Shown here in pieces: positions 1 to 56,850 of a stretch of DNA of 56,850 nucleotides (position 1 is the stretch's first letter; each line of letters begins with the position of its first letter). The DNA is from Lachnospiraceae bacterium. Lineage in GTDB: Bacteria; Bacillota; Clostridia; Lachnospirales; Lachnospiraceae. The notes beneath the pieces are model-generated. The model saw only the letters and a program-made list of their open reading frames with translations. It did no database searches and was not told where the DNA came from. The position numbers and the translations under genes were made by a program. The DNA lies in contig JAAVAE010000018.1 in assembly GCA_014804245.1 (NCBI GenBank), positions 64,976 to 121,825 of the forward strand, given 5' to 3'.

Positions 1-230
1 TAAGTCTGCTGCTTCATAATTTCCTCTTCCACCATATCCTGAATCTCTTCCACATTAGGACTATGCGTCATCTTACTGCAAAGTTCCGTCACGTTCTTCA
101 CAACCCGTTTGATTTGCGCTTCCGAAAGTCGCTCCCCCTCTTCCACACTGCCATTCGCTTTCCTCACAGCATCCTCTATCTTAACAGCATCAAAACGAAC
201 CTCCATGCCGCTTCTCTTAATGATCTTCAT
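1..230 (-). CDS. nrdD: Anaerobic ribonucleoside-triphosphate reductase, N-terminal part (cut by window edge)
   Basis: Translating the minus strand from the ATG at 230 gives an open frame to the window edge, starting MKIIKRSGMEVRFDAVKIED and running on with an alternating helix pattern. This is the ATP-cone domain found at the N-terminus of class III (anaerobic, glycyl-radical) ribonucleotide reductases, which binds ATP/dATP and sets overall activity. The cytoplasmic enzyme makes deoxynucleoside triphosphates without oxygen. Only about 76 residues are visible, so the catalytic barrel and glycyl-radical site are not seen. NrdR also begins near such a domain, but it has a zinc ribbon first, and none is present here. 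A purine-rich AGGAGTG lies about 10 bases before the start codon. Identification is firm for the ATP cone and likely for NrdD. Confidence 0.8.
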   Translation of the reverse strand, partial: MKIIKRSGMEVRFDAVKIEDAVRKANGSVEEGERLSEAQIKRVVKNVTELCSKMTHSPNVEEIQDMVEEEIMKQQT

Positions 231-250
231 TCCTATCACTCCTATATCTT

Positions 251-313
251 GTATATTGTGCCCCTTGAAATGGGCACATTTAGTATTATACCGCCCCCGC
301 TAAAATAATCAAG
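251..313 (-). promoter_or_regulatory. Probable nrdD promoter with possible NrdR half-site
   Basis: Read on the minus strand, a TATAAT -10 (positions 285-290) sits 17 bases from CTTGAT (308-313), a weak -35. Between it and the gene, the plus-strand bases ATATTGTG (253-260) match the right half of the NrdR-box consensus, but the left half matches poorly. An imperfect dyad TGCCC/GGGCA lies at about 260-276. The promoter is reasonable; the NrdR site is a guess. Confidence 0.4.
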
Positions 314-516
314 TAGCCACGGTTACATATACAGATAAAATAATAAATAAAATTCCCCTCCCCAATTTGTGCAACATTTTATAGCACTCAAAACCGTCCG
401 CCCTCAAAAAATCCTCTCAAATCTATAAGTATAAAAATAGAAAATTTATGTAAGTGATTTTCTGAAAAAATAAACCCCGATATGATAAAAATAAAAAGTT
501 GAAAGAAGGGATATAA
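301..516. other. Intergenic region between divergent nrdD and the agr-type locus
   Basis: AT-rich spacer. It contains an inverted repeat AGAAAAT/ATTTTCT (439-445 and 457-463) and a TATGAT (481-486) that could be the -10 for the first response regulator. The matching -35 position (458-463, TTTTCT) is poor, as in activator-dependent promoters. No open frame with a ribosome binding site was seen. Confidence 0.35.
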
Positions 517-1239
517 ATGCTACGAATAGCAGTATGCGATGATGTTCCGATGTATGCGGAAATACTGGCAGAAGAGATTGGAGCATGGGCAGATCAGAGG
601 CATTTTAATGTACAGATTGAAAAGTTTGCAAGCGGAGAGGAGGTCTTATTTGAGCAGGAGGCAGCAGGAGATTTTGCAGCCGTATTTATGGATATTGAAC
701 TGGATGGGATAGATGGCATGGAAACGGCAATGAAGTTAAGGGAGAGGAACAGAATGGTCAGCATTGTCTTTGTTTCCCAGTATGAACAGTATTTTAAACA
801 GATGTTTCAAGTATATCCTTTCCAGTATATTGAAAAACCAGTATCCAGGCAGAAAGTCAGCGAGGTGCTGGATCAGATCGTGGAGGAGCACAGGCTTTTT
901 TATGAGAGTTTTTTCTTTAAATATAATCGGAGAATTTTCAATATTGCACTTGGAGAGGTACTCTACTTTGCCAGTGAAAAAAGGGTGATCAAGATATTGA
1001 TGGAAAAGGATAAGCAATATGTTTTTTATGAAAAACTGGATGATCTTGAGAAGATGCTTGCCGACTACAATAATCGTTTTATTCGGATCCATAAGTCCTA
1101 CCTGGTAAATGGGAGACAGATAGAACAATATCTTCCGGGATATGTCATGATGCGCAATGGGGATATGCTGCCCGTCAGCAGGGACAAAAAAGGGAAAATT
1201 ATGGAATTTTATATGGACTTTCTTGCAGAAGAATGCTAA
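517..1239 (+). CDS. LytTR-family response regulator (first of two)
   Basis: A 240-residue response regulator of the AgrA/LytR class. Residues about 1-120 form the receiver, with the acidic pair near D8-D9, the phospho-acceptor Asp59 in FMDIELDG, and the conserved Lys107 (EKP). Residues about 135-238 form a LytTR DNA-binding domain, with the hallmark FIRIHKSYLVN. The start ATG has AAGAAGGG eight bases upstream. It heads an agr-type cluster and is paralogous to the regulator at 2052-2771 (same length, same Asp position, near-identical RIHxSYLVN block), while only one sensor kinase is present. It probably shares the kinase at 2846-4144 or uses a remote one. LytTR proteins usually bind paired direct repeats about two helical turns apart. 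Confidence 0.9.
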   Translation: MLRIAVCDDVPMYAEILAEEIGAWADQRHFNVQIEKFASGEEVLFEQEAAGDFAAVFMDIELDGIDGMETAMKLRERNRMVSIVFVSQYEQYFKQMFQVYPFQYIEKPVSRQKVSEVLDQIVEEHRLFYESFFFKYNRRIFNIALGEVLYFASEKRVIKILMEKDKQYVFYEKLDDLEKMLADYNNRFIRIHKSYLVNGRQIEQYLPGYVMMRNGDMLPVSRDKKGKIMEFYMDFLAEEC

Positions 1240-1550
1240 AAATTACATTTACATATGCTAATTATTACATCAACAGAAAAAATGACAAATTTCATTTATA
1301 ATAGAAAAAGTATTCAGAGCGCTCAAAAATAAATCAGCATTTCTTTGAAGGCAGGGTTCATCCCCTGCCACATGTCTGGGGTAAAACAGGAACTATAGTT
1401 CCTAATGCACCTGGTTCGTTCTGGTTAATTTTAAAATAATTGTTAAAACTATAACTGTATAAATAGAATATTTATACAGTTGATTTCACGATAAATCATA
1501 TTTTTATAAAATATCCCTTGAGTTATATATTTGATAACAGGAGGAAACAG
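1240..1550. other. 311-bp intergenic region with promoter-like boxes, hairpins and a long inverted repeat
   Basis: No convincing open frame. Visible in order: ATTACATnnACA repeated at 1242 and 1264 (22-bp period); TATAAT at 1297-1302; a hairpin with arms GGCAGGG/CCCTGCC (about 1350-1370); a perfect palindrome GGAACTATAGTTCC (about 1388-1402); then the 12-bp inverted repeat listed separately. It may hold the leader of the XRE gene or a short structured RNA. There is no homology evidence for either. Confidence 0.4.
1453..1481. promoter_or_regulatory. Perfect 12-bp inverted repeat, candidate operator of the XRE gene
   Basis: The arms AACTGTATAAAT (1453-1464) and ATTTATACAGTT (1470-1481) are exact reverse complements around a 5-base centre. 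The right arm runs into TTGATT (1480-1485), a plausible -35 whose -10 would be the TTTATA/TATAAA at 1503-1510. No T-tract follows, so an operator fits better than a terminator. Autoregulation by the downstream XRE protein is an inference. Confidence 0.5.
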
Positions 1551-1919
1551 GTGAGCGTAAATTATATTGACCTGGGGGCAAGAATTAAAAGAAGAAGAGA
1601 AGAACTTAAAATGTCTCAGGCAGAATTGGCTTCGCAGGCAGAATTGTCTACTCAGCATATCAGCAATGTTGAAAATGCAAGGAGTAAAATTGGTCTGGAT
1701 AAGCTGGTCACGATTTCTAATGTGCTCGACTGCTCGGTAGACGAACTTTTGTGCGGTAGTATGAAGACTGGAAGCAGATCGGTCTACAGCGACGAAATTG
1801 CAGACATCATTGAGGATTTTTCCGACACAGAAATGCGGACTCTGCCAGAATTTCTTCGATATTACACTTATATTTATAAATTACTTAAACAGAATCTGGA
1901 TGAGAACCGGGAGGAGTAG
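1551..1919 (+). CDS. XRE-family transcriptional regulator
   Basis: A 122-residue protein. Residues about 5-65 are a Cro/CI-type helix-turn-helix: LGARIKRRREELKMSQAELA, then the recognition helix around STQHISNVENARS, ending in VDELL. The remaining 55 residues are acidic and helical and probably act in dimerisation. The GTG at 1551 is chosen because AGGAGG (1539-1544) lies six bases upstream; a TTG at 1518 is in frame but has no such site. The gene sits between the two LytTR regulators and is preceded by a perfect inverted repeat, suggesting it represses its own transcription and perhaps other agr genes. The target is not known. Confidence 0.85.
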   Translation: MSVNYIDLGARIKRRREELKMSQAELASQAELSTQHISNVENARSKIGLDKLVTISNVLDCSVDELLCGSMKTGSRSVYSDEIADIIEDFSDTEMRTLPEFLRYYTYIYKLLKQNLDENREE

Positions 1920-2051
1920 AAAAGACAGGTTCGAGAGAACTATTATTCCATTCGCCGCCTATGGAAGGTGCTTTACAGGATTAAAGCGAAGAATTACATT
2001 AAAAGTTATATTTAAAATAATTCTTCTACGACAAGGATAAGGGTGAATGGG

Positions 2052-2771
2052 ATGCTGAAGATAGCAATATGTGAAGATGAACAAAGGTATGCAGAGGATT
2101 TAGAATGGGGAATTAAGGTCTGGGCAGCCAATGAGGGAATCAATGTCTGGATCAAAAAGTATAAAGACGGCACCCAACTCTTTGACGGTCTTGTTCAAGA
2201 GGGGATGTTTGACATCTTTTTCCTGGATATTGAAATTGATGAGATGAACGGTCTTGAGATAGCGGAACTGGTGCGGGAGGAGGATGTTCTCACGACGATT
2301 ATATTTGTTTCGCAGTATGAGGACTACTATAAAGAAGCCTACAATGTTCACCCTTTTCACTTTTTAAGCAAGCCGATTAATCCTAAAAAGCTGGAAAAAA
2401 CAATGGATGCATATATGGCTATGCGTGGGCGTGGCGTCGAAACCTTTACATTCTATATCAGGAGGGCAAGGTATAGTGTCCGGGTTAGTGAAATTATTTA
2501 TTTTTTCAGTGAGAATCGGCATATAACGGTAGTATGTGAGAATCAGAAGTATACCTTTTATGGAAAGCTGGGAGTGGTACAGAAAGAGATGGAAGCGGGA
2601 AACAGTTGTTTTCTGCGTATTCATCAGTCTTATCTGGTCAACATGGATTATGTGAAGGAATTTCACTATAAAGAACTGATTTTATTCAACGGGCAGTCAT
2701 TGCACATCAGCAGGGAAAACAGGAAGAGAATTCGGGAACTGCAGATGCTGCTTTTGGATGAAGAATTTTAA
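2052..2771 (+). CDS. LytTR-family response regulator (second; AgrA-like)
   Basis: A 239-residue receiver plus LytTR protein. Visible residues are the acidic E8-D9 pair, Asp59 in FFLDIEID as phospho-acceptor, a KP motif near residue 107, and the DNA-binding block FLRIHQSYLVN. Start at the ATG 2052 is preferred over the GTG nine bases earlier because it aligns with the MLxIAxC start of the paralogue at 517 and has AAGGGTG about six bases upstream. Upstream (1988-2026) is an inverted repeat GAAGAATTA/TAATTCTTC. The histidine kinase gene follows after 74 bases, so this is the likely cognate AgrA-type regulator acting on the agrD promoter. Confidence 0.9.
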   Translation: MLKIAICEDEQRYAEDLEWGIKVWAANEGINVWIKKYKDGTQLFDGLVQEGMFDIFFLDIEIDEMNGLEIAELVREEDVLTTIIFVSQYEDYYKEAYNVHPFHFLSKPINPKKLEKTMDAYMAMRGRGVETFTFYIRRARYSVRVSEIIYFFSENRHITVVCENQKYTFYGKLGVVQKEMEAGNSCFLRIHQSYLVNMDYVKEFHYKELILFNGQSLHISRENRKRIRELQMLLLDEEF

Positions 2772-2845
2772 AGTTACGAAAGATTATAATTTGCAGATAT
2801 TAAAGCAGTATCGCAGGCAAATCTGCAATATGCAGAGGTATAAAT

Positions 2846-4144
2846 ATGGAAGCACAGATTTTTGCATGGATGATGGATATTTTCTTTATATTCACATTAC
2901 ATATTTTATCCAGGCAGCTTTTGGGGGTAAAATATCAAAACAGACTGTCTTTGGTTTTGGGATGGAATATCTGTTTTGTGTTATGGAATATAAGCAGCTA
3001 TTTATCCATGGGCAATGCGTTAGTCAGTAATATAAGTACCAGTGTGATTTACTTCCTGGTACTTTATTTTTTATATAACGGAAATGTCAGAAATAAGCTG
3101 ATTCTAACAATCATGGTGGTGACACTGGGAATTGTCGCCGAGGGAATCGTAGCGTTTGCTCTGACGATAGCCGAAACATTCAGTAATGAGTCTTTGGAGA
3201 CGGAATTAAGTCTCATTTATGCAGCAAATGCTTTTTCAAAATTAATTTGGTTTGCCTTTGTTAAGCTCATCACGAAAATTTCTTTAAAACAGGAACAGGT
3301 TAAAATCAGACTTATGGAGTGGTTTGAAATTTTTTTAGTGCCGATTGGGAGTATTTTAATCTGCTATGTAACCTGGTGGGGACAATGGAAATATATTGAT
3401 TCGGCGCAGATCATCGTTCTTGGGTCGCTGCTGATTATTAACATTGTCACCTACTATATTTATCAAAGGGTTCAGGAACATGCAACGGAACGGATGGAAA
3501 ATGAACTTCTGAAACAGCAGAATGAACTTTTTCGTCTGCGTTACGAGGAATTCGAGAATCAATGGCTGAAACTGCGCAGGATGCGCCATGACATGGCAAA
3601 TAGTTGTGCACTGGAAATGAGCTATCTTGAAAAAGGGCAATATGAGCAGCTGATGGAACATTACCATGAAAAATTGGGGCAAATTAAGCAGCAGGGGGAT
3701 GTGATTCATACAGGAAACATTGGGATTGACTCCATCTTAAACTATAAACTGGAGATTGCCAGAGAATATGGAATTGCAGTGGATAGGAAAATCAAAATTG
3801 AAAGTGAGATTACAATCAGTAATATCGATTTGAATATTCTTATCGGCAATCTGTTTGATAATGCGATTGAAGCGGTCAAAGAATTATCACCCGATAAGAG
3901 AAAAATACGTTTCTTTATAAGGACGAATGCGGCAAGGCTTCTCTTTGTAATCAGCAATCCATATGAAGGAAAGAGGAATCGGGATAAAGCAGGAAATTTT
4001 CTGACCAGTAAAAAGGATGATTTTTATCATGGCCTGGGATTAAAAGAAGCGGGAGAGATTGTAAAAAAATATGACGGTGAAATGAATATCAACGATGCGG
4101 ACGGCGAATTTTCAGTCAAAGTCTTTCTCTACATCAATCAGTAG
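2846..4144 (+). CDS. AgrC-like sensor histidine kinase (GHKL type)
   Basis: A 432-residue membrane kinase. Residues about 5-208 contain six or seven hydrophobic spans, as in AgrC-type peptide receptors. A coiled linker leads to the phospho-acceptor region LRRMRHDMAN (His248). The ATPase domain shows the N-box NLFDNAIEA (Asn335/Asn339) and a short G-box HGLGLK near residue 395, typical of the GHKL kinases that pair with LytTR regulators. It lies directly after a LytTR regulator and before the peptide and AgrB genes, so it is the likely receptor for the mature cyclic peptide. The ribosome binding site is modest (AGAGG about 8 bases upstream). Confidence 0.9.
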   Translation: MEAQIFAWMMDIFFIFTLHILSRQLLGVKYQNRLSLVLGWNICFVLWNISSYLSMGNALVSNISTSVIYFLVLYFLYNGNVRNKLILTIMVVTLGIVAEGIVAFALTIAETFSNESLETELSLIYAANAFSKLIWFAFVKLITKISLKQEQVKIRLMEWFEIFLVPIGSILICYVTWWGQWKYIDSAQIIVLGSLLIINIVTYYIYQRVQEHATERMENELLKQQNELFRLRYEEFENQWLKLRRMRHDMANSCALEMSYLEKGQYEQLMEHYHEKLGQIKQQGDVIHTGNIGIDSILNYKLEIAREYGIAVDRKIKIESEITISNIDLNILIGNLFDNAIEAVKELSPDKRKIRFFIRTNAARLLFVISNPYEGKRNRDKAGNFLTSKKDDFYHGLGLKEAGEIVKKYDGEMNINDADGEFSVKVFLYINQ

Positions 4145-4147
4145 TGC

Positions 4148-4215
4148 TATTTTCAACAACTGGAGGTGTTATTTTCAACAAAGTGGTTACATTCTGTTTG
4201 AAAAAGTATTATGAT
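4148..4215 (+). promoter_or_regulatory. agrD-agrB promoter with LytTR-type direct repeats
   Basis: The 12-mer TATTTTCAACAA occurs twice, exactly, at 4148-4159 and 4170-4181, a 22-bp period or about two helical turns. Five bases later comes a poor -35 TTACAT (4187-4192), a 17-base spacer and a -10 TATGAT (4210-4215). AgrA-class LytTR proteins bind two direct repeats with this kind of spacing next to a weak -35. The repeats and boxes are seen directly; the binding protein is inferred. Confidence 0.6.
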
Positions 4216-4254
4216 GTAAAACGAAATTATCAAACCTAAAAGGAGGATATTACC

Positions 4255-4404
4255 ATGAAAAAAATGACAAATTCTATTACGAAAGCAGCAGTTGCAGCGT
4301 TGACAGGTTTTATTATGATCATGCCGCTGTACACATGCTGCTTCTTCCTGCATCAGCCTAAGATGCCGGAGGAAATCAATGATTTCAGAAAGTATGATAA
4401 GTAA
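4255..4404 (+). CDS. agrD: AgrD-like cyclic autoinducer pre-peptide
   Basis: A 49-residue peptide with AGGAGG (4241-4246) eight bases before the ATG. Residues 1-25 form a basic, then hydrophobic amphipathic leader. The core is PLYTCCFFL (residues 24-32), and the tail HQPKMPEEINDF matches the proline/acidic tail (P-K-M-P-E-E) conserved in clostridial AgrD-type peptides. By analogy with staphylococcal peptides, where a Cys closes a thiolactone on a residue four positions on with two bulky hydrophobics last, Cys28-Leu32 (CCFFL) is the best ring; Cys29-His33 is the alternative. AgrB should cut near residue 32-33. The agrB reading frame starts inside this gene, so the two are translationally coupled. 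Confidence 0.88.
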   Translation: MKKMTNSITKAAVAALTGFIMIMPLYTCCFFLHQPKMPEEINDFRKYDK

Positions 4405-4996
4405 TCTTTTCAGGAAGGCTGCTTTAAAGCTGGCAGAGAGCGGCAGCATTGAAGAAAAGTATGTGGAATTGTATGTGATCGCAATGCAGTCACTGATGGC
4501 GATGCTGCTCAATGTGGCAACGACGCTGGTCATAGGGTATCTGCTTGGTATGTGGTGGCACAGTGTAATCTTATTTGCTGCGTTCATTCCCCTGCGCTCT
4601 TATGCAGGCGGTTATCATGCAAGGGGCTACATCAGCTGCTATCTGGAGTCCTGCGTGATCCTTACAGCAATTCTTCTCATTACAAGAACCATCATACAAA
4701 GCCCCAAGCCGATGCCGGGGTTGTGGATTCTGTTCCTTATCGCGGCGGCAGTAGTCTTCCTGCTGGCGCCTCTGGCGGATGAAAACAAGCCCATATCGGA
4801 AAAGGAAGCAATTGTCTTCAAAAGGCGAGCAAGACTGATCTTGATTGTGGAAATAATCGTTTCCGTAGTTTTTGGAGCTATGAATGTGGATTACTGCTAT
4901 GCAGTAATGATGGCTGTGATCCTCAGCGCGCTTCTGCTGTTGCTTTATAAATGCAGAGAAATCGTGATTTCACGTAAAGAAAAACTGAATATGTGA
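4379..4996 (+). CDS. agrB: AgrB-like accessory gene regulator, pre-peptide processing protease
   Basis: A 205-residue integral membrane cysteine protease that trims the AgrD pre-peptide and forms its thiolactone. The catalytic pair is visible as His80 in AGGYHA and Cys87 in ISCYL, seven residues apart as in staphylococcal AgrB. Four to six hydrophobic spans cover about 35-65, 66-75, 92-108, 115-135, 152-167 and 170-190. The ATG at 4379 lies inside agrD (26-base overlap) with GGAGGA five bases upstream. A later ATG at 4394 would leave 11 bases of overlap but has no comparable site. A terminator follows at 5005. Confidence 0.93.
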   Translation: MISESMISNLFRKAALKLAESGSIEEKYVELYVIAMQSLMAMLLNVATTLVIGYLLGMWWHSVILFAAFIPLRSYAGGYHARGYISCYLESCVILTAILLITRTIIQSPKPMPGLWILFLIAAAVVFLLAPLADENKPISEKEAIVFKRRARLILIVEIIVSVVFGAMNVDYCYAVMMAVILSALLLLLYKCREIVISRKEKLNM

Positions 4997-5004
4997 TGAA
5001 AGAA

Positions 5005-5043
5005 AGGCTGCCTGTACAGATTGCTGCGTGGGCAGTCTTTTTC
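5005..5043 (+). terminator. Terminator after agrB
   Basis: Arms AGGCTGCC (5005-5012) and GGCAGTCT (5031-5038) pair with one G-U wobble and are followed by a run of T. It ends the agr unit. Confidence 0.7.
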
Positions 5044-5136
5044 CATGTAGTGACGATGATGCAAACTTGTATTTGGCTTAGGGTCTGATTAGCTTTTGAA
5101 GGAATTGGATATGCTTGAATAGTAAATTTGTTGTTC

Positions 5137-5165
5137 TTGACCATGTTTCGGTATACCGATATAAT
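5137..5165 (+). promoter_or_regulatory. Strong promoter of the HTH-HipA module with palindromic spacer
   Basis: TTGACC (5137-5142), a 17-base spacer and TATAAT (5160-5165) make a near-consensus sigma-A promoter. The spacer holds the perfect 12-bp palindrome TCGGTATACCGA (5148-5159), directly against the -10. HipB-type antitoxins repress their own promoters through palindromes, so this is a likely operator. Transcription would start near 5172, only about 4-10 bases before the start codon. Confidence 0.7.
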
Positions 5166-5175
5166 AAAATTGGTG

Positions 5176-5616
5176 ATGAATATGGATATTAACGAGATTC
5201 TAAAAGAAAAGGGTATGACAAGGTATCGTTTATCAAAAATAAGCGGTGTACCACATGCTACACTAAATGAATTATGTAGTGGGAAAAGCCGAATTGAAAA
5301 ATGTTCTGCGGAAACATTATATAAAATAGCGAAAGCCCTTCATGTTTCAATGGAAATGTTGATTGAGGATGCAATAATTAGTAAAAGACAAAATGAGGAA
5401 TTTCAGGCAATGCGAGAAGAATCTTATGAATATGGTTTACCGGAATATTTACAGAATGACCTTGATGCCTATAAAGAGGCGTTAAAACAGGGGTCGAGTA
5501 TATTAGATTGTTTATGGGGCGAGTTGTACGGAAGCATTAATATTGCAGAAATTAGCGATGGTATCATTACATCAGAGCATGCAGATTATCTGAGGAAAAA
5601 GTATTTGTGGAGGTAA
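5176..5616 (+). CDS. HTH regulator, candidate antitoxin of a HipA-like pair
   Basis: A 146-residue protein. Residues about 3-62 are an XRE helix-turn-helix (MTRYRLSKISGVPHATLNEL, ending near MEMLIED). Residues 63-146 are an acidic C-terminal extension (NEEFQ to YLWR) that I do not recognise; it makes the protein longer than a typical HipB of about 90 residues. The ATG at 5176 or 5182 is required to keep the first helix, but neither has a Shine-Dalgarno site and the mapped promoter ends at 5165, so the mRNA may be nearly leaderless. The kinase gene follows six bases after the stop. The pairing suggests an antitoxin and autorepressor. Confidence 0.75.
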   Translation: MNMDINEILKEKGMTRYRLSKISGVPHATLNELCSGKSRIEKCSAETLYKIAKALHVSMEMLIEDAIISKRQNEEFQAMREESYEYGLPEYLQNDLDAYKEALKQGSSILDCLWGELYGSINIAEISDGIITSEHADYLRKKYLWR

Positions 5617-5622
5617 TGGTAT

Positions 5623-6516
5623 ATGGTTGATTTTACAGGATGTAAAAGAATATTTGGAAAAGCCTATAATGGTGCTAATGGAAAGAAAATTGCTGTCGAA
5701 TATAATGGGAATCAGTATATGTTAAAATTTCCACCATCTGCTAAAGAGAAACCTACTGGACTGTCATATACTAATAGCTGTATCAGTGAGCATGTTGCAA
5801 GTAGTATTTTTAATATGATTGGAATACTGGCACAACAAACATTTCTTGGAACCTTTAATGTAAATGGAAAAGAAAAGATTGTATGTGCTTGCAGGGATTT
5901 TACAGGGGATGGGAAGGTGCTATATGATTTTTGCTCCATTAAAAACTCTGTAATTGATTCTGTGCATAATGGTAGTGGAACAGAATTGGTGGATATTTTA
6001 GAAACAATAGAAAAACAACAGTTCGTGAATCCGGTAGTACTTTTAGAACATTTTTGGAATGTATTTATTGTAGATGCATTGCTGGGGAATTTTGATAGAC
6101 ATAATGGTAACTGGGGATTTATTGTCAACACAGTTTCGCAAACAGCGGAATTGGCTCCTATATTTGATTGCGGAAGTTGTCTGCTTCCACAGGCAGATGA
6201 AAAGGTAATGCAGAATGTCTTGGAAAATGAAGGGGAATTGAATGCCAGAATATATCAATTTCCGACATCTGCAATAAAGCAAAATGGAAAAAAAATTAAT
6301 TATTATGATTTCCTTTTAGCAGCGGAGTATAAAGAATGCAATGAAGCCTTACTTAGAATTGTTCCCAAAATAGACATAGAGGCAATAAGTGCTTTTGTGG
6401 ACAATGTGCCATATATCTCTAAACTTCAAAGAGAGTTTTATAAGACATATATTTGTGCAAGATATAAGAGTATTATTATATCAGCATACGAAAATGTTTT
6501 GAGACAACCTAGTTAA
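5623..6516 (+). CDS. Compact HipA-like serine/threonine kinase
   Basis: A 297-residue kinase of the HipA/CtkA fold. Seen in the sequence: a candidate ATP-contacting lysine in YMLKFPP (Lys35), the catalytic loop GNFDRHNGN (Asp158, Asn163) and the metal-binding FDCGS (Asp182). These match the GNxDRHxxN and DxG motifs of HipA. It is much shorter than E. coli HipA (440 residues) and lacks the separate N-terminal subdomain, so it resembles HipT or H. pylori CtkA. GGAGG (5609-5613), inside the end of the HTH gene, serves as its ribosome binding site. HipA toxins phosphorylate aminoacyl-tRNA synthetases; the target here is unknown. All catalytic residues are present, so activity is plausible. Confidence 0.82.
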   Translation: MVDFTGCKRIFGKAYNGANGKKIAVEYNGNQYMLKFPPSAKEKPTGLSYTNSCISEHVASSIFNMIGILAQQTFLGTFNVNGKEKIVCACRDFTGDGKVLYDFCSIKNSVIDSVHNGSGTELVDILETIEKQQFVNPVVLLEHFWNVFIVDALLGNFDRHNGNWGFIVNTVSQTAELAPIFDCGSCLLPQADEKVMQNVLENEGELNARIYQFPTSAIKQNGKKINYYDFLLAAEYKECNEALLRIVPKIDIEAISAFVDNVPYISKLQREFYKTYICARYKSIIISAYENVLRQPS

Positions 6517-6611
6517 TGGGAAAGTATGTTGCGAGGGGATTGAAGGAACACATTCAAATTAGGGGACAACGGGAATTTTCAAGAAGGCAAGTAATTACAA
6601 GGGAGGCATAA

Positions 6612-7112
6612 ATGAATACATATATTTTTCTTTATCCAGAAACATCTTTTTTTGAGGTAAATCTTGTCGCCTATTTTATGAAGACGAAAGGGAATGTATC
6701 TATAGTTACAGAGAGGGACAATAAAGCTATATACACAAATGAGGGGATTAAAATCTTATCAGATATTTTTATTGATGAAATCCGTATTGAGGATATTGAT
6801 GTTTTTGCTGTCTGCGGCGGGGAAATAAAGAATATCAAGAATAAGCCCTTATTATACCAGACCATAAAAAGCTGTGCGGCGAATGATAAAATTATTGGAG
6901 GAATTTGTGCCGGCAGAGATATTGTCAAAAATGCGCTTGATCTTAGCAACGATTCTAAAACCACATATGCAACTGATAAAATTATTTTAAGCCCCGGCAA
7001 TGAATACGTGGATTTTGCATTAGAAATAGGAAAAGCCGCAGATATTTTTGAGGATGAAGATGATTACAATGAAACAATAAACTACTTTAAACTATTTAAA
7101 AGCGTAGAGTAA
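6612..7112 (+). CDS. DJ-1/PfpI family protein
   Basis: A 166-residue protein of the class I glutamine-amidotransferase-like fold. The nucleophile-elbow cysteine is visible in IIGGICAGR (Cys99), and the conserved acidic residue that tunes it is probably Glu15 (TSFFEVNL). Family members act as deglycases, chaperones, proteases or regulators, and sequence alone does not decide. GGGAGG lies seven bases before the ATG. It follows the HipA-like gene by 95 bases in the same direction with no terminator between, so cotranscription is possible. The base composition (AT-rich, many AAT/ATA codons) resembles the HTH-HipA pair and differs from the polysaccharide operon downstream. Confidence 0.8.
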   Translation: MNTYIFLYPETSFFEVNLVAYFMKTKGNVSIVTERDNKAIYTNEGIKILSDIFIDEIRIEDIDVFAVCGGEIKNIKNKPLLYQTIKSCAANDKIIGGICAGRDIVKNALDLSNDSKTTYATDKIILSPGNEYVDFALEIGKAADIFEDEDDYNETINYFKLFKSVE

Positions 7113-7163
7113 AAAATGTTTATGCAAAAATATCATGCAGATTAAAATGGAACGACACGTCTG

Positions 7164-7418
7164 TTTACTTTTCACACACTGACCAGCGCTGTGCTCTGAA
7201 AGGATAAATAGTAAACATAATGTTACACTTTGCAGGCTAACCGATAACGTAGCACAGGACAGGTAAATATACCAAAAGGAGTCCCTATAAAAACGTCAGC
7301 GCTTGGCGAGGTTCCTCACGAGCCTAGCGTCTGCTACGTTTTTATGGAGCGGGAGCGCGACGACGTTGGTATATTTACCTGCCCTGTGCGGACTACCGGC
7401 TATTCTACGAAAAGTAAC
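7164..7418 (+). repeat. Structured intergenic element, copy 1
   Basis: About 255 bases that recur at 51512-51778 with very high identity over the central 140 bases. An outer pair ACTTTTC/GAAAAGT closes the element. A 23-bp stem (7252-7274 with 7367-7389; one A-C mismatch) encloses an inner stem ATAAAAACGT/ACGTTTTTAT and a terminal hairpin with GGC/GCC and GAG/CTC arms. Relative to copy 2, one stem position changes A-T to T-A on both sides. No open frame is conserved. A terminator starts four bases after the element. It could be a small RNA, a 3'-UTR structure or a palindromic mobile repeat. Confidence 0.75.
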
Positions 7419-7421
7419 TAC

Positions 7422-7452
7422 GGCTGGGACCTTTTGCGGTCCCCGCCTTTTT
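7422..7452 (+). terminator. Terminator directly after structured element copy 1
   Basis: Arms GGCTGGGACC (7422-7431) and GGTCCCCGCC (7438-7447) pair with one mismatch around TTTTGC and are followed by TTTTT (7448-7452). A typical rho-independent terminator on the plus strand. Confidence 0.85.
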
Positions 7453-7457
7453 GTTTG

Positions 7458-7486
7458 TTGTGATATTTGTTTTTGTGTGATAGAAT
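7458..7486 (+). promoter_or_regulatory. Probable promoter of the exopolysaccharide operon
   Basis: TTGTGA (7458-7463), a 17-base spacer and TAGAAT (7481-7486) lie between the terminator and the first glycosyltransferase gene, leaving a leader of about 50 bases. No operator-like repeat stands out. Confidence 0.5.
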
Positions 7487-7545
7487 ATAGGTTAACATAG
7501 ACATATTATGGAAATGTGTATTGAAACAAGAGGTAATGGAACATC

Positions 7546-8475
7546 ATGAAATTACTCAGTGCAGTTGTGCCCTGTTACAATGAAGAAGAAAATGTAGCTG
7601 ATTTTTATCAGGAGTTTATAAAGAATGAATCCTTTTTCCAGGAAAAGGAAGTGGAATTGGAGCTTTGGTATATCAATGACGGCTCCAAGGATCATACCGC
7701 CCGGGAGGTAAAGAAGCTGATAGAAAAGGACAAGCGTGTGCATTTGCTTTCTTTTTCCAGAAACTTCGGAAAGGAAGCTGCTCTCTATGCAGGTATGGAA
7801 AAGGCAAATGGTGATTTTGTAGTGTTTCTGGATGCCGATTTGCAGGATCCGCCATCGCTCCTGCCGGAAATGTACGGCTATCTGGAGCAGGGCTATGATT
7901 CTGTGGCGACAAGGCGCGTTACCCGTAAGGGAGAACCGCCTATACGCTCTCTTTTTGCAAGACTGTTCTATCGTCTCATGAAAAAATTTTCCAAAACCGA
8001 AATCATGGATGGCGCAAGGGATTATCGTCTGATGACCAGACAGGTAGTGGATGCTATTCTTTCCATGCCAGAGTACAACCGGTTCAGCAAAGGGATATTC
8101 GGCTGGGTAGGATTTGAGACCAAATGGCTTGAATTTGAAAATATCGAGCGGAAAAAGGGAGAGACCAAGTGGTCCTTCTGGAAGCTGTTCATTTATTCGC
8201 TAGAAGGGATAACTGCGTTTTCCACAGCGCCGTTGGCGTTTGCCGCTTTTATGGGGGTGCTGTTCTGTGTGGCGGCGTTTGTGTTTATTATTTTTATTAT
8301 TGTAAGGAAACTTTTGTTTGGAGACCCCACTTCCGGCTGGCCCTCATTGGTATGTATTATTTCGCTGATTAGCGGAGTACAGCTCTTCTGTCTGGGAATT
8401 GTGGGACAATATCTTGCAAAAACGTATATGGAAGTGAAAAGAAGACCAATCTATCTTGTAAAAGAGGAAATTTAG
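7546..8475 (+). CDS. Family 2 glycosyltransferase of the GtrB/CsbB (undecaprenyl-phosphate sugar) type
   Basis: A 309-residue protein. The N-terminal GT-A domain (about 4-165) shows VVPCYNEEENV, NDGSKDHT and the metal-binding DADLQDPP. Two C-terminal membrane spans (about 228-250 and 264-285) are followed by GQYLAKTYMEVKRRPIYLV, the signature tail of polyprenyl-phosphate glycosyltransferases such as GtrB, CsbB and DPM1 relatives. It should load a sugar, often glucose, onto undecaprenyl phosphate at the inner membrane face. As first gene of the operon, it may supply the lipid-linked donor for the GT-C enzyme that ends the operon (18129-19805). AGAGG precedes the start. The sugar is not predictable. 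Confidence 0.9.
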   Translation: MKLLSAVVPCYNEEENVADFYQEFIKNESFFQEKEVELELWYINDGSKDHTAREVKKLIEKDKRVHLLSFSRNFGKEAALYAGMEKANGDFVVFLDADLQDPPSLLPEMYGYLEQGYDSVATRRVTRKGEPPIRSLFARLFYRLMKKFSKTEIMDGARDYRLMTRQVVDAILSMPEYNRFSKGIFGWVGFETKWLEFENIERKKGETKWSFWKLFIYSLEGITAFSTAPLAFAAFMGVLFCVAAFVFIIFIIVRKLLFGDPTSGWPSLVCIISLISGVQLFCLGIVGQYLAKTYMEVKRRPIYLVKEEI

Positions 8476-9237
8476 ATGGGAAATCAGGACAAGCTGGTCA
8501 GCATTATCGTTCCGGTCTATAATGCCGGTGCTTATATAGAAGAAACCATAGCCATGGTGCGTGCCCAGAGTTATAAGAATTGGGAATTGATTCTGGTGGA
8601 CGACTGTTCACAAGATGACGGCAGGGCAAAGATTGAAGGCTGCATGGCAAAGGCGGATGGAAAGATCCGGTTGGTTGCAAAGTCTGTGAATGAAGGAGCG
8701 GCAAGGGCAAGAAATACCGGAATTGCACAGGCGAAAGGGAGATATATCGCATTTCTTGACGCAGATGATGTTTGGATGCCGGACAAGCTGGAAAAAGAAC
8801 TGGCATTTATGGAAGAGAAGCAGGCAGCGTTTGTATTTACTGCCTATGAGTTCGGGGACGAAAATGCGAAAAGGACAGGAAAGGTAGTACATGTTCCGGA
8901 AGTCCTTGTTTATCGGCAGGCGCTTTCCAGAACCGTGATTTTTACCAGCACGGTTTTAATTGATACAGAAAAGACCGGCAGGGAATTGATTCAGATGCCG
9001 GATGTCAAAAGCGAAGATACAGCGACATGGTGGAAGATCCTGCGCAGCTTTAATGGCTATGGATTTGACGAGGTGTTGACCATTTACCGCAGACCGCCGA
9101 AATCCTTATCTTCAAATAAATTGGCGGCAGTCAGAAGAATCTGGAATCTGTATCGGAAGGAAGAAAAGCTTTCTTTGTGGTACAGTGTTTACAACCTGTT
9201 TTTCTGGGCACTGCGCGCTACGTTAAGAAGACTGTAG
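8476..9237 (+). CDS. Family 2 glycosyltransferase
   Basis: A 253-residue cytoplasmic GT-A enzyme with VSIIVPVYNAGAYIEE, VDDCSQDDG and the metal-binding LDADDVW (about 95-101), followed by a variable acceptor region with TWWKILRS. It is the type that adds one sugar to the lipid-linked repeat unit. Its ATG directly follows the stop codon of the previous gene, and GAGGA lies about ten bases upstream, so it is in the same operon. Donor and acceptor are unknown. Confidence 0.9.
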   Translation: MGNQDKLVSIIVPVYNAGAYIEETIAMVRAQSYKNWELILVDDCSQDDGRAKIEGCMAKADGKIRLVAKSVNEGAARARNTGIAQAKGRYIAFLDADDVWMPDKLEKELAFMEEKQAAFVFTAYEFGDENAKRTGKVVHVPEVLVYRQALSRTVIFTSTVLIDTEKTGRELIQMPDVKSEDTATWWKILRSFNGYGFDEVLTIYRRPPKSLSSNKLAAVRRIWNLYRKEEKLSLWYSVYNLFFWALRATLRRL

Positions 9238-9259
9238 TTTGTATGCATGAGGTGTATAA

Positions 9260-10678
9260 GTGAAACGTTTGGAATCTCTGAAAAAAATAATCGTCTTATG
9301 GCTGAGTTATGTGATTCTGCTCGTGCAGACTGGAATTTACGCATATATCTGGCTGGAATATTATTATCCTATTCTCAATGACTTCAACCGGCGTCTGAAA
9401 TATTATCGGAATGGTCATATTCTGATTATTGCGATTTATTTTGTACTGCTGTTTTTCTTTACTAATACTTATGGCGGGCTGAAAATTGGTTATTTGAAAT
9501 CTATGGATATCTTTTTATCCCAGATTTTTGCATTATTGTTTGTAAATGTAATTACATATTTCCAGCTGTCCCTGATGCACAACTGGCTGGTTCCGGCAGA
9601 CTGGTTTGTGTGGGCAACGATTTTACAGATGATGATTGCAGCAGCGTGGTCGTGGATCTGCAACGCTATTTACCGGAGAGTATTTCCGCCCAGAGATATG
9701 CTGCTTGTGCACGGAGAGCGGGATATCAAGGATATTCTTCGAAAATTCGCGTCCAGGAAGGACAAATATAATATTGTAAAATGCATAGATATTAAAGAAG
9801 GACTTATGAAGCTGGAAATGGAAATAAATAAAGGGTATGGAGCAGTGGTGTTGTGGGATATTCCCACTAAGGAGCGGAACCGGCTGATGAAATATTGTTA
9901 CAGCAGATCCATCCGGGTTTATCTGATGCCCAAGATACCGGATGTGCTGATTAAAGGTTCTGACCAGATGCATCTTTTTGACACGCCGATTTTTCTTACC
10001 AGAGAGTATGCACTGACGGTAGAACAGAGGTTGGCAAAGCGGCTCATTGATATTGTGTGTGCGCTGCTTCTTCTGGTGATTGCATCGCCCTTTATGCTGA
10101 TTACTGCGGTTTTGATTAAATGTTATGACGGCGGACCAGTGTTATATAAGCAGATCCGATGTACCATCGGCGGCAGGCGGTTTTCTATCATGAAATTCAG
10201 AAGCATGCGGGTGGACGCGGAAAAGGACGGTGTGGCAAGGCTGGCAGCCAAAAATGACAGCAGAATCACACCAATCGGAAAATTCATCCGGGCGGTGCGG
10301 ATTGATGAACTTCCCCAACTTTTCAATATCTTAAAAGGCGATATGTCCTTTATCGGTCCCAGACCGGAGAGACCGGAAATTATTGAGCAGTATGTGGAGG
10401 AAATGCCGGAATTTGTATTTCGGATGAAGGTAAAGGCAGGACTGGCAGGTTATGCGCAGGTCTATGGAAAGTACAACACCACACCCTATGACAAATTAAA
10501 GCTTGACTTATCCTATATTGAAAATTATTCTATATGGCTGGATTTGAAACTGATGCTTCTGACACTTAAGATTCTGATTAAACCGGAAAGCACAGAAGGG
10601 GTCGATAAGACGCAGGTAACAGCCATGAAGGCTATAGAAGCAGGAGAACCTTTAAACAATGAAAATGGAAAAGAATGA
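9260..10678 (+). CDS. Polyprenyl glycosylphosphotransferase (priming sugar transferase)
   Basis: A 472-residue membrane enzyme of the WbaP/EpsL/WcaJ class that transfers a sugar-1-phosphate from a UDP-sugar to undecaprenyl phosphate, the first committed step of repeat-unit assembly. Four hydrophobic spans lie in about 8-130. A soluble region follows, and the catalytic bacterial sugar-transferase domain (about 258-460) shows KRLIDIVCALLLL, KFRSM, RIDELPQLFNILKGDMSFIGPRPERPE and KAGLAGYAQVYG. These carry the conserved Asp-Glu pair and basic residues of the family. Start is a GTG with TGAGGTG upstream. It overlaps the next gene by 20 bases. Confidence 0.93.
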   Translation: MKRLESLKKIIVLWLSYVILLVQTGIYAYIWLEYYYPILNDFNRRLKYYRNGHILIIAIYFVLLFFFTNTYGGLKIGYLKSMDIFLSQIFALLFVNVITYFQLSLMHNWLVPADWFVWATILQMMIAAAWSWICNAIYRRVFPPRDMLLVHGERDIKDILRKFASRKDKYNIVKCIDIKEGLMKLEMEINKGYGAVVLWDIPTKERNRLMKYCYSRSIRVYLMPKIPDVLIKGSDQMHLFDTPIFLTREYALTVEQRLAKRLIDIVCALLLLVIASPFMLITAVLIKCYDGGPVLYKQIRCTIGGRRFSIMKFRSMRVDAEKDGVARLAAKNDSRITPIGKFIRAVRIDELPQLFNILKGDMSFIGPRPERPEIIEQYVEEMPEFVFRMKVKAGLAGYAQVYGKYNTTPYDKLKLDLSYIENYSIWLDLKLMLLTLKILIKPESTEGVDKTQVTAMKAIEAGEPLNNENGKE

Positions 10679-11792
10679 AGAATATTTAAACAGGGGAATG
10701 GACTTGAAGCGGCTGATGCTGTATCTGCAAAAGAGGATATGGCTGGCTGTGGTATTGACGGTTTTAGGGGCTACCTGCGGCGGAGTCATTTATCAGGTGG
10801 CGCGTTCCGTGAAGATGCCGGTGGAATATGAGGCAGTGTCAAAGCTGTATATCAGTTTCGGACATGATGAAAACGGTGAAGTATATCAATATTATAATGG
10901 ATACACATGGAATGATTTGTTAGATACGGATCCGATTCTGGATCTTGTCATGCAGGAACTTCCCGGTTATGAGCGGGAGGAGGTCATGGAAGCAACGACT
11001 GCCGAAATCTTGTCGGATATAAGGCTTCTTACCGTTAGGGTGAGAGGGGAAGATGAAAAATTCGTCCGCGAAATCAGGAGTGCGCTGGAAAGCGGATTGC
11101 GGGAATATGCCAGAGACAGCGAGGAACTGGATCAAATCAAAGTCCTCCGCTCCGGTGTGCCGGAGAGGGTATACTGGGATGACAGAACGACCTCTGCCTG
11201 TGTGGCAGGCGGGGTGCTTCTCGGAGTACTGTCACTTATCTTCATAGGCTTTAACTATGTTCTGGATGAATCCATCTATGTGCAGGAAGATATCGAGAAA
11301 AGGTATCACTACAAAGCCCTTGGAATCTTGACCCGGAACCAGAAGGGGTTGCAGCCGTATGCAAGGGAGTTGAAGGCAAACATTCATTATACATTGGGAG
11401 AAAAGAGAACTTTTGCTATTTTGGATATGGCGGATCATGCGGATACCCGCAGGCTGGAGATTGAAAGACTCTTAGACAGAGAAGGACTGGAGGCTTATAG
11501 CAGCAGCGCTTATGAGGAAGTCAGTCTTAACTGGAGCGTGCCGAAGGAAGAAGATGAATCCGGAAAAAGCAGTGAGTGGGATGTGCTTGCCTTCAACGCG
11601 AATGTCTTATCAGAAGATGAGTGCCGTCAGATCAGAGAAGCAGGCGGGGTAATGCTTTTGCTTCCGTTTGGAACAGACACGGGAAGAAAAACGGCGCGGA
11701 TTTTAAGTTTCCTCAAAAATCAGGACTGTAAGGTGCTTGGTATGATCATTGCACAGGCTGATGAGGAATTTTTGAACCGCTACTATGCATAG
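10659..11792 (+). CDS. Wzz-type polysaccharide copolymerase with a degenerate tyrosine-kinase-like tail
   Basis: A 377-residue protein. A membrane span at about 28-48, an extracytoplasmic helical region and a second span near 182-202 form a Wzz/CapA-type chain-length regulator. Residues 203-377 resemble the C-terminal half of a bacterial tyrosine kinase (ending KVLGMIIAQADEEF) but have no Walker A motif, and no tyrosine cluster is present beyond a final NRYY. It is therefore unlikely to be an active kinase. The gene starts inside the previous one (20-base overlap), with an ATG at 10659 and another at 10665. No separate CpsD kinase or phosphatase gene is in the operon, which makes the fused degenerate domain notable. 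Confidence 0.75.
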   Translation: MKMEKNEEYLNRGMDLKRLMLYLQKRIWLAVVLTVLGATCGGVIYQVARSVKMPVEYEAVSKLYISFGHDENGEVYQYYNGYTWNDLLDTDPILDLVMQELPGYEREEVMEATTAEILSDIRLLTVRVRGEDEKFVREIRSALESGLREYARDSEELDQIKVLRSGVPERVYWDDRTTSACVAGGVLLGVLSLIFIGFNYVLDESIYVQEDIEKRYHYKALGILTRNQKGLQPYARELKANIHYTLGEKRTFAILDMADHADTRRLEIERLLDREGLEAYSSSAYEEVSLNWSVPKEEDESGKSSEWDVLAFNANVLSEDECRQIREAGGVMLLLPFGTDTGRKTARILSFLKNQDCKVLGMIIAQADEEFLNRYYA

Positions 11793-11813
11793 AGGAGCGT
11801 TAGCATATAGGGA

Positions 11814-12629
11814 ATGAGTGAGAAGAAGAAGCTGCAGGTACTTGCAGCAGCGGTAAAGCAGGAAGTGAATATGCTGGCGGAAAAGATGAATCTGGAGACG
11901 GATGCCATCATAGTGAATCAATGTGATCATTATGCTTATCAGGAATATCGGCATAAGGGCAGGTTGATTCGCTGTTTTTCCATGGCTGAGAGAGGCGTGG
12001 GACTAAGCCGGAATACGGCGCTTGCCCGTGCAGATTCAGAGTTATGCCTTTTTTCGGATGAGGATATTGTTTTTTATCCGGGATATGAGGAAATCGTGTG
12101 CCGGGCTTTTGAAAAAAACAAAGATGCGGATGTGATTACCTTTAATTTTAAGGTGGATCCGTCACGGGCTACTTATTATAATCAGTCGGAAAAGAGGATA
12201 CGTTGGTACAATTACGGCAGATATCCCACCTTTGCGGTGGCGGCGCGCACAGAAGCTCTGCGCCGGGCGAATGTAAGCTTTTCCCTTCTTTTCGGAGGGG
12301 GCGCTAAGTACAGCAACGGGGAGGACAGCCTGTTCTTACATGATTGTCTGAAAAAGGGACTTCATTTATATGCGCACACAGAGGAATTGGGCGAGGAGGT
12401 TTACCGGGAATCCACATGGTTCAAGGGTTATAACCAAAAGTTTTTTATAGACAGAGGCGTGCTGTACCATCATTTGTACGGCGTTCTGGCGAAGGTCTTT
12501 TCCCTGCGTTTTTTGTATGCACACAGAGGTGAGATGTTAAAAGAGATGTCCCTTGGGGAAGCGTACCGGCTGATGAAGCAGGGAATCAAAGAAGGAAAGA
12601 ACAGAAACGGACTTACCAAAGGGGTATAA
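11814..12629 (+). CDS. Divergent family 2-like glycosyltransferase
   Basis: A 271-residue protein. The first strand is unusual (KKKLQVLAAAVKQE), but a GT-A core is recognisable from the phrase GVGLSRNTALARA, the metal-binding FSDEDIVF (about 80-87) and a later acidic NGEDSLF motif. It lacks membrane spans. Relatives lie in polysaccharide clusters of gut Firmicutes, where they add a sugar to the repeat unit. AGGGA lies close before the ATG. The gene is 21 bases after the copolymerase gene and 2 bases before the EpsG-type gene. The sugar is unknown. Confidence 0.75.
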   Translation: MSEKKKLQVLAAAVKQEVNMLAEKMNLETDAIIVNQCDHYAYQEYRHKGRLIRCFSMAERGVGLSRNTALARADSELCLFSDEDIVFYPGYEEIVCRAFEKNKDADVITFNFKVDPSRATYYNQSEKRIRWYNYGRYPTFAVAARTEALRRANVSFSLLFGGGAKYSNGEDSLFLHDCLKKGLHLYAHTEELGEEVYRESTWFKGYNQKFFIDRGVLYHHLYGVLAKVFSLRFLYAHRGEMLKEMSLGEAYRLMKQGIKEGKNRNGLTKGV

Positions 12630-12631
12630 AT

Positions 12632-13741
12632 ATGGTTTTATATATTATGGTGGCGGTGCTGACAGTCCTGCTTGGACTGATGGTGGATAACCGCTGTAAA
12701 AAACAGCAGAATATCGTCAGCAGGCAGCAGATACTGAACGGACTTTGTCTGGTATCTGTTTTTCTGCTTTTGTTCGGCACAGCGGCATGCCGGCTGAATG
12801 TGGGCAATGATTATGCCAAATATGTAGAGTTCATGCATCTTATTAACTGTGATGCCTTTGTGCCCACAGAGTTTGGCTTTAACCTGGTGGTGAAGATCCT
12901 TTACGGCATCAGCGGTTTTGAGAATTATTTGCTGGTCTTTGCCTTTTTTGCTTTCTTTACGATTCTTCTGTTCTTGATTGCCATATATAGGCAGGCAGAT
13001 TCCTTTGCGTTTAGTTTTTTCCTGTTCATGGCTTTTGGGTATTATTTTCAGTCTTTCAACACGGTGCGTTATTATCTTGCCCTTGCCATAGCAGTGATTG
13101 CCATTCCTTATGTACTTCGCAGGGAATGGGTCAAATTCCTTCTTCTGGTGCTGATTGGGGCAACGCTCCACAAGTCGGTTCTGGTAGTGATACCGCTATA
13201 TGTTTTGGCATCTTTGTCTTGGAAAAAGTGGCAGCTTGCCATAGCGGCGGTGTTCTGTTCCACCTTCTTTTTCATGCAGGACTTTTATCTGAAAGCAGTT
13301 GTGTTTCTTTATCCGACCTATGAGGACACGGAATATCTGGAAGGGGGAACCAGCCTGGTAAATATTGCCCGCTGTCTGGCGGTGCTGGTGCTGGCTTTAA
13401 TCTGTTATAAAAAGACGGTGAAGGACGACAGTCGGAATCGTTTTTACTTTTATTGCAACTTAGGAGCGCTGGTGATGTACGTGTGCTGTTCCTTTTTGCC
13501 AATCATATCCAGAATCGGGTATTATCTGACCATAACCCATATCTTTTTCCTGCCGGCGCTGCTTTCCGGCATAGAAAATGAAAAGGTGAGAAAATTCTTC
13601 ACTGCAGGCGTGATTGGAGCGGCAATCTTGTATTTTGGAATTTTCATCTTGATGAAGGCAGGGAACGATGGATTGAGGATCTTGCCCTACGAGACCTTCC
13701 TGTTCCACGATATGGTGCCCATTCTCTCAGATGTGAATTGA
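12632..13741 (+). CDS. EpsG/Wzy-type polysaccharide polymerase
   Basis: A 369-residue membrane protein with about ten hydrophobic spans. The loop CRLNVGNDYAKYVEF near residues 52-66 matches the G-x-DY motif of the EpsG family, and FNTVRYYLALAI (about 130-142) is the second hallmark. EpsG proteins polymerise lipid-linked repeat units on the outer membrane face and work with a Wzz-type copolymerase and a Wzx flippase. The copolymerase is two genes upstream; no flippase is found here. The gene starts two bases after the previous stop codon. Substrate is not predictable. Confidence 0.85.
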   Translation: MVLYIMVAVLTVLLGLMVDNRCKKQQNIVSRQQILNGLCLVSVFLLLFGTAACRLNVGNDYAKYVEFMHLINCDAFVPTEFGFNLVVKILYGISGFENYLLVFAFFAFFTILLFLIAIYRQADSFAFSFFLFMAFGYYFQSFNTVRYYLALAIAVIAIPYVLRREWVKFLLLVLIGATLHKSVLVVIPLYVLASLSWKKWQLAIAAVFCSTFFFMQDFYLKAVVFLYPTYEDTEYLEGGTSLVNIARCLAVLVLALICYKKTVKDDSRNRFYFYCNLGALVMYVCCSFLPIISRIGYYLTITHIFFLPALLSGIENEKVRKFFTAGVIGAAILYFGIFILMKAGNDGLRILPYETFLFHDMVPILSDVN

Positions 13742-13760
13742 GGCAGGGAGGAGAGCGATT

Positions 13761-14600
13761 ATGAAGGAACCATTTTTTTCAATTATTGTGGTGTGTTTAA
13801 ATCCCGGCGAAAAACTGCAAAGTACCCTTGAAAGTATTAAGAGTCAGACATTCCACGATTTTGAAGTGATCGTGAAGGATGGAGGCTCCGTGGATGGCTC
13901 ACTGGCGGATGCAGAGGAACTGGCAAAAGCCTGGGAACTGGATGGGCGGAGGCTGCGGCTTGTCATAAAGAAGGATAAAGGAATTTATGATGCAATGAAT
14001 CAGGCGGCGAAGGAAGCGGCGGGAAGATTTCTCTATTTCCTAAATTGCGGAGACTTATTCTATTCTGCGGATGTGCTTAAGAAGATGTGGGAGTTCATGG
14101 GTGCAGAAAAAGCGGAAAAAGGGATTTATTATGGAGATATTTATGAGAGAAAGACGGGTCAGAGGGTTCCTTCAAATCCTCATATAGATGCCTTTGCATG
14201 TTACCGGAATGTACCCTGCCATCAGGCATGCTTCTATTCCAGAGAGATTTTGGACAGGCATTGTTTTGACATAAGTTATCGTGTAAGAGCGGATTATGAG
14301 CAATTTTTGTGGTGTTTTCTTGACGGTGATAATAAGGAAGAGTTTAATTTTGCTTATAATAATGAAGTGATTGTGGATTACGAGGGAGGCGGTTTTTCGG
14401 AGACAAAGGAAAACCGCAGAATTTCAGCGAAGGAGCATAAAGAGATTACGAAAAAATACCTCTCCCGAGGGCAGCTTTTTCGGTTTCGCCTAATCATGTG
14501 GCTGACGCTGGCGCCCCTTAGGACGAAAATTGCAGAAAATGAAAAGACGGCGAAGATATATAATTGTTTGAAGGAAGCTATATATGCCAGAAAAGGATAA
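13761..14600 (+). CDS. Family 2 glycosyltransferase
   Basis: A 279-residue GT-A enzyme of the WcaA-like branch: FSIIVVCLNPGEKL, VKDGGSVDGS, DKGIYDAMNQAA (the DxGIYDAxN signature) and the metal-site stretch LNCGDLF in place of a classical DxD. It has no membrane spans. AGGGAGGAG lies shortly before the ATG. It probably adds a sugar to the growing lipid-linked unit. It ends two bases before the next start codon. Confidence 0.88.
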   Translation: MKEPFFSIIVVCLNPGEKLQSTLESIKSQTFHDFEVIVKDGGSVDGSLADAEELAKAWELDGRRLRLVIKKDKGIYDAMNQAAKEAAGRFLYFLNCGDLFYSADVLKKMWEFMGAEKAEKGIYYGDIYERKTGQRVPSNPHIDAFACYRNVPCHQACFYSREILDRHCFDISYRVRADYEQFLWCFLDGDNKEEFNFAYNNEVIVDYEGGGFSETKENRRISAKEHKEITKKYLSRGQLFRFRLIMWLTLAPLRTKIAENEKTAKIYNCLKEAIYARKG

Positions 14601-14602
14601 AA

Positions 14603-15886
14603 ATGAAAAGAGTTTTATGGATTTGTAATATCATGCTGCCTGCAATCGGGCAGGAACTGAATCTGCCTTACAGCAACCGGGAAGGATGGCTTTCCGGTAT
14701 TTTTGAGAGGGTTCAGAAAAAGGAAGCCCCCTTTGTATTGGGAATCTGTTTCCCTCTAGGCGATGCGGTGGGAGTAAAGCGCCTTCTGGTCCAAAATGTG
14801 ACCTGCTATGCCTTTGCAGAGGACCTGAACAGACCGGAGATTTATGACGCCCGGATGGAGGGAGATTTCAAACGGATCATAGAGGATTTCGAACCGGATC
14901 TGATTCATATTTTCGGAACAGAGTTTCCGCATACACTGGCGGCGGTGCGGGCTTTTAACCGCCCCGATAAAGTGCTGATTGGAATTCAGGGACTTTGCAG
15001 TGAGATTGCCAAAGTCTATATGGCGGGGTTGCCCGAGCAAGTGCAAAAGGATATAACTTTCCGGGATTTCATCCGTCGGGATTCCATACGAAAGCAGCAG
15101 GAAAAATTTATCCGCCGGGGTGAAAATGAGATCAAGGCACTTAAGGGCTGTAGAAATATTACCGGCAGAACCCGTTTCGACCAAGAAGGAACCGTCAAAA
15201 TCAACCCGGATGCCCGCTACTATCCCATGAACGAAACCATGCGTTCAGAATTCTACACGGGAAAATGGACCATGGAAGACTGCCAGGAGCACAGCATCTT
15301 TCTGGGACAAGGAGACTATCCCCTAAAGGGAATGCACTTTGCATTGGAAGCCCTGGCACTCCTTACCCCCAAATACCCTGACATCAGGCTATACGTAGCA
15401 GGAAACAGCATCTTAAAATATGACACTCTAAAAGAAAAAATAAAACTCCCTGCCTACGGAAAATACCTGCTTTCCCTGATAAAAAAGCACCGCTTAGAAG
15501 ATAAAGTAATTTTATTGGGAAAACTGAATGCCCAGGAAATGAAACAGCAGTTCCTAAACAGCAGCGTCTTCATCTGCCCCTCGGTATTGGAAAATTCCCC
15601 CAACACCGTAGCAGAAGCCCAGCTCCTAGGCGTCCCCGTCATAGCATCCAGGGCAGGAGGCATCCCCGATATGATTACCCACGGAAAAGACGGTCTCCTA
15701 TTTCCCATCGGCGATGCCGCTCAAATGGCTAAGCAGATAGAATCTCTATGGGACCGAACCAAAGACGAAAACGGTCTCTGCCTCGCCGAGCGAATCTCCG
15801 AAGGCGCCAGAAGAAGAGCCCGTATAGCCCACGACGGAGAAGCAAATTACCTAAGACTGCTGGAAATATACGAAGCAATAGAGTAA
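14603..15886 (+). CDS. Family 4 glycosyltransferase
   Basis: A 427-residue GT-B enzyme. The C-terminal nucleotide-sugar domain (about 230-420) shows FLGQGDYPLKGMHFA, the YVAGNS turn, VFICPSVLENSPNTVAEAQLLGVPVIASRAGG with the catalytic E-x7-E pattern, and GKDGLLFP. The start at 14603 is chosen because AAAGGA lies five bases upstream and the protein then begins MKRVLWICNI, a normal first strand. An in-frame ATG at 14564 would overlap the previous gene. The last third of the gene (from about 15190) is strikingly C-rich in the coding strand, unlike its G-rich neighbours. Confidence 0.88.
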   Translation: MKRVLWICNIMLPAIGQELNLPYSNREGWLSGIFERVQKKEAPFVLGICFPLGDAVGVKRLLVQNVTCYAFAEDLNRPEIYDARMEGDFKRIIEDFEPDLIHIFGTEFPHTLAAVRAFNRPDKVLIGIQGLCSEIAKVYMAGLPEQVQKDITFRDFIRRDSIRKQQEKFIRRGENEIKALKGCRNITGRTRFDQEGTVKINPDARYYPMNETMRSEFYTGKWTMEDCQEHSIFLGQGDYPLKGMHFALEALALLTPKYPDIRLYVAGNSILKYDTLKEKIKLPAYGKYLLSLIKKHRLEDKVILLGKLNAQEMKQQFLNSSVFICPSVLENSPNTVAEAQLLGVPVIASRAGGIPDMITHGKDGLLFPIGDAAQMAKQIESLWDRTKDENGLCLAERISEGARRRARIAHDGEANYLRLLEIYEAIE

Positions 15887-15919
15887 ATAGCATTGACATA
15901 AAGTAGCGAGGGTACAAAT

Positions 15920-17119
15920 ATGACCATAACCTTCATATCCAACTACATCAACCACCACCAAATCCCCTTCTCCAACGCCTGTTATACCCTTCTGGGAGAA
16001 GGTTACCACTTTGTCCAGACCCAGCCTATGGAGCAGGAGCGTTTATCTATGGGCTGGAACACAGAAGGAGAGGGGCTCCCTTACGTGTGCCGCCTATACG
16101 AGGAAGAAGAGCAGGCTCTTCAACTGATCATGGAAAGTGATGTACTGCTGGCAGGGTGGAGTAATCGGGAAGACCTGGTTCAGAAGCGTCTGAACGCCGG
16201 CAAGCTGACCATACGGATCAGCGAGCGTCTATATAGGGAAGGACAGTGGAAAGCAATTTCGCCCAAAGGACTCGTGCATAAATTTAAAGAGCACACCAGA
16301 TATCGGAAAAGCCCGGCATATATTTTGTGTGCTGGCGCCTATGTGCCTTCCGATTTCCACATCATACATGCTTACCCGGAGAAAATGTTCAAGTGGGGAT
16401 ATTTCCCGGAAACCAGATCATACACGGAAGATGAGTATGAGCAGATGAAGCCGGAGGATGGAAAGATGGTGGATATCATCTGGGCGGGACGCTTTATACC
16501 GCTGAAACACCCGGAATATATGATCCGCCTTGCAAAGTCGCTGAAGACGAAGAAAGAGGGAAATGGGGAAGTGTGCATCCATATGGTGGGCGGCGGTGAG
16601 ATGGAGGAAGAATTGAAGGCGCTTGCCATGGAATACGGCGTGGAGGAAATGATTACTTTTTACGGATTCAGGACGCCGAATCAGGTGCGCAGCATCATGG
16701 AAAAAAGCCATATCCATGTTTTTACCAGCAATCATTTAGAAGGCTGGGGGGCAGTGGTAAACGAGGCGATGAACAGCGGATGCGCCGTGGTTGCCAATGT
16801 ACAGGCAGGGGCAGTACCTTATTTGATACAACACGGGAAAAATGGAATGGTCTACCCTGACGGCAGCTATGAAAAGATGGAGGAAGCAGTGTGCTATCTG
16901 CTGGAACATCCCGAAGAAAGAAGAAAGATGGGAAGGGAAGCTTACCGGACCATCACCTCTAAGTGGAATGCACAGCATGCGGCGAAGGAGCTGCTTCGTA
17001 TGATAGAAGGATTAAGAGAAGGCAAGATAGAACCGGCAAAGGAGGGCCCTTTAAGCCCGGCGCCGGTCATATCTCCGGGGAAAATGTACGACTGGATGAT
17101 GAAAGGAGAAGGAAGATAA
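15920..17119 (+). CDS. Family 4 (GT1-fold) glycosyltransferase
   Basis: A 399-residue GT-B enzyme. Visible are the nucleotide-binding turn IIWAGRFIPLKHPEYMI, HMVGGGEMEEELK, the E-rich active region SNHLEGWGAVVNEAMNSGCAVVA and GKNGMVYPDGS near the C-terminus. The first 27 codons share the C-rich composition of the previous gene's end; the rest is G-rich again. Its stop codon overlaps the next start (TAATG). It probably adds one sugar to the exopolysaccharide repeat unit; donor unknown. Confidence 0.87.
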   Translation: MTITFISNYINHHQIPFSNACYTLLGEGYHFVQTQPMEQERLSMGWNTEGEGLPYVCRLYEEEEQALQLIMESDVLLAGWSNREDLVQKRLNAGKLTIRISERLYREGQWKAISPKGLVHKFKEHTRYRKSPAYILCAGAYVPSDFHIIHAYPEKMFKWGYFPETRSYTEDEYEQMKPEDGKMVDIIWAGRFIPLKHPEYMIRLAKSLKTKKEGNGEVCIHMVGGGEMEEELKALAMEYGVEEMITFYGFRTPNQVRSIMEKSHIHVFTSNHLEGWGAVVNEAMNSGCAVVANVQAGAVPYLIQHGKNGMVYPDGSYEKMEEAVCYLLEHPEERRKMGREAYRTITSKWNAQHAAKELLRMIEGLREGKIEPAKEGPLSPAPVISPGKMYDWMMKGEGR

Positions 17120-18120
17120 TGGAACAGTCACAAAGACCTACGTTGATTAGTGTTATTGTACCGGTTTATAATACTTATGATTTACTTTCAAGGTGCGTGA
17201 ATTCTATACGCAGACAGACCTATCGGAATCTGGAGATTATATTGGTGGACGATGGCTCCACGGACAACAGCGGCGCTCTTGCAGAAAAGATGGCGATGGA
17301 GGATAAAAGAGTACGGGTCTTCCACAAGGAAAACGGAGGTTCTTCCTCTGCAAGAAATCTGGGAATAGAGAAAGCGCGGGGAGATTTTATCGGATTTGTG
17401 GACAGTGACGACTACATAGAGCCTGAAATGTATGAAAGACTTCTTGCGGTGGCGATAGAAGAAAACCTCCTTATGGTGCAGATATCCCGGGATGAGATTG
17501 ACGAGCAGGGGAACCGGATGCCTGACGTATGTGTTCCGCCCGAGCAGCCGGAACTTTGGGAATGCGAAAATTTCATGCGGGAACTTTTACTTCACAGGGG
17601 GGACAGTTCCTTTTGTACAAAGCTGCTTCATGCCTCCTTATTAAAAGAAGAGCGCTTCCCTGAGGGGGAGTTGAACGAGGATTTTTATCTTTTGGTCAGA
17701 CTTCTTCCTAAAATACCGGCGGTAGCAATTTTGCCGGAACAGGAATATCACGTTTTTTACAGATATGGCAGTAACACCAGGACCCGAAATCAAGATGAAT
17801 TCCCCCAGGTTTTTACAGATATTGTGAAAAATGCAGACAGGGTCTATGAAATCGTAGGCAGGGAATATCCGGCGCTTTTGCCGGAAGCAATGCGGTTTGG
17901 GTTGTTTCAGCGTTTAGATTATATGCTACATATTCCCATTTCGCTTATGAATAAGGAAAATGAATTTTACTGTCAGGTGAAGAATTACCTGAAAAAACAC
18001 AGAAAGGACGTTCTTCATTCTGAGTACCTTACCAGAAGAAACAAGGTGTATCTTCTGCTTCTTGGTACGGCACCCAGGTTTGTGCGGAGAGTCCATAAGA
18101 TTTTAAAAGGAAAAAATTGA
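17119..18120 (+). CDS. Family 2 glycosyltransferase
   Basis: A 333-residue GT-A enzyme with LISVIVPVYNTYDLL, VDDGSTDNSG, RNLGIEKARG and the metal-binding FVDSDDYIEP (about 91-100). It is the EpsJ/CpsJ-like type that extends lipid-linked saccharides. The ATG at 17119 overlaps the previous stop by one base and has AAAGGAGAAGGA upstream; an in-frame start at 16963 would run through the preceding gene and is not used. It is followed eight bases later by the GT-C gene. Confidence 0.9.
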   Translation: MEQSQRPTLISVIVPVYNTYDLLSRCVNSIRRQTYRNLEIILVDDGSTDNSGALAEKMAMEDKRVRVFHKENGGSSSARNLGIEKARGDFIGFVDSDDYIEPEMYERLLAVAIEENLLMVQISRDEIDEQGNRMPDVCVPPEQPELWECENFMRELLLHRGDSSFCTKLLHASLLKEERFPEGELNEDFYLLVRLLPKIPAVAILPEQEYHVFYRYGSNTRTRNQDEFPQVFTDIVKNADRVYEIVGREYPALLPEAMRFGLFQRLDYMLHIPISLMNKENEFYCQVKNYLKKHRKDVLHSEYLTRRNKVYLLLLGTAPRFVRRVHKILKGKN

Positions 18121-18128
18121 GGATAGGA

Positions 18129-19805
18129 ATGAAAAAGAAGATCAATTATAGCTTTATAGGAATCATGGCAGCTATGCTTTTGCTGCAGTTGCTTGTGCTT
18201 CTTTATTTCGGAAACAGAAAAGCGGGATTCCATGAAGATGAGATGTACACATATTATTCCAGTAACAAGACGGCGGGACTGTTCGTTAATGACAGGCAGT
18301 GGATGGAGCGGGATCAGCTTCGAAATGATTTTGTAGTGCTTCCGGGAGAAGGATTCCGTTATACTGTGGTAAAACAGATGCAGTCATGGGATGTACATCC
18401 GCCTCTTTATTACTATATTTTTCACACGGCATGTTCTCTGTTCCCCGGGGCTTTCAGCAAATGGCTGGGAATCGGGGTAAATATGATTGCCTATGTATTC
18501 TCTTATCTGTTGCTGGCTTATGCGGCATATACTGCGGCAACGCAGAAAGGCAAAAGCAGGGAGAAAAGCCAGAGCAGCGCAGCGAGGGACGCGGCAGACA
18601 CGGAGAGAGAAAAGAGAAGAGGAGAAGCGCTCTCGTTCCTCACCTGTCTTTCGTGGGGCTTTAGCAGCGTGGTTATTTCGGGCGTAATGTTCATCAGAAT
18701 GTACCAGTGGCTGACTTTGTTTATCCTTCTTTGTCTTATGTTGCACCTGCGTGCAGTGAAAACACAGGACTTTAGGATAAGAACTTTTCTTCTCCCGCTG
18801 GCGATTACTGTGTTTTTTGGATTTCTGACCCAATATTACTATATCATTTTCCATTTCTTCCTAGGGCTGGGATTCTGCCTGTTTCTCTTAAGAAGCAGGA
18901 AAATAAAGGAAATGTTTGCTTATGCAGCCGCCTGCGCAGCAGGACTTCTGGGCGCGGTCTGCTATTATCCTTCAAGTCTGTCCCATATATTCAGAGGCTA
19001 TCGAGGGACAGAGGCTGTCAGCGAATTTGGAGATGTGTCTAACACATGGGGAAGACTGCGCTTTTTTTACGGATTATTTGATGACTATGTGATGAACGGC
19101 ACCCTAAGCTGGTGGCTTCTTGCCATCTGTCTTTTGGCAGTGACGACGGGATATCTGCGGAAAAAAGGAAAAATCCAGATCGACTTTTGGAGTCCTTCCA
19201 TAGGGCTGATTCTTTTTGCATCCGTTGGATACTTTTTTACCATATCCAAAACCGCCCTTCTCTTGGGAGAAACCTCCAACCGATACCAACTCCCCATTTA
19301 CGGGCTTTTGCTGTTCCTTATTCTCTACAGCGCATGGACCCTTCTTTCAGAACTGACGGCGCCTGCCGTCCAAAGGATAGGACAGCAGAAAAGTTATTGG
19401 ATTATGACCGCAGCATTTGCCCTGCTGCTGGCACTGACGAATTTCTTATCCGTCAGAAATGATAAAGTTTTTTTCCTTTACGAAGAAGAAAAAGAAATCA
19501 TGGAATTTGTACAATCCCACAAAGACGGCACCGTAGTCGTACTGTACAATGAAGCTTCTCCAGACAACATCTGGCGCTTGTCCGACGAACTGATGCAGTA
19601 CGAAAAGACCTATCTGGCAAGCCAGGCAGACACCACCCAGGTCACCGACCAGACGATCACGACATCCCCAACCTTGCTCGTCTATGCTGCAGATCACGAA
19701 AACCAAGAGGAAGCCTTAGAGAACCTCCTAAAATCAAACCAAAACCTTAATTCCTATCGAACCATCGCCCAAAAGGGGTTATGGACGCTATACTTATTTG
19801 AATGA
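18129..19805 (+). CDS. GT-C membrane glycosyltransferase (family 39-like)
   Basis: A 558-residue protein with about ten membrane spans. The first external loop carries KAGFHEDEMYTYY, with the acidic pair expected of GT-C enzymes, and SWDVHPPLYYYIFH, the HPPLYY motif of polyprenyl-phosphate-sugar-dependent transferases. Residues about 150-170 form a charged loop (REKSQSSAARDAADT). A soluble tail follows near 455-558. Such enzymes move a sugar from a lipid phosphate donor onto a glycan outside the cell, so the GtrB-like gene at the start of the operon could make the donor. The start at 18129 has TGAGGAT six bases upstream. The end of the gene (from about 19260) is C-rich. Confidence 0.8.
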   Translation: MKKKINYSFIGIMAAMLLLQLLVLLYFGNRKAGFHEDEMYTYYSSNKTAGLFVNDRQWMERDQLRNDFVVLPGEGFRYTVVKQMQSWDVHPPLYYYIFHTACSLFPGAFSKWLGIGVNMIAYVFSYLLLAYAAYTAATQKGKSREKSQSSAARDAADTEREKRRGEALSFLTCLSWGFSSVVISGVMFIRMYQWLTLFILLCLMLHLRAVKTQDFRIRTFLLPLAITVFFGFLTQYYYIIFHFFLGLGFCLFLLRSRKIKEMFAYAAACAAGLLGAVCYYPSSLSHIFRGYRGTEAVSEFGDVSNTWGRLRFFYGLFDDYVMNGTLSWWLLAICLLAVTTGYLRKKGKIQIDFWSPSIGLILFASVGYFFTISKTALLLGETSNRYQLPIYGLLLFLILYSAWTLLSELTAPAVQRIGQQKSYWIMTAAFALLLALTNFLSVRNDKVFFLYEEEKEIMEFVQSHKDGTVVVLYNEASPDNIWRLSDELMQYEKTYLASQADTTQVTDQTITTSPTLLVYAADHENQEEALENLLKSNQNLNSYRTIAQKGLWTLYLFE

Positions 19806-19947
19806 ACATACTGGCAAGCCCTCATGCAACCCAAAATATACAAAGAAAAACCCAAACGCACCACAAACTTGATTGAGGTTGCTCTCGTGCAACTGTAAAC
19901 TAAAACCCATAAAACACAAAAACACAGTGAAACGAGGAGGAATCAAA
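19806..19947. other. Spacer after the polysaccharide operon
   Basis: A-rich and C-rich spacer with only a small GTTGC/GCAAC hairpin near 19880. No clear terminator with a T-tract was found, so read-through into the next gene is possible. Confidence 0.3.
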
Positions 19948-20865
19948 ATGAGTTTTTCAGAAAATTTACAGTATTTAAGGAAACAGAAAAATATTACTCA
20001 GGAACAGCTTGCGGAACAATTAGAGGTCTCCAGGCAATCGGTTTCTAAATGGGAGTCAGGACAAAGCTATCCTGAGATGGAAAAGCTGTTGCAGATATGC
20101 GGTATGTTCCAATGCAATCTGGATACAATGATGCAGGGAGATATCAGCAAAGAGTTTGCGGAGGATGTGCATGGCTATGATCAGTTCAAGAACCAGTTTT
20201 CCAGATGGATATCGGCAGGAGTAGGGCTGATTCTGTTTGGTATCAGCGCTATGTTGATACTGACCGGTATGGGAATCGATGAGGTGGTGAGCGAGGCAGT
20301 GTTCTTTGGCTTTATGATTATTGCAGTCTTGATTTTTATTGTTATGGGGATGCAGAATGAGAGATTTAGCAAAAAGCATTCTCAGATTGAAGATTTTTAT
20401 ACAGAAGATGAAAAAGAAAATGCCTACAGAAAGTTTACAGTAAGAATTGCGGTGGGTGTAGGAATGATTTTGATAGGGCTTCTTCTTATGATAGTCATGG
20501 ATGGCAGATTGGAAAATGTGCTGGAAAGTCATGGAATGGAAAGTGCGGCACAAGCGGAGGGATTGGTGTATGGCGTTTTTATGCTGATGGTCACAGCTGC
20601 AGTTACCATTCTTGTTTACGGAGGTATGCAGAAGAGCAAGTATGATATTGAACAGTATAATAAGGAAACAAATCCATCTCCTGAAAAGAGAAAGACAGAT
20701 GCACTGATTTCGAAAATATGCGGCTGTATTATGCTTCTTGCAACCATTGTCTTTTTGGTGTGGAGTTTCACTACAGCTGCCTGGAATATAACTTGGATTG
20801 TTTATGCAATAGCCGGTATCTTATGTGGTATTGTAAAGGTTGCACTTTCAAAGGACGAAAAGTGA
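19948..20865 (+). CDS. XRE-family regulator with C-terminal membrane domain
   Basis: A 305-residue protein. Residues about 1-65 are a helix-turn-helix (FSENLQYLRKQKNITQEQLAEQLEVSRQSVSKWESGQSYPEM). The rest contains five or six hydrophobic spans (about 90-110, 118-137, 172-190, 210-232, 262-282 and 287-303). Membrane-tethered XRE proteins of this layout are common in Firmicutes and probably sense a membrane signal, but no ligand is known. Start at 19948 has GAGGAGG seven bases upstream. It sits between the polysaccharide operon and pseB. Confidence 0.82.
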   Translation: MSFSENLQYLRKQKNITQEQLAEQLEVSRQSVSKWESGQSYPEMEKLLQICGMFQCNLDTMMQGDISKEFAEDVHGYDQFKNQFSRWISAGVGLILFGISAMLILTGMGIDEVVSEAVFFGFMIIAVLIFIVMGMQNERFSKKHSQIEDFYTEDEKENAYRKFTVRIAVGVGMILIGLLLMIVMDGRLENVLESHGMESAAQAEGLVYGVFMLMVTAAVTILVYGGMQKSKYDIEQYNKETNPSPEKRKTDALISKICGCIMLLATIVFLVWSFTTAAWNITWIVYAIAGILCGIVKVALSKDEK

Positions 20866-20877
20866 TTAATAAAAAAT

Positions 20878-20906
20878 TTGCTGTAATCTCTGATTTATGG
20901 TATGAT
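20878..20906 (+). promoter_or_regulatory. Probable pseB promoter
   Basis: TTGCTG (20878-20883), a 17-base spacer and TATGAT (20901-20906) precede pseB by about 90 bases, giving it a promoter separate from the upstream gene. Confidence 0.55.
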
Positions 20907-20992
20907 GTTCGGAAAGGGTGGAAACAGTGATATTTAGGGGATTCACACAGGACATTCACCCTGCAAATCACAAAATCAGTGGAGGAATTTTC

Positions 20993-21991
20993 ATGTTGTT
21001 GGATAATAAAACGATTCTTATAACCGGTGGAACTGGTTCTTTCGGCAAATGTTTTACAAAATATGTACTTACAAATTATGACCCGAAGAAGATCATTATC
21101 TATTCCAGAGACGAGTTCAAGCAGTTTATGATGGAGAACGAGTTTAAGGAATATAAGGACAAACTCAGATTTTTTATCGGTGATGTGAGAGATAAAGAAA
21201 GATTAAGAAGAGCTTTTGAAGGAGTAGATTATGTCATTCATGCAGCGGCATTGAAACAGGTGCCGGCGTGTGAGTACAATCCCAATGAGGCAATCAAGAC
21301 CAATATTCACGGCGCTCAGAACGTGATTGACGCAGCGCTGGATACGGGTGTGAAGAAGGTGGTGGCGCTTTCCACGGATAAGGCGGTAAATCCGGTCAAT
21401 CTTTATGGCGGAACAAAACTGGTATCGGATAAATTGTTCATTGCAGCCAATGCATATGCGGGTGCCAAAGACATCAATTTTTCCATTGTCCGTTACGGTA
21501 ATGTGGCAGGGAGCCGGGGCTCTATTATTCCCGTGTTCCAGAATATCATCAAAAATGGCGGGACAGAACTTCCGATTACAGATTACCGTATGACCCGTTT
21601 CTGGATCAGCCTGACCCAGGGTGTGGAACTGGTTATCAAGGCGTTAGAAGAGGCAACCGGGGGAGAGACCTTTATCAGTAAGATTCCTTCTTTTAAGGTG
21701 ACGGATCTGGCGCAGGCGATGCTGCCCGGATGCAAGATGCCGGAAATCGGCATCCGTCCCGGTGAAAAGCTGCATGAAATCATGGTGACAGTGGAAGACT
21801 CCGCGACTACCTACGAATATGACAAGCATTTTATCGTATATCCGCAGGTGGTATGGAATGAGAAGCAAAAGATCAACTTAAGCGGCAGCAAGGTTGAAGA
21901 CGGATTTTCTTACAGCTCCGGCAACAACAAAGAATGGCTCAGCGTGGAGGACATTAGGGAGCTGCTTAAGAATGTGGAACTTGAGAAATAA
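20993..21991 (+). CDS. pseB: UDP-N-acetylglucosamine 4,6-dehydratase (inverting)
   Basis: A 332-residue short-chain dehydrogenase matching PseB/FlaA1 in length and motifs: DNKTILITGGTGSFGKCF at the N-terminus (dinucleotide-binding GGTGSFG), STDKAVNPVNLYGGTK, RYGNVAGSRGS, PITDYRMTRFWI, IRPGEKLHE and a C-terminal GFSYSSGNNKEWL. The enzyme converts UDP-GlcNAc to a 4-keto-6-deoxy-L-sugar by dehydration and C5 inversion, the first step to pseudaminic acid or L-6-deoxyaminosugars. The start at 20993 has GGAGGA eight bases upstream. No pseC, pseH or pseI partner is in the window, so the product probably feeds the nearby surface glycan through genes elsewhere. Confidence 0.9.
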   Translation: MLLDNKTILITGGTGSFGKCFTKYVLTNYDPKKIIIYSRDEFKQFMMENEFKEYKDKLRFFIGDVRDKERLRRAFEGVDYVIHAAALKQVPACEYNPNEAIKTNIHGAQNVIDAALDTGVKKVVALSTDKAVNPVNLYGGTKLVSDKLFIAANAYAGAKDINFSIVRYGNVAGSRGSIIPVFQNIIKNGGTELPITDYRMTRFWISLTQGVELVIKALEEATGGETFISKIPSFKVTDLAQAMLPGCKMPEIGIRPGEKLHEIMVTVEDSATTYEYDKHFIVYPQVVWNEKQKINLSGSKVEDGFSYSSGNNKEWLSVEDIRELLKNVELEK

Positions 21992-22065
21992 AAAGCCGTG
22001 CTTCGGTGAGGCTTGATAGTAACGAAATGACAGGTTACTGTATATAGTGTAGTAAAGAGAAAATA

Positions 22066-22095
22066 AGGTGTGCCGGGACTCCCGGTGCACCTTTT
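22066..22095 (+). terminator. Terminator after pseB
   Basis: A 12-bp stem (22066-22077 with 22081-22092, two wobble pairs) with a 3-base loop, followed by TTT. A second perfect hairpin ATGCTGTCC/GGACAGCAT follows at about 22099-22124, in the leader of the next gene. Confidence 0.75.
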
Positions 22096-22151
22096 CTGAA
22101 TGCTGTCCTTAAAGGGACAGCATGTAACAGAGCGTATCTTTAGGAGGCAGC

Positions 22152-23201
22152 ATGGATATCAGAATATCAGAACAGTACATAAGGGAGGCAATGGAACTGC
22201 ACAAGGAAAATCCTGCGGTAGATGCACATTTGGATCTGGCAGGTGAAATTCTTTTAAGGAATCAGGCAGGGGAAAGAGATATTGTAAAGCGTTATTATTT
22301 GCACCGCTTTCAAACGGCGGGGATAAGGCTCGTGGTTTCTTCTGTTTATGTGGAAAACGGAAATCTTGAACGGGGATGGGAAAATGCGCTTCGGCAGATT
22401 GAGGCGTTAACGGAGGATGTAAAGGAATTAAAGGAAGTCCTGCTGGTTAGGAGCGGAGAGGACATAGCAAGGATGCTGGAGGAAAAGAAGATTGGCATAC
22501 TGCTTTACATGGAAGGACTGGATTGTATAGGCGAGGAAATTGAAAAAATAGATGAATTGTATCGTCTAGGTGTGAGAGGGGCATCTCTTACATGGAGCAG
22601 ACCAAATGCACTGGCAGTGGGATGCTGCAAGGCATTGGAACACAGACAAATACCTGGAGGATTGACGAGGGCAGGAAAGGAAGCAGTGAGGAAACTGGAG
22701 GAATTGTCTATGTTCCTTGACGTGAGTCATTTGAATGATGAGGGATTTAAGGATGTGTGCCGGACGGCGCGCAGAAGTTTTATTGCAACCCACTCCGGCA
22801 GCCGGCATGTTTATGACAGTTTTCGTAATCTGACCGATGAGCAGATGGACGCCCTTGCACGGCAGGGAGGAATCATGGGCATGAACGGATGCAAGTATAT
22901 TGCAGGTTCCCTTGACGGCAATCATCTGGAAATGCTCTGCCGGCACATAGAGTATGAAGTAGAAAGAGTAGGAGCAGAGCATGTGGGATATGGATTTGAT
23001 CTGTGCGATTCCTACGACCAGGCAAGAGCTGCGCTGAAAGGCGAATGCTATACGGACAGGGATGACTGCCTTCTGCATCATGGGCAGGTACCGCTGGTAA
23101 ATGCTGCCCTGCTTCAGAGGGGGATGGACATTGAGGATGTTAAGCGCATTATGGGAGGAAACTTTATCCGATATTTTATTAATATTCTGACAAAAGGATG
23201 A
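22152..23201 (+). CDS. Membrane dipeptidase (peptidase family M19)
   Basis: A 349-residue metal-dependent dipeptidase. The binuclear zinc site can be followed: VDAHLDLAG near residue 25 (H-x-D), the bridging Glu in LLYMEGLD (about 123), DVSHLND (about 196), ATHSGSR (about 216) and the C-terminal GYGFDLCDSYD, in place of the usual DFDG. The last position is altered, so substrate range may differ. Family members cleave dipeptides, often with D-residues; many in gut Firmicutes are cytoplasmic. AGGAGG lies six bases before the ATG. The stop codon is inside the following hairpin. Confidence 0.85.
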   Translation: MDIRISEQYIREAMELHKENPAVDAHLDLAGEILLRNQAGERDIVKRYYLHRFQTAGIRLVVSSVYVENGNLERGWENALRQIEALTEDVKELKEVLLVRSGEDIARMLEEKKIGILLYMEGLDCIGEEIEKIDELYRLGVRGASLTWSRPNALAVGCCKALEHRQIPGGLTRAGKEAVRKLEELSMFLDVSHLNDEGFKDVCRTARRSFIATHSGSRHVYDSFRNLTDEQMDALARQGGIMGMNGCKYIAGSLDGNHLEMLCRHIEYEVERVGAEHVGYGFDLCDSYDQARAALKGECYTDRDDCLLHHGQVPLVNAALLQRGMDIEDVKRIMGGNFIRYFINILTKG

Positions 23202-23235
23202 AAGAAGGGAAGAAATTTTCTCCCTTCTTTCATCC
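23196..23235. terminator. Bidirectional terminator between dipeptidase and AraC-type genes
   Basis: Perfect 15-bp arms (23196-23210 and 23221-23235) with a 10-base loop lie between convergent genes. On the minus strand the hairpin is followed by a short T run (TTTTG), so it can end the AraC-type transcript; it may also stop the dipeptidase transcript. Confidence 0.7.
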
Positions 23236-23251
23236 ATAGGAATTTCTCTTT

Positions 23252-24145
23252 TTATTTCTTGTTTACGGGAATCCATACTTCGCTCTGATAATCAGCATCT
23301 GTCATGTTTCCTGAATTAGAGTACCATTCAATATTATATTTGCCTGCCAATTCATATTCTGCGTTTCCCGGAAGCCACTCTTTCCAAATCTGCGCATTAA
23401 CCGTCTGAATTGCGTCAGGTATTGCGCCCACACATTTAAATTTTGCCCATTCTGAATCAGGTAAATCATATATTTCCAGTCCGGGAGGAATCTCTCCTCC
23501 CATATACCTTCCGGCAATCATGTAGAGAAACTTTCCGTCTTTGCCGATATCATCAATGCATACACCAAATTCACCAATACGATTGTCATATACGGCTTGC
23601 TCAATTTCATTTGCGGGTGTATTTTCTGTGAAAAGACCCTGACTGTACTTTTCGTAAATTTCATCCCAGAACTTGGGAATTTCCTCTTGGGAGTTCTCAA
23701 AGGAAAACTCCTTTGAAAAACCAATAATTCTAAAACCTGCCATTTTCTCAACTGTAAAATCCATTTTTTCTCCTCCTTGAATTACAATACTTATTCTTAG
23801 TGGGTGAAAGGGTTTCATGAGGTGCCGGTTTTTACGAACCTCGGATGGGGTGGCGCCATGAAAACGAGTGAATGCTTTCGTAAAGCTTTCAGGAGTTTCA
23901 TATCCGTATTTATATGCGATATCGATGATTTTCTCTTTGCTCTCTGCAAGCTCTAGCGCCGAGTGATAGAGTCTTCGGTTTCTGATATATTCACTAATAG
24001 AATATCCGGTCATGATTTGAAATCCTCTTTGCAGATACATGGGGGAAATATGAACATAATCAGCGACTTCTTTCGGGTCTTGGATATCAAGCAGATGATT
24101 CTCTATGTAGTTTATCGCACTCTTAATGCAAATGATCCATTCCAT
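23252..24145 (-). CDS. AraC-family regulator with GyrI-like ligand-binding domain
   Basis: A 297-residue protein. Residues about 5-105 are an AraC/XylS double helix-turn-helix (NYIENHLLDIQDPKEVADYVHISPMYL, then IIDIAYKYGYETPESFTKAF, RFHGATPSEVRK). Residues about 125-297 are a GyrI/SOUL-type effector domain of the Rob/SbmC class (FTVEKMAGFRIIGFSKEF, then an acidic, aromatic-rich fold ending YQSEVWIPVNKK). Such fusions bind amphipathic or toxic small molecules and switch on efflux or detoxification genes. AAAGGA lies before the start on the minus strand. It is transcribed alone; its target genes are not evident here. Confidence 0.88.
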   Translation of the reverse strand: MEWIICIKSAINYIENHLLDIQDPKEVADYVHISPMYLQRGFQIMTGYSISEYIRNRRLYHSALELAESKEKIIDIAYKYGYETPESFTKAFTRFHGATPSEVRKNRHLMKPFHPLRISIVIQGGEKMDFTVEKMAGFRIIGFSKEFSFENSQEEIPKFWDEIYEKYSQGLFTENTPANEIEQAVYDNRIGEFGVCIDDIGKDGKFLYMIAGRYMGGEIPPGLEIYDLPDSEWAKFKCVGAIPDAIQTVNAQIWKEWLPGNAEYELAGKYNIEWYSNSGNMTDADYQSEVWIPVNKK

Positions 24146-24388
24146 CGTGATTTTCCTTTCGCTTCATGTTACAGTGTAATTTTAGCAGGTGTATGGCATC
24201 TGTTCCTGACATTTTTGAGAACGATTTGTCCAATTTAGTAAGCTTATTCTTTCTGGACCGCTAAGTCGGCTTTGGATAAAATTATATCATGATGTTTGCC
24301 GCAATGGTAATGAATAAATATTCCACTTTCAAAACTGCGTATTTTATGGTATGGTTATGTACAAGTCCCAATTTTATGAGGTGAAAGT

Positions 24389-24672
24389 ATGGAACACATA
24401 GTAGAACTGGAGGGAATCGTCACAGGTTTCAATGTCACTGAGTATTGTATAGACTGTATATGTCGGAAGGATTTGCTTAAAATTGATAAATATTCCCACG
24501 ATATTATCTGTCAAAGAACAGTTTTTGAGAAAGAAGGATTGTCAAGAATGCGGATATGTTGGAGTGTATGGTAAAGTGTAATGTGTCAATTTTGACAGCA
24601 TCAGATGCTCACTCGCCACAAAATGTTGGCTTATATATTAAAGAGATGAACGATTTGATTCAATCTGTATAA
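24389..24672 (+). pseudogene. Composite remnant: truncated unknown ORF joined out of frame to a PHP-family C-terminus
   Basis: A frame with a good ribosome binding site (GAGGTGAAAG) runs from ATG 24389 for 61 codons and stops at 24574. Its end (GLSRMRICWSVW) looks artificial. In another frame, 24547-24672 encodes NADMLECMV, then SILTASDAHSPQNVGLYIKEM, which reads like the C-terminal end of a histidinol-phosphatase/PHP protein with its TASDAH motif. The two parts do not belong to one protein, so a deletion probably fused leftovers of two genes. I do not recognise the first part. Confidence 0.5.
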
Positions 24673-24736
24673 TTGAAAGTTACAAGTGAAATTATGGTGT
24701 GAGACTTTCAAATAACGTAAAGGAATGGTTATTAAT

Positions 24737-25231
24737 ATGAAAGATATTATAGCAAAATATAGAGGAAATTATATTGCGGAGATGCGTAAAGATGTAGGGC
24801 ATGCGCCTCTTATGGTAATAAGTTGTGGAGTTATTATCGAAAACGATAAAGGGGAAATATTACTCCAAAAGCGACGTGATAATGGACTTTGGGCACTCAT
24901 TGGTGGTTCTATGGAGATTGGTGAGAAATTTATAGAAGTGGTAAAAAGAGAGGCATTTGAAGAAGCCGGAATTGAAATAGAAGAACTGACATTATTCGGT
25001 ATTTATTCGGGGGAAGATGGAATTATCACTTATCCAAATGGAGATATTTGCTACGGGACAGGTATCATTTTTAAGACAAATGTGTATAATGGGGAAATAC
25101 AAAATAATACAGAAGAAGCACTGGAACATAGATTTTTTAATAAAACACATCTACCTGATAATATTAATAAATATGATGAACGGGTAATTATTGATTGGAC
25201 AAAAGATTTACAACAAGTAATTGTTGATTGA
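24737..25231 (+). CDS. Nudix hydrolase
   Basis: A 164-residue Nudix protein. The Nudix box spans about 59-81: GGSMEIGEKFIEVVKREAFE, then EAGIEI, matching GX5EX7REUXEEXGU completely, so metal binding and pyrophosphate hydrolysis are expected. Substrate (a nucleoside diphosphate linked to X) cannot be told. Start at 24737 fits the usual N-terminal MKDIIAKYRGNYIAEMRKDVG; an in-frame ATG at 24725 sits one base after the AAGGAA motif and is less likely. AT-rich, like the remnants around it. Confidence 0.88.
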   Translation: MKDIIAKYRGNYIAEMRKDVGHAPLMVISCGVIIENDKGEILLQKRRDNGLWALIGGSMEIGEKFIEVVKREAFEEAGIEIEELTLFGIYSGEDGIITYPNGDICYGTGIIFKTNVYNGEIQNNTEEALEHRFFNKTHLPDNINKYDERVIIDWTKDLQQVIVD

Positions 25232-25236
25232 CTACA

Positions 25237-25259
25237 TTCCCCACAGATGCTGTGGGGAA
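25237..25259. terminator. Hairpin between Nudix and the 79-residue minus-strand gene
   Basis: TTCCCCACAG and CTGTGGGGAA form a perfect 10-bp stem with a 3-base loop between convergent genes. It has no T-tract of note, so termination is probable rather than certain. Confidence 0.5.
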
Positions 25260-25279
25260 AGTTGCATTAATTGATATTT

Positions 25280-25519
25280 TTACCATAAATCCAGAGAATC
25301 TTCAGCATCTATCCACATCTGCATATTGCCCTCAAGATAAAGACGGGCATATTCCAGTGGCTCATCAATAGCAAGAGCATTTAAGGCACATTCCGAGCAG
25401 GGAGTAGTCTTTAGCTCTTTCGCTGCTTCCCAACAGTCAATCCGTAAAAGACATCCGGCAGTAGTTGCTATGTCTATACTATTGTGGTGTATGTTGTATT
25501 CTGCATATATGATATTCAT
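25280..25519 (-). CDS. Small conserved-looking protein (DUF6061-like)
   Basis: A 79-residue protein with a good ribosome binding site (GAAAGGAC) before the minus-strand ATG. It begins MNIIYAEYNIHHNSIDIATTAG and ends in EPLEYARLYLEGNMQMWID. The layout (short beta start, ID central motif, then EPLxYAxLxLxG) resembles the small DUF6061 family of Clostridia, but this is from memory of the pattern. Three cysteines (CLL, CWE, CSEC) are unusual for it. No function is known. Confidence 0.6.
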   Translation of the reverse strand: MNIIYAEYNIHHNSIDIATTAGCLLRIDCWEAAKELKTTPCSECALNALAIDEPLEYARLYLEGNMQMWIDAEDSLDLW

Positions 25520-26002
25520 CTTATTTGTCCTTTCTCAAAATATTGTGAAAGCATTTCAATCAGTTCTTTCCGCCCAATTTATTCTGTGCTATAATTTATT
25601 ACAGGTTTTTTCCCCTTATTTTTGCCCTTATGAGAGTTCGTAACATGAGGGAAAAGGATATAACACAAGGGGAAGTCTGGGGCAAACTCACTTGCTATAA
25701 ATTTAGTGTTTTCAAGGGGTTGCAGACCTTTTGAAGATAAGATATAACAGTTAATAAATGCTATAAAAAGTGTCTTATCAGAATTCCGGTTTATGGAGTA
25801 ACACGATTGATAATCCGGGGAAAAGATTTATAAAAATTCGCCAGCCTCGAATTTGGATGCATCGGGAACACAAAAGCAAATTGGGACAATATTAAAAGTA
25901 TTTTAATTAGCTTACACAACCCGCATGGGTTGTGTTATAATTTTTTTGTATTCTTTCAACTAAAATCAGAAGAGTTTGTAAAGTCAAAGACGAGAGGGGA
26001 AA
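25520..26002. other. 483-bp region with a possible decayed gene and a hairpin
   Basis: AT-rich. Contains the MATE-like remnant listed separately, a stretch without clear signals (25740-25910), and a hairpin CACAACCC/GGGTTGTG (about 25916-25935) followed by TTATAATTTTTTT. That hairpin could be a terminator, or TATAAT could be the -10 of the next gene. No intact open frame was seen. Confidence 0.4.
25645..25734 (+). pseudogene. Possible N-terminal remnant of a MATE-type transporter
   Basis: Twenty-nine codons from ATG 25645 read MREKDITQGEVWGKL and continue to a stop. The phrase DITQGxxWxxL is how many MATE-family efflux proteins of Clostridia begin, but the following membrane helix is lost. 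The match is short, so this is tentative. Confidence 0.3.
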
Positions 26003-26995
26003 ATGAACAAAGGAAAACAAAGAATTGGAATATGTTTTATGACTGCAATAATGCTTGTTGCTGTCTCTATATCAATCCTTAAACTGGATGTACGGGCAGG
26101 ATTTGGCGATTTTAATGATTATAGTGATTCCGGCAGTGATTACAGTAGTGATTACAGCAGCGACAGTAGCGATTGGGATAGTGATTGGGACAGTGAATGG
26201 GAGGTTGATGTTCATGGGGACGGATTTACTGTCAGCACGCATCATAATGGTAATGTGGGCACGATTTTTATTGTTTCGGAAGTTATTTTCTTTGTGTTTG
26301 GAATTTTGATGATTTTTATACGGATTTTGGCTGTGAAGAACAGACCCCGGCAGTCGTCCACTGTGGGCAGATCCCAAAAGACCTTGCCGGATCGTACGGA
26401 TGAAATCAGCAGAATCATTCAGGAAAGAGACACATTTTTTACAGCGCCGGATTTTCTTTCTTTTGCAAGGCAGGTATACATGGATATTCAGTCTGCTTGG
26501 GAGAAGCGTGACCTTGGTCCTGTAAGAGGCGTGCTGCATCAGAATCTATACCAGCAGACGAACCGCCAGATTCAAGAAAAGATTGAGGATGGCATTGTAA
26601 ATCATCTTGAAAGAATCAGCATCAACACAGCATACCTAACCTCCTACAGAAGGGATAGAGAGTACGAATATCTTACGACTTACCTGGCTGCGAGCATGAT
26701 CGATTATCAGGTCAAGGAAGCTACCGGGGAGATCATCTTAGGTGATAAGACGACCAGATGGAATCTACAGTATAAGATGACCTTTATGCGCTCTGCGGAT
26801 GCTAAGACCAGAAGCGCTAAAGAAGCAGACCGAGGCTTTGTATGCCCTAACTGCGGCGCACCGCTTAAAGGCACGTCCTTTGGAGAATGCGAATACTGCG
26901 GAAGCGTTGTCACAACAGGCGCATATGACTGGGTATTATCCAGCTTTGGCGTGGTAAAAAATGACACGGTTGATGAAGGAATCAAAGTGAATTAA
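26003..26995 (+). CDS. Tim44-like domain membrane protein with zinc ribbon
   Basis: A 330-residue protein. A signal/anchor lies at about 8-28, then a Ser/Asp/Tyr low-complexity stretch (about 38-66; SDYSSDYSSDSSDWDSDWDS-type), a second membrane span near 90-112, and a Tim44/MBA1-like domain (about 130-260; ERDTFFTAPDFLSFARQVYMD, AWEKRDLGPVR, YLTTYLAASMIDYQV). The C-terminal end is a zinc ribbon with two CxxC pairs (CPNC, CEYC). Proteins of this layout are widespread in Firmicutes, and their role is unknown. The Asp-rich repeats could bind calcium, which is only a suggestion. AGAGGGGA precedes the ATG. Confidence 0.75.
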   Translation: MNKGKQRIGICFMTAIMLVAVSISILKLDVRAGFGDFNDYSDSGSDYSSDYSSDSSDWDSDWDSEWEVDVHGDGFTVSTHHNGNVGTIFIVSEVIFFVFGILMIFIRILAVKNRPRQSSTVGRSQKTLPDRTDEISRIIQERDTFFTAPDFLSFARQVYMDIQSAWEKRDLGPVRGVLHQNLYQQTNRQIQEKIEDGIVNHLERISINTAYLTSYRRDREYEYLTTYLAASMIDYQVKEATGEIILGDKTTRWNLQYKMTFMRSADAKTRSAKEADRGFVCPNCGAPLKGTSFGECEYCGSVVTTGAYDWVLSSFGVVKNDTVDEGIKVN

Positions 26996-27022
26996 GGAAT
27001 ATACAAAGAAGGGGTGTAGAAC

Positions 27023-28162
27023 TTACCCCTTCTTAATTTGAAATGTGTCTTCGAGAAGCAGCCAGTTGGGGCGGAAAAATCGCATAATCTGCCAATAGCC
27101 CATACCGCGCAGGGAGTAGATTGGCAGGAGCGAAAATTTTTCACGATAACTCCTCACGTCCTCGAACCATACTTCATGAAGCAGTCCATCCTTCTCATAT
27201 TGAAAATGAGGGGACATGGCGGTTTCGTCGAATTGAATGGCGACGCCTGCGTCTATGGCAATCTGAACAGCTTCCAGATTACCGATGGTCCGTGCCTTGG
27301 AGGTACCCCTTACATAAGGCAGGGTCCAATCATAGCCATAGTTGGGAATGCCAAGATCGATTTTGGATGGATCAATGCGGGTGGCGGCATAATCGACGAC
27401 TTCCCGGACTTTATTGATGGGCGCGACAGCCATGGGCGGCCCGTAGGTATAACCCCACTCGTACGTCATAAGCAATACACTGTCTGCCGCCTCGCCGAGC
27501 AGCCTATAATCCTTTCCGGCATAGAGCAGCCCGCTCTGCGTATCTGAAGTTTTAGGGGCAAGGGCGACTGATACGTGATATCCATAGGGAGCAAGATAAT
27601 CTCTAGTATCTGCCACAAAGTCGGCGAAAGGAATCCGGTCTTCGGGCAGAATGTATTCAAAGTCGATATCGACTCCCTGAAATCCTTTTTCTGAAAGGGT
27701 GGAAAGAAGATTGGAGAGGAGATTGCTTTTCACTTCTTCGCTGTTTACCAGGGTGGAAATCAGAAAATTGTTAAAATTGCCGTCGGGTCCGAAGGGAGTG
27801 AGGGTAAGGAACGGACGTACACCTTCCATAAGGGCAGAACGAATCATAAATGTGTCGTCAACTTCTGGAGGAACCAGTTCCCCTTCGGTCGTAAAGCCAT
27901 AAGAAAATACAGACAGCGAAGTGAGGTATGGCAGAGTATCGTCAAGGACGTCCTGTCTGATAAAGGGATAAGCATACCCGTTGACATAAGCTGAATATGA
28001 ACGGGATGAGGTGTTTCCTACAGATAAAAGTAATGCCTGACCGATGGCAAGCGCATAAGGATAGAACAGCTGATTATTAAATATAATGGATGCTGCCGAA
28101 ATTCCAAAATTGTCCGCTATGGAATCTACGGTATCACCCTCTTTTACCACATATATTTCCAT
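27023..28162 (-). CDS. LysM plus GH18 peptidoglycan hydrolase (YaaH/SleL-like)
   Basis: A 379-residue protein. Residues 1-45 are one LysM repeat (EIYVVKEGDTVDSIADNFGI, then NN and a short strand). Residues about 55-375 are a glycoside hydrolase 18 barrel with the catalytic GVDIDFEY (DxDxE, Glu near residue 144). This layout is that of spore cortex-lytic N-acetylglucosaminidases such as YaaH/SleL, implying a spore former or its descendant. No signal peptide is present, as usual for the family. The start at 28162 is preferred because AGGA lies seven bases upstream and LysM begins directly; an in-frame ATG at 28198 has no such site. Confidence 0.88.
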   Translation of the reverse strand: MEIYVVKEGDTVDSIADNFGISAASIIFNNQLFYPYALAIGQALLLSVGNTSSRSYSAYVNGYAYPFIRQDVLDDTLPYLTSLSVFSYGFTTEGELVPPEVDDTFMIRSALMEGVRPFLTLTPFGPDGNFNNFLISTLVNSEEVKSNLLSNLLSTLSEKGFQGVDIDFEYILPEDRIPFADFVADTRDYLAPYGYHVSVALAPKTSDTQSGLLYAGKDYRLLGEAADSVLLMTYEWGYTYGPPMAVAPINKVREVVDYAATRIDPSKIDLGIPNYGYDWTLPYVRGTSKARTIGNLEAVQIAIDAGVAIQFDETAMSPHFQYEKDGLLHEVWFEDVRSYREKFSLLPIYSLRGMGYWQIMRFFRPNWLLLEDTFQIKKG

Positions 28163-28251
28163 ATAAAATCCTACTGCATTTTTATTTATTATATGCAAAA
28201 AATAATTATTTGATTTTGGCTGTTACAGAGCCGGGGCAGCACATGTTGCGG

Positions 28252-28280
28252 TTGCATAATATGCAAAAAAAATTTATAAT
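28252..28280 (+). promoter_or_regulatory. Promoter of the GGDEF gene with palindrome over the -35
   Basis: TTGCAT (28252-28257), a 17-base spacer and TATAAT (28275-28280). The perfect odd palindrome TTGCATAATATGCAA (28252-28266) covers the -35, so a repressor could block it. The binding protein is unknown. Confidence 0.55.
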
Positions 28281-28360
28281 AAAATTAATGGCAGAACGCA
28301 GGAATAACAAGCCGCTTATGACAGCAAGCGAAACGATAGAAAGTTTGCGAGGTATGACAT

Positions 28361-29284
28361 ATGGAAAAAATTGAATATGAAGAGCGCATCAAAGAACTTG
28401 AGAATCAGGTCAAACGAATGAAGGAACGTTACCAGATATTGGAGGAGACGACCTCAGCGTTGCTTTTTGAATATAAACCAAGTAAAGACGTGATGATATT
28501 CAATTATAATTTTCCTGACAATAAAAGCAGAAATGTAATTGAAAACTACCATAAATATGTAAAGGTCTCTCCGTTGGTACATCCGGATCATTTGAAAAAG
28601 TTTATGGATGCACTGGATGAAGCGTCAACTATACCGATGCGCGGAGAAATTGAATATCTGAGTAAGGTTTCAAGCGAGGAGTTCCAATGGCACAAGACTT
28701 ACTATTCCAGCGTTGCAAATAAAGAGGGAGAAGTCTCAAGTGTGTTTGGCAGAATTCAGAATATACATGAGACTGCGTCTGAAATGCACGAAATGTTGCA
28801 CAGGGTTGAGACAGATTTTCTGACAGGACTGTATAATAAGAAAGCGGCAACGGATAAAATAACTAAATGGCTTAAAGATAACCCCACCGGAGAGGCGGAA
28901 ATGATCATGCTTGATCTGGATGATTTTAAGGGAATCAATGATGCTTACGGTCATGCATTTGGAGATGAAATATTAAAAGAAACAGCACGAATAATAGAAG
29001 CGAGTTTTTCGGAGGATGATATTCTTTCCCGTTTTGGAGGGGATGAATTCATTATATTTGTGAAGAATAAACCGCTTAGAAGCGCAGAACGCATGGTGGA
29101 TCATCTGATGCAGACGCTGACAAAGGAAATAACCAGCATGGAGCAGCCTTTGCAATGTAGTGTGGGGATAGCCATGCGGGCATTAAAATATGATGATTAT
29201 GAAGCATTGTTCAACCGGGCGGATAACGCTATGTACATGGCAAAGCAGGCAGGAAAAAATTGTTATTTTGTAGACAGGAGATAG
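28361..29284 (+). CDS. Diguanylate cyclase (GGDEF domain)
   Basis: A 307-residue cytoplasmic protein. A coiled coil (about 1-25) precedes a PAS-like sensor (about 28-130; EEFQWHKTYYSSV), then a GGDEF domain (about 145-305) with DFLTGLYNKKA, LDLDDFKGINDAYGHAFGDE, the active site RFGGDEF, and ADNAMYMAKQAGKN. The full motif predicts synthesis of cyclic di-GMP from two GTP. The HD-GYP protein at 44861-45931 could be the opposing phosphodiesterase. A GCGAGG motif precedes the start. It is transcribed alone from the promoter at 28252. Confidence 0.9.
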   Translation: MEKIEYEERIKELENQVKRMKERYQILEETTSALLFEYKPSKDVMIFNYNFPDNKSRNVIENYHKYVKVSPLVHPDHLKKFMDALDEASTIPMRGEIEYLSKVSSEEFQWHKTYYSSVANKEGEVSSVFGRIQNIHETASEMHEMLHRVETDFLTGLYNKKAATDKITKWLKDNPTGEAEMIMLDLDDFKGINDAYGHAFGDEILKETARIIEASFSEDDILSRFGGDEFIIFVKNKPLRSAERMVDHLMQTLTKEITSMEQPLQCSVGIAMRALKYDDYEALFNRADNAMYMAKQAGKNCYFVDRR

Positions 29285-29381
29285 CAGAGACGGATGTCTG
29301 GATTACACTATGCACTGTGCTGCAAGGCATTGGTGTTGCGTGAAAAATAATGCTGCATGTAAGCAGCGGAATGGAGAGAGT

Positions 29382-30608
29382 ATGGATTATAAACAGGCGC
29401 TTGAAAAGCTCACTGCAGCAGGGCAGGAGCATGCAATGCAGTACTACGAGGAGTTGACGAAGGAGCAGCAGGAACTTCTGCTTGCCCAGATTGATGCTAC
29501 AGATTTTTCTGTCATTTCCTCCTTAAAGGACAGAAAGGAAGAAAATGTCAGAGGCATGATTACCCCGTTAGCAGCAATGCAGAGGGCTCAGATCTGTGAA
29601 AGAGAAGAAGAATTTCATGCAATCGGACTTGACGCTGTTAAGAAAGGAAAAGTAGGCGCTGTACTCCTTGCCGGCGGTATGGGAACCAGGCTGGGGTCAG
29701 ACAACCCTAAGGGAATGTACAATATCGGGCTGACCAAAGAGGTATATATTTTCCAGCGGCTCATTGAAAATCTGATGGATGTCGTAAAGGAAGCAGATGC
29801 ATGGGTTCCGCTTTATGTGATGACCAGTGATAAGAACCATGAGGCAACTGTTGGATTCCTTAGAGAACATGATTTCTTTGGATACCGGGAAGAGTATGTC
29901 ACCTTTTTTATGCAGGAGATGGCGCCGGCATGTGATTATCAGGGGAAGGTCTATCTGGAAGAAAAATGGAAGATTTCCACATCCCCCAATGGAAATGGCG
30001 GCTGGTATTCCTCCATGTATAAGTGGGGCGTCGCAAAGAAGGCAATGGAAGATGGCGTGGAATGGCTGAACGTTTTTGCCGTGGACAATGTACTGCAGCG
30101 GATAGCCGATCCTTGTTTCGTCGGAGCAGTGATTTCCAATCAGTGTGCGGCAGGAGCCAAGGTGGTGCGCAAGTGTGCTCCGGATGAGAAGATAGGCGTA
30201 ATGTGTTTAGAAGACGGAAGACCTTCTATCGTGGAATATTATGAACTGACGGAAGAACTGATGAATGCGAAGGATGAAAACGGAGATCCTGCATACTATT
30301 TCGGCGTGATTCTGAATTATTTATTCCGCGTAGCAGATCTTGAAAAGATTCGTGAAAAGAATCTGCCGCTTCATATTGTGGAAAAGAAAATTCCATATCT
30401 GGATGCTGAGGGCAGAAAAGTAAAACCGGAAGCGCCCAACGGATATAAATTTGAACAGCTTGTGCTGGATATGATTTATGAACTGGACAGCTGTCTTCCT
30501 TTTGAGGTTGTGAGAAATAAGGAGTTTGCACCCATTAAAAATGCAACAGGGATAGATTCTGTGGAGAGTGCAAGAGAACTTTGCAAAGAAAATGGTATAG
30601 AATTGTGA
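29382..30608 (+). CDS. UDP-sugar pyrophosphorylase of the eukaryotic-type UDPGP/AGX family
   Basis: A 408-residue nucleotidyltransferase. The nucleotide loop LLAGGMGTRLGSDNPKGMYNIGL and SPNGNGGWYSSM are hallmarks of the UDPGP type 1 family (UDP-N-acetylhexosamine or UDP-glucose pyrophosphorylases), not the shorter bacterial GalU. It makes a UDP-sugar from UTP and a sugar 1-phosphate; which hexose cannot be fixed from sequence. GGAGAG lies a few bases before ATG 29382. galE follows 150 bases later, so the two may cooperate to supply UDP-Gal or UDP-GalNAc for the glycan operon. Confidence 0.85.
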   Translation: MDYKQALEKLTAAGQEHAMQYYEELTKEQQELLLAQIDATDFSVISSLKDRKEENVRGMITPLAAMQRAQICEREEEFHAIGLDAVKKGKVGAVLLAGGMGTRLGSDNPKGMYNIGLTKEVYIFQRLIENLMDVVKEADAWVPLYVMTSDKNHEATVGFLREHDFFGYREEYVTFFMQEMAPACDYQGKVYLEEKWKISTSPNGNGGWYSSMYKWGVAKKAMEDGVEWLNVFAVDNVLQRIADPCFVGAVISNQCAAGAKVVRKCAPDEKIGVMCLEDGRPSIVEYYELTEELMNAKDENGDPAYYFGVILNYLFRVADLEKIREKNLPLHIVEKKIPYLDAEGRKVKPEAPNGYKFEQLVLDMIYELDSCLPFEVVRNKEFAPIKNATGIDSVESARELCKENGIEL

Positions 30609-30676
30609 TGATGAACTGCCAAGGATAAGAAGAGACACGATTTAACATTTTGACTGTTTTGAATAACATTCGCATC

Positions 30677-30706
30677 TTGTCTGTCATGCCCATATGCGTA
30701 TACAAT
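30677..30706 (+). promoter_or_regulatory. Possible galE promoter
   Basis: TTGTCT (30677-30682), an 18-base spacer and TACAAT (30701-30706) precede galE. Both boxes are one or two bases from consensus. Confidence 0.4.
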
Positions 30707-30758
30707 AAGTGCAGGATGAAACATGGAAAATTCAAGGGATTTTGAAGGAGGAAATAAG

Positions 30759-31775
30759 ATGGCAGTACTGGTTACAGGCGGTGCAGGCTATATTGGCAGC
30801 CATACCGTGGTAGAATTACAAAATGCAGGGTATGATGTGGTAGTAGTGGATAATTTGAGTAATTCCAGCGAAAAGAGTTTACAGCGGGTTGAAAAGCTTA
30901 CCGGCAGACCGGTTCCTTTTTACAAAGCAGATATTCTTGACAGGGAAGCTTTGAATGCCATATTTGAGAAGGAAAAGATTGATTCCTGTATACATTTTGC
31001 AGGGTTAAAGGCAGTTGGCGAATCGGTACAAAAGCCATGGGAATATTATGAAAACAATATTGCTGGTACGCTGACGCTGGTGGACGTTATGAGGACGCAT
31101 GGAGTAAAGAATATTATCTTTTCCTCTTCCGCGACTGTTTATGGCGATCCCGCCATCATTCCGATTACTGAAGATTGCCCGAAAGGACAGTGCACCAATC
31201 CTTACGGATGGACCAAGTCCATGCTGGAACAGATCTTGATGGATATACAGAAGGCGGATCCTGAATGGAATGTTATTCTTCTCCGCTACTTTAATCCCAT
31301 CGGTGCACATAAGAGCGGAACCATCGGGGAAAATCCCAATGGCATTCCCAACAATCTGATGCCCTATATCACACAGGTTGCAGTTGGAAAGCTGAAAGAG
31401 TTAGGTGTATTTGGCAACGATTATGATACTCCGGACGGAACCGGTGTCAGGGATTATATTCATGTAGTGGACTTAGCGGTAGGGCATGTGAAGGCGCTTA
31501 AGAAGATTGAAGAAAAAGCAGGTCTTTGCATTTACAACCTGGGAACAGGTACCGGATACAGCGTTTTGGATATTGTAAAGAATTTTGAGGACGCTACCGG
31601 AGTTAAGATTCCTTATGTGATTAAGGACAGACGTCCGGGAGATATTGCCACATGTTATTCTGATGCATCTAAGGCAAAGAAAGAACTGGGATGGGAAGCA
31701 CAGTACGGCATTAAGGAGATGTGTGCAGACTCATGGAGATGGCAGAGTAATAACCCTAATGGATATGACGATTAA
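30759..31775 (+). CDS. galE: UDP-glucose 4-epimerase
   Basis: A 338-residue short-chain dehydrogenase. The NAD-binding [16 protein letters not shown], the phrase [11 protein letters not shown] and the catalytic YGWTKSMLE (Tyr-x3-Lys) are complete, as are [11 protein letters not shown] and [13 protein letters not shown]. It interconverts UDP-glucose and UDP-galactose, or the N-acetyl forms in some members. Start at 30759 has GAAGGAGG about seven bases upstream; an in-frame ATG at 30723 lacks one. A terminator follows at 31787. The enzyme links central sugar metabolism to glycan synthesis. Confidence 0.95.
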
Positions 31776-31786
31776 GTAAAAGCAGA

Positions 31787-31812
31787 GGATGCCGCAAATA
31801 ACGGCATCCTTT
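31787..31812 (+). terminator. Terminator after galE
   Basis: GGATGCCG (31787-31794) and CGGCATCC (31802-31809) pair perfectly around a 7-base loop and are followed by TTT. Confidence 0.8.
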
Positions 31813-31836
31813 AACTATGGTGCGAAAATTAGTTTT

Positions 31837-32568
31837 TCAGGCATTTACGTCCCGATGCTTTAACAAAAGTACAGCAATACAGCAAAACAGGAGAAGATAA
31901 AATAAACAGCTGATGAAAAATGGGATACTGCTCCCAGAAAGCATATCGTAGGATTTATTGGCATTCATGCCCAGCATCATAAGCGAGTATGGATAATAAA
32001 CGCCATAATCTGAGTTGGCGGCTAAAAGACCTGTGATACTGCCCATCACAGCAATGGCAATAGGGGCCGCAAAGCTTCGAAGCACCATAGAGATCAAAAG
32101 CTGCAGGGCAGCAATGACAACTCCGCCAAGCAGTCCTCTTATGGTGTAGGTAAATGTCTCTGCGGGGGGGATTCCCGGGAGGGATACCAGTTTACCGCTG
32201 ATCAGATAAAGGACATAAATCCAGAATTGGGTAAAAAGAGTGATTTTTATAATGGCCACTAATTTTCCCAGAAAAACATCTCTTACCGGAACCGGCTGTG
32301 TGAGCAGCAAGTGACGGTTTTTGTTTTGATTTTCCATTCTCCACAGGTAACTGCAATAAATAGCAATTAAAGGAGCAAAGAAGAAATTGGAATAAAACAG
32401 GGTCTCCTGGGTCCAAAGAGAAGCCCATTCTGACTGAAGTATTTCCAGATTATTTAAATAATTCTGTGTCCCCATGAGTGCAGGGATAAGGGGAGTCAGC
32501 ACAAAGGCGATCCAGATGAAGGAGCGCTTGATTTTTATTTGTTCACTTTTGATACAGGCATAAAGCAT
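31837..32568 (-). CDS. ABC-2 type permease, lantibiotic-immunity (LanG/MutG) type
   Basis: A 243-residue membrane protein with six hydrophobic spans. The start MLYACIKSEQIKIKRSFIWIAFVLTP and an internal RMENQNKNRHLLLTQPVPVRDVFLGK are typical of the small permeases of LanFEG self-protection transporters, which expel lantibiotics or bacitracin-like peptides from the membrane. It is the third gene of a minus-strand operon, four bases after a second permease, with AAAGGAGG before the start. No lantibiotic precursor or modification enzyme is nearby, so it probably protects against peptides from other bacteria. Confidence 0.82.
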   Translation of the reverse strand: MLYACIKSEQIKIKRSFIWIAFVLTPLIPALMGTQNYLNNLEILQSEWASLWTQETLFYSNFFFAPLIAIYCSYLWRMENQNKNRHLLLTQPVPVRDVFLGKLVAIIKITLFTQFWIYVLYLISGKLVSLPGIPPAETFTYTIRGLLGGVVIAALQLLISMVLRSFAAPIAIAVMGSITGLLAANSDYGVYYPYSLMMLGMNANKSYDMLSGSSIPFFISCLFYLLLFCCIAVLLLKHRDVNA

Positions 32569-32571
32569 GAT

Positions 32572-33327
32572 TTAAACCTCCTTTTTCATAAAACGGTCTC
32601 TTCCGACCAGGTAAATTAAAACTCCAAAAATCAGAAAGCCGCAAAAGATCTCCGTAGGGAAAGAAAGCGGATAGTAGGTAGAGGTACGGGTAGCTTCATC
32701 ATAAAAAACATTCACGCTGACCCCTACACAATAATATCCCCAGGGAAGTATATAGCGAATGGGAAGATTGGGAAAAAACCATGAAAAGAGTCCCACAAAG
32801 GTTCCGCCTACTCCGAAGAACAAGGGAAACAACTGATTGTCTGACAGCAAAGATAAGGATTGCTGCAGTATGATCAGGACGAGGCTTACAGCGTAAGTAG
32901 AAAACAAAAAAGTGACTATGTGATCTACAGGTATCGGCTGGCTGATCTGGTAGTAATGGCATAAAAGAGGGATGAGAGCTGTTTCTGCAAGGCAAAAAAA
33001 CAGCAGATACAGCATGCTCACTGCCAGTTTAATGTGAAAGATGCTGAGACGGGGCTGCATGGTACAAAGCATTTTCAGGGTATTTCCTTTCAATTCAATA
33101 TCGCATATCCTACTTTCTACGCAGGCTAAAATAGTAGGCAGGATTATGGCATTCATCAGGGGAAAACTCAGAAGAAGATAATAATATCCCTGCTTGTCAA
33201 TTTCTTCAAAATCCATCTGACCCATGGCCCAGAAAACCCATACAAAGGTAAATAACCATGCTCCGACAAAAAGAAGACCAATATGACGTCTCCGTATTTT
33301 TTTTAGTTCCGTCCAGAATAAACGCAT
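32572..33327 (-). CDS. ABC-2 type permease, lantibiotic-immunity (LanE/MutE) type
   Basis: A 251-residue membrane protein with six spans. The N-terminal FWTELKKIRRRHIGLLFVGAWLFTFVW, the cytoplasmic CVESRICDIELKGNTLKMLCT and the following helix pattern match LanE-type permeases. Its start overlaps the stop codon of the ATP-binding gene (TAATG on the minus strand), so translation is coupled. It would form a heteromeric channel with the permease at 31837-32568. Confidence 0.82.
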   Translation of the reverse strand: MRLFWTELKKIRRRHIGLLFVGAWLFTFVWVFWAMGQMDFEEIDKQGYYYLLLSFPLMNAIILPTILACVESRICDIELKGNTLKMLCTMQPRLSIFHIKLAVSMLYLLFFCLAETALIPLLCHYYQISQPIPVDHIVTFLFSTYAVSLVLIILQQSLSLLSDNQLFPLFFGVGGTFVGLFSWFFPNLPIRYILPWGYYCVGVSVNVFYDEATRTSTYYPLSFPTEIFCGFLIFGVLIYLVGRDRFMKKEV

Positions 33328-34286
33328 TATAAACTCACCTGCTTTCCTGTAAGTTGAAGGAAAATTTCTTCCAGAGATTTCTGGTATTCCTCCACTCTTA
33401 AAATTCCAATGCCCTCCCGTACCAGCGAGGAGATTAAAAAGGCGGTCTTTTCATCACTGATTTCCGAAAACATAAGATAGTCTTTAGCGGGAGTGCAATT
33501 AATCTTATTTTCATTTAAGATGCACAGCGCCCGGTTATTGTTGTCAGTGCGAAGCTTGATCTGCCTTTTACTGTATTCATGAAGATGAAGAAGGCTGTCC
33601 TGATAAATCAGCTCCCCTTTATTGATGATTCCGGCATAGTCGGCCATCTGATCGATTTCGCTTAAAAGATGGCTGGATACCATAACTGTCATATGATATC
33701 TTTGAGGAAGTGACCGGATCAGATCGCGCATCTCCGAAATTCCTGCTGGATCAAGTCCGTTGGTGGGCTCATCCAACAGCAGGAGCTTTGGGTGTCCAAG
33801 CAGTGCGCCTGCAAGACCGAGACGCTGTTTCATGCCGAGAGAATAGTGCCCGGCTTTTTTATCCTGCTGATTTTCCATTCTGACAATGGACAATACTTCT
33901 TTGACCTCTTTCTTTGGAATATTTCTTAAGGTACAGATAATCTCCAAATTTTCCCGACCTGTCAGATGCCCGTAATAGGAAGGCGCTTCGATCAGAGAAC
34001 CGGTTTTTTCAAGAATGGTCAGACGGTTTTTTTCATTTGAAGAGGTTTTTCCGGAGGAACATAAGCAAGTTCCCAGAATGGAAATGTCTCCCGAGGAGGG
34101 TTTGATCAGCCCCAGCAGCATTTTCATGGTAGTGCTCTTTCCGGCACCGTTGGGACCCAAAAATCCATAGATACAACCTTCAGGGACTGCAAGGTCCACC
34201 TGATGGACCGCCCCTTTAGAGTTGTCTGTTTTGCCATAATTTTTGGAGAGATTATGAGTTTCGATTGCCAAATTTTTTTTGTTCAT
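33327..34286 (-). CDS. ABC transporter ATP-binding protein, lantibiotic-immunity (LanF/BcrA) type
   Basis: A 319-residue ATPase. Walker A GPNGAGKST (about 45-53), signature YSLGMKQRLGLAGALLG, Walker B LLLLDEPTNGLDPAG and the switch His in VMVSSHLLSEI are all intact. The C-terminal 90 residues match the BcrA/LanF class that powers removal of peptide antibiotics. GAAAGGA lies about 11 bases before the start. It opens a three-gene operon divergent from a two-component system, the standard arrangement for peptide-antibiotic sensing and immunity. Confidence 0.88.
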   Translation of the reverse strand: MNKKNLAIETHNLSKNYGKTDNSKGAVHQVDLAVPEGCIYGFLGPNGAGKSTTMKMLLGLIKPSSGDISILGTCLCSSGKTSSNEKNRLTILEKTGSLIEAPSYYGHLTGRENLEIICTLRNIPKKEVKEVLSIVRMENQQDKKAGHYSLGMKQRLGLAGALLGHPKLLLLDEPTNGLDPAGISEMRDLIRSLPQRYHMTVMVSSHLLSEIDQMADYAGIINKGELIYQDSLLHLHEYSKRQIKLRTDNNNRALCILNENKINCTPAKDYLMFSEISDEKTAFLISSLVREGIGILRVEEYQKSLEEIFLQLTGKQVSL

Positions 34287-34399
34287 ATAAAGTCAATTCC
34301 TTTCTGTAATTTTTATTAAGGCAATACAGCAATGTGGGCTGTTGCCTGTAAATCCTTGCAGGGTAAGCATACAAAGGCATTCTTACATGAGAATGAAGC

Positions 34400-34416
34400 T
34401 TACCTTACATTTACCT
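34400..34416. promoter_or_regulatory. Direct repeats in the divergent promoter region, candidate response-regulator site
   Basis: TTACCT occurs at 34400-34405 and 34411-34416, an 11-base period (one helical turn), as OmpR-family regulators need. A related inverted repeat CATTCT/AGAATG lies at about 34378-34395. The site is between the ABC operon and the response regulator gene. Binding is inferred. Confidence 0.45.
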
Positions 34417-34493
34417 TAAATTTTTGAAGGAATACTTACAGAAAACTTGAATTGTGTTACGATGAAATCGGCAGACTGTATGATTAGAGGGGG

Positions 34494-35213
34494 ATGGAAA
34501 AGATGAAGCATATTTATGAGAGTACATTGTTAGTGGTAGATGATAACAAAGAGCTATGCCGGATGGTAGAAGGAATCCTGCGCAGGGAAGGCTTTTTGAA
34601 CATCGATATGGCATTTTGTGTAAAAGAGGCGGAGGATTACTTTTTACATAAGGAACCTGACCTTGTTATTCTGGATATTAACCTGCCGGATGGGGATGGT
34701 TTTTCTCTGATGCAGAGGATTCGGACGGTTTCGGACGTGCCGATATTGTTTTTGTCTGCCAGGGATGAAGACAGTGACCGGCTGTTAGGTTTAGGTCTTG
34801 GGGCGGATGATTATATGGTAAAGCCATTTTTGCCTAAAGAACTTGCGCTGCGTATCAGCGCTATTTTAAAGAGGACCTATTTTTCAAAAAATATAGAGGA
34901 GAAAGAAGAAAAACTTTTCTTAGGCGGATGCAGCGTGAATTTCAAAAGCGGAAGTGTGTGCTGGGAGAAAAAAGCGGAAGAAATTTCGTTGACTGCCAAA
35001 GAACTGCTGATTTTGAAAAAGCTTTGGGAAAACAGAGGGAATATTGTCACCTTTGATCAGTTGTGCCAGGCAGTGTGGGAGGACAATTATTATGGCTATG
35101 AAAATACGATTATGGTGCATATCAGGCGGCTTCGGGAAAAAATAGAAGAAAATCCTTCCAAGCCGAAGCATCTGTTAACAGTGCGGGGACTGGGATATAA
35201 ATTGGTACAGTAA
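34494..35213 (+). CDS. OmpR/PhoB-family response regulator
   Basis: A 239-residue regulator. The receiver (about 8-125) has VVDDNKE, the phospho-acceptor Asp in VILDINLPDGDG, and the conserved Lys in YMVKPF. The winged-helix domain (about 145-238) ends VRGLGYKLVQ, with YENTIMVHIRRLREKI as recognition helix. AGAGGGGG precedes the ATG. The partner kinase follows 12 bases later. Divergence from a LanFEG-type operon suggests it activates that operon when a peptide antibiotic is sensed. Confidence 0.92.
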   Translation: MEKMKHIYESTLLVVDDNKELCRMVEGILRREGFLNIDMAFCVKEAEDYFLHKEPDLVILDINLPDGDGFSLMQRIRTVSDVPILFLSARDEDSDRLLGLGLGADDYMVKPFLPKELALRISAILKRTYFSKNIEEKEEKLFLGGCSVNFKSGSVCWEKKAEEISLTAKELLILKKLWENRGNIVTFDQLCQAVWEDNYYGYENTIMVHIRRLREKIEENPSKPKHLLTVRGLGYKLVQ

Positions 35214-35225
35214 GGTGGGAGCGCT

Positions 35226-36632
35226 ATGAAAAGTTTGTTGAAAATTTATGGAAAATATATTGGTTCTACTTGGGGAATTATTTTGCTTTTAATAATAACG
35301 AATATTGGTATTTTCTGTTGGATCATAGGTGAGCAGGTGGCGTGGGGCGCCCCCGGAATCCGTTTTGGAATGCGCATACTTGATAATATACGGCTGGAAG
35401 AAGAAGCGGATGGGAAGTTGACGCTTACACAGGAGGAAAGAGAGTATCTTGTGCAAAACAGGTTTCTTTTTCTTATGGTATTAAATGAAGAGGGAGATGT
35501 AATTTATGGATGGAATCTTCCAGAGGAATTAAAAACTCATTATACGGCCGGTGAGATTGCATCTTTCAGCAGATGGTATCTGAATGATTATCCTGTCAAG
35601 GTCTGGAGCACGGAAAAAGGGCTTCTGGTGGCAGGCGGAGAAAAGAACAGTATGTGGAAATATACATTAGAATTTCCAGAAAAATTTATGCGGCGTATAG
35701 GAAAATATTTTTTTACTGCACTGGAAATCAATTTATTAGTCGTTGTATGTGTGATTGTTTTTTTGGGGTATCGCTATTATAAGTCATTGCGGCCTCTTGC
35801 AGAGGGAATTGCTGCTCTCTCGGCCAATCAGGAGATTTGTCTTCCGGAAAAAGGAGTGACTGCCCACCTTGCAGCACAGGTGAATCAAACCTCTGATCTT
35901 TTAGAACGTCAGAGGGAAGCGCTGAATAAAAGAGATGCTGCCAGAACAGAGTGGATTGCAGGCGTTTCACATGATATACGGACGCCCCTTTCTGTTATTG
36001 TAGGATATGCGGATGAACTGGAAGATAATGTAAACCTAAGCCGTGAAGATAAGAAACGGGCTGCGGCAATTAAAATTCACAGCCTTAAGATCAAACAGCT
36101 TATCGAAGATTTAAACTTAACATCAAAGCTGGAATATCATATGCAGCCTTTAAGAATAAAGCCCTTTTATCCAGCTGCTCTCTTAAGGAGACTGACAGCA
36201 GAAAAAATAAATGGCGGGTTGGAGGAACGGTATGAGCTGATCCTTGAGATCAGCAGCAGTTTAGAGGGCATGGCATTCCGGGGAGATGAGGAATTGATAG
36301 CCAGAGCAGTGGGCAATTTGTTGAACAACAGCATCGAACACAATCCGGCAGGCTGTCACATTTTTATTTCGGGCAGCAGAGAAGGGGATTATTGCGTTCT
36401 GCAGGTATCGGATGACGGATGTGGAATTCCTAAGGAGATTAAAGCATATCTTGAACAGGAAAATGATGTACAGAAGCAGGTTCAGGGTGAAGGAATAGAA
36501 TCGGCAGCCCAAAAGAAAAAGCCTCACATTATGGGGCTCAGAATTGTAAAACAGATTGTGCTGGCTCATAAGGGGAGTTTTCAAATAAAAGAGGAAGGGC
36601 ATACCGTGAGGCTTGCCCTTCCTATGGGATAA
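35226..36632 (+). CDS. Sensor histidine kinase paired with the OmpR-family regulator
   Basis: A 468-residue kinase. Two spans (about 14-36 and 162-184) border an extracytoplasmic region of about 125 residues. Then come a HAMP-like linker, the phospho-acceptor box GVSHDIRTPLSVIVGYADEL, the N-box AVGNLLNNSIEHNP, and the ATP-lid motifs SDDGCGIP and IMGLRIVKQI. The sensory region is larger than in the loop-less BceS kinases and closer to the lantibiotic sensors of LanK type; the ligand is unknown. GGTGGGAG lies before the ATG. Confidence 0.9.
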   Translation: MKSLLKIYGKYIGSTWGIILLLIITNIGIFCWIIGEQVAWGAPGIRFGMRILDNIRLEEEADGKLTLTQEEREYLVQNRFLFLMVLNEEGDVIYGWNLPEELKTHYTAGEIASFSRWYLNDYPVKVWSTEKGLLVAGGEKNSMWKYTLEFPEKFMRRIGKYFFTALEINLLVVVCVIVFLGYRYYKSLRPLAEGIAALSANQEICLPEKGVTAHLAAQVNQTSDLLERQREALNKRDAARTEWIAGVSHDIRTPLSVIVGYADELEDNVNLSREDKKRAAAIKIHSLKIKQLIEDLNLTSKLEYHMQPLRIKPFYPAALLRRLTAEKINGGLEERYELILEISSSLEGMAFRGDEELIARAVGNLLNNSIEHNPAGCHIFISGSREGDYCVLQVSDDGCGIPKEIKAYLEQENDVQKQVQGEGIESAAQKKKPHIMGLRIVKQIVLAHKGSFQIKEEGHTVRLALPMG

Positions 36633-36635
36633 CTT

Positions 36636-37289
36636 TTATGCCACATACAAGTACATGAAGATAAAATGACAGATGCTTCCGCCCATAACAAATAGATGGA
36701 AAATTTCGTGGGAACCAAAAAATTCATGTTTCCCGTTAAAGACTGGAAGTTTCAAGGCATAAATCACACCGCCGATGGTATAAATAATGCCGCCAGCCAA
36801 GAGCCAGCCAAATGCAGCGTGGGGCAATACATTCCATAAAGGACCGAACACGCCAAGGCAGACCCAGCCCATGGCAATGTAAATAATGGAAGAAAACCAT
36901 TTCGGACAGGTAATCCAGCAGGCTTTCAGTGTCATGCCAAGCAGTGCGATTCCCCAGACGACTGCAAGCAGGGTATAACCTACTTTTCCGCCCAGAACAA
37001 TCAGGCAGACCGGGGTGTAGGAACCGGCGATCAGTACAAAGATCATCATATGGTCCAGCTTCCTGAAAATGCGGAGTGCTTTTTCACCGATATTCAGCGA
37101 ATGATAAGTAGCGCTGGCTCCATATAATAAGATCATGCTGAGACAGAAAATGCTGAGTGCAAGCAGGCTCTTTCCGCCGGAAAAGAGGGCGGATTTTATT
37201 AAAAGGGGAGTTGCGGCAAAAACCGCCATTATCATACCAATGAAGTGGGTAATGGCACTTCCAGGTTCACGTATTGTTATTTGCATCAT
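36636..37289 (-). CDS. Hemolysin III family (PAQR-like) membrane protein
   Basis: A 217-residue protein with seven membrane spans. The zinc-site motifs of the family are present: SATYHSL, KLDHMMIF and the C-terminal HEIFHLFV. Hemolysin III proteins are bacterial relatives of adiponectin receptors; a hydrolase role in lipid metabolism is suspected, and hemolysis is doubtful for most. AGGAGGAATT precedes the minus-strand ATG. It converges on the kinase gene with three bases between stop codons. Confidence 0.9.
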   Translation of the reverse strand: MMQITIREPGSAITHFIGMIMAVFAATPLLIKSALFSGGKSLLALSIFCLSMILLYGASATYHSLNIGEKALRIFRKLDHMMIFVLIAGSYTPVCLIVLGGKVGYTLLAVVWGIALLGMTLKACWITCPKWFSSIIYIAMGWVCLGVFGPLWNVLPHAAFGWLLAGGIIYTIGGVIYALKLPVFNGKHEFFGSHEIFHLFVMGGSICHFIFMYLYVA

Positions 37290-37322
37290 AATTCCTCCTT
37301 TTACATTACAAAATACGACATG

Positions 37323-37377
37323 TAGTTTTAAAAACTATGTTTGATATAATGTAATACTACTACATATTATTGCTGGT
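37323..37377 (-). promoter_or_regulatory. Hemolysin III promoter with palindromes
   Basis: On the minus strand a consensus TTGACA lies 17 bases from TAGTAT, within about 37345-37380. The perfect odd palindrome TAGTTTTAAAAACTA (37323-37337) lies just downstream, and an imperfect dyad TAATGTA/TACATATTA overlaps the -10. Both look like operators for an unknown regulator. Confidence 0.5.
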
Positions 37378-37391
37378 GTCAAACAAAAATA

Positions 37392-37422
37392 TCCGGACTT
37401 TTTCATAAATAAAAAGTCCGGA
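37392..37422 (-). terminator. Terminator of the 88-residue gene
   Basis: TCCGGACTTTTT (37392-37403) and AAAAAGTCCGGA (37411-37422) are exact complements with a 7-base loop. On the minus strand a T-rich run follows. Confidence 0.8.
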
Positions 37423-37475
37423 CATATACTTGAATGAATTAATGTTTTATTCTTCGGCTTCATGGCTGTAATGGA

Positions 37476-37742
37476 TCAGTCTTCCTCGATCACATGAATT
37501 TCAAGATAATCGAAATCAATATTTTCAATGAAATTATCCTGTGTAAATCTGACTTTATCGTGGCGTTTGAATTCCTGAATGGTAGCATCCAGCCAGATGG
37601 GCTTGCCCAGATCAAATTGATAACAGGTTTCATCGATTGCGTGAAATACTTTATGCGTACGGGTGTCTGTGCTGTCATCACAGATTACGGTGTCCTTCAA
37701 CATACGATTATCCTTAAATATTTTTGCCCATAAACGAAACAT
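37476..37742 (-). CDS. Small protein of unknown function
   Basis: An 88-residue cytoplasmic protein that I do not recognise by name. It begins MFRLWAKIFKDNRMLKDTVI, has a central FHAIDETCYQFDLGKPIWLD and ends in acidic residues, suggesting a small mixed alpha/beta fold. The start at 37742 is chosen because GGTGAGG lies seven bases upstream; a longer in-frame extension has no ATG near a ribosome site. It has its own terminator, which supports a real monocistronic gene. Confidence 0.7.
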   Translation of the reverse strand: MFRLWAKIFKDNRMLKDTVICDDSTDTRTHKVFHAIDETCYQFDLGKPIWLDATIQEFKRHDKVRFTQDNFIENIDFDYLEIHVIEED

Positions 37743-38022
37743 GATTATCCTCACCTTTACATGATTACTGGTTGATGTATGACCTCCGACTATACCGGGG
37801 CAGCATCCTGGCATTTACTTTCAGCTCATTATATCAGAGGTAATGAAACTTCTCAACATCATTATTATTCACAATAAAAATAAAAAAAAAATAAATTTTT
37901 TGTGAATAATGTACATTGTTTTGCGGAAGTGTGGTAAAATAGAAATAAGGTCATAAAGGAAGACAAATATGAAAGGCATGCGGCAGACCGAAGAAGAAAT
38001 ACATAAGTAAGGCGGTAACAAA

Positions 38023-38667
38023 ATGGAATTACGAGCAGGGCGGGATAGCGACATTGACAGTTGGAAAGAAGTTATACTGATTTACAATTCTGCGCTGAAG
38101 CAGATTTCAACGAAACTGGAAATATTGAATGATGAGTTTCAACATGTACACAGATACAATCCAATCGAACACATTAAATCCAGAATAAAGACATCTGAGA
38201 GCATTGTCAAGAAGCTGAAAAAACATGGTTATGAATCAACCATCCAAAATATGATCGAGCATGTAAATGATATTGCAGGGATTCGTGTCATATGTTCTTT
38301 TACATCCGATATTTACCGGATAGCAGAAATGATTACCAATCAAAGTGACATTAAGGTAATTTCCGTAAAGGACTACCTCGTGAATCCCAAGAGCAGCGGT
38401 TATAAGAGTTACCATATGCTGGTTACGGTGCCGGTGTACTTATCTGACAGGATAGTAGACGCCAAGGTCGAGATACAGATCCGTACCGTTGCCATGGATT
38501 TCTGGGCAAGTCTGGAGCATAAGATTCATTATAAATTTGAAGGAAATGCTCCGGAGCATATAAAGAGTGAACTGATAGATTGTGCAAGAATGGTAGCAGA
38601 GCTGGATGCAAAGATGCTTACCTTAAATGAAGAGGTTTTAAACCTCAGTAAAAATGCATATGAATAG
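38023..38667 (+). CDS. Small alarmone synthetase (RelQ/YjbM-type GTP pyrophosphokinase)
   Basis: A 214-residue RelA/SpoT-domain protein without a hydrolase domain. Visible motifs are IKTSESIVKKLKKHG (ATP side), NDIAGIRVIC, KSSGYKSYHM and VEIQIRTVAMDFWASLEHKIHYK with the conserved Gln-Arg and Glu residues. It should make (p)ppGpp, pppGpp or pGpp from GTP/GDP/GMP and ATP, outside the main Rel enzyme. Length fits B. subtilis RelQ/YjbM (211 residues). AGGCGG precedes the ATG. It is followed by a hairpin and stands alone. Confidence 0.9.
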   Translation: MELRAGRDSDIDSWKEVILIYNSALKQISTKLEILNDEFQHVHRYNPIEHIKSRIKTSESIVKKLKKHGYESTIQNMIEHVNDIAGIRVICSFTSDIYRIAEMITNQSDIKVISVKDYLVNPKSSGYKSYHMLVTVPVYLSDRIVDAKVEIQIRTVAMDFWASLEHKIHYKFEGNAPEHIKSELIDCARMVAELDAKMLTLNEEVLNLSKNAYE

Positions 38668-39089
38668 TCAGCAGAGCATCAGCACAGCCTTTGCGTGGTA
38701 TATAGGGCTGCTGCAGATGCTCTGTATTATGTCCTGGCATTATGTTTGAGGGAGAATTAACGTCTTAAAATGAGGAGTGCCCAGACACATCGCTGCGCCT
38801 GGGCTATTATGAAAAAATTTATCTATTTGTGTAATGAAAAAGCGTTGTTTAAATGTTTGTTTGATTTATATATAATATACCTCATAAATATGAATAAACT
38901 ATGAACACAGTATGAAATTACCGTTAATTATTACAATGAACAGAAAAAAGCATTAAAAAAAGTGTGCAAGATGCACAAAAAAGAAAAAGAAAATTAGAAT
39001 GAACTGAGAGAACAACAGGAGTTTGTTGTAAAAATTTCGTAAAAGTGATAAGATAAAAGATATATCAGTATACACCCGGAGGAAGAATA
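38668..39089. other. 422-bp region with two hairpins and the promoter of the coiled-coil gene
   Basis: A long imperfect hairpin (CAGAGCATC/GATGCTCTG outer arms, about 38673-38718) follows the alarmone gene; a second (GCCCAG/CTGGGC, about 38779-38803) follows. Then AT-rich sequence leads to TTGTAA (39026-39031), a 17-base spacer and TAAGAT (39049-39054), a fair promoter. An inverted repeat ACAACA/TGTTGT abuts the -35. No convincing open frame. Confidence 0.45.
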
Positions 39090-39740
39090 ATGGACAATTT
39101 TATGGATAAGGTGGCAGAGAAGCTGAATTCACAGGAACTCATCAGGGCAAATGCGGCAGCAGATGCAGCAGCGCTTGAAAATCTGGAAAAGCAGCTGGCG
39201 CTGTTTAAGGAACAGATGGAAAAATATGATGACTGCCTGCAGGAAATGCGTAAGCTGAATCTGAAAAATATAGAGAGCGCGCAGGGCGTGCAGGAACTGG
39301 CTGTTACAGCGAATGAAAAGCTGGGGCAGTCGTTGGGAGAAGTGGAAGCAGCATCCGTATCCAGGATTAAGGAAACCTCAGACCTTTCAATTGCAGGCAT
39401 CAATAAGACTCTAAATGAAAGCCTTGCAAAGATTGCTCAGATCAAAGAAAATGCTGACAACCTTGAGCGGATTACCGAAGATATGTCCGGGCTGCAGACA
39501 AAGATTGAGGAACGCTTCCGCAATATGGAAGACTTTTTGCATATAGATAATATCAAAGTTTATCGGAACGTACAGGCAGCAATGATGGAAGAACTGGAGA
39601 AACAGGCAACAGTACTTAAGGAAGAACAGGATAAGCTCGCTAAGAGCAACAAGATCATACTTCCGTTTGTCATTGTTTCAATGATGATGACGATAGCGAA
39701 TCTGGCAGTCACGATTGCCAGGATTTTAGGATTATTTTAG
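39090..39740 (+). CDS. Tail-anchored coiled-coil protein of unknown function
   Basis: A 216-residue protein. Residues about 20-185 are almost wholly charged and helical with heptad character (LENLEKQLALFKEQMEKYD; LSLxxI-type repeats), forming a long coiled coil. Residues about 192-214 are a single hydrophobic helix at the extreme C-terminus (IILPFVIVSMMMTIANLAVTI), so the protein should sit on the inner face of the membrane as a tail anchor. Hydrophobic spacing and length recall septum or curvature-associated scaffolds, but no family is recognised. CGGAGGA lies before the ATG, and a terminator follows. Confidence 0.8.
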   Translation: MDNFMDKVAEKLNSQELIRANAAADAAALENLEKQLALFKEQMEKYDDCLQEMRKLNLKNIESAQGVQELAVTANEKLGQSLGEVEAASVSRIKETSDLSIAGINKTLNESLAKIAQIKENADNLERITEDMSGLQTKIEERFRNMEDFLHIDNIKVYRNVQAAMMEELEKQATVLKEEQDKLAKSNKIILPFVIVSMMMTIANLAVTIARILGLF

Positions 39741-39747
39741 GGGTATA

Positions 39748-39784
39748 CTGTGAAAAATCAGCTGTCCAGCTGATTTTATCACAG
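39748..39784 (+). terminator. Terminator after the coiled-coil gene
   Basis: An outer CTGTGA/TCACAG and an inner AAAATCAGCT/AGCTGATTTT arm pair around GTCC. The hairpin is strong; the T run is within the right arm. Confidence 0.7.
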
Positions 39785-39839
39785 ACAAATTTGTGCTGGC
39801 GCCCAAATTTGCGGGCTGTTGGCAACATGGAGGATTACT

Positions 39840-40409
39840 ATGGGAAAACAAAGATGGAAACCGGGCAATATGTTATATCCGGTGCCGGCAGTGCTGATTA
39901 CAGTTGCTGACGGAAAGGGTAATCCGAATATTTTTACAGTTGCCTGGACAGGAACGGTATGCAGCGACCCGCCGATGGTATCCATATCGGTGCGTCCGGA
40001 GAGATATTCCCATCACATGATAGAAGAAACCGGGGAATTCGTCATCAATCTGACCACCAGAGAGTTGGCGTTCGCTACGGATTACTGTGGTGTGAAAAGC
40101 GGAAGAGATACGGATAAGATTAAGGATATGAATCTGACACTTTGCAAGGCAGAAGAGGTAAAAGCGCCGCTTCTTAAAGAGAGTCCGGTCAATATCGAAT
40201 GCCGTGTGAAACAGACTCTGCGTCTGGGGACCCACGACATGTATCTGGCAGAAGTGGTGGCAGTGCATGCCGAAGAAGCGTATATGGATGAAAGCGGACG
40301 TTTTGTACTAGAAAAAGCAGATCCCCTTGCTTATTCCCATGGAAGCTATTTTACGCTGGGAGAAAAGCTGGGAACTTTCGGTTATAGTGTCAGGAAACAT
40401 AAGTCATAA
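39840..40409 (+). CDS. Flavin reductase family protein
   Basis: A 189-residue flavin-binding split-barrel protein. GNMLYPVPAVLITVADGKGNPNIFTVAW and VSISVRPERYSHHMIEETGEFVINLTT are the phosphate and flavin-binding strands of the family. Such proteins use NAD(P)H to reduce FMN or FAD, or act as flavoredoxins. ATG 39840 has ATGGAGGAT upstream; an earlier in-frame TTG is not needed. It converges on dinB with one base between. The electron partner is unknown. Confidence 0.87.
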   Translation: MGKQRWKPGNMLYPVPAVLITVADGKGNPNIFTVAWTGTVCSDPPMVSISVRPERYSHHMIEETGEFVINLTTRELAFATDYCGVKSGRDTDKIKDMNLTLCKAEEVKAPLLKESPVNIECRVKQTLRLGTHDMYLAEVVAVHAEEAYMDESGRFVLEKADPLAYSHGSYFTLGEKLGTFGYSVRKHKS

Positions 40410-40410
40410 A

Positions 40411-41670
40411 TCAGTCATCTTTGGAATCTGTCAGGAAACTGCCTCGCATAACGGCAAGGTCTCCATATTTCTGACGGATTCTATCCAGACTTTTATCAAG
40501 CGCAGCCAGCTTTTCCCGGGAAGGGGAAGCGGGGCTGTGCTTTTGCGTGGTATCGGCAGCAGGAGAGATGGTGCCAGCCTGGGGCAGATCAAACAAAGAA
40601 AGCTGGATGGGCTCCGCCTCATCGGTGAGTTTGGAGGAGCGTACGCCCAGCAGCCGTATGGGAGAACCGTTCCACAATTCGTCAAACAGCCTGCAGGCAG
40701 CCTGATAAATAAGCTGGGAAGTATTGGTAGGAGAGGGCAGCATCATCTGGTGGGAAACGGTCTGAAAACTGCTGTATTTGATTTCCACGCTGATCATTCC
40801 TGCCAGCTGACCGGATTTTCGAAGACGGACGGATACACTGTCTGAGAGAGACAGCAGAGATAAGCACGCTTCTTCGCGGTCTGACACATCTTTGGGCAGG
40901 GTAGTGGAGTTCCCGATTCCTTTCGCCTGCGCAGGGGCAGAGATAACGGCAGAATCATCGATGCCGTTGGCGTATTCCCAGAGGAGGAGTCCGTGACTTT
41001 TTAGATGAGAAATGAGGATTTCCTTGTCTGTCTTTGCCAGATCTCCGATGGACTGTATTTCCAGTTTCTTTAGGGTCTGGGTGCTGGAATTGCCGCACAT
41101 ATATAAGGAAGAAACAGGCAGAGGCCACATTTTCTTTTCGATTTCCCAACTATATAGGGTGTGGACCATATCAGGCTTTTGAAAATCTGAAGCCATTTTG
41201 GCTAATACTTTCTTGTCTGAAATACCGATGTTTACGGTAAAGCCAAAACGTTCTCTAATCTGATTCCGGATAAAGTGCGCGGCATCCTCAGGAGAAGAAA
41301 ACTGATTTTTTATAGGAGTGAAATCCATAAAACATTCATCTACACTGAGCTGCTCGATCTCAGGGCATACATCGGACAGATAGTGCATGAGCTCCCGGCT
41401 TTTCTGATGATAAAGGGTGTGGTCCGGACGCTCGATGATAAGGTTGGGGCATTTGCGCATGGCATTTACGATAGGCTCGCCTGTGATAATACCATATTTT
41501 TTGGCAGGGATGGATTTGGCAAGAACCACGCCGTGGCGCCTCTCCATATCACCGCCTATAATGGAAGGAACATCGCGCAGATCAGTGGTCCTGCCTTCAG
41601 CAAGGTATTTTAAGGCACTCCAGCTTAGATAGGCTGAATTGACATCAATATGAAAGATGATTTTTTCCAC
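40411..41670 (-). CDS. dinB: DNA polymerase IV (Y family)
   Basis: A 419-residue translesion polymerase. The catalytic residues sit in IIFHIDVNSAYLSW (first Asp), SVDECFMDF (second Asp-Glu) and GIGNSTTLPKD of the little-finger region. It copies damaged DNA with low fidelity. The C-terminal tail includes a QLSLFDL-type motif (EPIQLSLFDL, near residue 377) that fits a sliding-clamp binding peptide. It is transcribed alone, opposite its neighbours; no LexA box was recognised upstream. Confidence 0.93.
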   Translation of the reverse strand: MEKIIFHIDVNSAYLSWSALKYLAEGRTTDLRDVPSIIGGDMERRHGVVLAKSIPAKKYGIITGEPIVNAMRKCPNLIIERPDHTLYHQKSRELMHYLSDVCPEIEQLSVDECFMDFTPIKNQFSSPEDAAHFIRNQIRERFGFTVNIGISDKKVLAKMASDFQKPDMVHTLYSWEIEKKMWPLPVSSLYMCGNSSTQTLKKLEIQSIGDLAKTDKEILISHLKSHGLLLWEYANGIDDSAVISAPAQAKGIGNSTTLPKDVSDREEACLSLLSLSDSVSVRLRKSGQLAGMISVEIKYSSFQTVSHQMMLPSPTNTSQLIYQAACRLFDELWNGSPIRLLGVRSSKLTDEAEPIQLSLFDLPQAGTISPAADTTQKHSPASPSREKLAALDKSLDRIRQKYGDLAVMRGSFLTDSKDD

Positions 41671-41846
41671 TGGCAGCTTCCTCCCGGATTTAAAATAAGT
41701 TGTTTTCCATTTATTTTATCAGAATATTTGGAAATAACATACCCTTTACAACTAAAATGATAACTGTTAGAATAAATCTGGTTATATTTACAGTAAATGT
41801 CGATTTTAATATGTTTAGCAGATAGTCTGTTTTGGAGTTAATATAG

Positions 41847-43424
41847 ATGAAACAAATTACAAGCCATTATAAAAGAGTAAACGTAAGAGGAATTAAAATT
41901 GCAGTACTGGCAGTTTTTGTCAGTATATTTTTTCTGCCTTCTTTTGTACCCTTTGAAAAAACGGGTAATAATATCTTTACAGTGATTTTGAACAATCAAG
42001 AGATTGGTATGGTTTCTGCGCCGGAGGAAGCGGAAAAGTATGTCGTGGAGGCGAGAAGGCAGCTGGCATCGGGAAGTGAAGAACTGGTACTGGTGGAAAG
42101 CGATCTGGAAATTGTTGGGAGCGAGGTGCTTTTTGGAAGGACAGATGATCCGGACCAGATCATGGAGAAGATGCTGCAGGTTCTCTCTTCAGATGTTGTG
42201 GAAACTCTGCACAGATCCTATGTTGTCAAAATCAATGAATATATGGTAAATCTTTCCAGCCAGGATGCGGTTAATGAGCTTTTACAGGCAGCGCTTGATA
42301 AATATGACAGTGAAGGGAGATATCAGGTTGATTTGCTCCTTGATCCCGCCAGAGAATTGTCGGTTCTCACCACTTCTATCAGGACAGAGGAAGAGGTCGT
42401 GGAGGAAGCTAAGGAGGTCGTTCATCTTGAGGCAGGCATCCATGCGGATTTGACTGAGGTTTTTGAAGAAGTGGAGCCTGCAGGAGAAAAGGATTTTGAG
42501 GATTATGACTTGGGGCTTATTTCCATGGAATATGGGGATACAGTTGAAGTAGTGGAGGCTTATCTTAAAGAAGATGAACTGACAGAACTTAACGCGGCGA
42601 TTCGAGAAGTGACCCAGGATGAAGAAAAGAGCGATGTATATGAGGTGGTGTCTGGCGATACCCTTTCTGAGATTGCCATAAAAACCAACATCCCTATGGA
42701 CAAGCTGATTGAGATGAATGATTCCCTTGAGGATGAAAGATCTATGATCAGAGCAGGGGATGAACTGATCATCACAGTGCCGGAACCGAAGCTGGCAGTG
42801 GTACGTCAGGAGGAAATGTATTACGAAGAAGATTATGAGGAAGATGTCATCTATATAGACAATGATGACTGGTATACTACGGAAACAAAAACGCTGCAGG
42901 AGCCTTCTGCCGGTCATAGAAGGGTAATTGCAGTGGTTACTTTCGAGAATGATAAGGAAACAGCGACGGAAATCATCAAGGAAGAGGTTACTTATGAGGC
43001 CGTTCCCAAGATTGTTGAAAGGGGAACCAAGATTCCTCCTACTTATATCAAACCGATTTCCGGCGGGCGCTTATCGTCCAGTTTTGGACGCCGAAGCAGA
43101 CCTACAAAAGGCGCCAGCACATATCATAAAGGTGTCGACTGGGCTACACCTACAGGGACCGCGGTATTTGCATCCTGCGGCGGTACGGTGGTAAAAGCCG
43201 GCTGGGGAAGCGGATATGGATATGTGGTCTATATCAATCATCCGGACGGAAGACAGACAAGATATGGGCATCTTAGCAAGGTATTGGTATCTGCCGGACA
43301 GACTGTTTCACAGGGGCAAAAGATCGCTCTCAGCGGAAATACAGGTGTCAGTACGGGTCCTCATCTGCACTTTGAGATACTGATCAATGGGTCACAGGTG
43401 AACCCCCTTCAATATCTGAACTGA
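41847..43424 (+). CDS. LysM and M23 cell-wall endopeptidase
   Basis: A 525-residue secreted or anchored protein. A membrane segment at about 18-36 is followed by an acidic helical region, a LysM repeat (about 265-310; YEVVSGDTLSEIAIKTNIPMD), a G5-like strand region (about 350-400), and an M23 (LytM) domain at about 410-525 with SSFGRRSRP, YHKGVDWA (zinc ligands His and Asp) and GPHLHFEI. The zinc site is complete, so it should cut peptidoglycan cross-links. murA follows 123 bases later, in keeping with a cell-wall role. GGAG lies nine bases before the start. Confidence 0.9.
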   Translation: MKQITSHYKRVNVRGIKIAVLAVFVSIFFLPSFVPFEKTGNNIFTVILNNQEIGMVSAPEEAEKYVVEARRQLASGSEELVLVESDLEIVGSEVLFGRTDDPDQIMEKMLQVLSSDVVETLHRSYVVKINEYMVNLSSQDAVNELLQAALDKYDSEGRYQVDLLLDPARELSVLTTSIRTEEEVVEEAKEVVHLEAGIHADLTEVFEEVEPAGEKDFEDYDLGLISMEYGDTVEVVEAYLKEDELTELNAAIREVTQDEEKSDVYEVVSGDTLSEIAIKTNIPMDKLIEMNDSLEDERSMIRAGDELIITVPEPKLAVVRQEEMYYEEDYEEDVIYIDNDDWYTTETKTLQEPSAGHRRVIAVVTFENDKETATEIIKEEVTYEAVPKIVERGTKIPPTYIKPISGGRLSSSFGRRSRPTKGASTYHKGVDWATPTGTAVFASCGGTVVKAGWGSGYGYVVYINHPDGRQTRYGHLSKVLVSAGQTVSQGQKIALSGNTGVSTGPHLHFEILINGSQVNPLQYLN

Positions 43425-43433
43425 TGTTTGATG

Positions 43434-43461
43434 TTTACAAATAATTACAATATGTTATAAT
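43434..43461 (+). promoter_or_regulatory. murA promoter
   Basis: TTTACA (43434-43439), a 16-base spacer and TATAAT (43456-43461) lie about 90 bases before murA. Confidence 0.6.
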
Positions 43462-43547
43462 GTACGGTAGCGAGAAGAGATTACTTGATTTGTAATATGA
43501 TAAATTTGTGTTTAGAAAATTCGATTTTGATTATATAGAGGTATACT

Positions 43548-44840
43548 ATGGAGCAGTATGCAATAAAAGGCGGCAATCCGTTGGTGGGAGAAGTGGAGAT
43601 AGGCGGAGCCAAGAATGCAGCGCTTGCTATTCTGGCAGCTTCCATTATGACGGATGAAAGCGTATTGATAGAGAACGTACCGGATGTTCGGGATACCAAT
43701 GTAATGATGCAGGCCATTGAGAGTATTGGCGGAATCGTTGAGCACATTGACAGACACACGGTGAGAATATCCGGGAAATCCATTATGGATTTGGTCATTG
43801 AGGACGATTTTATTAAGAAGATACGTGCTTCTTACTATTTACTGGGCGCTCTGCTTGGGAAATACAAGAAAGCACAGGTAACGTTACCGGGAGGCTGTAA
43901 TATAGGGCTTCGACCGATTGATCAGCATATTAAGGGCTTTCGTGCATTAGGTGCAGATGTAAGAATTGAGCATGGTCTTATTATAGCTGAGGCAGAAAAA
44001 CTCCGCGGCAGCCATATTTATATGGATGTGGTGACGGTAGGCGCTACCATTGATGTGATGATGGCGGCAGTCATGGCAGAGGGGCAGACCATCATCGAAA
44101 ATGCGGCAAAAGAACCGCATGTGGTGGATGTTGCAAACTTCCTAAACAGCATGGGTGCAGTGATTAAAGGCGCAGGTACGGATGTGATCAGAATAAAAGG
44201 AGTGCCTAAGCTTCACGGAACAGAGTATACAATTATACCTGATCAGATTGAAGCAGGGACGTTTATGTTTGCAGCGGCAGTGACGAAAGGTGATGTGACG
44301 GTCAAGAATGTGATTCCAAAGCATTTAGAGTCCATCAGTGCCAAACTCACTGAGATTGGCTGTGAGGTGGAGGAGTCGGACGATGCCGTAAGAGTGGTAG
44401 CTGCAAAGCCATTATCCCATACCCATGTTAAGACCCTTCCTTACCCGGGATTCCCGACGGACATGCAGCCCCAGATTACTGTGGCGCTGGGATTGTCGAG
44501 GGGAACCAGCATCGTTACGGAGAGCATATTTGAAAATCGCTTCAAATATGTAGATGAGCTTACAAGAATGGGCGCAAGCATCAAGGTGGAAGGCAATACG
44601 GCAATCATCGACGGTGTGCCGAAGTATACGGGGGCAAGTATCAGCGCACCCGATCTGCGTGCAGGCGCAGCTTTGGTAATTGCGGGACTTTCGGCAGAAG
44701 GCACGACGGTGATTGATGATATTAAGTTTATTGAAAGAGGATATGAAGATTTTCATATTAAATTGAAAAATCTCGGTGCACAGATAGAAAAAGTAAATTC
44801 TGAAAGGGAACTGCAGAAGTTCCGTTTAAAGACAGGCTGA
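43548..44840 (+). CDS. murA: UDP-N-acetylglucosamine 1-carboxyvinyltransferase
   Basis: A 430-residue EPSP-synthase-fold enzyme. GGNPLVGEVEIGGAKNAAL at the N-terminus carries the conserved Lys-Asn pair, and LPGGCNIGLRPIDQH carries the active-site Cys (fosfomycin target), so the protein is expected to be fosfomycin sensitive at that site. It adds enolpyruvate to UDP-GlcNAc, the first step of peptidoglycan precursor synthesis. AGAGG precedes the ATG. A shared terminator lies between it and the convergent HD-GYP gene. Confidence 0.95.
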   Translation: MEQYAIKGGNPLVGEVEIGGAKNAALAILAASIMTDESVLIENVPDVRDTNVMMQAIESIGGIVEHIDRHTVRISGKSIMDLVIEDDFIKKIRASYYLLGALLGKYKKAQVTLPGGCNIGLRPIDQHIKGFRALGADVRIEHGLIIAEAEKLRGSHIYMDVVTVGATIDVMMAAVMAEGQTIIENAAKEPHVVDVANFLNSMGAVIKGAGTDVIRIKGVPKLHGTEYTIIPDQIEAGTFMFAAAVTKGDVTVKNVIPKHLESISAKLTEIGCEVEESDDAVRVVAAKPLSHTHVKTLPYPGFPTDMQPQITVALGLSRGTSIVTESIFENRFKYVDELTRMGASIKVEGNTAIIDGVPKYTGASISAPDLRAGAALVIAGLSAEGTTVIDDIKFIERGYEDFHIKLKNLGAQIEKVNSERELQKFRLKTG

Positions 44841-44848
44841 GACAGAAA

Positions 44849-44876
44849 AGAAGCTCTGGTTTATACCAGAGCTTCT
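44849..44876. terminator. Bidirectional terminator between murA and the HD-GYP gene
   Basis: AGAAGCTCTGG (44849-44859) and CCAGAGCTTCT (44866-44876) are exact complements with a 6-base loop. The stop codon of the minus-strand gene lies inside it. Confidence 0.75.
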
Positions 44877-45931
44877 ATTACTATATCTGGATGAATACTT
44901 AGATCAAGGAATCCATGTTCTGTCTGAACGGTGGGAGCGGAAAGTTTTTCTCTGTGAATAAAGACGATCTTTCCGATAAGTCCGTTGCTTAGACGAACAC
45001 TATTAAGAAGGTAAGTATTGACTACATTTTCAAGGAAAGTCATAATGAGACCGACATCATACCGCTGGAGTCCCTCGCTTTCAAAAAGTGCGATTGCCTT
45101 GAATGGGCATAAAGGACCGCGGTAAATCCGGGCACTGGTCATGGCATCATATACATCCGCTATGGCTACCATTTTTGCGTAGATACCTACCTTTTCACCA
45201 CGCAAACCATAAGGATAACCGGTTCCGTCACATCTCTCGTGGTGCATCAGCACAGCGTCTAAAACGGCTGGGTCAAGTGAGGAGTTCTGCAGAATGCGGT
45301 ATCCTTCCTGAGGGTGCTTCTTGACGATGTCATACTCGTCAGTGGTAAGCTTGCCGGGTTTTTTGATGATTGTGTCGGGAATCTGTGTCTTGCCGATGTC
45401 GTGAAGCAGTCCGCTCATGGTAGCCAGCCGGATTTCTTCTTCGCTCATGCGCATCCATCTTGCAAAAACATTGCATATAAGAGCCACATTCATGCAGTGG
45501 GCATAGGTGGCGTCATCATATTCCCGCATATTATGCAGGATATCGAACAGATCCGTGGTAGTGCCTAATTCCAGAATATTCAACGTGTGATCCATAAGTT
45601 CATCTACGTCCAGCGGAGCGCCTTTGTCAACTACGTCATTCATTACCGATTTGAAGTTATCAACATCAGCTTCGAAGTCTTTACGGAATTGGATAAATTC
45701 CGGGCTTTTCTGGAGGCGCTCGGCGTAGGAGGATTCAACGGGAACACTAGCAGGTGCTTCCTCAGCACTGTCCTCTACCTTTATATAGAAGATGGAATAA
45801 TAGGCAAGCTTCGTGATTGTCCGGTCATTTAGGATCAGTCCTTTGGGTAAAATAAGTTGGTTGTTGTGAGTATAGACATCCTCGGCAGTGATCATGCCGG
45901 GAATAAGTTCAGAAGTCTTGATTCGTCTCAT
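44861..45931 (-). CDS. HD-GYP domain phosphodiesterase
   Basis: A 356-residue protein. An N-terminal domain of about 120 residues (RRIKTSELIPGMITAEDVY, the usual N-terminal extension) precedes an HD-GYP domain with HCMNVALICNVFARW, the metal motif LLHDIGK, HHERCDGTGYPYGLRG (the GYP signature) and IADVYDAMTSAR. Intact motifs predict hydrolysis of cyclic di-GMP. Start at 45931 is preferred over ATGs at 45937 and 45955 because GGGGGG lies six bases upstream. It could oppose the diguanylate cyclase at 28361. Confidence 0.88.
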   Translation of the reverse strand: MRRIKTSELIPGMITAEDVYTHNNQLILPKGLILNDRTITKLAYYSIFYIKVEDSAEEAPASVPVESSYAERLQKSPEFIQFRKDFEADVDNFKSVMNDVVDKGAPLDVDELMDHTLNILELGTTTDLFDILHNMREYDDATYAHCMNVALICNVFARWMRMSEEEIRLATMSGLLHDIGKTQIPDTIIKKPGKLTTDEYDIVKKHPQEGYRILQNSSLDPAVLDAVLMHHERCDGTGYPYGLRGEKVGIYAKMVAIADVYDAMTSARIYRGPLCPFKAIALFESEGLQRYDVGLIMTFLENVVNTYLLNSVRLSNGLIGKIVFIHREKLSAPTVQTEHGFLDLSIHPDIVIEALV

Positions 45932-46047
45932 GCGCATCCCCCCAATGTCAGTCATTTGAAAAATTTATTTATATAAATTTATTATAATGATGTTAGAAAA
46001 TAATGTCAATGAAACAAAAGTCCCTAAGAAGAGTTAAAAGAAATGCG

Positions 46048-46076
46048 TTGACAAAACAGTGTACATGGTGTACCCT
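46048..46076 (+). promoter_or_regulatory. metK promoter
   Basis: A consensus TTGACA (46048-46053), a 17-base spacer and a weak TACCCT (46071-46076) lie about 35 bases before the riboswitch. GTGTAC occurs twice in the spacer and -10 region. Confidence 0.55.
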
Positions 46077-46110
46077 ATTCCTAGATATGAAAATTCAATA
46101 TTGTAAAGAA

Positions 46111-46226
46111 TCTCTTATTCAGAGTGGTGGAGGTACATAGGACCTGTGAAGCCACGGCAACCCCAAGTGTGGAAGGTGCCTACCTGAGCGAATAAGCAGC
46201 CAAATGGCAAATCGAACAATAAGAGG
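46111..46226 (+). ncRNA. SAM-I (S-box) riboswitch
   Basis: P1 is formed by CTCTTATT (46112-46119) and AATAAGAG (46218-46225). Inside are the SAM-I core landmarks GGTGGAGGTACATAGGACC, then TGAAGCCACGGCAACC and GGTGCC..CCTGAGCGAAT. Order and spacing match the class. When SAM binds, P1 is held and the downstream terminator (46248-46275) can form; otherwise AATAAG of P1 can pair with CTTAT of the terminator arm (46252-46256). It represses metK when SAM is plentiful. Confidence 0.93.
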
Positions 46227-46247
46227 ATTTGATTATCGCAAGTCGGA

Positions 46248-46275
46248 TCCGCTTATAGTTTATAAGTGGATTTTT
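46248..46275 (+). terminator. Riboswitch-controlled terminator before metK
   Basis: TCCGCTTATA (46248-46257) and TATAAGTGGA (46261-46270) pair with one wobble and are followed by TTTTT. This is the expression platform of the SAM riboswitch. Confidence 0.85.
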
Positions 46276-46300
46276 ATTTTAACAAACAGGAGGAAAAGAA

Positions 46301-47488
46301 ATGGAAAAACGTTTATTTACTTCAGAATCTGTAACCGAAGGACATCCCGACAAAGTCTGCGATGCCATATCTGATGCGATTCTGGATGCATGCATGGAAA
46401 AAGACCCGATGAGCCGCGTAGCGTGTGAGACTGCTACCTGTACTGGATTCGTGCTTGTGACAGGAGAGATTACCACTAATGCTTATGTGGATATTCAGAA
46501 GATCGTGCGTGAAACAGTTAAGGAAATCGGTTATACCAAATCCGAATATGGATTTGACGGCAATACCTGTGCAGTACTGGTTGCTATTGATGAACAGTCC
46601 GCAGATATCGCTATGGGTGTAGACAAGGCTCTGGAAGCTAAGGAAAACAAAATGTCAGATGCTGAAATTGAAGCTATCGGCGCAGGCGATCAGGGTATGA
46701 TGTTCGGTTATGCAACCAACGAGACAGAGGAATATATGCCTTATTCCATCGCCCTTGCTCACAAGTTGGCGCTTCAGCTTACCAAGGTTCGTAAGGATGG
46801 AACCCTTCCTTATTTAAGACCCGACGGTAAGAGCCAGGTGTCTGTAGAGTATGATGAGGCTGGTAAGCCGGTTCGTCTGGAAGCAGTCGTTCTTTCTACC
46901 CAGCATGATGCTGATGTGACTCAGGAGCAGATTCACGAAGATATCAAGAAATATGTATTTGACCCTATCCTTCCCAAGGAACTGCTGGATGAAAACACCA
47001 AGTATTTCATCAATCCTACAGGTCGTTTCGTAATTGGCGGACCTCACGGTGATGCTGGTCTTACAGGACGTAAAATTATTGTAGACACTTACGGCGGTTA
47101 TGCACGTCACGGCGGCGGCGCTTTCTCCGGTAAGGACTGTACCAAGGTAGACAGAAGTGCAGCTTATGCAGCACGTTATGTTGCAAAGAATATTGTAGGA
47201 GCAGGTCTGGCTGACAAGTGTGAAATCCAGTTGTCTTATGCAATCGGCGTGGCACAGCCTACTTCTATTATGGTAGATACTTTCGGCACAGGAAAGATTT
47301 CCGATGAAAAACTGGTGGATGTGGTAAGAGAAAACTTTGACTTACGTCCTGCCGGAATCATCAAGATGTTGGATTTACGCCGTCCGATCTACAAGCAGAC
47401 AGCTGCTTATGGTCATTTTGGACGCAACGATCTGGATCTGCCTTGGGAGAAGCTGGATAAGGTGGATGCGCTTAAGAAATATTTATAA
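46301..47488 (+). CDS. metK: S-adenosylmethionine synthetase
   Basis: A 395-residue methionine adenosyltransferase. [15 protein letters not shown] at the N-terminus, [16 protein letters not shown] (the ATP site), [21 protein letters not shown] (P-loop-like signature) and the C-terminal [14 protein letters not shown] are all present. It makes SAM from methionine and ATP. AGGAGG lies eight bases before the ATG, after a SAM riboswitch and terminator that control it. A terminator also follows. Confidence 0.97.
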
Positions 47489-47505
47489 ATATTGCTTGAT
47501 AAGAT

Positions 47506-47530
47506 AAGGGGCTGCTTCGGCAGCCTCTTT
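47506..47530 (+). terminator. Terminator after metK
   Basis: A stem of about ten pairs (GGGGCTGC with GCAGCCTC, one wobble) around a TTCG tetraloop, followed by TTT. Confidence 0.85.
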
Positions 47531-47588
47531 AGATGTTGAAGACAGGAACTATTAATCGATAACAAAAGAAAAAGAGGAGGCGGTTATT

Positions 47589-48836
47589 GTGGGAAAGTTT
47601 TGTGTACAGTGTGGAGCAAAGCTGGAGGAGAATGCAGCATTTTGCAGTAAATGCGGAGCACCTGCCGGAATGACGGAGAAAGATAGCGGAAAAGCGCCGG
47701 ATAAAGAAGCAGCAGGTAAAGAGAAATCAGGCAGCGGGAAGCGCATTGCGGTTATTTCCGTTATAGCGGTAGTTCTGCTTCTTTTGTTAGCGGGAGTAGG
47801 AAGTGCGATGTATTTATCAAGTGATAAATATCAGTGCAAAAGAAATGTGCGTCTTGCAGATAAGAATTATGAGGCAGAAGCATATGAGGAAGCACTTTCC
47901 TACTATGAGGCGGCACTTGATCTGGATGATACTCTTGTGGAAGCGTATCTGAAGTCAGCTGATATTTATTTGAAGGAAGATTCTTATGAAAAAGCCCTCA
48001 AGATTCTGAAGCGGGGGATGAAGAAGAATGAAGATGAGGAAAGCTGGGAACTTCTGAACGAGGAATATGAAAAAGTGTGTCTGGAAGGTGCAGATTTCCT
48101 TTTGGACAGCGGCGAATATGAGCAGGCCATAGATTTGCTAAAGGAAGGTCAGGAAGTTGTAGGAGCTGTCAGTGCCGCAGCATTAGCAGATAAGGAGAAA
48201 GAGATACAGGAATATCTTTTCCCTTCGGCAGATAAGACAGTAGCAGCTTTGTTTGAGGTATATGTGAAGAACAACGCTGGTCCTATACAGGAGTTGCTCG
48301 GATTTGCTTCTGAGGAGGATGTTTACCAGGCGTTTCACGAGAAAGGCATTGACATGGAACTGGCAAGTCAGTTAAGTATGGAATTGGTAGATGCAGGTAT
48401 TACCCTTTCTGATGATGAAATGGAGGAACTTGTAGACTCTTATGTGAAATTCTTAAGTAAAGCGGAATGTACGGCAGAAATTGAGAGTGAAAGCGATAAT
48501 GGAGTATTTGTTGCTTTGGAAGTATATGGCTTTTCTTTTGATGAAATGACGCAGGCTATGCTAGATGCTAGTGACAGAATGGTTAACAGTGTCACATATA
48601 AAGATCAGCTTGCTCTTGCAGCTGGAGAGATGGAGGTGTTATCCGCATACATGCAACAGTATTTGAAGGATCTCTTTGATGAACTTTCTGAGATTGAGAT
48701 TAATACGGAACCGGTTGAAGTGATTGTTTATTGTGAAAAAGTTCCAATTAATGTGAGCGGCACAGAGAGAATCGTCTATCTTCCCAGCGATATGGATAGA
48801 TTTTCATATGATATTGAAAATGCAGTATTTCAATAA
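47589..48836 (+). CDS. Zinc-ribbon and TPR membrane protein
   Basis: A 415-residue protein. An N-terminal zinc ribbon (CVQCGAKLEENAAFCSKCGAP) is followed by a lysine/glycine linker and one membrane span at about 52-76. Residues about 80-180 form three TPR-like helical pairs (NYEAEAYEEALSYYEAALDL; SYEKALKILKRGM; GEYEQAIDLLKEG). The remaining 240 residues are acidic and unknown. The layout places the ribbon inside and the repeats outside the cell. Similar proteins are frequent in Lachnospiraceae without known role. Start is a GTG with AGGAGG seven bases upstream. Confidence 0.78.
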   Translation: MGKFCVQCGAKLEENAAFCSKCGAPAGMTEKDSGKAPDKEAAGKEKSGSGKRIAVISVIAVVLLLLLAGVGSAMYLSSDKYQCKRNVRLADKNYEAEAYEEALSYYEAALDLDDTLVEAYLKSADIYLKEDSYEKALKILKRGMKKNEDEESWELLNEEYEKVCLEGADFLLDSGEYEQAIDLLKEGQEVVGAVSAAALADKEKEIQEYLFPSADKTVAALFEVYVKNNAGPIQELLGFASEEDVYQAFHEKGIDMELASQLSMELVDAGITLSDDEMEELVDSYVKFLSKAECTAEIESESDNGVFVALEVYGFSFDEMTQAMLDASDRMVNSVTYKDQLALAAGEMEVLSAYMQQYLKDLFDELSEIEINTEPVEVIVYCEKVPINVSGTERIVYLPSDMDRFSYDIENAVFQ

Positions 48837-48846
48837 GAATCTTGTG

Positions 48847-48888
48847 GATGCTAAGTTATGGCGCGGAAGCTATAGCTTAGCATCTTTC
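48847..48888 (+). terminator. Terminator before the BlaI-M56 operon
   Basis: GATGCTAAG (48847-48855) and CTTAGCATC (48876-48884) are exact complements with further inner pairing, followed by TTT. Confidence 0.75.
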
Positions 48889-48929
48889 TATTAATAAGGC
48901 AGTTCGGGAAGTGTGTCGGCAAAATACTA

Positions 48930-48980
48930 TTGACACATGGTGTCTACGGGTGTAAACTATAAATGTCTACACGAGTAGAC
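48930..48980 (+). promoter_or_regulatory. Promoter and twin BlaI-type operators
   Basis: TTGACA (48930-48935), a 17-base spacer and TAAACT (48953-48958). Dyads GTCTAC-N4-GTAAAC (48942-48957, over the -10) and GTCTAC-N4-GTAGAC (48965-48980, perfect, just downstream) are centred 23 bp apart. They suit two dimers of the downstream BlaI/MecI-type repressor. Autorepression is strongly suggested. Confidence 0.75.
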
Positions 48981-49017
48981 GCGAATGTATGTGTATGGAC
49001 GAACAAGGAGGAGACAG

Positions 49018-49383
49018 ATGGATAAGAAGGTAACAGTTTCCGATGCGGAACTTGAGATTCTGGAGGTTTTATGGGCGGCGGGCGCAGCGTTGAACTCCGC
49101 AGAAATCCGCGCCCGGCTCAGTAAAAACTGGGAGAGGACTACGGTCCTCACATTAATTCAAAGGCTCTTAAAAAAAGGTGTGCTCAACCAGGAAAAGAGG
49201 GACGTATATTATTATGCACCCTGTATCAGGCGTGAGGAGTACGTTAAGGAGGAAACAAAGAATTTCGTGGATAAGTTTTTTAAGGGCAGTTCCCGGAACC
49301 TGGCGGCAGCACTGGTGAACAGTGAGGCTTTGACGAAAGAGGATCTTGAAGAACTCCGTAATTATTTTAATCAGAATTGTTAG
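49018..49383 (+). CDS. BlaI/MecI/CopY-family repressor
   Basis: A 121-residue winged-helix repressor: VSDAELEILEVLWAAGAALNSAEI, RTTVLTLIQRLLKKGVLNQEKR (recognition helix and wing), then a helical dimer tail. In the family, cleavage of the tail by the partner M56 protein releases DNA. ATG 49018 has AAGGAGGAG about five bases upstream; an in-frame ATG at 48985 lies within or beside the operators and is unlikely. Its gene is followed 28 bases later by the M56 gene, and two matching operators lie in its promoter. Confidence 0.92.
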   Translation: MDKKVTVSDAELEILEVLWAAGAALNSAEIRARLSKNWERTTVLTLIQRLLKKGVLNQEKRDVYYYAPCIRREEYVKEETKNFVDKFFKGSSRNLAAALVNSEALTKEDLEELRNYFNQNC

Positions 49384-49411
49384 CCGATATCAGGCAGATT
49401 GGAGCATGAGC

Positions 49412-51502
49412 ATGAAACAGATTTTTTTATGTGTCCTTTCATTGTCCCTGTCAGGCGCTTTGACCGGGGCAGTGATTTTAATGATACGTCCCTTTACCAG
49501 AAAGTTCTTTTCTAAAAGCTGGAATTATTATATCTGGCTACTGTTGGTGGCAAGACTGTTGATTCCAGTCCATGTGGACATGGGTTTTTCAAGTTTTATT
49601 ACATCCAGTATGACACAGGCGCAGGAAAAGAAGACGCAGGATGGCATGCCGGAAGTTGTAGATGCAGAACTTTTAACGGAAGGTCTGCAAGAGACGGAAC
49701 CAATTGGGGATGTTTTTAAGACACCCTCCTTACAGGAAGAGAGTCTGAAAAGGACGGTTCCTCCGCTGATGGACTGGGGGATTGTGGCGGGGACGGTGTG
49801 GATTTTAGGAGCCGCGATCAGTTTCTTTATAAAAATCGGAAATTACAGGCGTTTTATGGTCAGTGTCAGAAAGGAATGTGAACCGGTTTCTGATCGGCGT
49901 GTGTATGCGACAGCGGAGAATTTATGTGCCATGCTTCATATAGATCATAAACCCCGACTCTATGAAAGCAAGGCGGTTTCGGGACCAATTACTGTAGGGA
50001 TGTGGAGAACAGCAATCGTGCTTCCCTTGGATAGGGGGGATTTAGAGCAGCTTCCGCTTATACTCCATCATGAGTTGGTTCATGTGAAGAGAAGAGATTT
50101 ATGGTATAAATGGCTGTATCAGATTTTGCTTTGCATTCACTGGTTCAATCCCGTCCTTTATCTGATTGGCAGGAAGCTGAATATTGACTGTGAACTTGCC
50201 TGCGACGAGGCTGTACTTGGAGTGCTGACACAGGAAGGAAAAAGAGCTTACGGAAATATTCTTTTGGACGCAGCACAGCGAAATATCAGTGCAGGCAGGA
50301 ATATTCCTTCGGTGACGTTACTTGAACGCAAAGAAGACCTAAAGGATCGTCTGAAAGGAATCCTTCAATATAAGAAGAAAAGCAGCATGAAGGCATTGCT
50401 TTCCTGCTGCATGGCGGTAGGATTGCTGTTTTTATCAGCATGCGGAAGTATACAGCTTTCTTCGGATGTAATGGAAGATGATGCAAATGCGGAAGAGCGG
50501 TCCTCATTCTGGGATGGGGCGGAGGAATGGATGAACTGGGGAATGACTAGTAGTTTCCTGGACGGCACACCTTCGATTGACCAAAATGGAGAAGCATGGC
50601 AGGTGTATGATGACGATGAGATGATTGCAGGTGAGGATATCGAGGATCAGTGGCGTATGTATTCTTATATGGGTGGAAAAAGGATAGAATGCAAGGGGAT
50701 GTTCTTAAACGGTGCCGCCACGGTTCTGGTCGTCAATACTGCCAAGGATATGGATATTGAGGTGAATTCGGTATTCAAGGTGCTGGATGGAAGGTTCAAG
50801 CTTGTTTATGTTGACCCGCAAGGCGAGGTAACGGTTATCAATGATGCAGGTCAGAAAAGTTCCATTCCAATCACTATGAAGACAGGAAGAAATGTGATTA
50901 AACTGGTGGGGCAGGAAGGAAAGATAGAATACCTGAAAGTCAACTATTCCGGTCTGCGGGAGAAAGAACTTGAAAGCATATATTATTCTGAGGAAGATGA
51001 AAAAACTGCTTATATAAAAGCGGATATACAGGCAGGAATCGCGGACAAGGATACAATCATGGAGTACCTATATTACCTGGATGCTGAAGACATCAGCCAG
51101 GCACTTGCAGTACTATTAAAAAAGGGAGAGGAACTAAGCTTAGATGAACTATATGATCTGCTTATCTATTCCGATTCAAAATTATCCGGCAGATATCTGC
51201 TGGAAGCGATAAAGAACGGAGAAACCGAGCCGTTAAGTGAAACGGAAATATCGGAAATCAAATACTATCTGGAAGAAGAAAGCCTTTCCGGACTGCTTGA
51301 AGAAATGAACGGCAACCTCTCCTTTGACCTATTATACGACTGTGCGCCTTATCTGGATAACAGCAGTCTTGAAAAAATCACAAGACAATATCTGGAGGCA
51401 GGAGGAGAGTTCACGGAATTCCAGTGGAATAAACTGTCGGCTTATCTGAAGGAAGATGCAATTACAGATTTAAAGCCTTTGAAACCGCTGAAACCTATCT
51501 AG
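49412..51502 (+). CDS. BlaR1-like M56 membrane metalloprotease with atypical sensor
   Basis: A 696-residue protein. Four membrane spans in about 1-345 enclose the M56 zinc site HHELVHVKRRD (HExxH near residue 218), with the second ligand region CELACDEAVLG. The fourth span (about 325-345, LLFLSACGS) even resembles a lipobox. The external part (346-696) has no penicillin-binding SxxK/KTG fold. Instead it shows a beta-rich region (about 400-540) and about five tandem helical repeats of about 30 residues (YYLDAEDISQALAVLLKKG-type, about 545-690), ending in a KPLKPLKP tail. It should cleave the BlaI-type partner in response to an unknown signal. Start 49412 has GGAG nine bases upstream. Confidence 0.85.
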   Translation: MKQIFLCVLSLSLSGALTGAVILMIRPFTRKFFSKSWNYYIWLLLVARLLIPVHVDMGFSSFITSSMTQAQEKKTQDGMPEVVDAELLTEGLQETEPIGDVFKTPSLQEESLKRTVPPLMDWGIVAGTVWILGAAISFFIKIGNYRRFMVSVRKECEPVSDRRVYATAENLCAMLHIDHKPRLYESKAVSGPITVGMWRTAIVLPLDRGDLEQLPLILHHELVHVKRRDLWYKWLYQILLCIHWFNPVLYLIGRKLNIDCELACDEAVLGVLTQEGKRAYGNILLDAAQRNISAGRNIPSVTLLERKEDLKDRLKGILQYKKKSSMKALLSCCMAVGLLFLSACGSIQLSSDVMEDDANAEERSSFWDGAEEWMNWGMTSSFLDGTPSIDQNGEAWQVYDDDEMIAGEDIEDQWRMYSYMGGKRIECKGMFLNGAATVLVVNTAKDMDIEVNSVFKVLDGRFKLVYVDPQGEVTVINDAGQKSSIPITMKTGRNVIKLVGQEGKIEYLKVNYSGLREKELESIYYSEEDEKTAYIKADIQAGIADKDTIMEYLYYLDAEDISQALAVLLKKGEELSLDELYDLLIYSDSKLSGRYLLEAIKNGETEPLSETEISEIKYYLEEESLSGLLEEMNGNLSFDLLYDCAPYLDNSSLEKITRQYLEAGGEFTEFQWNKLSAYLKEDAITDLKPLKPLKPI

Positions 51503-51511
51503 TGTTTTATT

Positions 51512-51778
51512 GTTACTTTTCACGGGTTGGTCAGAGCTGTGCTTTGGCTACCTGGTGAAAAAGAAAAATAGTGAACATTGTGTTACACTTTGCAGGCTAG
51601 CCAGCAACGTAGCACAGGACAGGTTAATATACCATAAGGAGTCCCTATAAAAACGTCAGCGCTTGGCGAGGTTCCTCACGGGCCTAGCGTCTGTTACGTT
51701 TTTATGGAGCGGGAGCGCGACGACGTTGGTATATTAACCTGTCCTGTGCGGACTAATGCCTACCCCATAAAAAGTAAC
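51512..51778 (+). repeat. Structured intergenic element, copy 2
   Basis: About 267 bases homologous to 7164-7418. The closing arms are GTTACTTTT (51512-51520) and AAAAGTAAC (51770-51778), exact complements. The 23-bp stem (51612-51634 with 51727-51749) is perfect here. Compared with copy 1, one pair is swapped (A-T to T-A), a mismatch is repaired, and one inner G-C pair becomes G-U, so pairing is kept. It begins ten bases after the M56 gene and ends three bases before a terminator unlike that of copy 1. Confidence 0.75.
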
Positions 51779-51780
51779 CA

Positions 51781-51820
51781 AAAGAAATGCCCTTAGTACT
51801 GGTAAAGGCATTTCTTTTTT
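51781..51820 (+). terminator. Terminator directly after structured element copy 2
   Basis: AAAGAAATGCC (51781-51791) pairs with GGCATTTCTTT (from 51808), and a run of T follows. It precedes a weak dnaE promoter, TTGTTA (51819) and TAGATA (51843) with an 18-base spacer. Confidence 0.75.
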
Positions 51821-51868
51821 GTTAAAATTAATCTGTATGCGGTAGATACATAAGAATGGAGGTTCACG

Positions 51869-54800
51869 ATGGCATTTGCACATCTCCACGTCCACACAGA
51901 ATACAGTCTGTTAGACGGTTCCAATAAAATAAAAGAATATGTAAAGCGGGTGAAGGAACTTGGCATGGACAGCGCCGCCATCACGGATCATGGCGTCATG
52001 TACGGCGTGATCGACTTCTACAAGGCATGTAAGGAAGAAGGAATAAAGCCCATCTTAGGATGTGAGATTTATGTGGCGCCCAATTCCCGTTTTGATAAAG
52101 AACTGACAGGAGGAGAGGACCGATATTATCATCTTGTCCTTTTGGCGGAGAACAATACAGGTTACGATAATTTGATGAAGATCGTAAGCCGCGGGTTTAC
52201 GGAAGGGTATTATTACAAGCCCCGTGTAGATATGGAACTGCTGCGGGAGAACCACGAGGGAATCATTGCCCTGTCCGCCTGTCTGGCAGGAGAGGTACAG
52301 CGGTATATTCAGAAGGGACTTGTGGAGGAAGCCAAAAAAGCGGCATTGAAATATCAGGACTGCTTTGGAGAAGGCAACTTTTTTCTGGAATTGCAGGATC
52401 ATGGTCTGCCGGAGCAGAGAATGGTAAATACCACCCTTCTTCAGATGAGTAAAGAACTGAATATCCCGTTGGTTGCAACCAACGACGTTCATTATACGTA
52501 CGCTGACGATGTAAAGCCCCACGACATCCTGCTCTGCTTACAGACCGGCAAAAAGCTGGCGGATGAAGACAGGATGCGCTATGAGGGCGGTCAGTATTAT
52601 GTCAAGAGCGAAGAGGAGATGAAAGGTCTTTTCCCCTATGCATGGGAGGCTGTGGAGAATACCCAGCGCATTGCGGACCGCTGTCATGTGGAGATTGAAT
52701 TCGGAGTTACCAAACTCCCTCACTTTGAAGTGCCGGAAGGATATGATTCCTGGACTTATTTAAATAAGCTTTGTTATGACGGATTAATAGAGCGATACGG
52801 AGAAGACGAGAATGCGCCTGCCGGGGATACCGGGCAGACTTTGAAAGAGCGCCTTGATTATGAGCTGAATGTAATCAAGACCATGGGATATGTGGATTAT
52901 TTCCTGATTGTATGGGACTTTATCAATTATTCCAAAAACAATGGCATCATGGTAGGACCCGGGAGGGGATCCGCGGCGGGGAGTATCGTATCCTATGCCT
53001 TGAAAATCACCAATATCGATCCTATCAAATATAATCTGCTGTTCGAGCGTTTCCTGAACCCTGAACGTGTATCCATGCCGGATATCGATATTGACTTCTG
53101 CTTCGAAAGACGGCAGGAGGTCATTGATTATGTGAGCCGGAAATACGGATCCGAAAAAGTGGTGCAGATCGTTACGTTTGGTACCTTGGCGGCTAAGGGA
53201 GTCATCAGGGATGTGGGAAGAGTCATGGACCTGCCCTATGCCTATGTGGATTCTCTGGCAAAGATGATACCAAATGAATTGAACATTACCATAGACAGAG
53301 CACTTCAGATTAATCCGGAGCTGCGGAAAATGTATGAGAGCGACCCCCAGGTGAAGGAACTGATCGACATGAGCAAACGTTTGGAGGGACTTCCAAGGCA
53401 TACCTCCATGCATGCTGCCGGTGTAGTAATCTGTTCAAGACCTGCGGAGGAGTTGGTGCCTTTATCGAGGGGAGCGGACGGCTCCATCACTACCCAGTTT
53501 ACGATGACAACCATTGAGGAACTGGGGCTTCTTAAAATGGACTTCCTCGGTCTGCGCACGCTGACGGTGCTTCGGGATGCGGTGGCGCTGGTGGAAAAGG
53601 GAAAAGGCATTCACATTGACATTGATCACATTGATTTTGATGATAAAAAGGTTTTGGCTTCCATCGGCACCGGGCGGACAGACGGTGTGTTCCAGCTTGA
53701 AAGCGGCGGTATGAAGAGCTTTATGAAGGAACTGAAACCGAGGAATCTGGAGGATATCATTGCGGGGATTTCGCTGTACCGTCCGGGACCTATGGACTTT
53801 ATTCCCAAATATATCAAAGGAAAAAGTAATTCTGATGCAATTACCTATTCCTGCCCGCAGTTAGAGCCGATTTTATCCGCCACCTATGGCTGTATCGTAT
53901 ATCAGGAACAGGTTATGCAGATTGTCCGCGATTTAGGCGGATATACCCTTGGACGAAGCGATCTTGTGCGCCGAGCCATGAGCAAGAAAAAGCAGTCGGT
54001 GATGGAGAAGGAGCGTGCCAACTTTATTTATGGAAATAAAGAGGAAGGGGTTCCGGGCTGCGCGGCAAATGGAATTTCTGAGAAAGTAGCCTCTCAGATT
54101 TATGATGATATGATGGACTTTGCAAAATATGCTTTCAACAAGTCCCACGCGGCATGTTATGCGGTGGTGGCATACCAGACCGCATATCTGAAATACTATT
54201 ATCCGGTAGAGTTCATGGCGGCGCTTATGACCTCTGTCATTGATAATCCAAGTAAAGTGGCGGAATATATCATGGTCTGCCGGAATATGGGAATCACCAT
54301 TCTCCCGCCGGATATCAATCAGGGGGAAAGCGGATTCTCCGTAAATGAGAATTCCATCCGCTACGCATTGACTGCCATTAAGAGTGTGGGAAGACCGGTA
54401 ATCGAGGCTGTGGTTGAAGAGCGGAGGATACGGGGGGCCTACACGAATCTTAAAGATTTCATCACCAGGGTTTCGGATAAAGATGTAAACAAAAAGGCAA
54501 TTGAGAACTTCATTAAGGCAGGCGCCTTTGACAGTCTTCCCGGAACCAGAAAGCAGTTCATGAGCGCCTATATACAGATTATGGACAGCATTGCTCATGA
54601 TAAGAAGAACAACATGGCAGGACAGATGAGTCTGTTTGATTTAGTGGACGAAGACCAGAAAGAAGAATATGATGTGAAGCTTCCGGAGGTAGGGGAGTAT
54701 TCCAAGGAAATGGTGCTTGCTTTTGAAAAAGAAGTGCTTGGAGTCTACATCAGCGGTCATCCTTTAGAGGAGCAGGAAGAACTCTGGAAAAAGGGAATTA

Positions 54801-55360
54801 CCAACACCACGGCGGATTTCTTTTTAAATGAGGAGAGCAATGAGACGGCGGTAAAAGATAACGCCACAGCAGTAATCGGCGGTATGATTGCAGATAAAAG
54901 GATCAAGTACACCAAGAATGATAAGATTATGGCATTTCTGCAGGTGGAAGATCTTCTGGGCAGTGTGGAGGTCATTGTCTTTCCCAGGGATTATGAGAGA
55001 AACAGCGAAAAACTGGTGGAGGACAACAAGGTCTTTATCAGGGGGAGGGTATCCCTTGAGGAAGATAAGGACGGGAAGCTGATCTGTGAAAAAATCACGG
55101 CTTTTGATGAAATTCCGAGAAAACTGTGGATCAAGTTTAGGACAAAAGAGGAATATGATCAAAAGGCGGAGGAACTGCTTGCAACGCTGGCGGATTCAGA
55201 CGGAAATGACAGTGTCGTTCTCTATATAGAAGAAATGAAAGCCATGAAAAAACTCCCTCCCAACAGAAATGTTTGTGCAGATGATGCTCTTTTTTCACAA
55301 TTAAGTGAAAAATACGGTAAAGAAAATATAAAAATAGTCTGGGACGTGAAAAGGGATTGA
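51869..55360 (+). CDS. dnaE: DNA polymerase III subunit alpha
   Basis: A 1163-residue replicative polymerase of the DnaE type. The PHP domain opens the protein (FAHLHVHTEYSLLDG, TDHGVMYGV), the palm carries VGPGRGSAAGS and the catalytic PDIDIDF, the fingers run through HAAGVVIC, SLYRPGPM, VYQEQVM and FNKSHAACYA, and the C-terminal region has helix-hairpin-helix and OB parts (VIGGMIADKRIKYTKNDK). A QMSLFDL motif (near residue 918) fits clamp binding. PHP residues appear intact. AATGGAGG precedes the ATG. pfkA follows 54 bases later in the same direction, probably in one transcript. Confidence 0.97.
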   Translation: MAFAHLHVHTEYSLLDGSNKIKEYVKRVKELGMDSAAITDHGVMYGVIDFYKACKEEGIKPILGCEIYVAPNSRFDKELTGGEDRYYHLVLLAENNTGYDNLMKIVSRGFTEGYYYKPRVDMELLRENHEGIIALSACLAGEVQRYIQKGLVEEAKKAALKYQDCFGEGNFFLELQDHGLPEQRMVNTTLLQMSKELNIPLVATNDVHYTYADDVKPHDILLCLQTGKKLADEDRMRYEGGQYYVKSEEEMKGLFPYAWEAVENTQRIADRCHVEIEFGVTKLPHFEVPEGYDSWTYLNKLCYDGLIERYGEDENAPAGDTGQTLKERLDYELNVIKTMGYVDYFLIVWDFINYSKNNGIMVGPGRGSAAGSIVSYALKITNIDPIKYNLLFERFLNPERVSMPDIDIDFCFERRQEVIDYVSRKYGSEKVVQIVTFGTLAAKGVIRDVGRVMDLPYAYVDSLAKMIPNELNITIDRALQINPELRKMYESDPQVKELIDMSKRLEGLPRHTSMHAAGVVICSRPAEELVPLSRGADGSITTQFTMTTIEELGLLKMDFLGLRTLTVLRDAVALVEKGKGIHIDIDHIDFDDKKVLASIGTGRTDGVFQLESGGMKSFMKELKPRNLEDIIAGISLYRPGPMDFIPKYIKGKSNSDAITYSCPQLEPILSATYGCIVYQEQVMQIVRDLGGYTLGRSDLVRRAMSKKKQSVMEKERANFIYGNKEEGVPGCAANGISEKVASQIYDDMMDFAKYAFNKSHAACYAVVAYQTAYLKYYYPVEFMAALMTSVIDNPSKVAEYIMVCRNMGITILPPDINQGESGFSVNENSIRYALTAIKSVGRPVIEAVVEERRIRGAYTNLKDFITRVSDKDVNKKAIENFIKAGAFDSLPGTRKQFMSAYIQIMDSIAHDKKNNMAGQMSLFDLVDEDQKEEYDVKLPEVGEYSKEMVLAFEKEVLGVYISGHPLEEQEELWKKGITNTTADFFLNEESNETAVKDNATAVIGGMIADKRIKYTKNDKIMAFLQVEDLLGSVEVIVFPRDYERNSEKLVEDNKVFIRGRVSLEEDKDGKLICEKITAFDEIPRKLWIKFRTKEEYDQKAEELLATLADSDGNDSVVLYIEEMKAMKKLPPNRNVCADDALFSQLSEKYGKENIKIVWDVKRD

Positions 55361-55414
55361 AAATGGCATAAAATGGGGGTAAAATAAACAACAAAGAAAG
55401 GATGGTACCTACTT

Positions 55415-56389
55415 ATGGCAAAAGAAATTAGAACCATCGGTGTTCTGACCAGCGGCGGTGATGCACCGGGAATGAATGCGGCAATTCGTGCCGTTGTGCG
55501 TAAGGCAATTGGAAATGGCGTAAAGGTAAAGGGCATCAAAAAAGGCTACCAGGGCCTTTTAAATGAAGAAATCGTAACTATGGAAAAAAAGGATGTTTCC
55601 GATACCATTCAGCGAGGCGGCACCATCTTGGGAACGGCACGCTGTCCGGAATTCAAGAATGAGGATGTCCAGGCGAGAGCGGCAGAAATCTGCCGGAAAC
55701 ACGGTATTGACGGCATGGTGGTAATCGGCGGCGACGGTTCCTACCGGGGAGCCCAGGCACTTGCCAGGCATGGTATCAACACCATAGGTCTTCCGGGAAC
55801 CATTGACTTAGATATTGCCTGTACAGAATACACGATTGGGTTTGACACAGCTATCAACACGGCTATGCAGGCGATCGATAAGGTAAGAGATACTTCATCA
55901 TCTCATGAACGCTGCAGTATCATTGAGGTTATGGGAAGAAATGCCGGATATATTGCACTGTGGTGCGGCGTGGCAAACGGTGCGGAGGATATTCTCCTGC
56001 CTGAAAGGTACGATTTCAATGAACAGAATATCATCAACAACATCATCAGCAACCGTAAGAGAGGCAAGACCCATCATATTATCGTAAATGCAGAGGGAAT
56101 CGGTCATTCCACATCCATGGCGAGAAGAATCGAAGCGGCAACCGGAATTGAGACGAGAGCTACGATTTTAGGTTACATGCAAAGAGGAGGTTCTCCTACC
56201 TGTAAGGATCGTTTCTATGCATCTATCATGGGGGCTTATGCTACAGACATTTTGTGTGAAGGTAAGAGCAACAGAGTTGTTGGATATAAAAAGGGAGAAT
56301 TTGTGGATTTTGATATTGAGGAAGCTTTAAATATGCAGAAGGAGATTCCGGAATATCAGTATCAGGTCAGCAGATTGTTATCACAGTAA
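55415..56389 (+). CDS. pfkA: ATP-dependent 6-phosphofructokinase
   Basis: A 324-residue glycolytic kinase. GVLTSGGDAPGMNAAIRAVV (ATP-binding loop), VIGGDGSYRGA, LPGTIDLDI (catalytic Asp pair), DTSSSHERC and MGRNAGYIAL are present, then GYMQRGGSPTCKDR near the allosteric site. The middle residue of TIDxD is Leu where E. coli has Asn, a variant also common in Clostridia. Glycine in GGDG supports ATP rather than pyrophosphate as donor. AAAGGATGG lies before the ATG. A terminator follows. Confidence 0.95.
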   Translation: MAKEIRTIGVLTSGGDAPGMNAAIRAVVRKAIGNGVKVKGIKKGYQGLLNEEIVTMEKKDVSDTIQRGGTILGTARCPEFKNEDVQARAAEICRKHGIDGMVVIGGDGSYRGAQALARHGINTIGLPGTIDLDIACTEYTIGFDTAINTAMQAIDKVRDTSSSHERCSIIEVMGRNAGYIALWCGVANGAEDILLPERYDFNEQNIINNIISNRKRGKTHHIIVNAEGIGHSTSMARRIEAATGIETRATILGYMQRGGSPTCKDRFYASIMGAYATDILCEGKSNRVVGYKKGEFVDFDIEEALNMQKEIPEYQYQVSRLLSQ

Positions 56390-56394
56390 TTGAT

Positions 56395-56416
56395 GCGCCG
56401 GCACTTGCCGGCGTTT
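56395..56416 (+). terminator. Terminator after pfkA
   Basis: CGCCGGC (56396-56402) and GCCGGCG (56407-56413) pair around ACTT and are followed by TTT. Confidence 0.75.
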
Positions 56417-56461
56417 GTCATGATATAGAATAATGGGAGTCGAGGACCGGGGAGATTTGAA

Positions 56462-56850
56462 ATGATTAGTAGTGTGGGAAATGGGCGGATTAAGCGGGTG
56501 GTGATGTTGCGGGATAAGAGCCGGGCTAGGAATAGGGAGGGGCTTTTTCTGGCGGAAGGGGTGAAGATGTTTGAGGAAGCGCCCCTGGATAGACTGCGGG
56601 AAGTGTATTGCGGTGAAGGGTTCTGGGAGCAGGTTCAGAATGGAGATGGAATTTATAAGGCGATAGGAGAGAAGCTGCGTGCCTGTAGGGAGCGGGGGAT
56701 TTTGGTTGAGCAGGTGTCGGAGGAGGTCTTGAAGCATGCATCGGATACGCAGACGCCTCAGGGGATTTTGTTTGTGATGGAGCAGCTTCGGTACTCTTTG
56801 GAGGATGTTGTGGAAAAGGCAGTGAGGAGAGAACGGGCGGAAGGAAGAGC
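56462..56850 (+). CDS. TrmH/SpoU-family RNA 2'-O-methyltransferase, N-terminal part (cut by window edge)
   Basis: An open frame from ATG 56462 runs to the window end (about 129 codons). It reads MISSVGNGRIKRVVMLRDKS, RNREGLFLAEGVKMFEEAP and SDTQTPQGILFVM. These match the substrate-binding domain and the T-x-TPQG phrase just before the SPOUT methyltransferase fold in 23S rRNA 2'-O-methyltransferases. The SAM-binding knot is beyond the window. GGGGAG lies about eight bases before the start. It is the usual neighbour of pfkA in related Clostridia. Confidence 0.82.
   Translation, partial: MISSVGNGRIKRVVMLRDKSRARNREGLFLAEGVKMFEEAPLDRLREVYCGEGFWEQVQNGDGIYKAIGEKLRACRERGILVEQVSEEVLKHASDTQTPQGILFVMEQLRYSLEDVVEKAVRRERAEGR

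Follow-up and report, generated by a model that had tools for sequence, protein, structure and literature searches.

Correia (NEMIS) and ERIC repeats are each, as sequence families, limited to one genus or a few. Like the element described here they are MITE-like, intergenic, palindromic and present in many copies. Their descriptions set the present element apart, since its arms have no common sequence across genera while its folded core extends over 97 genera. Transcripts of Correia repeats are reported to form stable stems that are cut by RNase III, and stable stems formed by ERIC in transcripts to alter mRNA decay (PMC10969869). The BOX, RUP and SPRITE repeats of pneumococcus are small dispersed structured repeats, as is this element. 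To our knowledge, none of them holds a GNRA three-way junction. They are described as having extensive secondary structure, with some of them expressed, and are judged to be parasitic, and they differ from the present element in being nearly restricted to S. pneumoniae and S. mitis (PMC3049150). REP and BIME units with their RAYT transposases are likewise palindromic, intergenic and often paired, and the 19-22-nt doublets of the apical hairpin described below resemble REP doublets. REP units are short, are marked by a conserved tetranucleotide foot and an associated RAYT gene, and are moved by single-strand transposases without target duplication, whereas the cores studied here lie within elements that have an 8-bp duplication.

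Among structured RNAs of Bacillota, the dfn hairpin bound by LoaP is found in leaders of long operons. LoaP targets are reported to have a UNCG-type loop (PMC12691694), while the P4 loop of the present element is GNRA and the element shows no operon preference; a LoaP antitermination hairpin was therefore rejected on loop type (GNRA in 129 of 132 P4 loops). A computational catalogue of human microbiomes lists 3161 candidate structured RNAs, 250 of them palindromic (Fremin and Bhatt, 2021; PMC8040213), and may contain the element without a name. The literature searched held no description of it.

The window is the whole stretch of 56,850 nucleotides analysed here, from a Lachnospiraceae bacterium (contig JAAVAE010000018.1, positions 64,976 to 121,825). 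The original prediction had placed in it two structured intergenic elements that share a hairpin core. Its boundaries for both proved exact (Table 1), and the shared core is real, with 145 bases and six differences, but the element is not confined to two copies: the genome holds 65 matches to R1, a covariance model built from 29 non-redundant cores. The explanation that we prefer, with a probability of about 0.6, combines a MITE with a folded core that would work as a single strand, most likely as RNA. A search of Rfam 15 over the element (window and 20 diverse loci) gave nothing above the gathering threshold, the threshold matches lying elsewhere and the lower ones being weak and inconsistent, and no ribozyme model reached threshold in the same set. 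The expectation that no named RNA family would match was thus borne out.

Table 1. Features of the two element copies in the window (positions are those of the window).
Feature	Position	Strand	Remarks
Degraded 8-bp target duplication, left, CACGTCTG	7156..7163	.	right partner 7419-7426 TACGGCTG, 6/8 identical
Copy 1 of element, one-core form, terminal repeat to terminal repeat	7164..7418	+	ends TTTACTTTTCAC (7164-7175, G just before) and GAAAAGTAAC (7409-7418); P1 plus core 7250-7394
Copy 1 P1 left arm	7252..7274	+	pairs with 7367-7389; one A.C mismatch
Copy 1 P2 left strand GGAGTC	7278..7283	+	opposite 7359-7364; two G.A pairs inside
Copy 1 P3	7284..7347	+	apical G.A loop 7308-7321; 2-nt bulge 7334-7335
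Copy 1 P4 mini-hairpin	7348..7358	+	GNRA loop GGGA at 7351-7354; basis, family alignment and sequence
Copy 1 P1 right arm	7367..7389	+	
Copy 2 of element, one-core form	51512..51778	+	ends GTTACTTTTCAC (51512-51523) and AAAAAGTAAC (51769-51778); P1 plus core 51610-51754
Copy 2 P1 left arm	51612..51634	+	pairs with 51727-51749
Copy 2 core (P2, P3, P4)	51635..51726	+	
Copy 2 P1 right arm	51727..51749	+	

The core is built of P1 (23 bp), P2, a three-way junction, P3 and P4, which is capped by the GNRA loop. P1 is free in sequence and can extend into arms of 48 paired bases, and these arms are perfect at 48 of 48 compared positions in loci L138, L139, L213 and L262. In P3, a conserved bulge of 2 nt is joined by a T.T mismatch and by an apical G.A motif; the terminal loop accepts extra hairpins. 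P4 is full-length in 132 of 139 non-redundant cores; its loop is GNRA in 129 of these, where N takes each of the four bases and R either purine. Both stem pairs of P4 are Watson-Crick in all 132, with ten changed on both sides. The first P4 pairing, from RNAalifold (loop AGAG), was replaced by the GNRA register, which is preferred because it explains the compensated P4 changes. A kink-turn in P2 was also rejected, as the tandem G.A of the window class are Watson-Crick pairs in distant copies. Unconstrained folds of L121, L116 and L133 agree with this architecture, and that of L119 deviates in P3. Genome G271 (L327-L332) has a variant in which the three-way junction holds three extra hairpins and P2, P3 and P4 are retained, as judged by eye and from one fold (L327).

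The two window cores differ at core positions 16, 26, 72, 85, 127 and 133. The A-T to T-A swap reported for the 23-bp stem is found at positions 16 and 127, where it is compensated, and the A-C mismatch of copy 1 that becomes A-T in copy 2 is found at position 133. The third reported change, an inner G-C pair turned into G-U, has no counterpart in the consensus fold, because position 85 (C to T) is within the 2-nt bulge of P3, position 72 (A to G) is within the apical G.A motif and position 26 is unpaired. A single compensated pair between two copies is, taken alone, weak evidence.

Almost certainly, both window features arose by insertion of a mobile MITE, a non-autonomous DNA transposon of Lachnospiraceae. 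Terminal inverted repeats of the GTTACNNTTCAC/GTGAANNGTAAC type are present, and the ends vary by genome (GTTACTTTTCAC in the window's own genome, GTTACAGTTCACGGG in G202, GTAACAGTTCAG in G358). Elements with a good duplication or repeat are about 174-435 bp long, and placement is mostly intergenic, with 6 of 193 distinct copies contained in a called ORF (crude caller). The two flanks were compared in 52 rows in which both ends were recognised, some two-core elements being counted twice. Their identity peaks at k=8, at 0.423 compared to a mean of 0.276 and a maximum of 0.344 in 300 permutations; there is a slight excess at k=5 (0.350 compared to 0.342 in permutations) and none at the other lengths from 2 to 12. 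Good duplications are kept by a minority: 38 of the 52 rows share at most 4 of 8 bases, the duplication is exact (8/8) in four distinct elements (L010, L144, L145 and L151), and in the window copy 1 keeps 6 of 8 bases and copy 2 none. A duplication of 8 bp suggests that a DDE-type transposase acts on the terminal repeats, and such an enzyme, supplied in trans, would move the element. No full-length partner transposon with the same ends was found among the loci examined, and IS66 was rejected as a general partner, with matches in only two of eight genomes. The element works like a MITE and has what defines one, except that the loci examined yielded no partner transposase.

A scan of the loci that was blind to the element's ends looked for 12/15 inverted ends flanked by an exact 8-bp repeat and gave 19 rows, of which 10 have the element's end type. 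The core was found in six of these 10 by cmsearch and in L301 by eye, and is absent from L070 (3800-3932), L263 (2265-2411) and L251 (1210-1462). As these three coreless elements have the same ends and exact 8-bp duplications, the core is dispensable for that mobility. A 61-bp coreless mini-palindrome with the same kind of ends also occurs in two species (genomes G000 and G020; loci L194 and L195, both at 1501-1561), upstream of a gene that we take to be dnaJ-like. Distant cores (L115, L116) lie in palindromes with other terminal sequences, so that the core may have more than one vehicle.

Orthologous sites were compared for one insertion, that of copy 2, which lies beside what is presumably a dnaE-like gene. 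In 29 other loci of the genus, BLAST gave no match to the element at this site, the upstream stretch of L405 amounting to some 156 bases only. Three of these loci, L393-L395, have the upstream gene in place too; its alignment stops no more than 8 bases short of the gene's end, and the element is absent. The insertion point of copy 2 is thus flanked by a stop codon on one side and, on the other, by an intrinsic terminator, which relatives have without the element. In L395 (G009), an unrelated long hairpin replaces the usual terminator at this site, upstream of the dnaE-like gene.

The 65 R1 matches of the window's own genome come from a 2.93 Mb assembly that is about 60% complete; a DNA search of it gave 96 matching pieces, some of which are a core against its own reverse complement. 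R1 has 28-48 matches each in G020, G028, G032 and G033, and matches 27 of 37 genomes of the same genus and 98 of 299 sampled genomes of Lachnospiraceae, about a third, the folded core being conserved across 97 genera in this family search. Matches are found in 22 of 246 genomes of the order, 20 of them from the same family, and the other two appear to be spurious, L342 being without the apical motif and L343 just a plain hairpin. For the class, 7 of 291 genomes match, all within the family, and for the phylum 5 of 398, one of which, G1190, is outside the family. This genome, from another family of the phylum, has its matches at C5:53253, C2:106746 and C14:12290 (E 9e-11 to 3e-9). Scans of viral contigs with two core patterns gave no match, nor did blastn of plasmid and phage records with a window copy. 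If our reading is true, a major gut bacterial family carries, in 98 of 299 sampled genomes, a widespread structured repeat without an Rfam name.

Scanning named genomes for the apical motif gave at least 119 stretches. Of the 80 loci listed, R1 matches 47 at E up to 1e-5 and leaves 33 unmatched. The titles among the listed matches are Lachnospiraceae, unspecific names at the level of Clostridia and one Bacteroides MAG, perhaps mis-binned; further genera among the record titles are ones that we take to be placed in Lachnospiraceae. Contigs titled Clostridium transplantifaecale Marseille-P8228 (L203) and Clostridiaceae bacterium 1XD21-72 (L251, L272) hold cores, while Hungatella hathewayi WAL-18680 (L255) has apical hairpins. 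Their presence in these named strains makes the element testable.

The window copies lack an inverted core and are one-core forms of an element that is often two-cored. In the two-core form (L003, L006, L010, L021), a terminal repeat is followed by an inverted core, a spacer of ~62-69 bases, a direct core and a second terminal repeat. Core pairs less than 500 bases apart, taken from four model-fitted alignments, are divergent in 42 of 42 rows (38 without four loci that are counted twice), in several genera and with spacers of 47 to 442 bases, and same-strand neighbouring cores are only found farther apart (L118, L344). G032 has many shortened core variants of ~95 bases, several of them beside another core, for example at C41:12462-12556 and C63:5355-5449.

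Pairing in the core exceeds chance by every measure used. In the 29 non-redundant cores, 96.7% of cells pair compared to 76.9% after shuffling, and two-sided changes are seen at 38 of 49 pairs and in 292 cells, compared to 79.4 in shuffles and 38-60 when slid. None of 500 shuffles reached any of the measures, and all slid versions were exceeded as well. Covariation was again above all 500 shuffles and the slid versions in 76 distinct sequences, a model-fitted set partly from genomes already in use. Aligning many homologues, as the original prediction had proposed, therefore shows that the structure covaries beyond chance. Its view that changes which keep pairing suggest selection on structure holds insofar as the element is structured and covarying; the element is also a high-copy mobile palindrome, which is in part the outcome that had been named as speaking against this view. 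The reading was incomplete, because two-sided changes alone do not prove selection on RNA.

Template switching, which is reported to create and maintain hairpins, has been described as a source of such patterns (PMC8794818), and the DNA arms of the element appear to evolve in concert, adding to the covariation. This raises the alternative of a pure DNA palindrome, a MITE that stays complementary through replication template switching between its arms and has no RNA function. P1 in 35 direct cores of the own genome fits this alternative, with 39 two-sided and 20 one-sided cells (changes of 16 and 14 kinds, respectively) and with G-U (5) not exceeding A-C (8), the pattern to be expected from DNA arms that correct one another. 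Swaps of A-T to T-A and of C-G to G-C in P1 cannot pass through G-U. Moreover, the excess of two-sided over one-sided changes in the core set (292 compared to 14) is larger than that of an equally large SAM riboswitch set (66 compared to 21), the two sets differing in depth. The window has a SAM riboswitch of its own (RF00162, 67.9 bits) at 46112-46225 (+), upstream of an ORF at 46301, and this family served as the covariation benchmark.

Several observations stand against arm correction as the whole explanation. In 20 inverted cores of the own genome, P1 has 1 two-sided and 8 one-sided cells, and concerted change is thus not seen there. The non-canonical parts are conserved, namely the bulge, the apical G.A motif and the GNRA loop with its third-place purine (129 of 132), and arm correction leaves unexplained both the conservation of loops over 97 genera and the occurrence of the apical hairpin in tandem doublets without long arms. 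In P2, G-U exceeds A-C by 20 to 2; for this count, as for the core pairs and P4, antisense or truncated matches were left out and 287 of 299 rows kept. The inner 18 pairs of P1, in an ungapped strand-symmetric comparison of 96 distinct, diverged copies, have 44 G-U and 18 A-C (33 and 9 by copy), an excess that speaks against a pure DNA palindrome, that is method-dependent and that comes from matches to a model with priors favouring G-U. A gapped comparison of longer arms gives no G-U excess (84 compared to 91, to 119 compared to 134), and G-U was about equal to A-C when close copies were first counted (213 rows kept of the 222 aligned, antisense or truncated ones removed). The outer arms, 20 bases beyond P1, have 15 G-U and 28 A-C in 28 copies, and the inner arm in this control set has 8 and 6. 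With its outer arms as a built-in control, the element is a natural test of covariation from RNA selection against DNA arm copying. The GNRA rule, the preference for G-U over A-C and the apical hairpin outside palindromes together favour a folded plus strand, though not beyond doubt. We thus consider that selection probably acts on one folded strand, the plus strand of the core, and that a pure DNA palindrome is unlikely, if still the most serious competitor.

A folded strand may also be DNA. Integron attC sites and IS200/IS605 ends are recognised as single-strand DNA hairpins, and the plus strand of the core could likewise be a DNA hairpin for a transposase, recombinase or replication protein. 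Such a role would fit the strand-specific conserved bulges, the concerted change and the very long perfect arms of L138, L139, L213 and L262 (48 of 48 positions). It accords poorly with the 8-bp target duplication, which suggests a DDE-type transposase on the terminal repeats, and with the coreless L070, L263 and L251, whose shared ends imply that the core is unneeded for that mobility, while a purine as third loop base follows the GNRA rule of RNA. We regard a single-stranded DNA fold as improbable, and the folded strand would, on balance, be expected to act as RNA.

The surroundings of the copies show little preference. Among 155 classified of 193 distinct copies, the orientation to genes is unbiased (53 opposite/opposite, 43 same/same, 34 divergent and 25 convergent), and the neighbour genes of the copies share no gene family. 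Copy 2 had suggested insertion beside terminators as a rule, which was rejected because the density of terminator-like sequences over 247 copies is near background (0.03-0.45 per kb beside copies compared to about 0.25-0.27 farther off). In a test for an intrinsic terminator, both window copies lack a T-tract and have GGACT right after the P1 right arm. These results bear on the proposal of a host regulatory leader RNA, that is, a riboswitch, antitermination or terminator element before particular operons. Several genomes do have single or few copies just before some genes (L335-L339, L344), presumably polysaccharide or fatty-acid genes, and it was these few-copy genomes that suggested a riboswitch or operon leader. 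Against it are the lack of orientation preference over 155 copies, the lack of a common neighbour gene family, the near-background terminator-like density, a P4 loop of GNRA rather than the UNCG type of LoaP targets, and wider views of those same operons. A leader is very improbable, and the candidate was rejected.

A cis effect on the message is favoured instead, because there is no orientation or neighbour preference, some copies are in operons and Correia and ERIC provide a precedent. By that analogy, the core might act post-transcriptionally on the host message, in its processing, in the protection of its ends or in read-through; we hold this specific role tentatively. Each element carries one or two conserved folded cores, and the plus strand of the core would, as proposed, fold inside transcripts running through from neighbouring promoters. 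To judge from their positions, copies inside some operons would be co-transcribed. A role in cis would make insertions tolerable whichever their orientation, and with two divergent cores transcription in either direction would come last to one core in the correct orientation.

The apical hairpin of P3 also occurs outside the cores. A strict search (CTTRRYGAGGT-loop-CGARYYTAG, with the three variable pairs Watson-Crick) found 286 distinct places, 171 of them inside R1 matches; another 30 adjoin a P4 motif and are probably cores, and the remaining 85 include 25 direct doublets. These counts are not frequencies, because the loci were chosen for holding the motif. Neighbouring hairpins are spaced 19-22 nt apart in 48 of 60 measured cases, in which a pair may count from both sides. 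Tandem doublets without P1, P2 and P4 are seen in L205, L218, L224, L226, L244, L258, L260, L263, L265, L276, L281, L289, L290 and others, making the apical hairpin a module independent of the palindromic arms and the likeliest recognition module. In Rfam, no family covers the apical hairpins of 17 loci, threshold matches lying elsewhere in these loci. A promoter before the doublets was considered and set aside, as TATAAT-like sequences in 11 of 25, compared to 6 of 25 in a control stretch, are too weak a signal. A bolder and rather doubtful possibility is that the core represents a new family-wide mobile structured RNA, a GNRA-capped three-way junction spread through Lachnospiraceae on DNA transposons with interchangeable ends and perhaps protein-binding or catalytic. 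The apical hairpin would be its shared recognition module, also in tandem doublets, and the stem of free sequence would be selected on one strand while template switching homogenises the arms. L267 and L290 contain longer arrays in which two hairpin types alternate. One doublet, on the minus strand of L260 at about 3576-3651 (record titled Dorea sp. D27), has a tRNA gene on each side and is upstream of a 23S rRNA gene, a site that is very likely transcribed.
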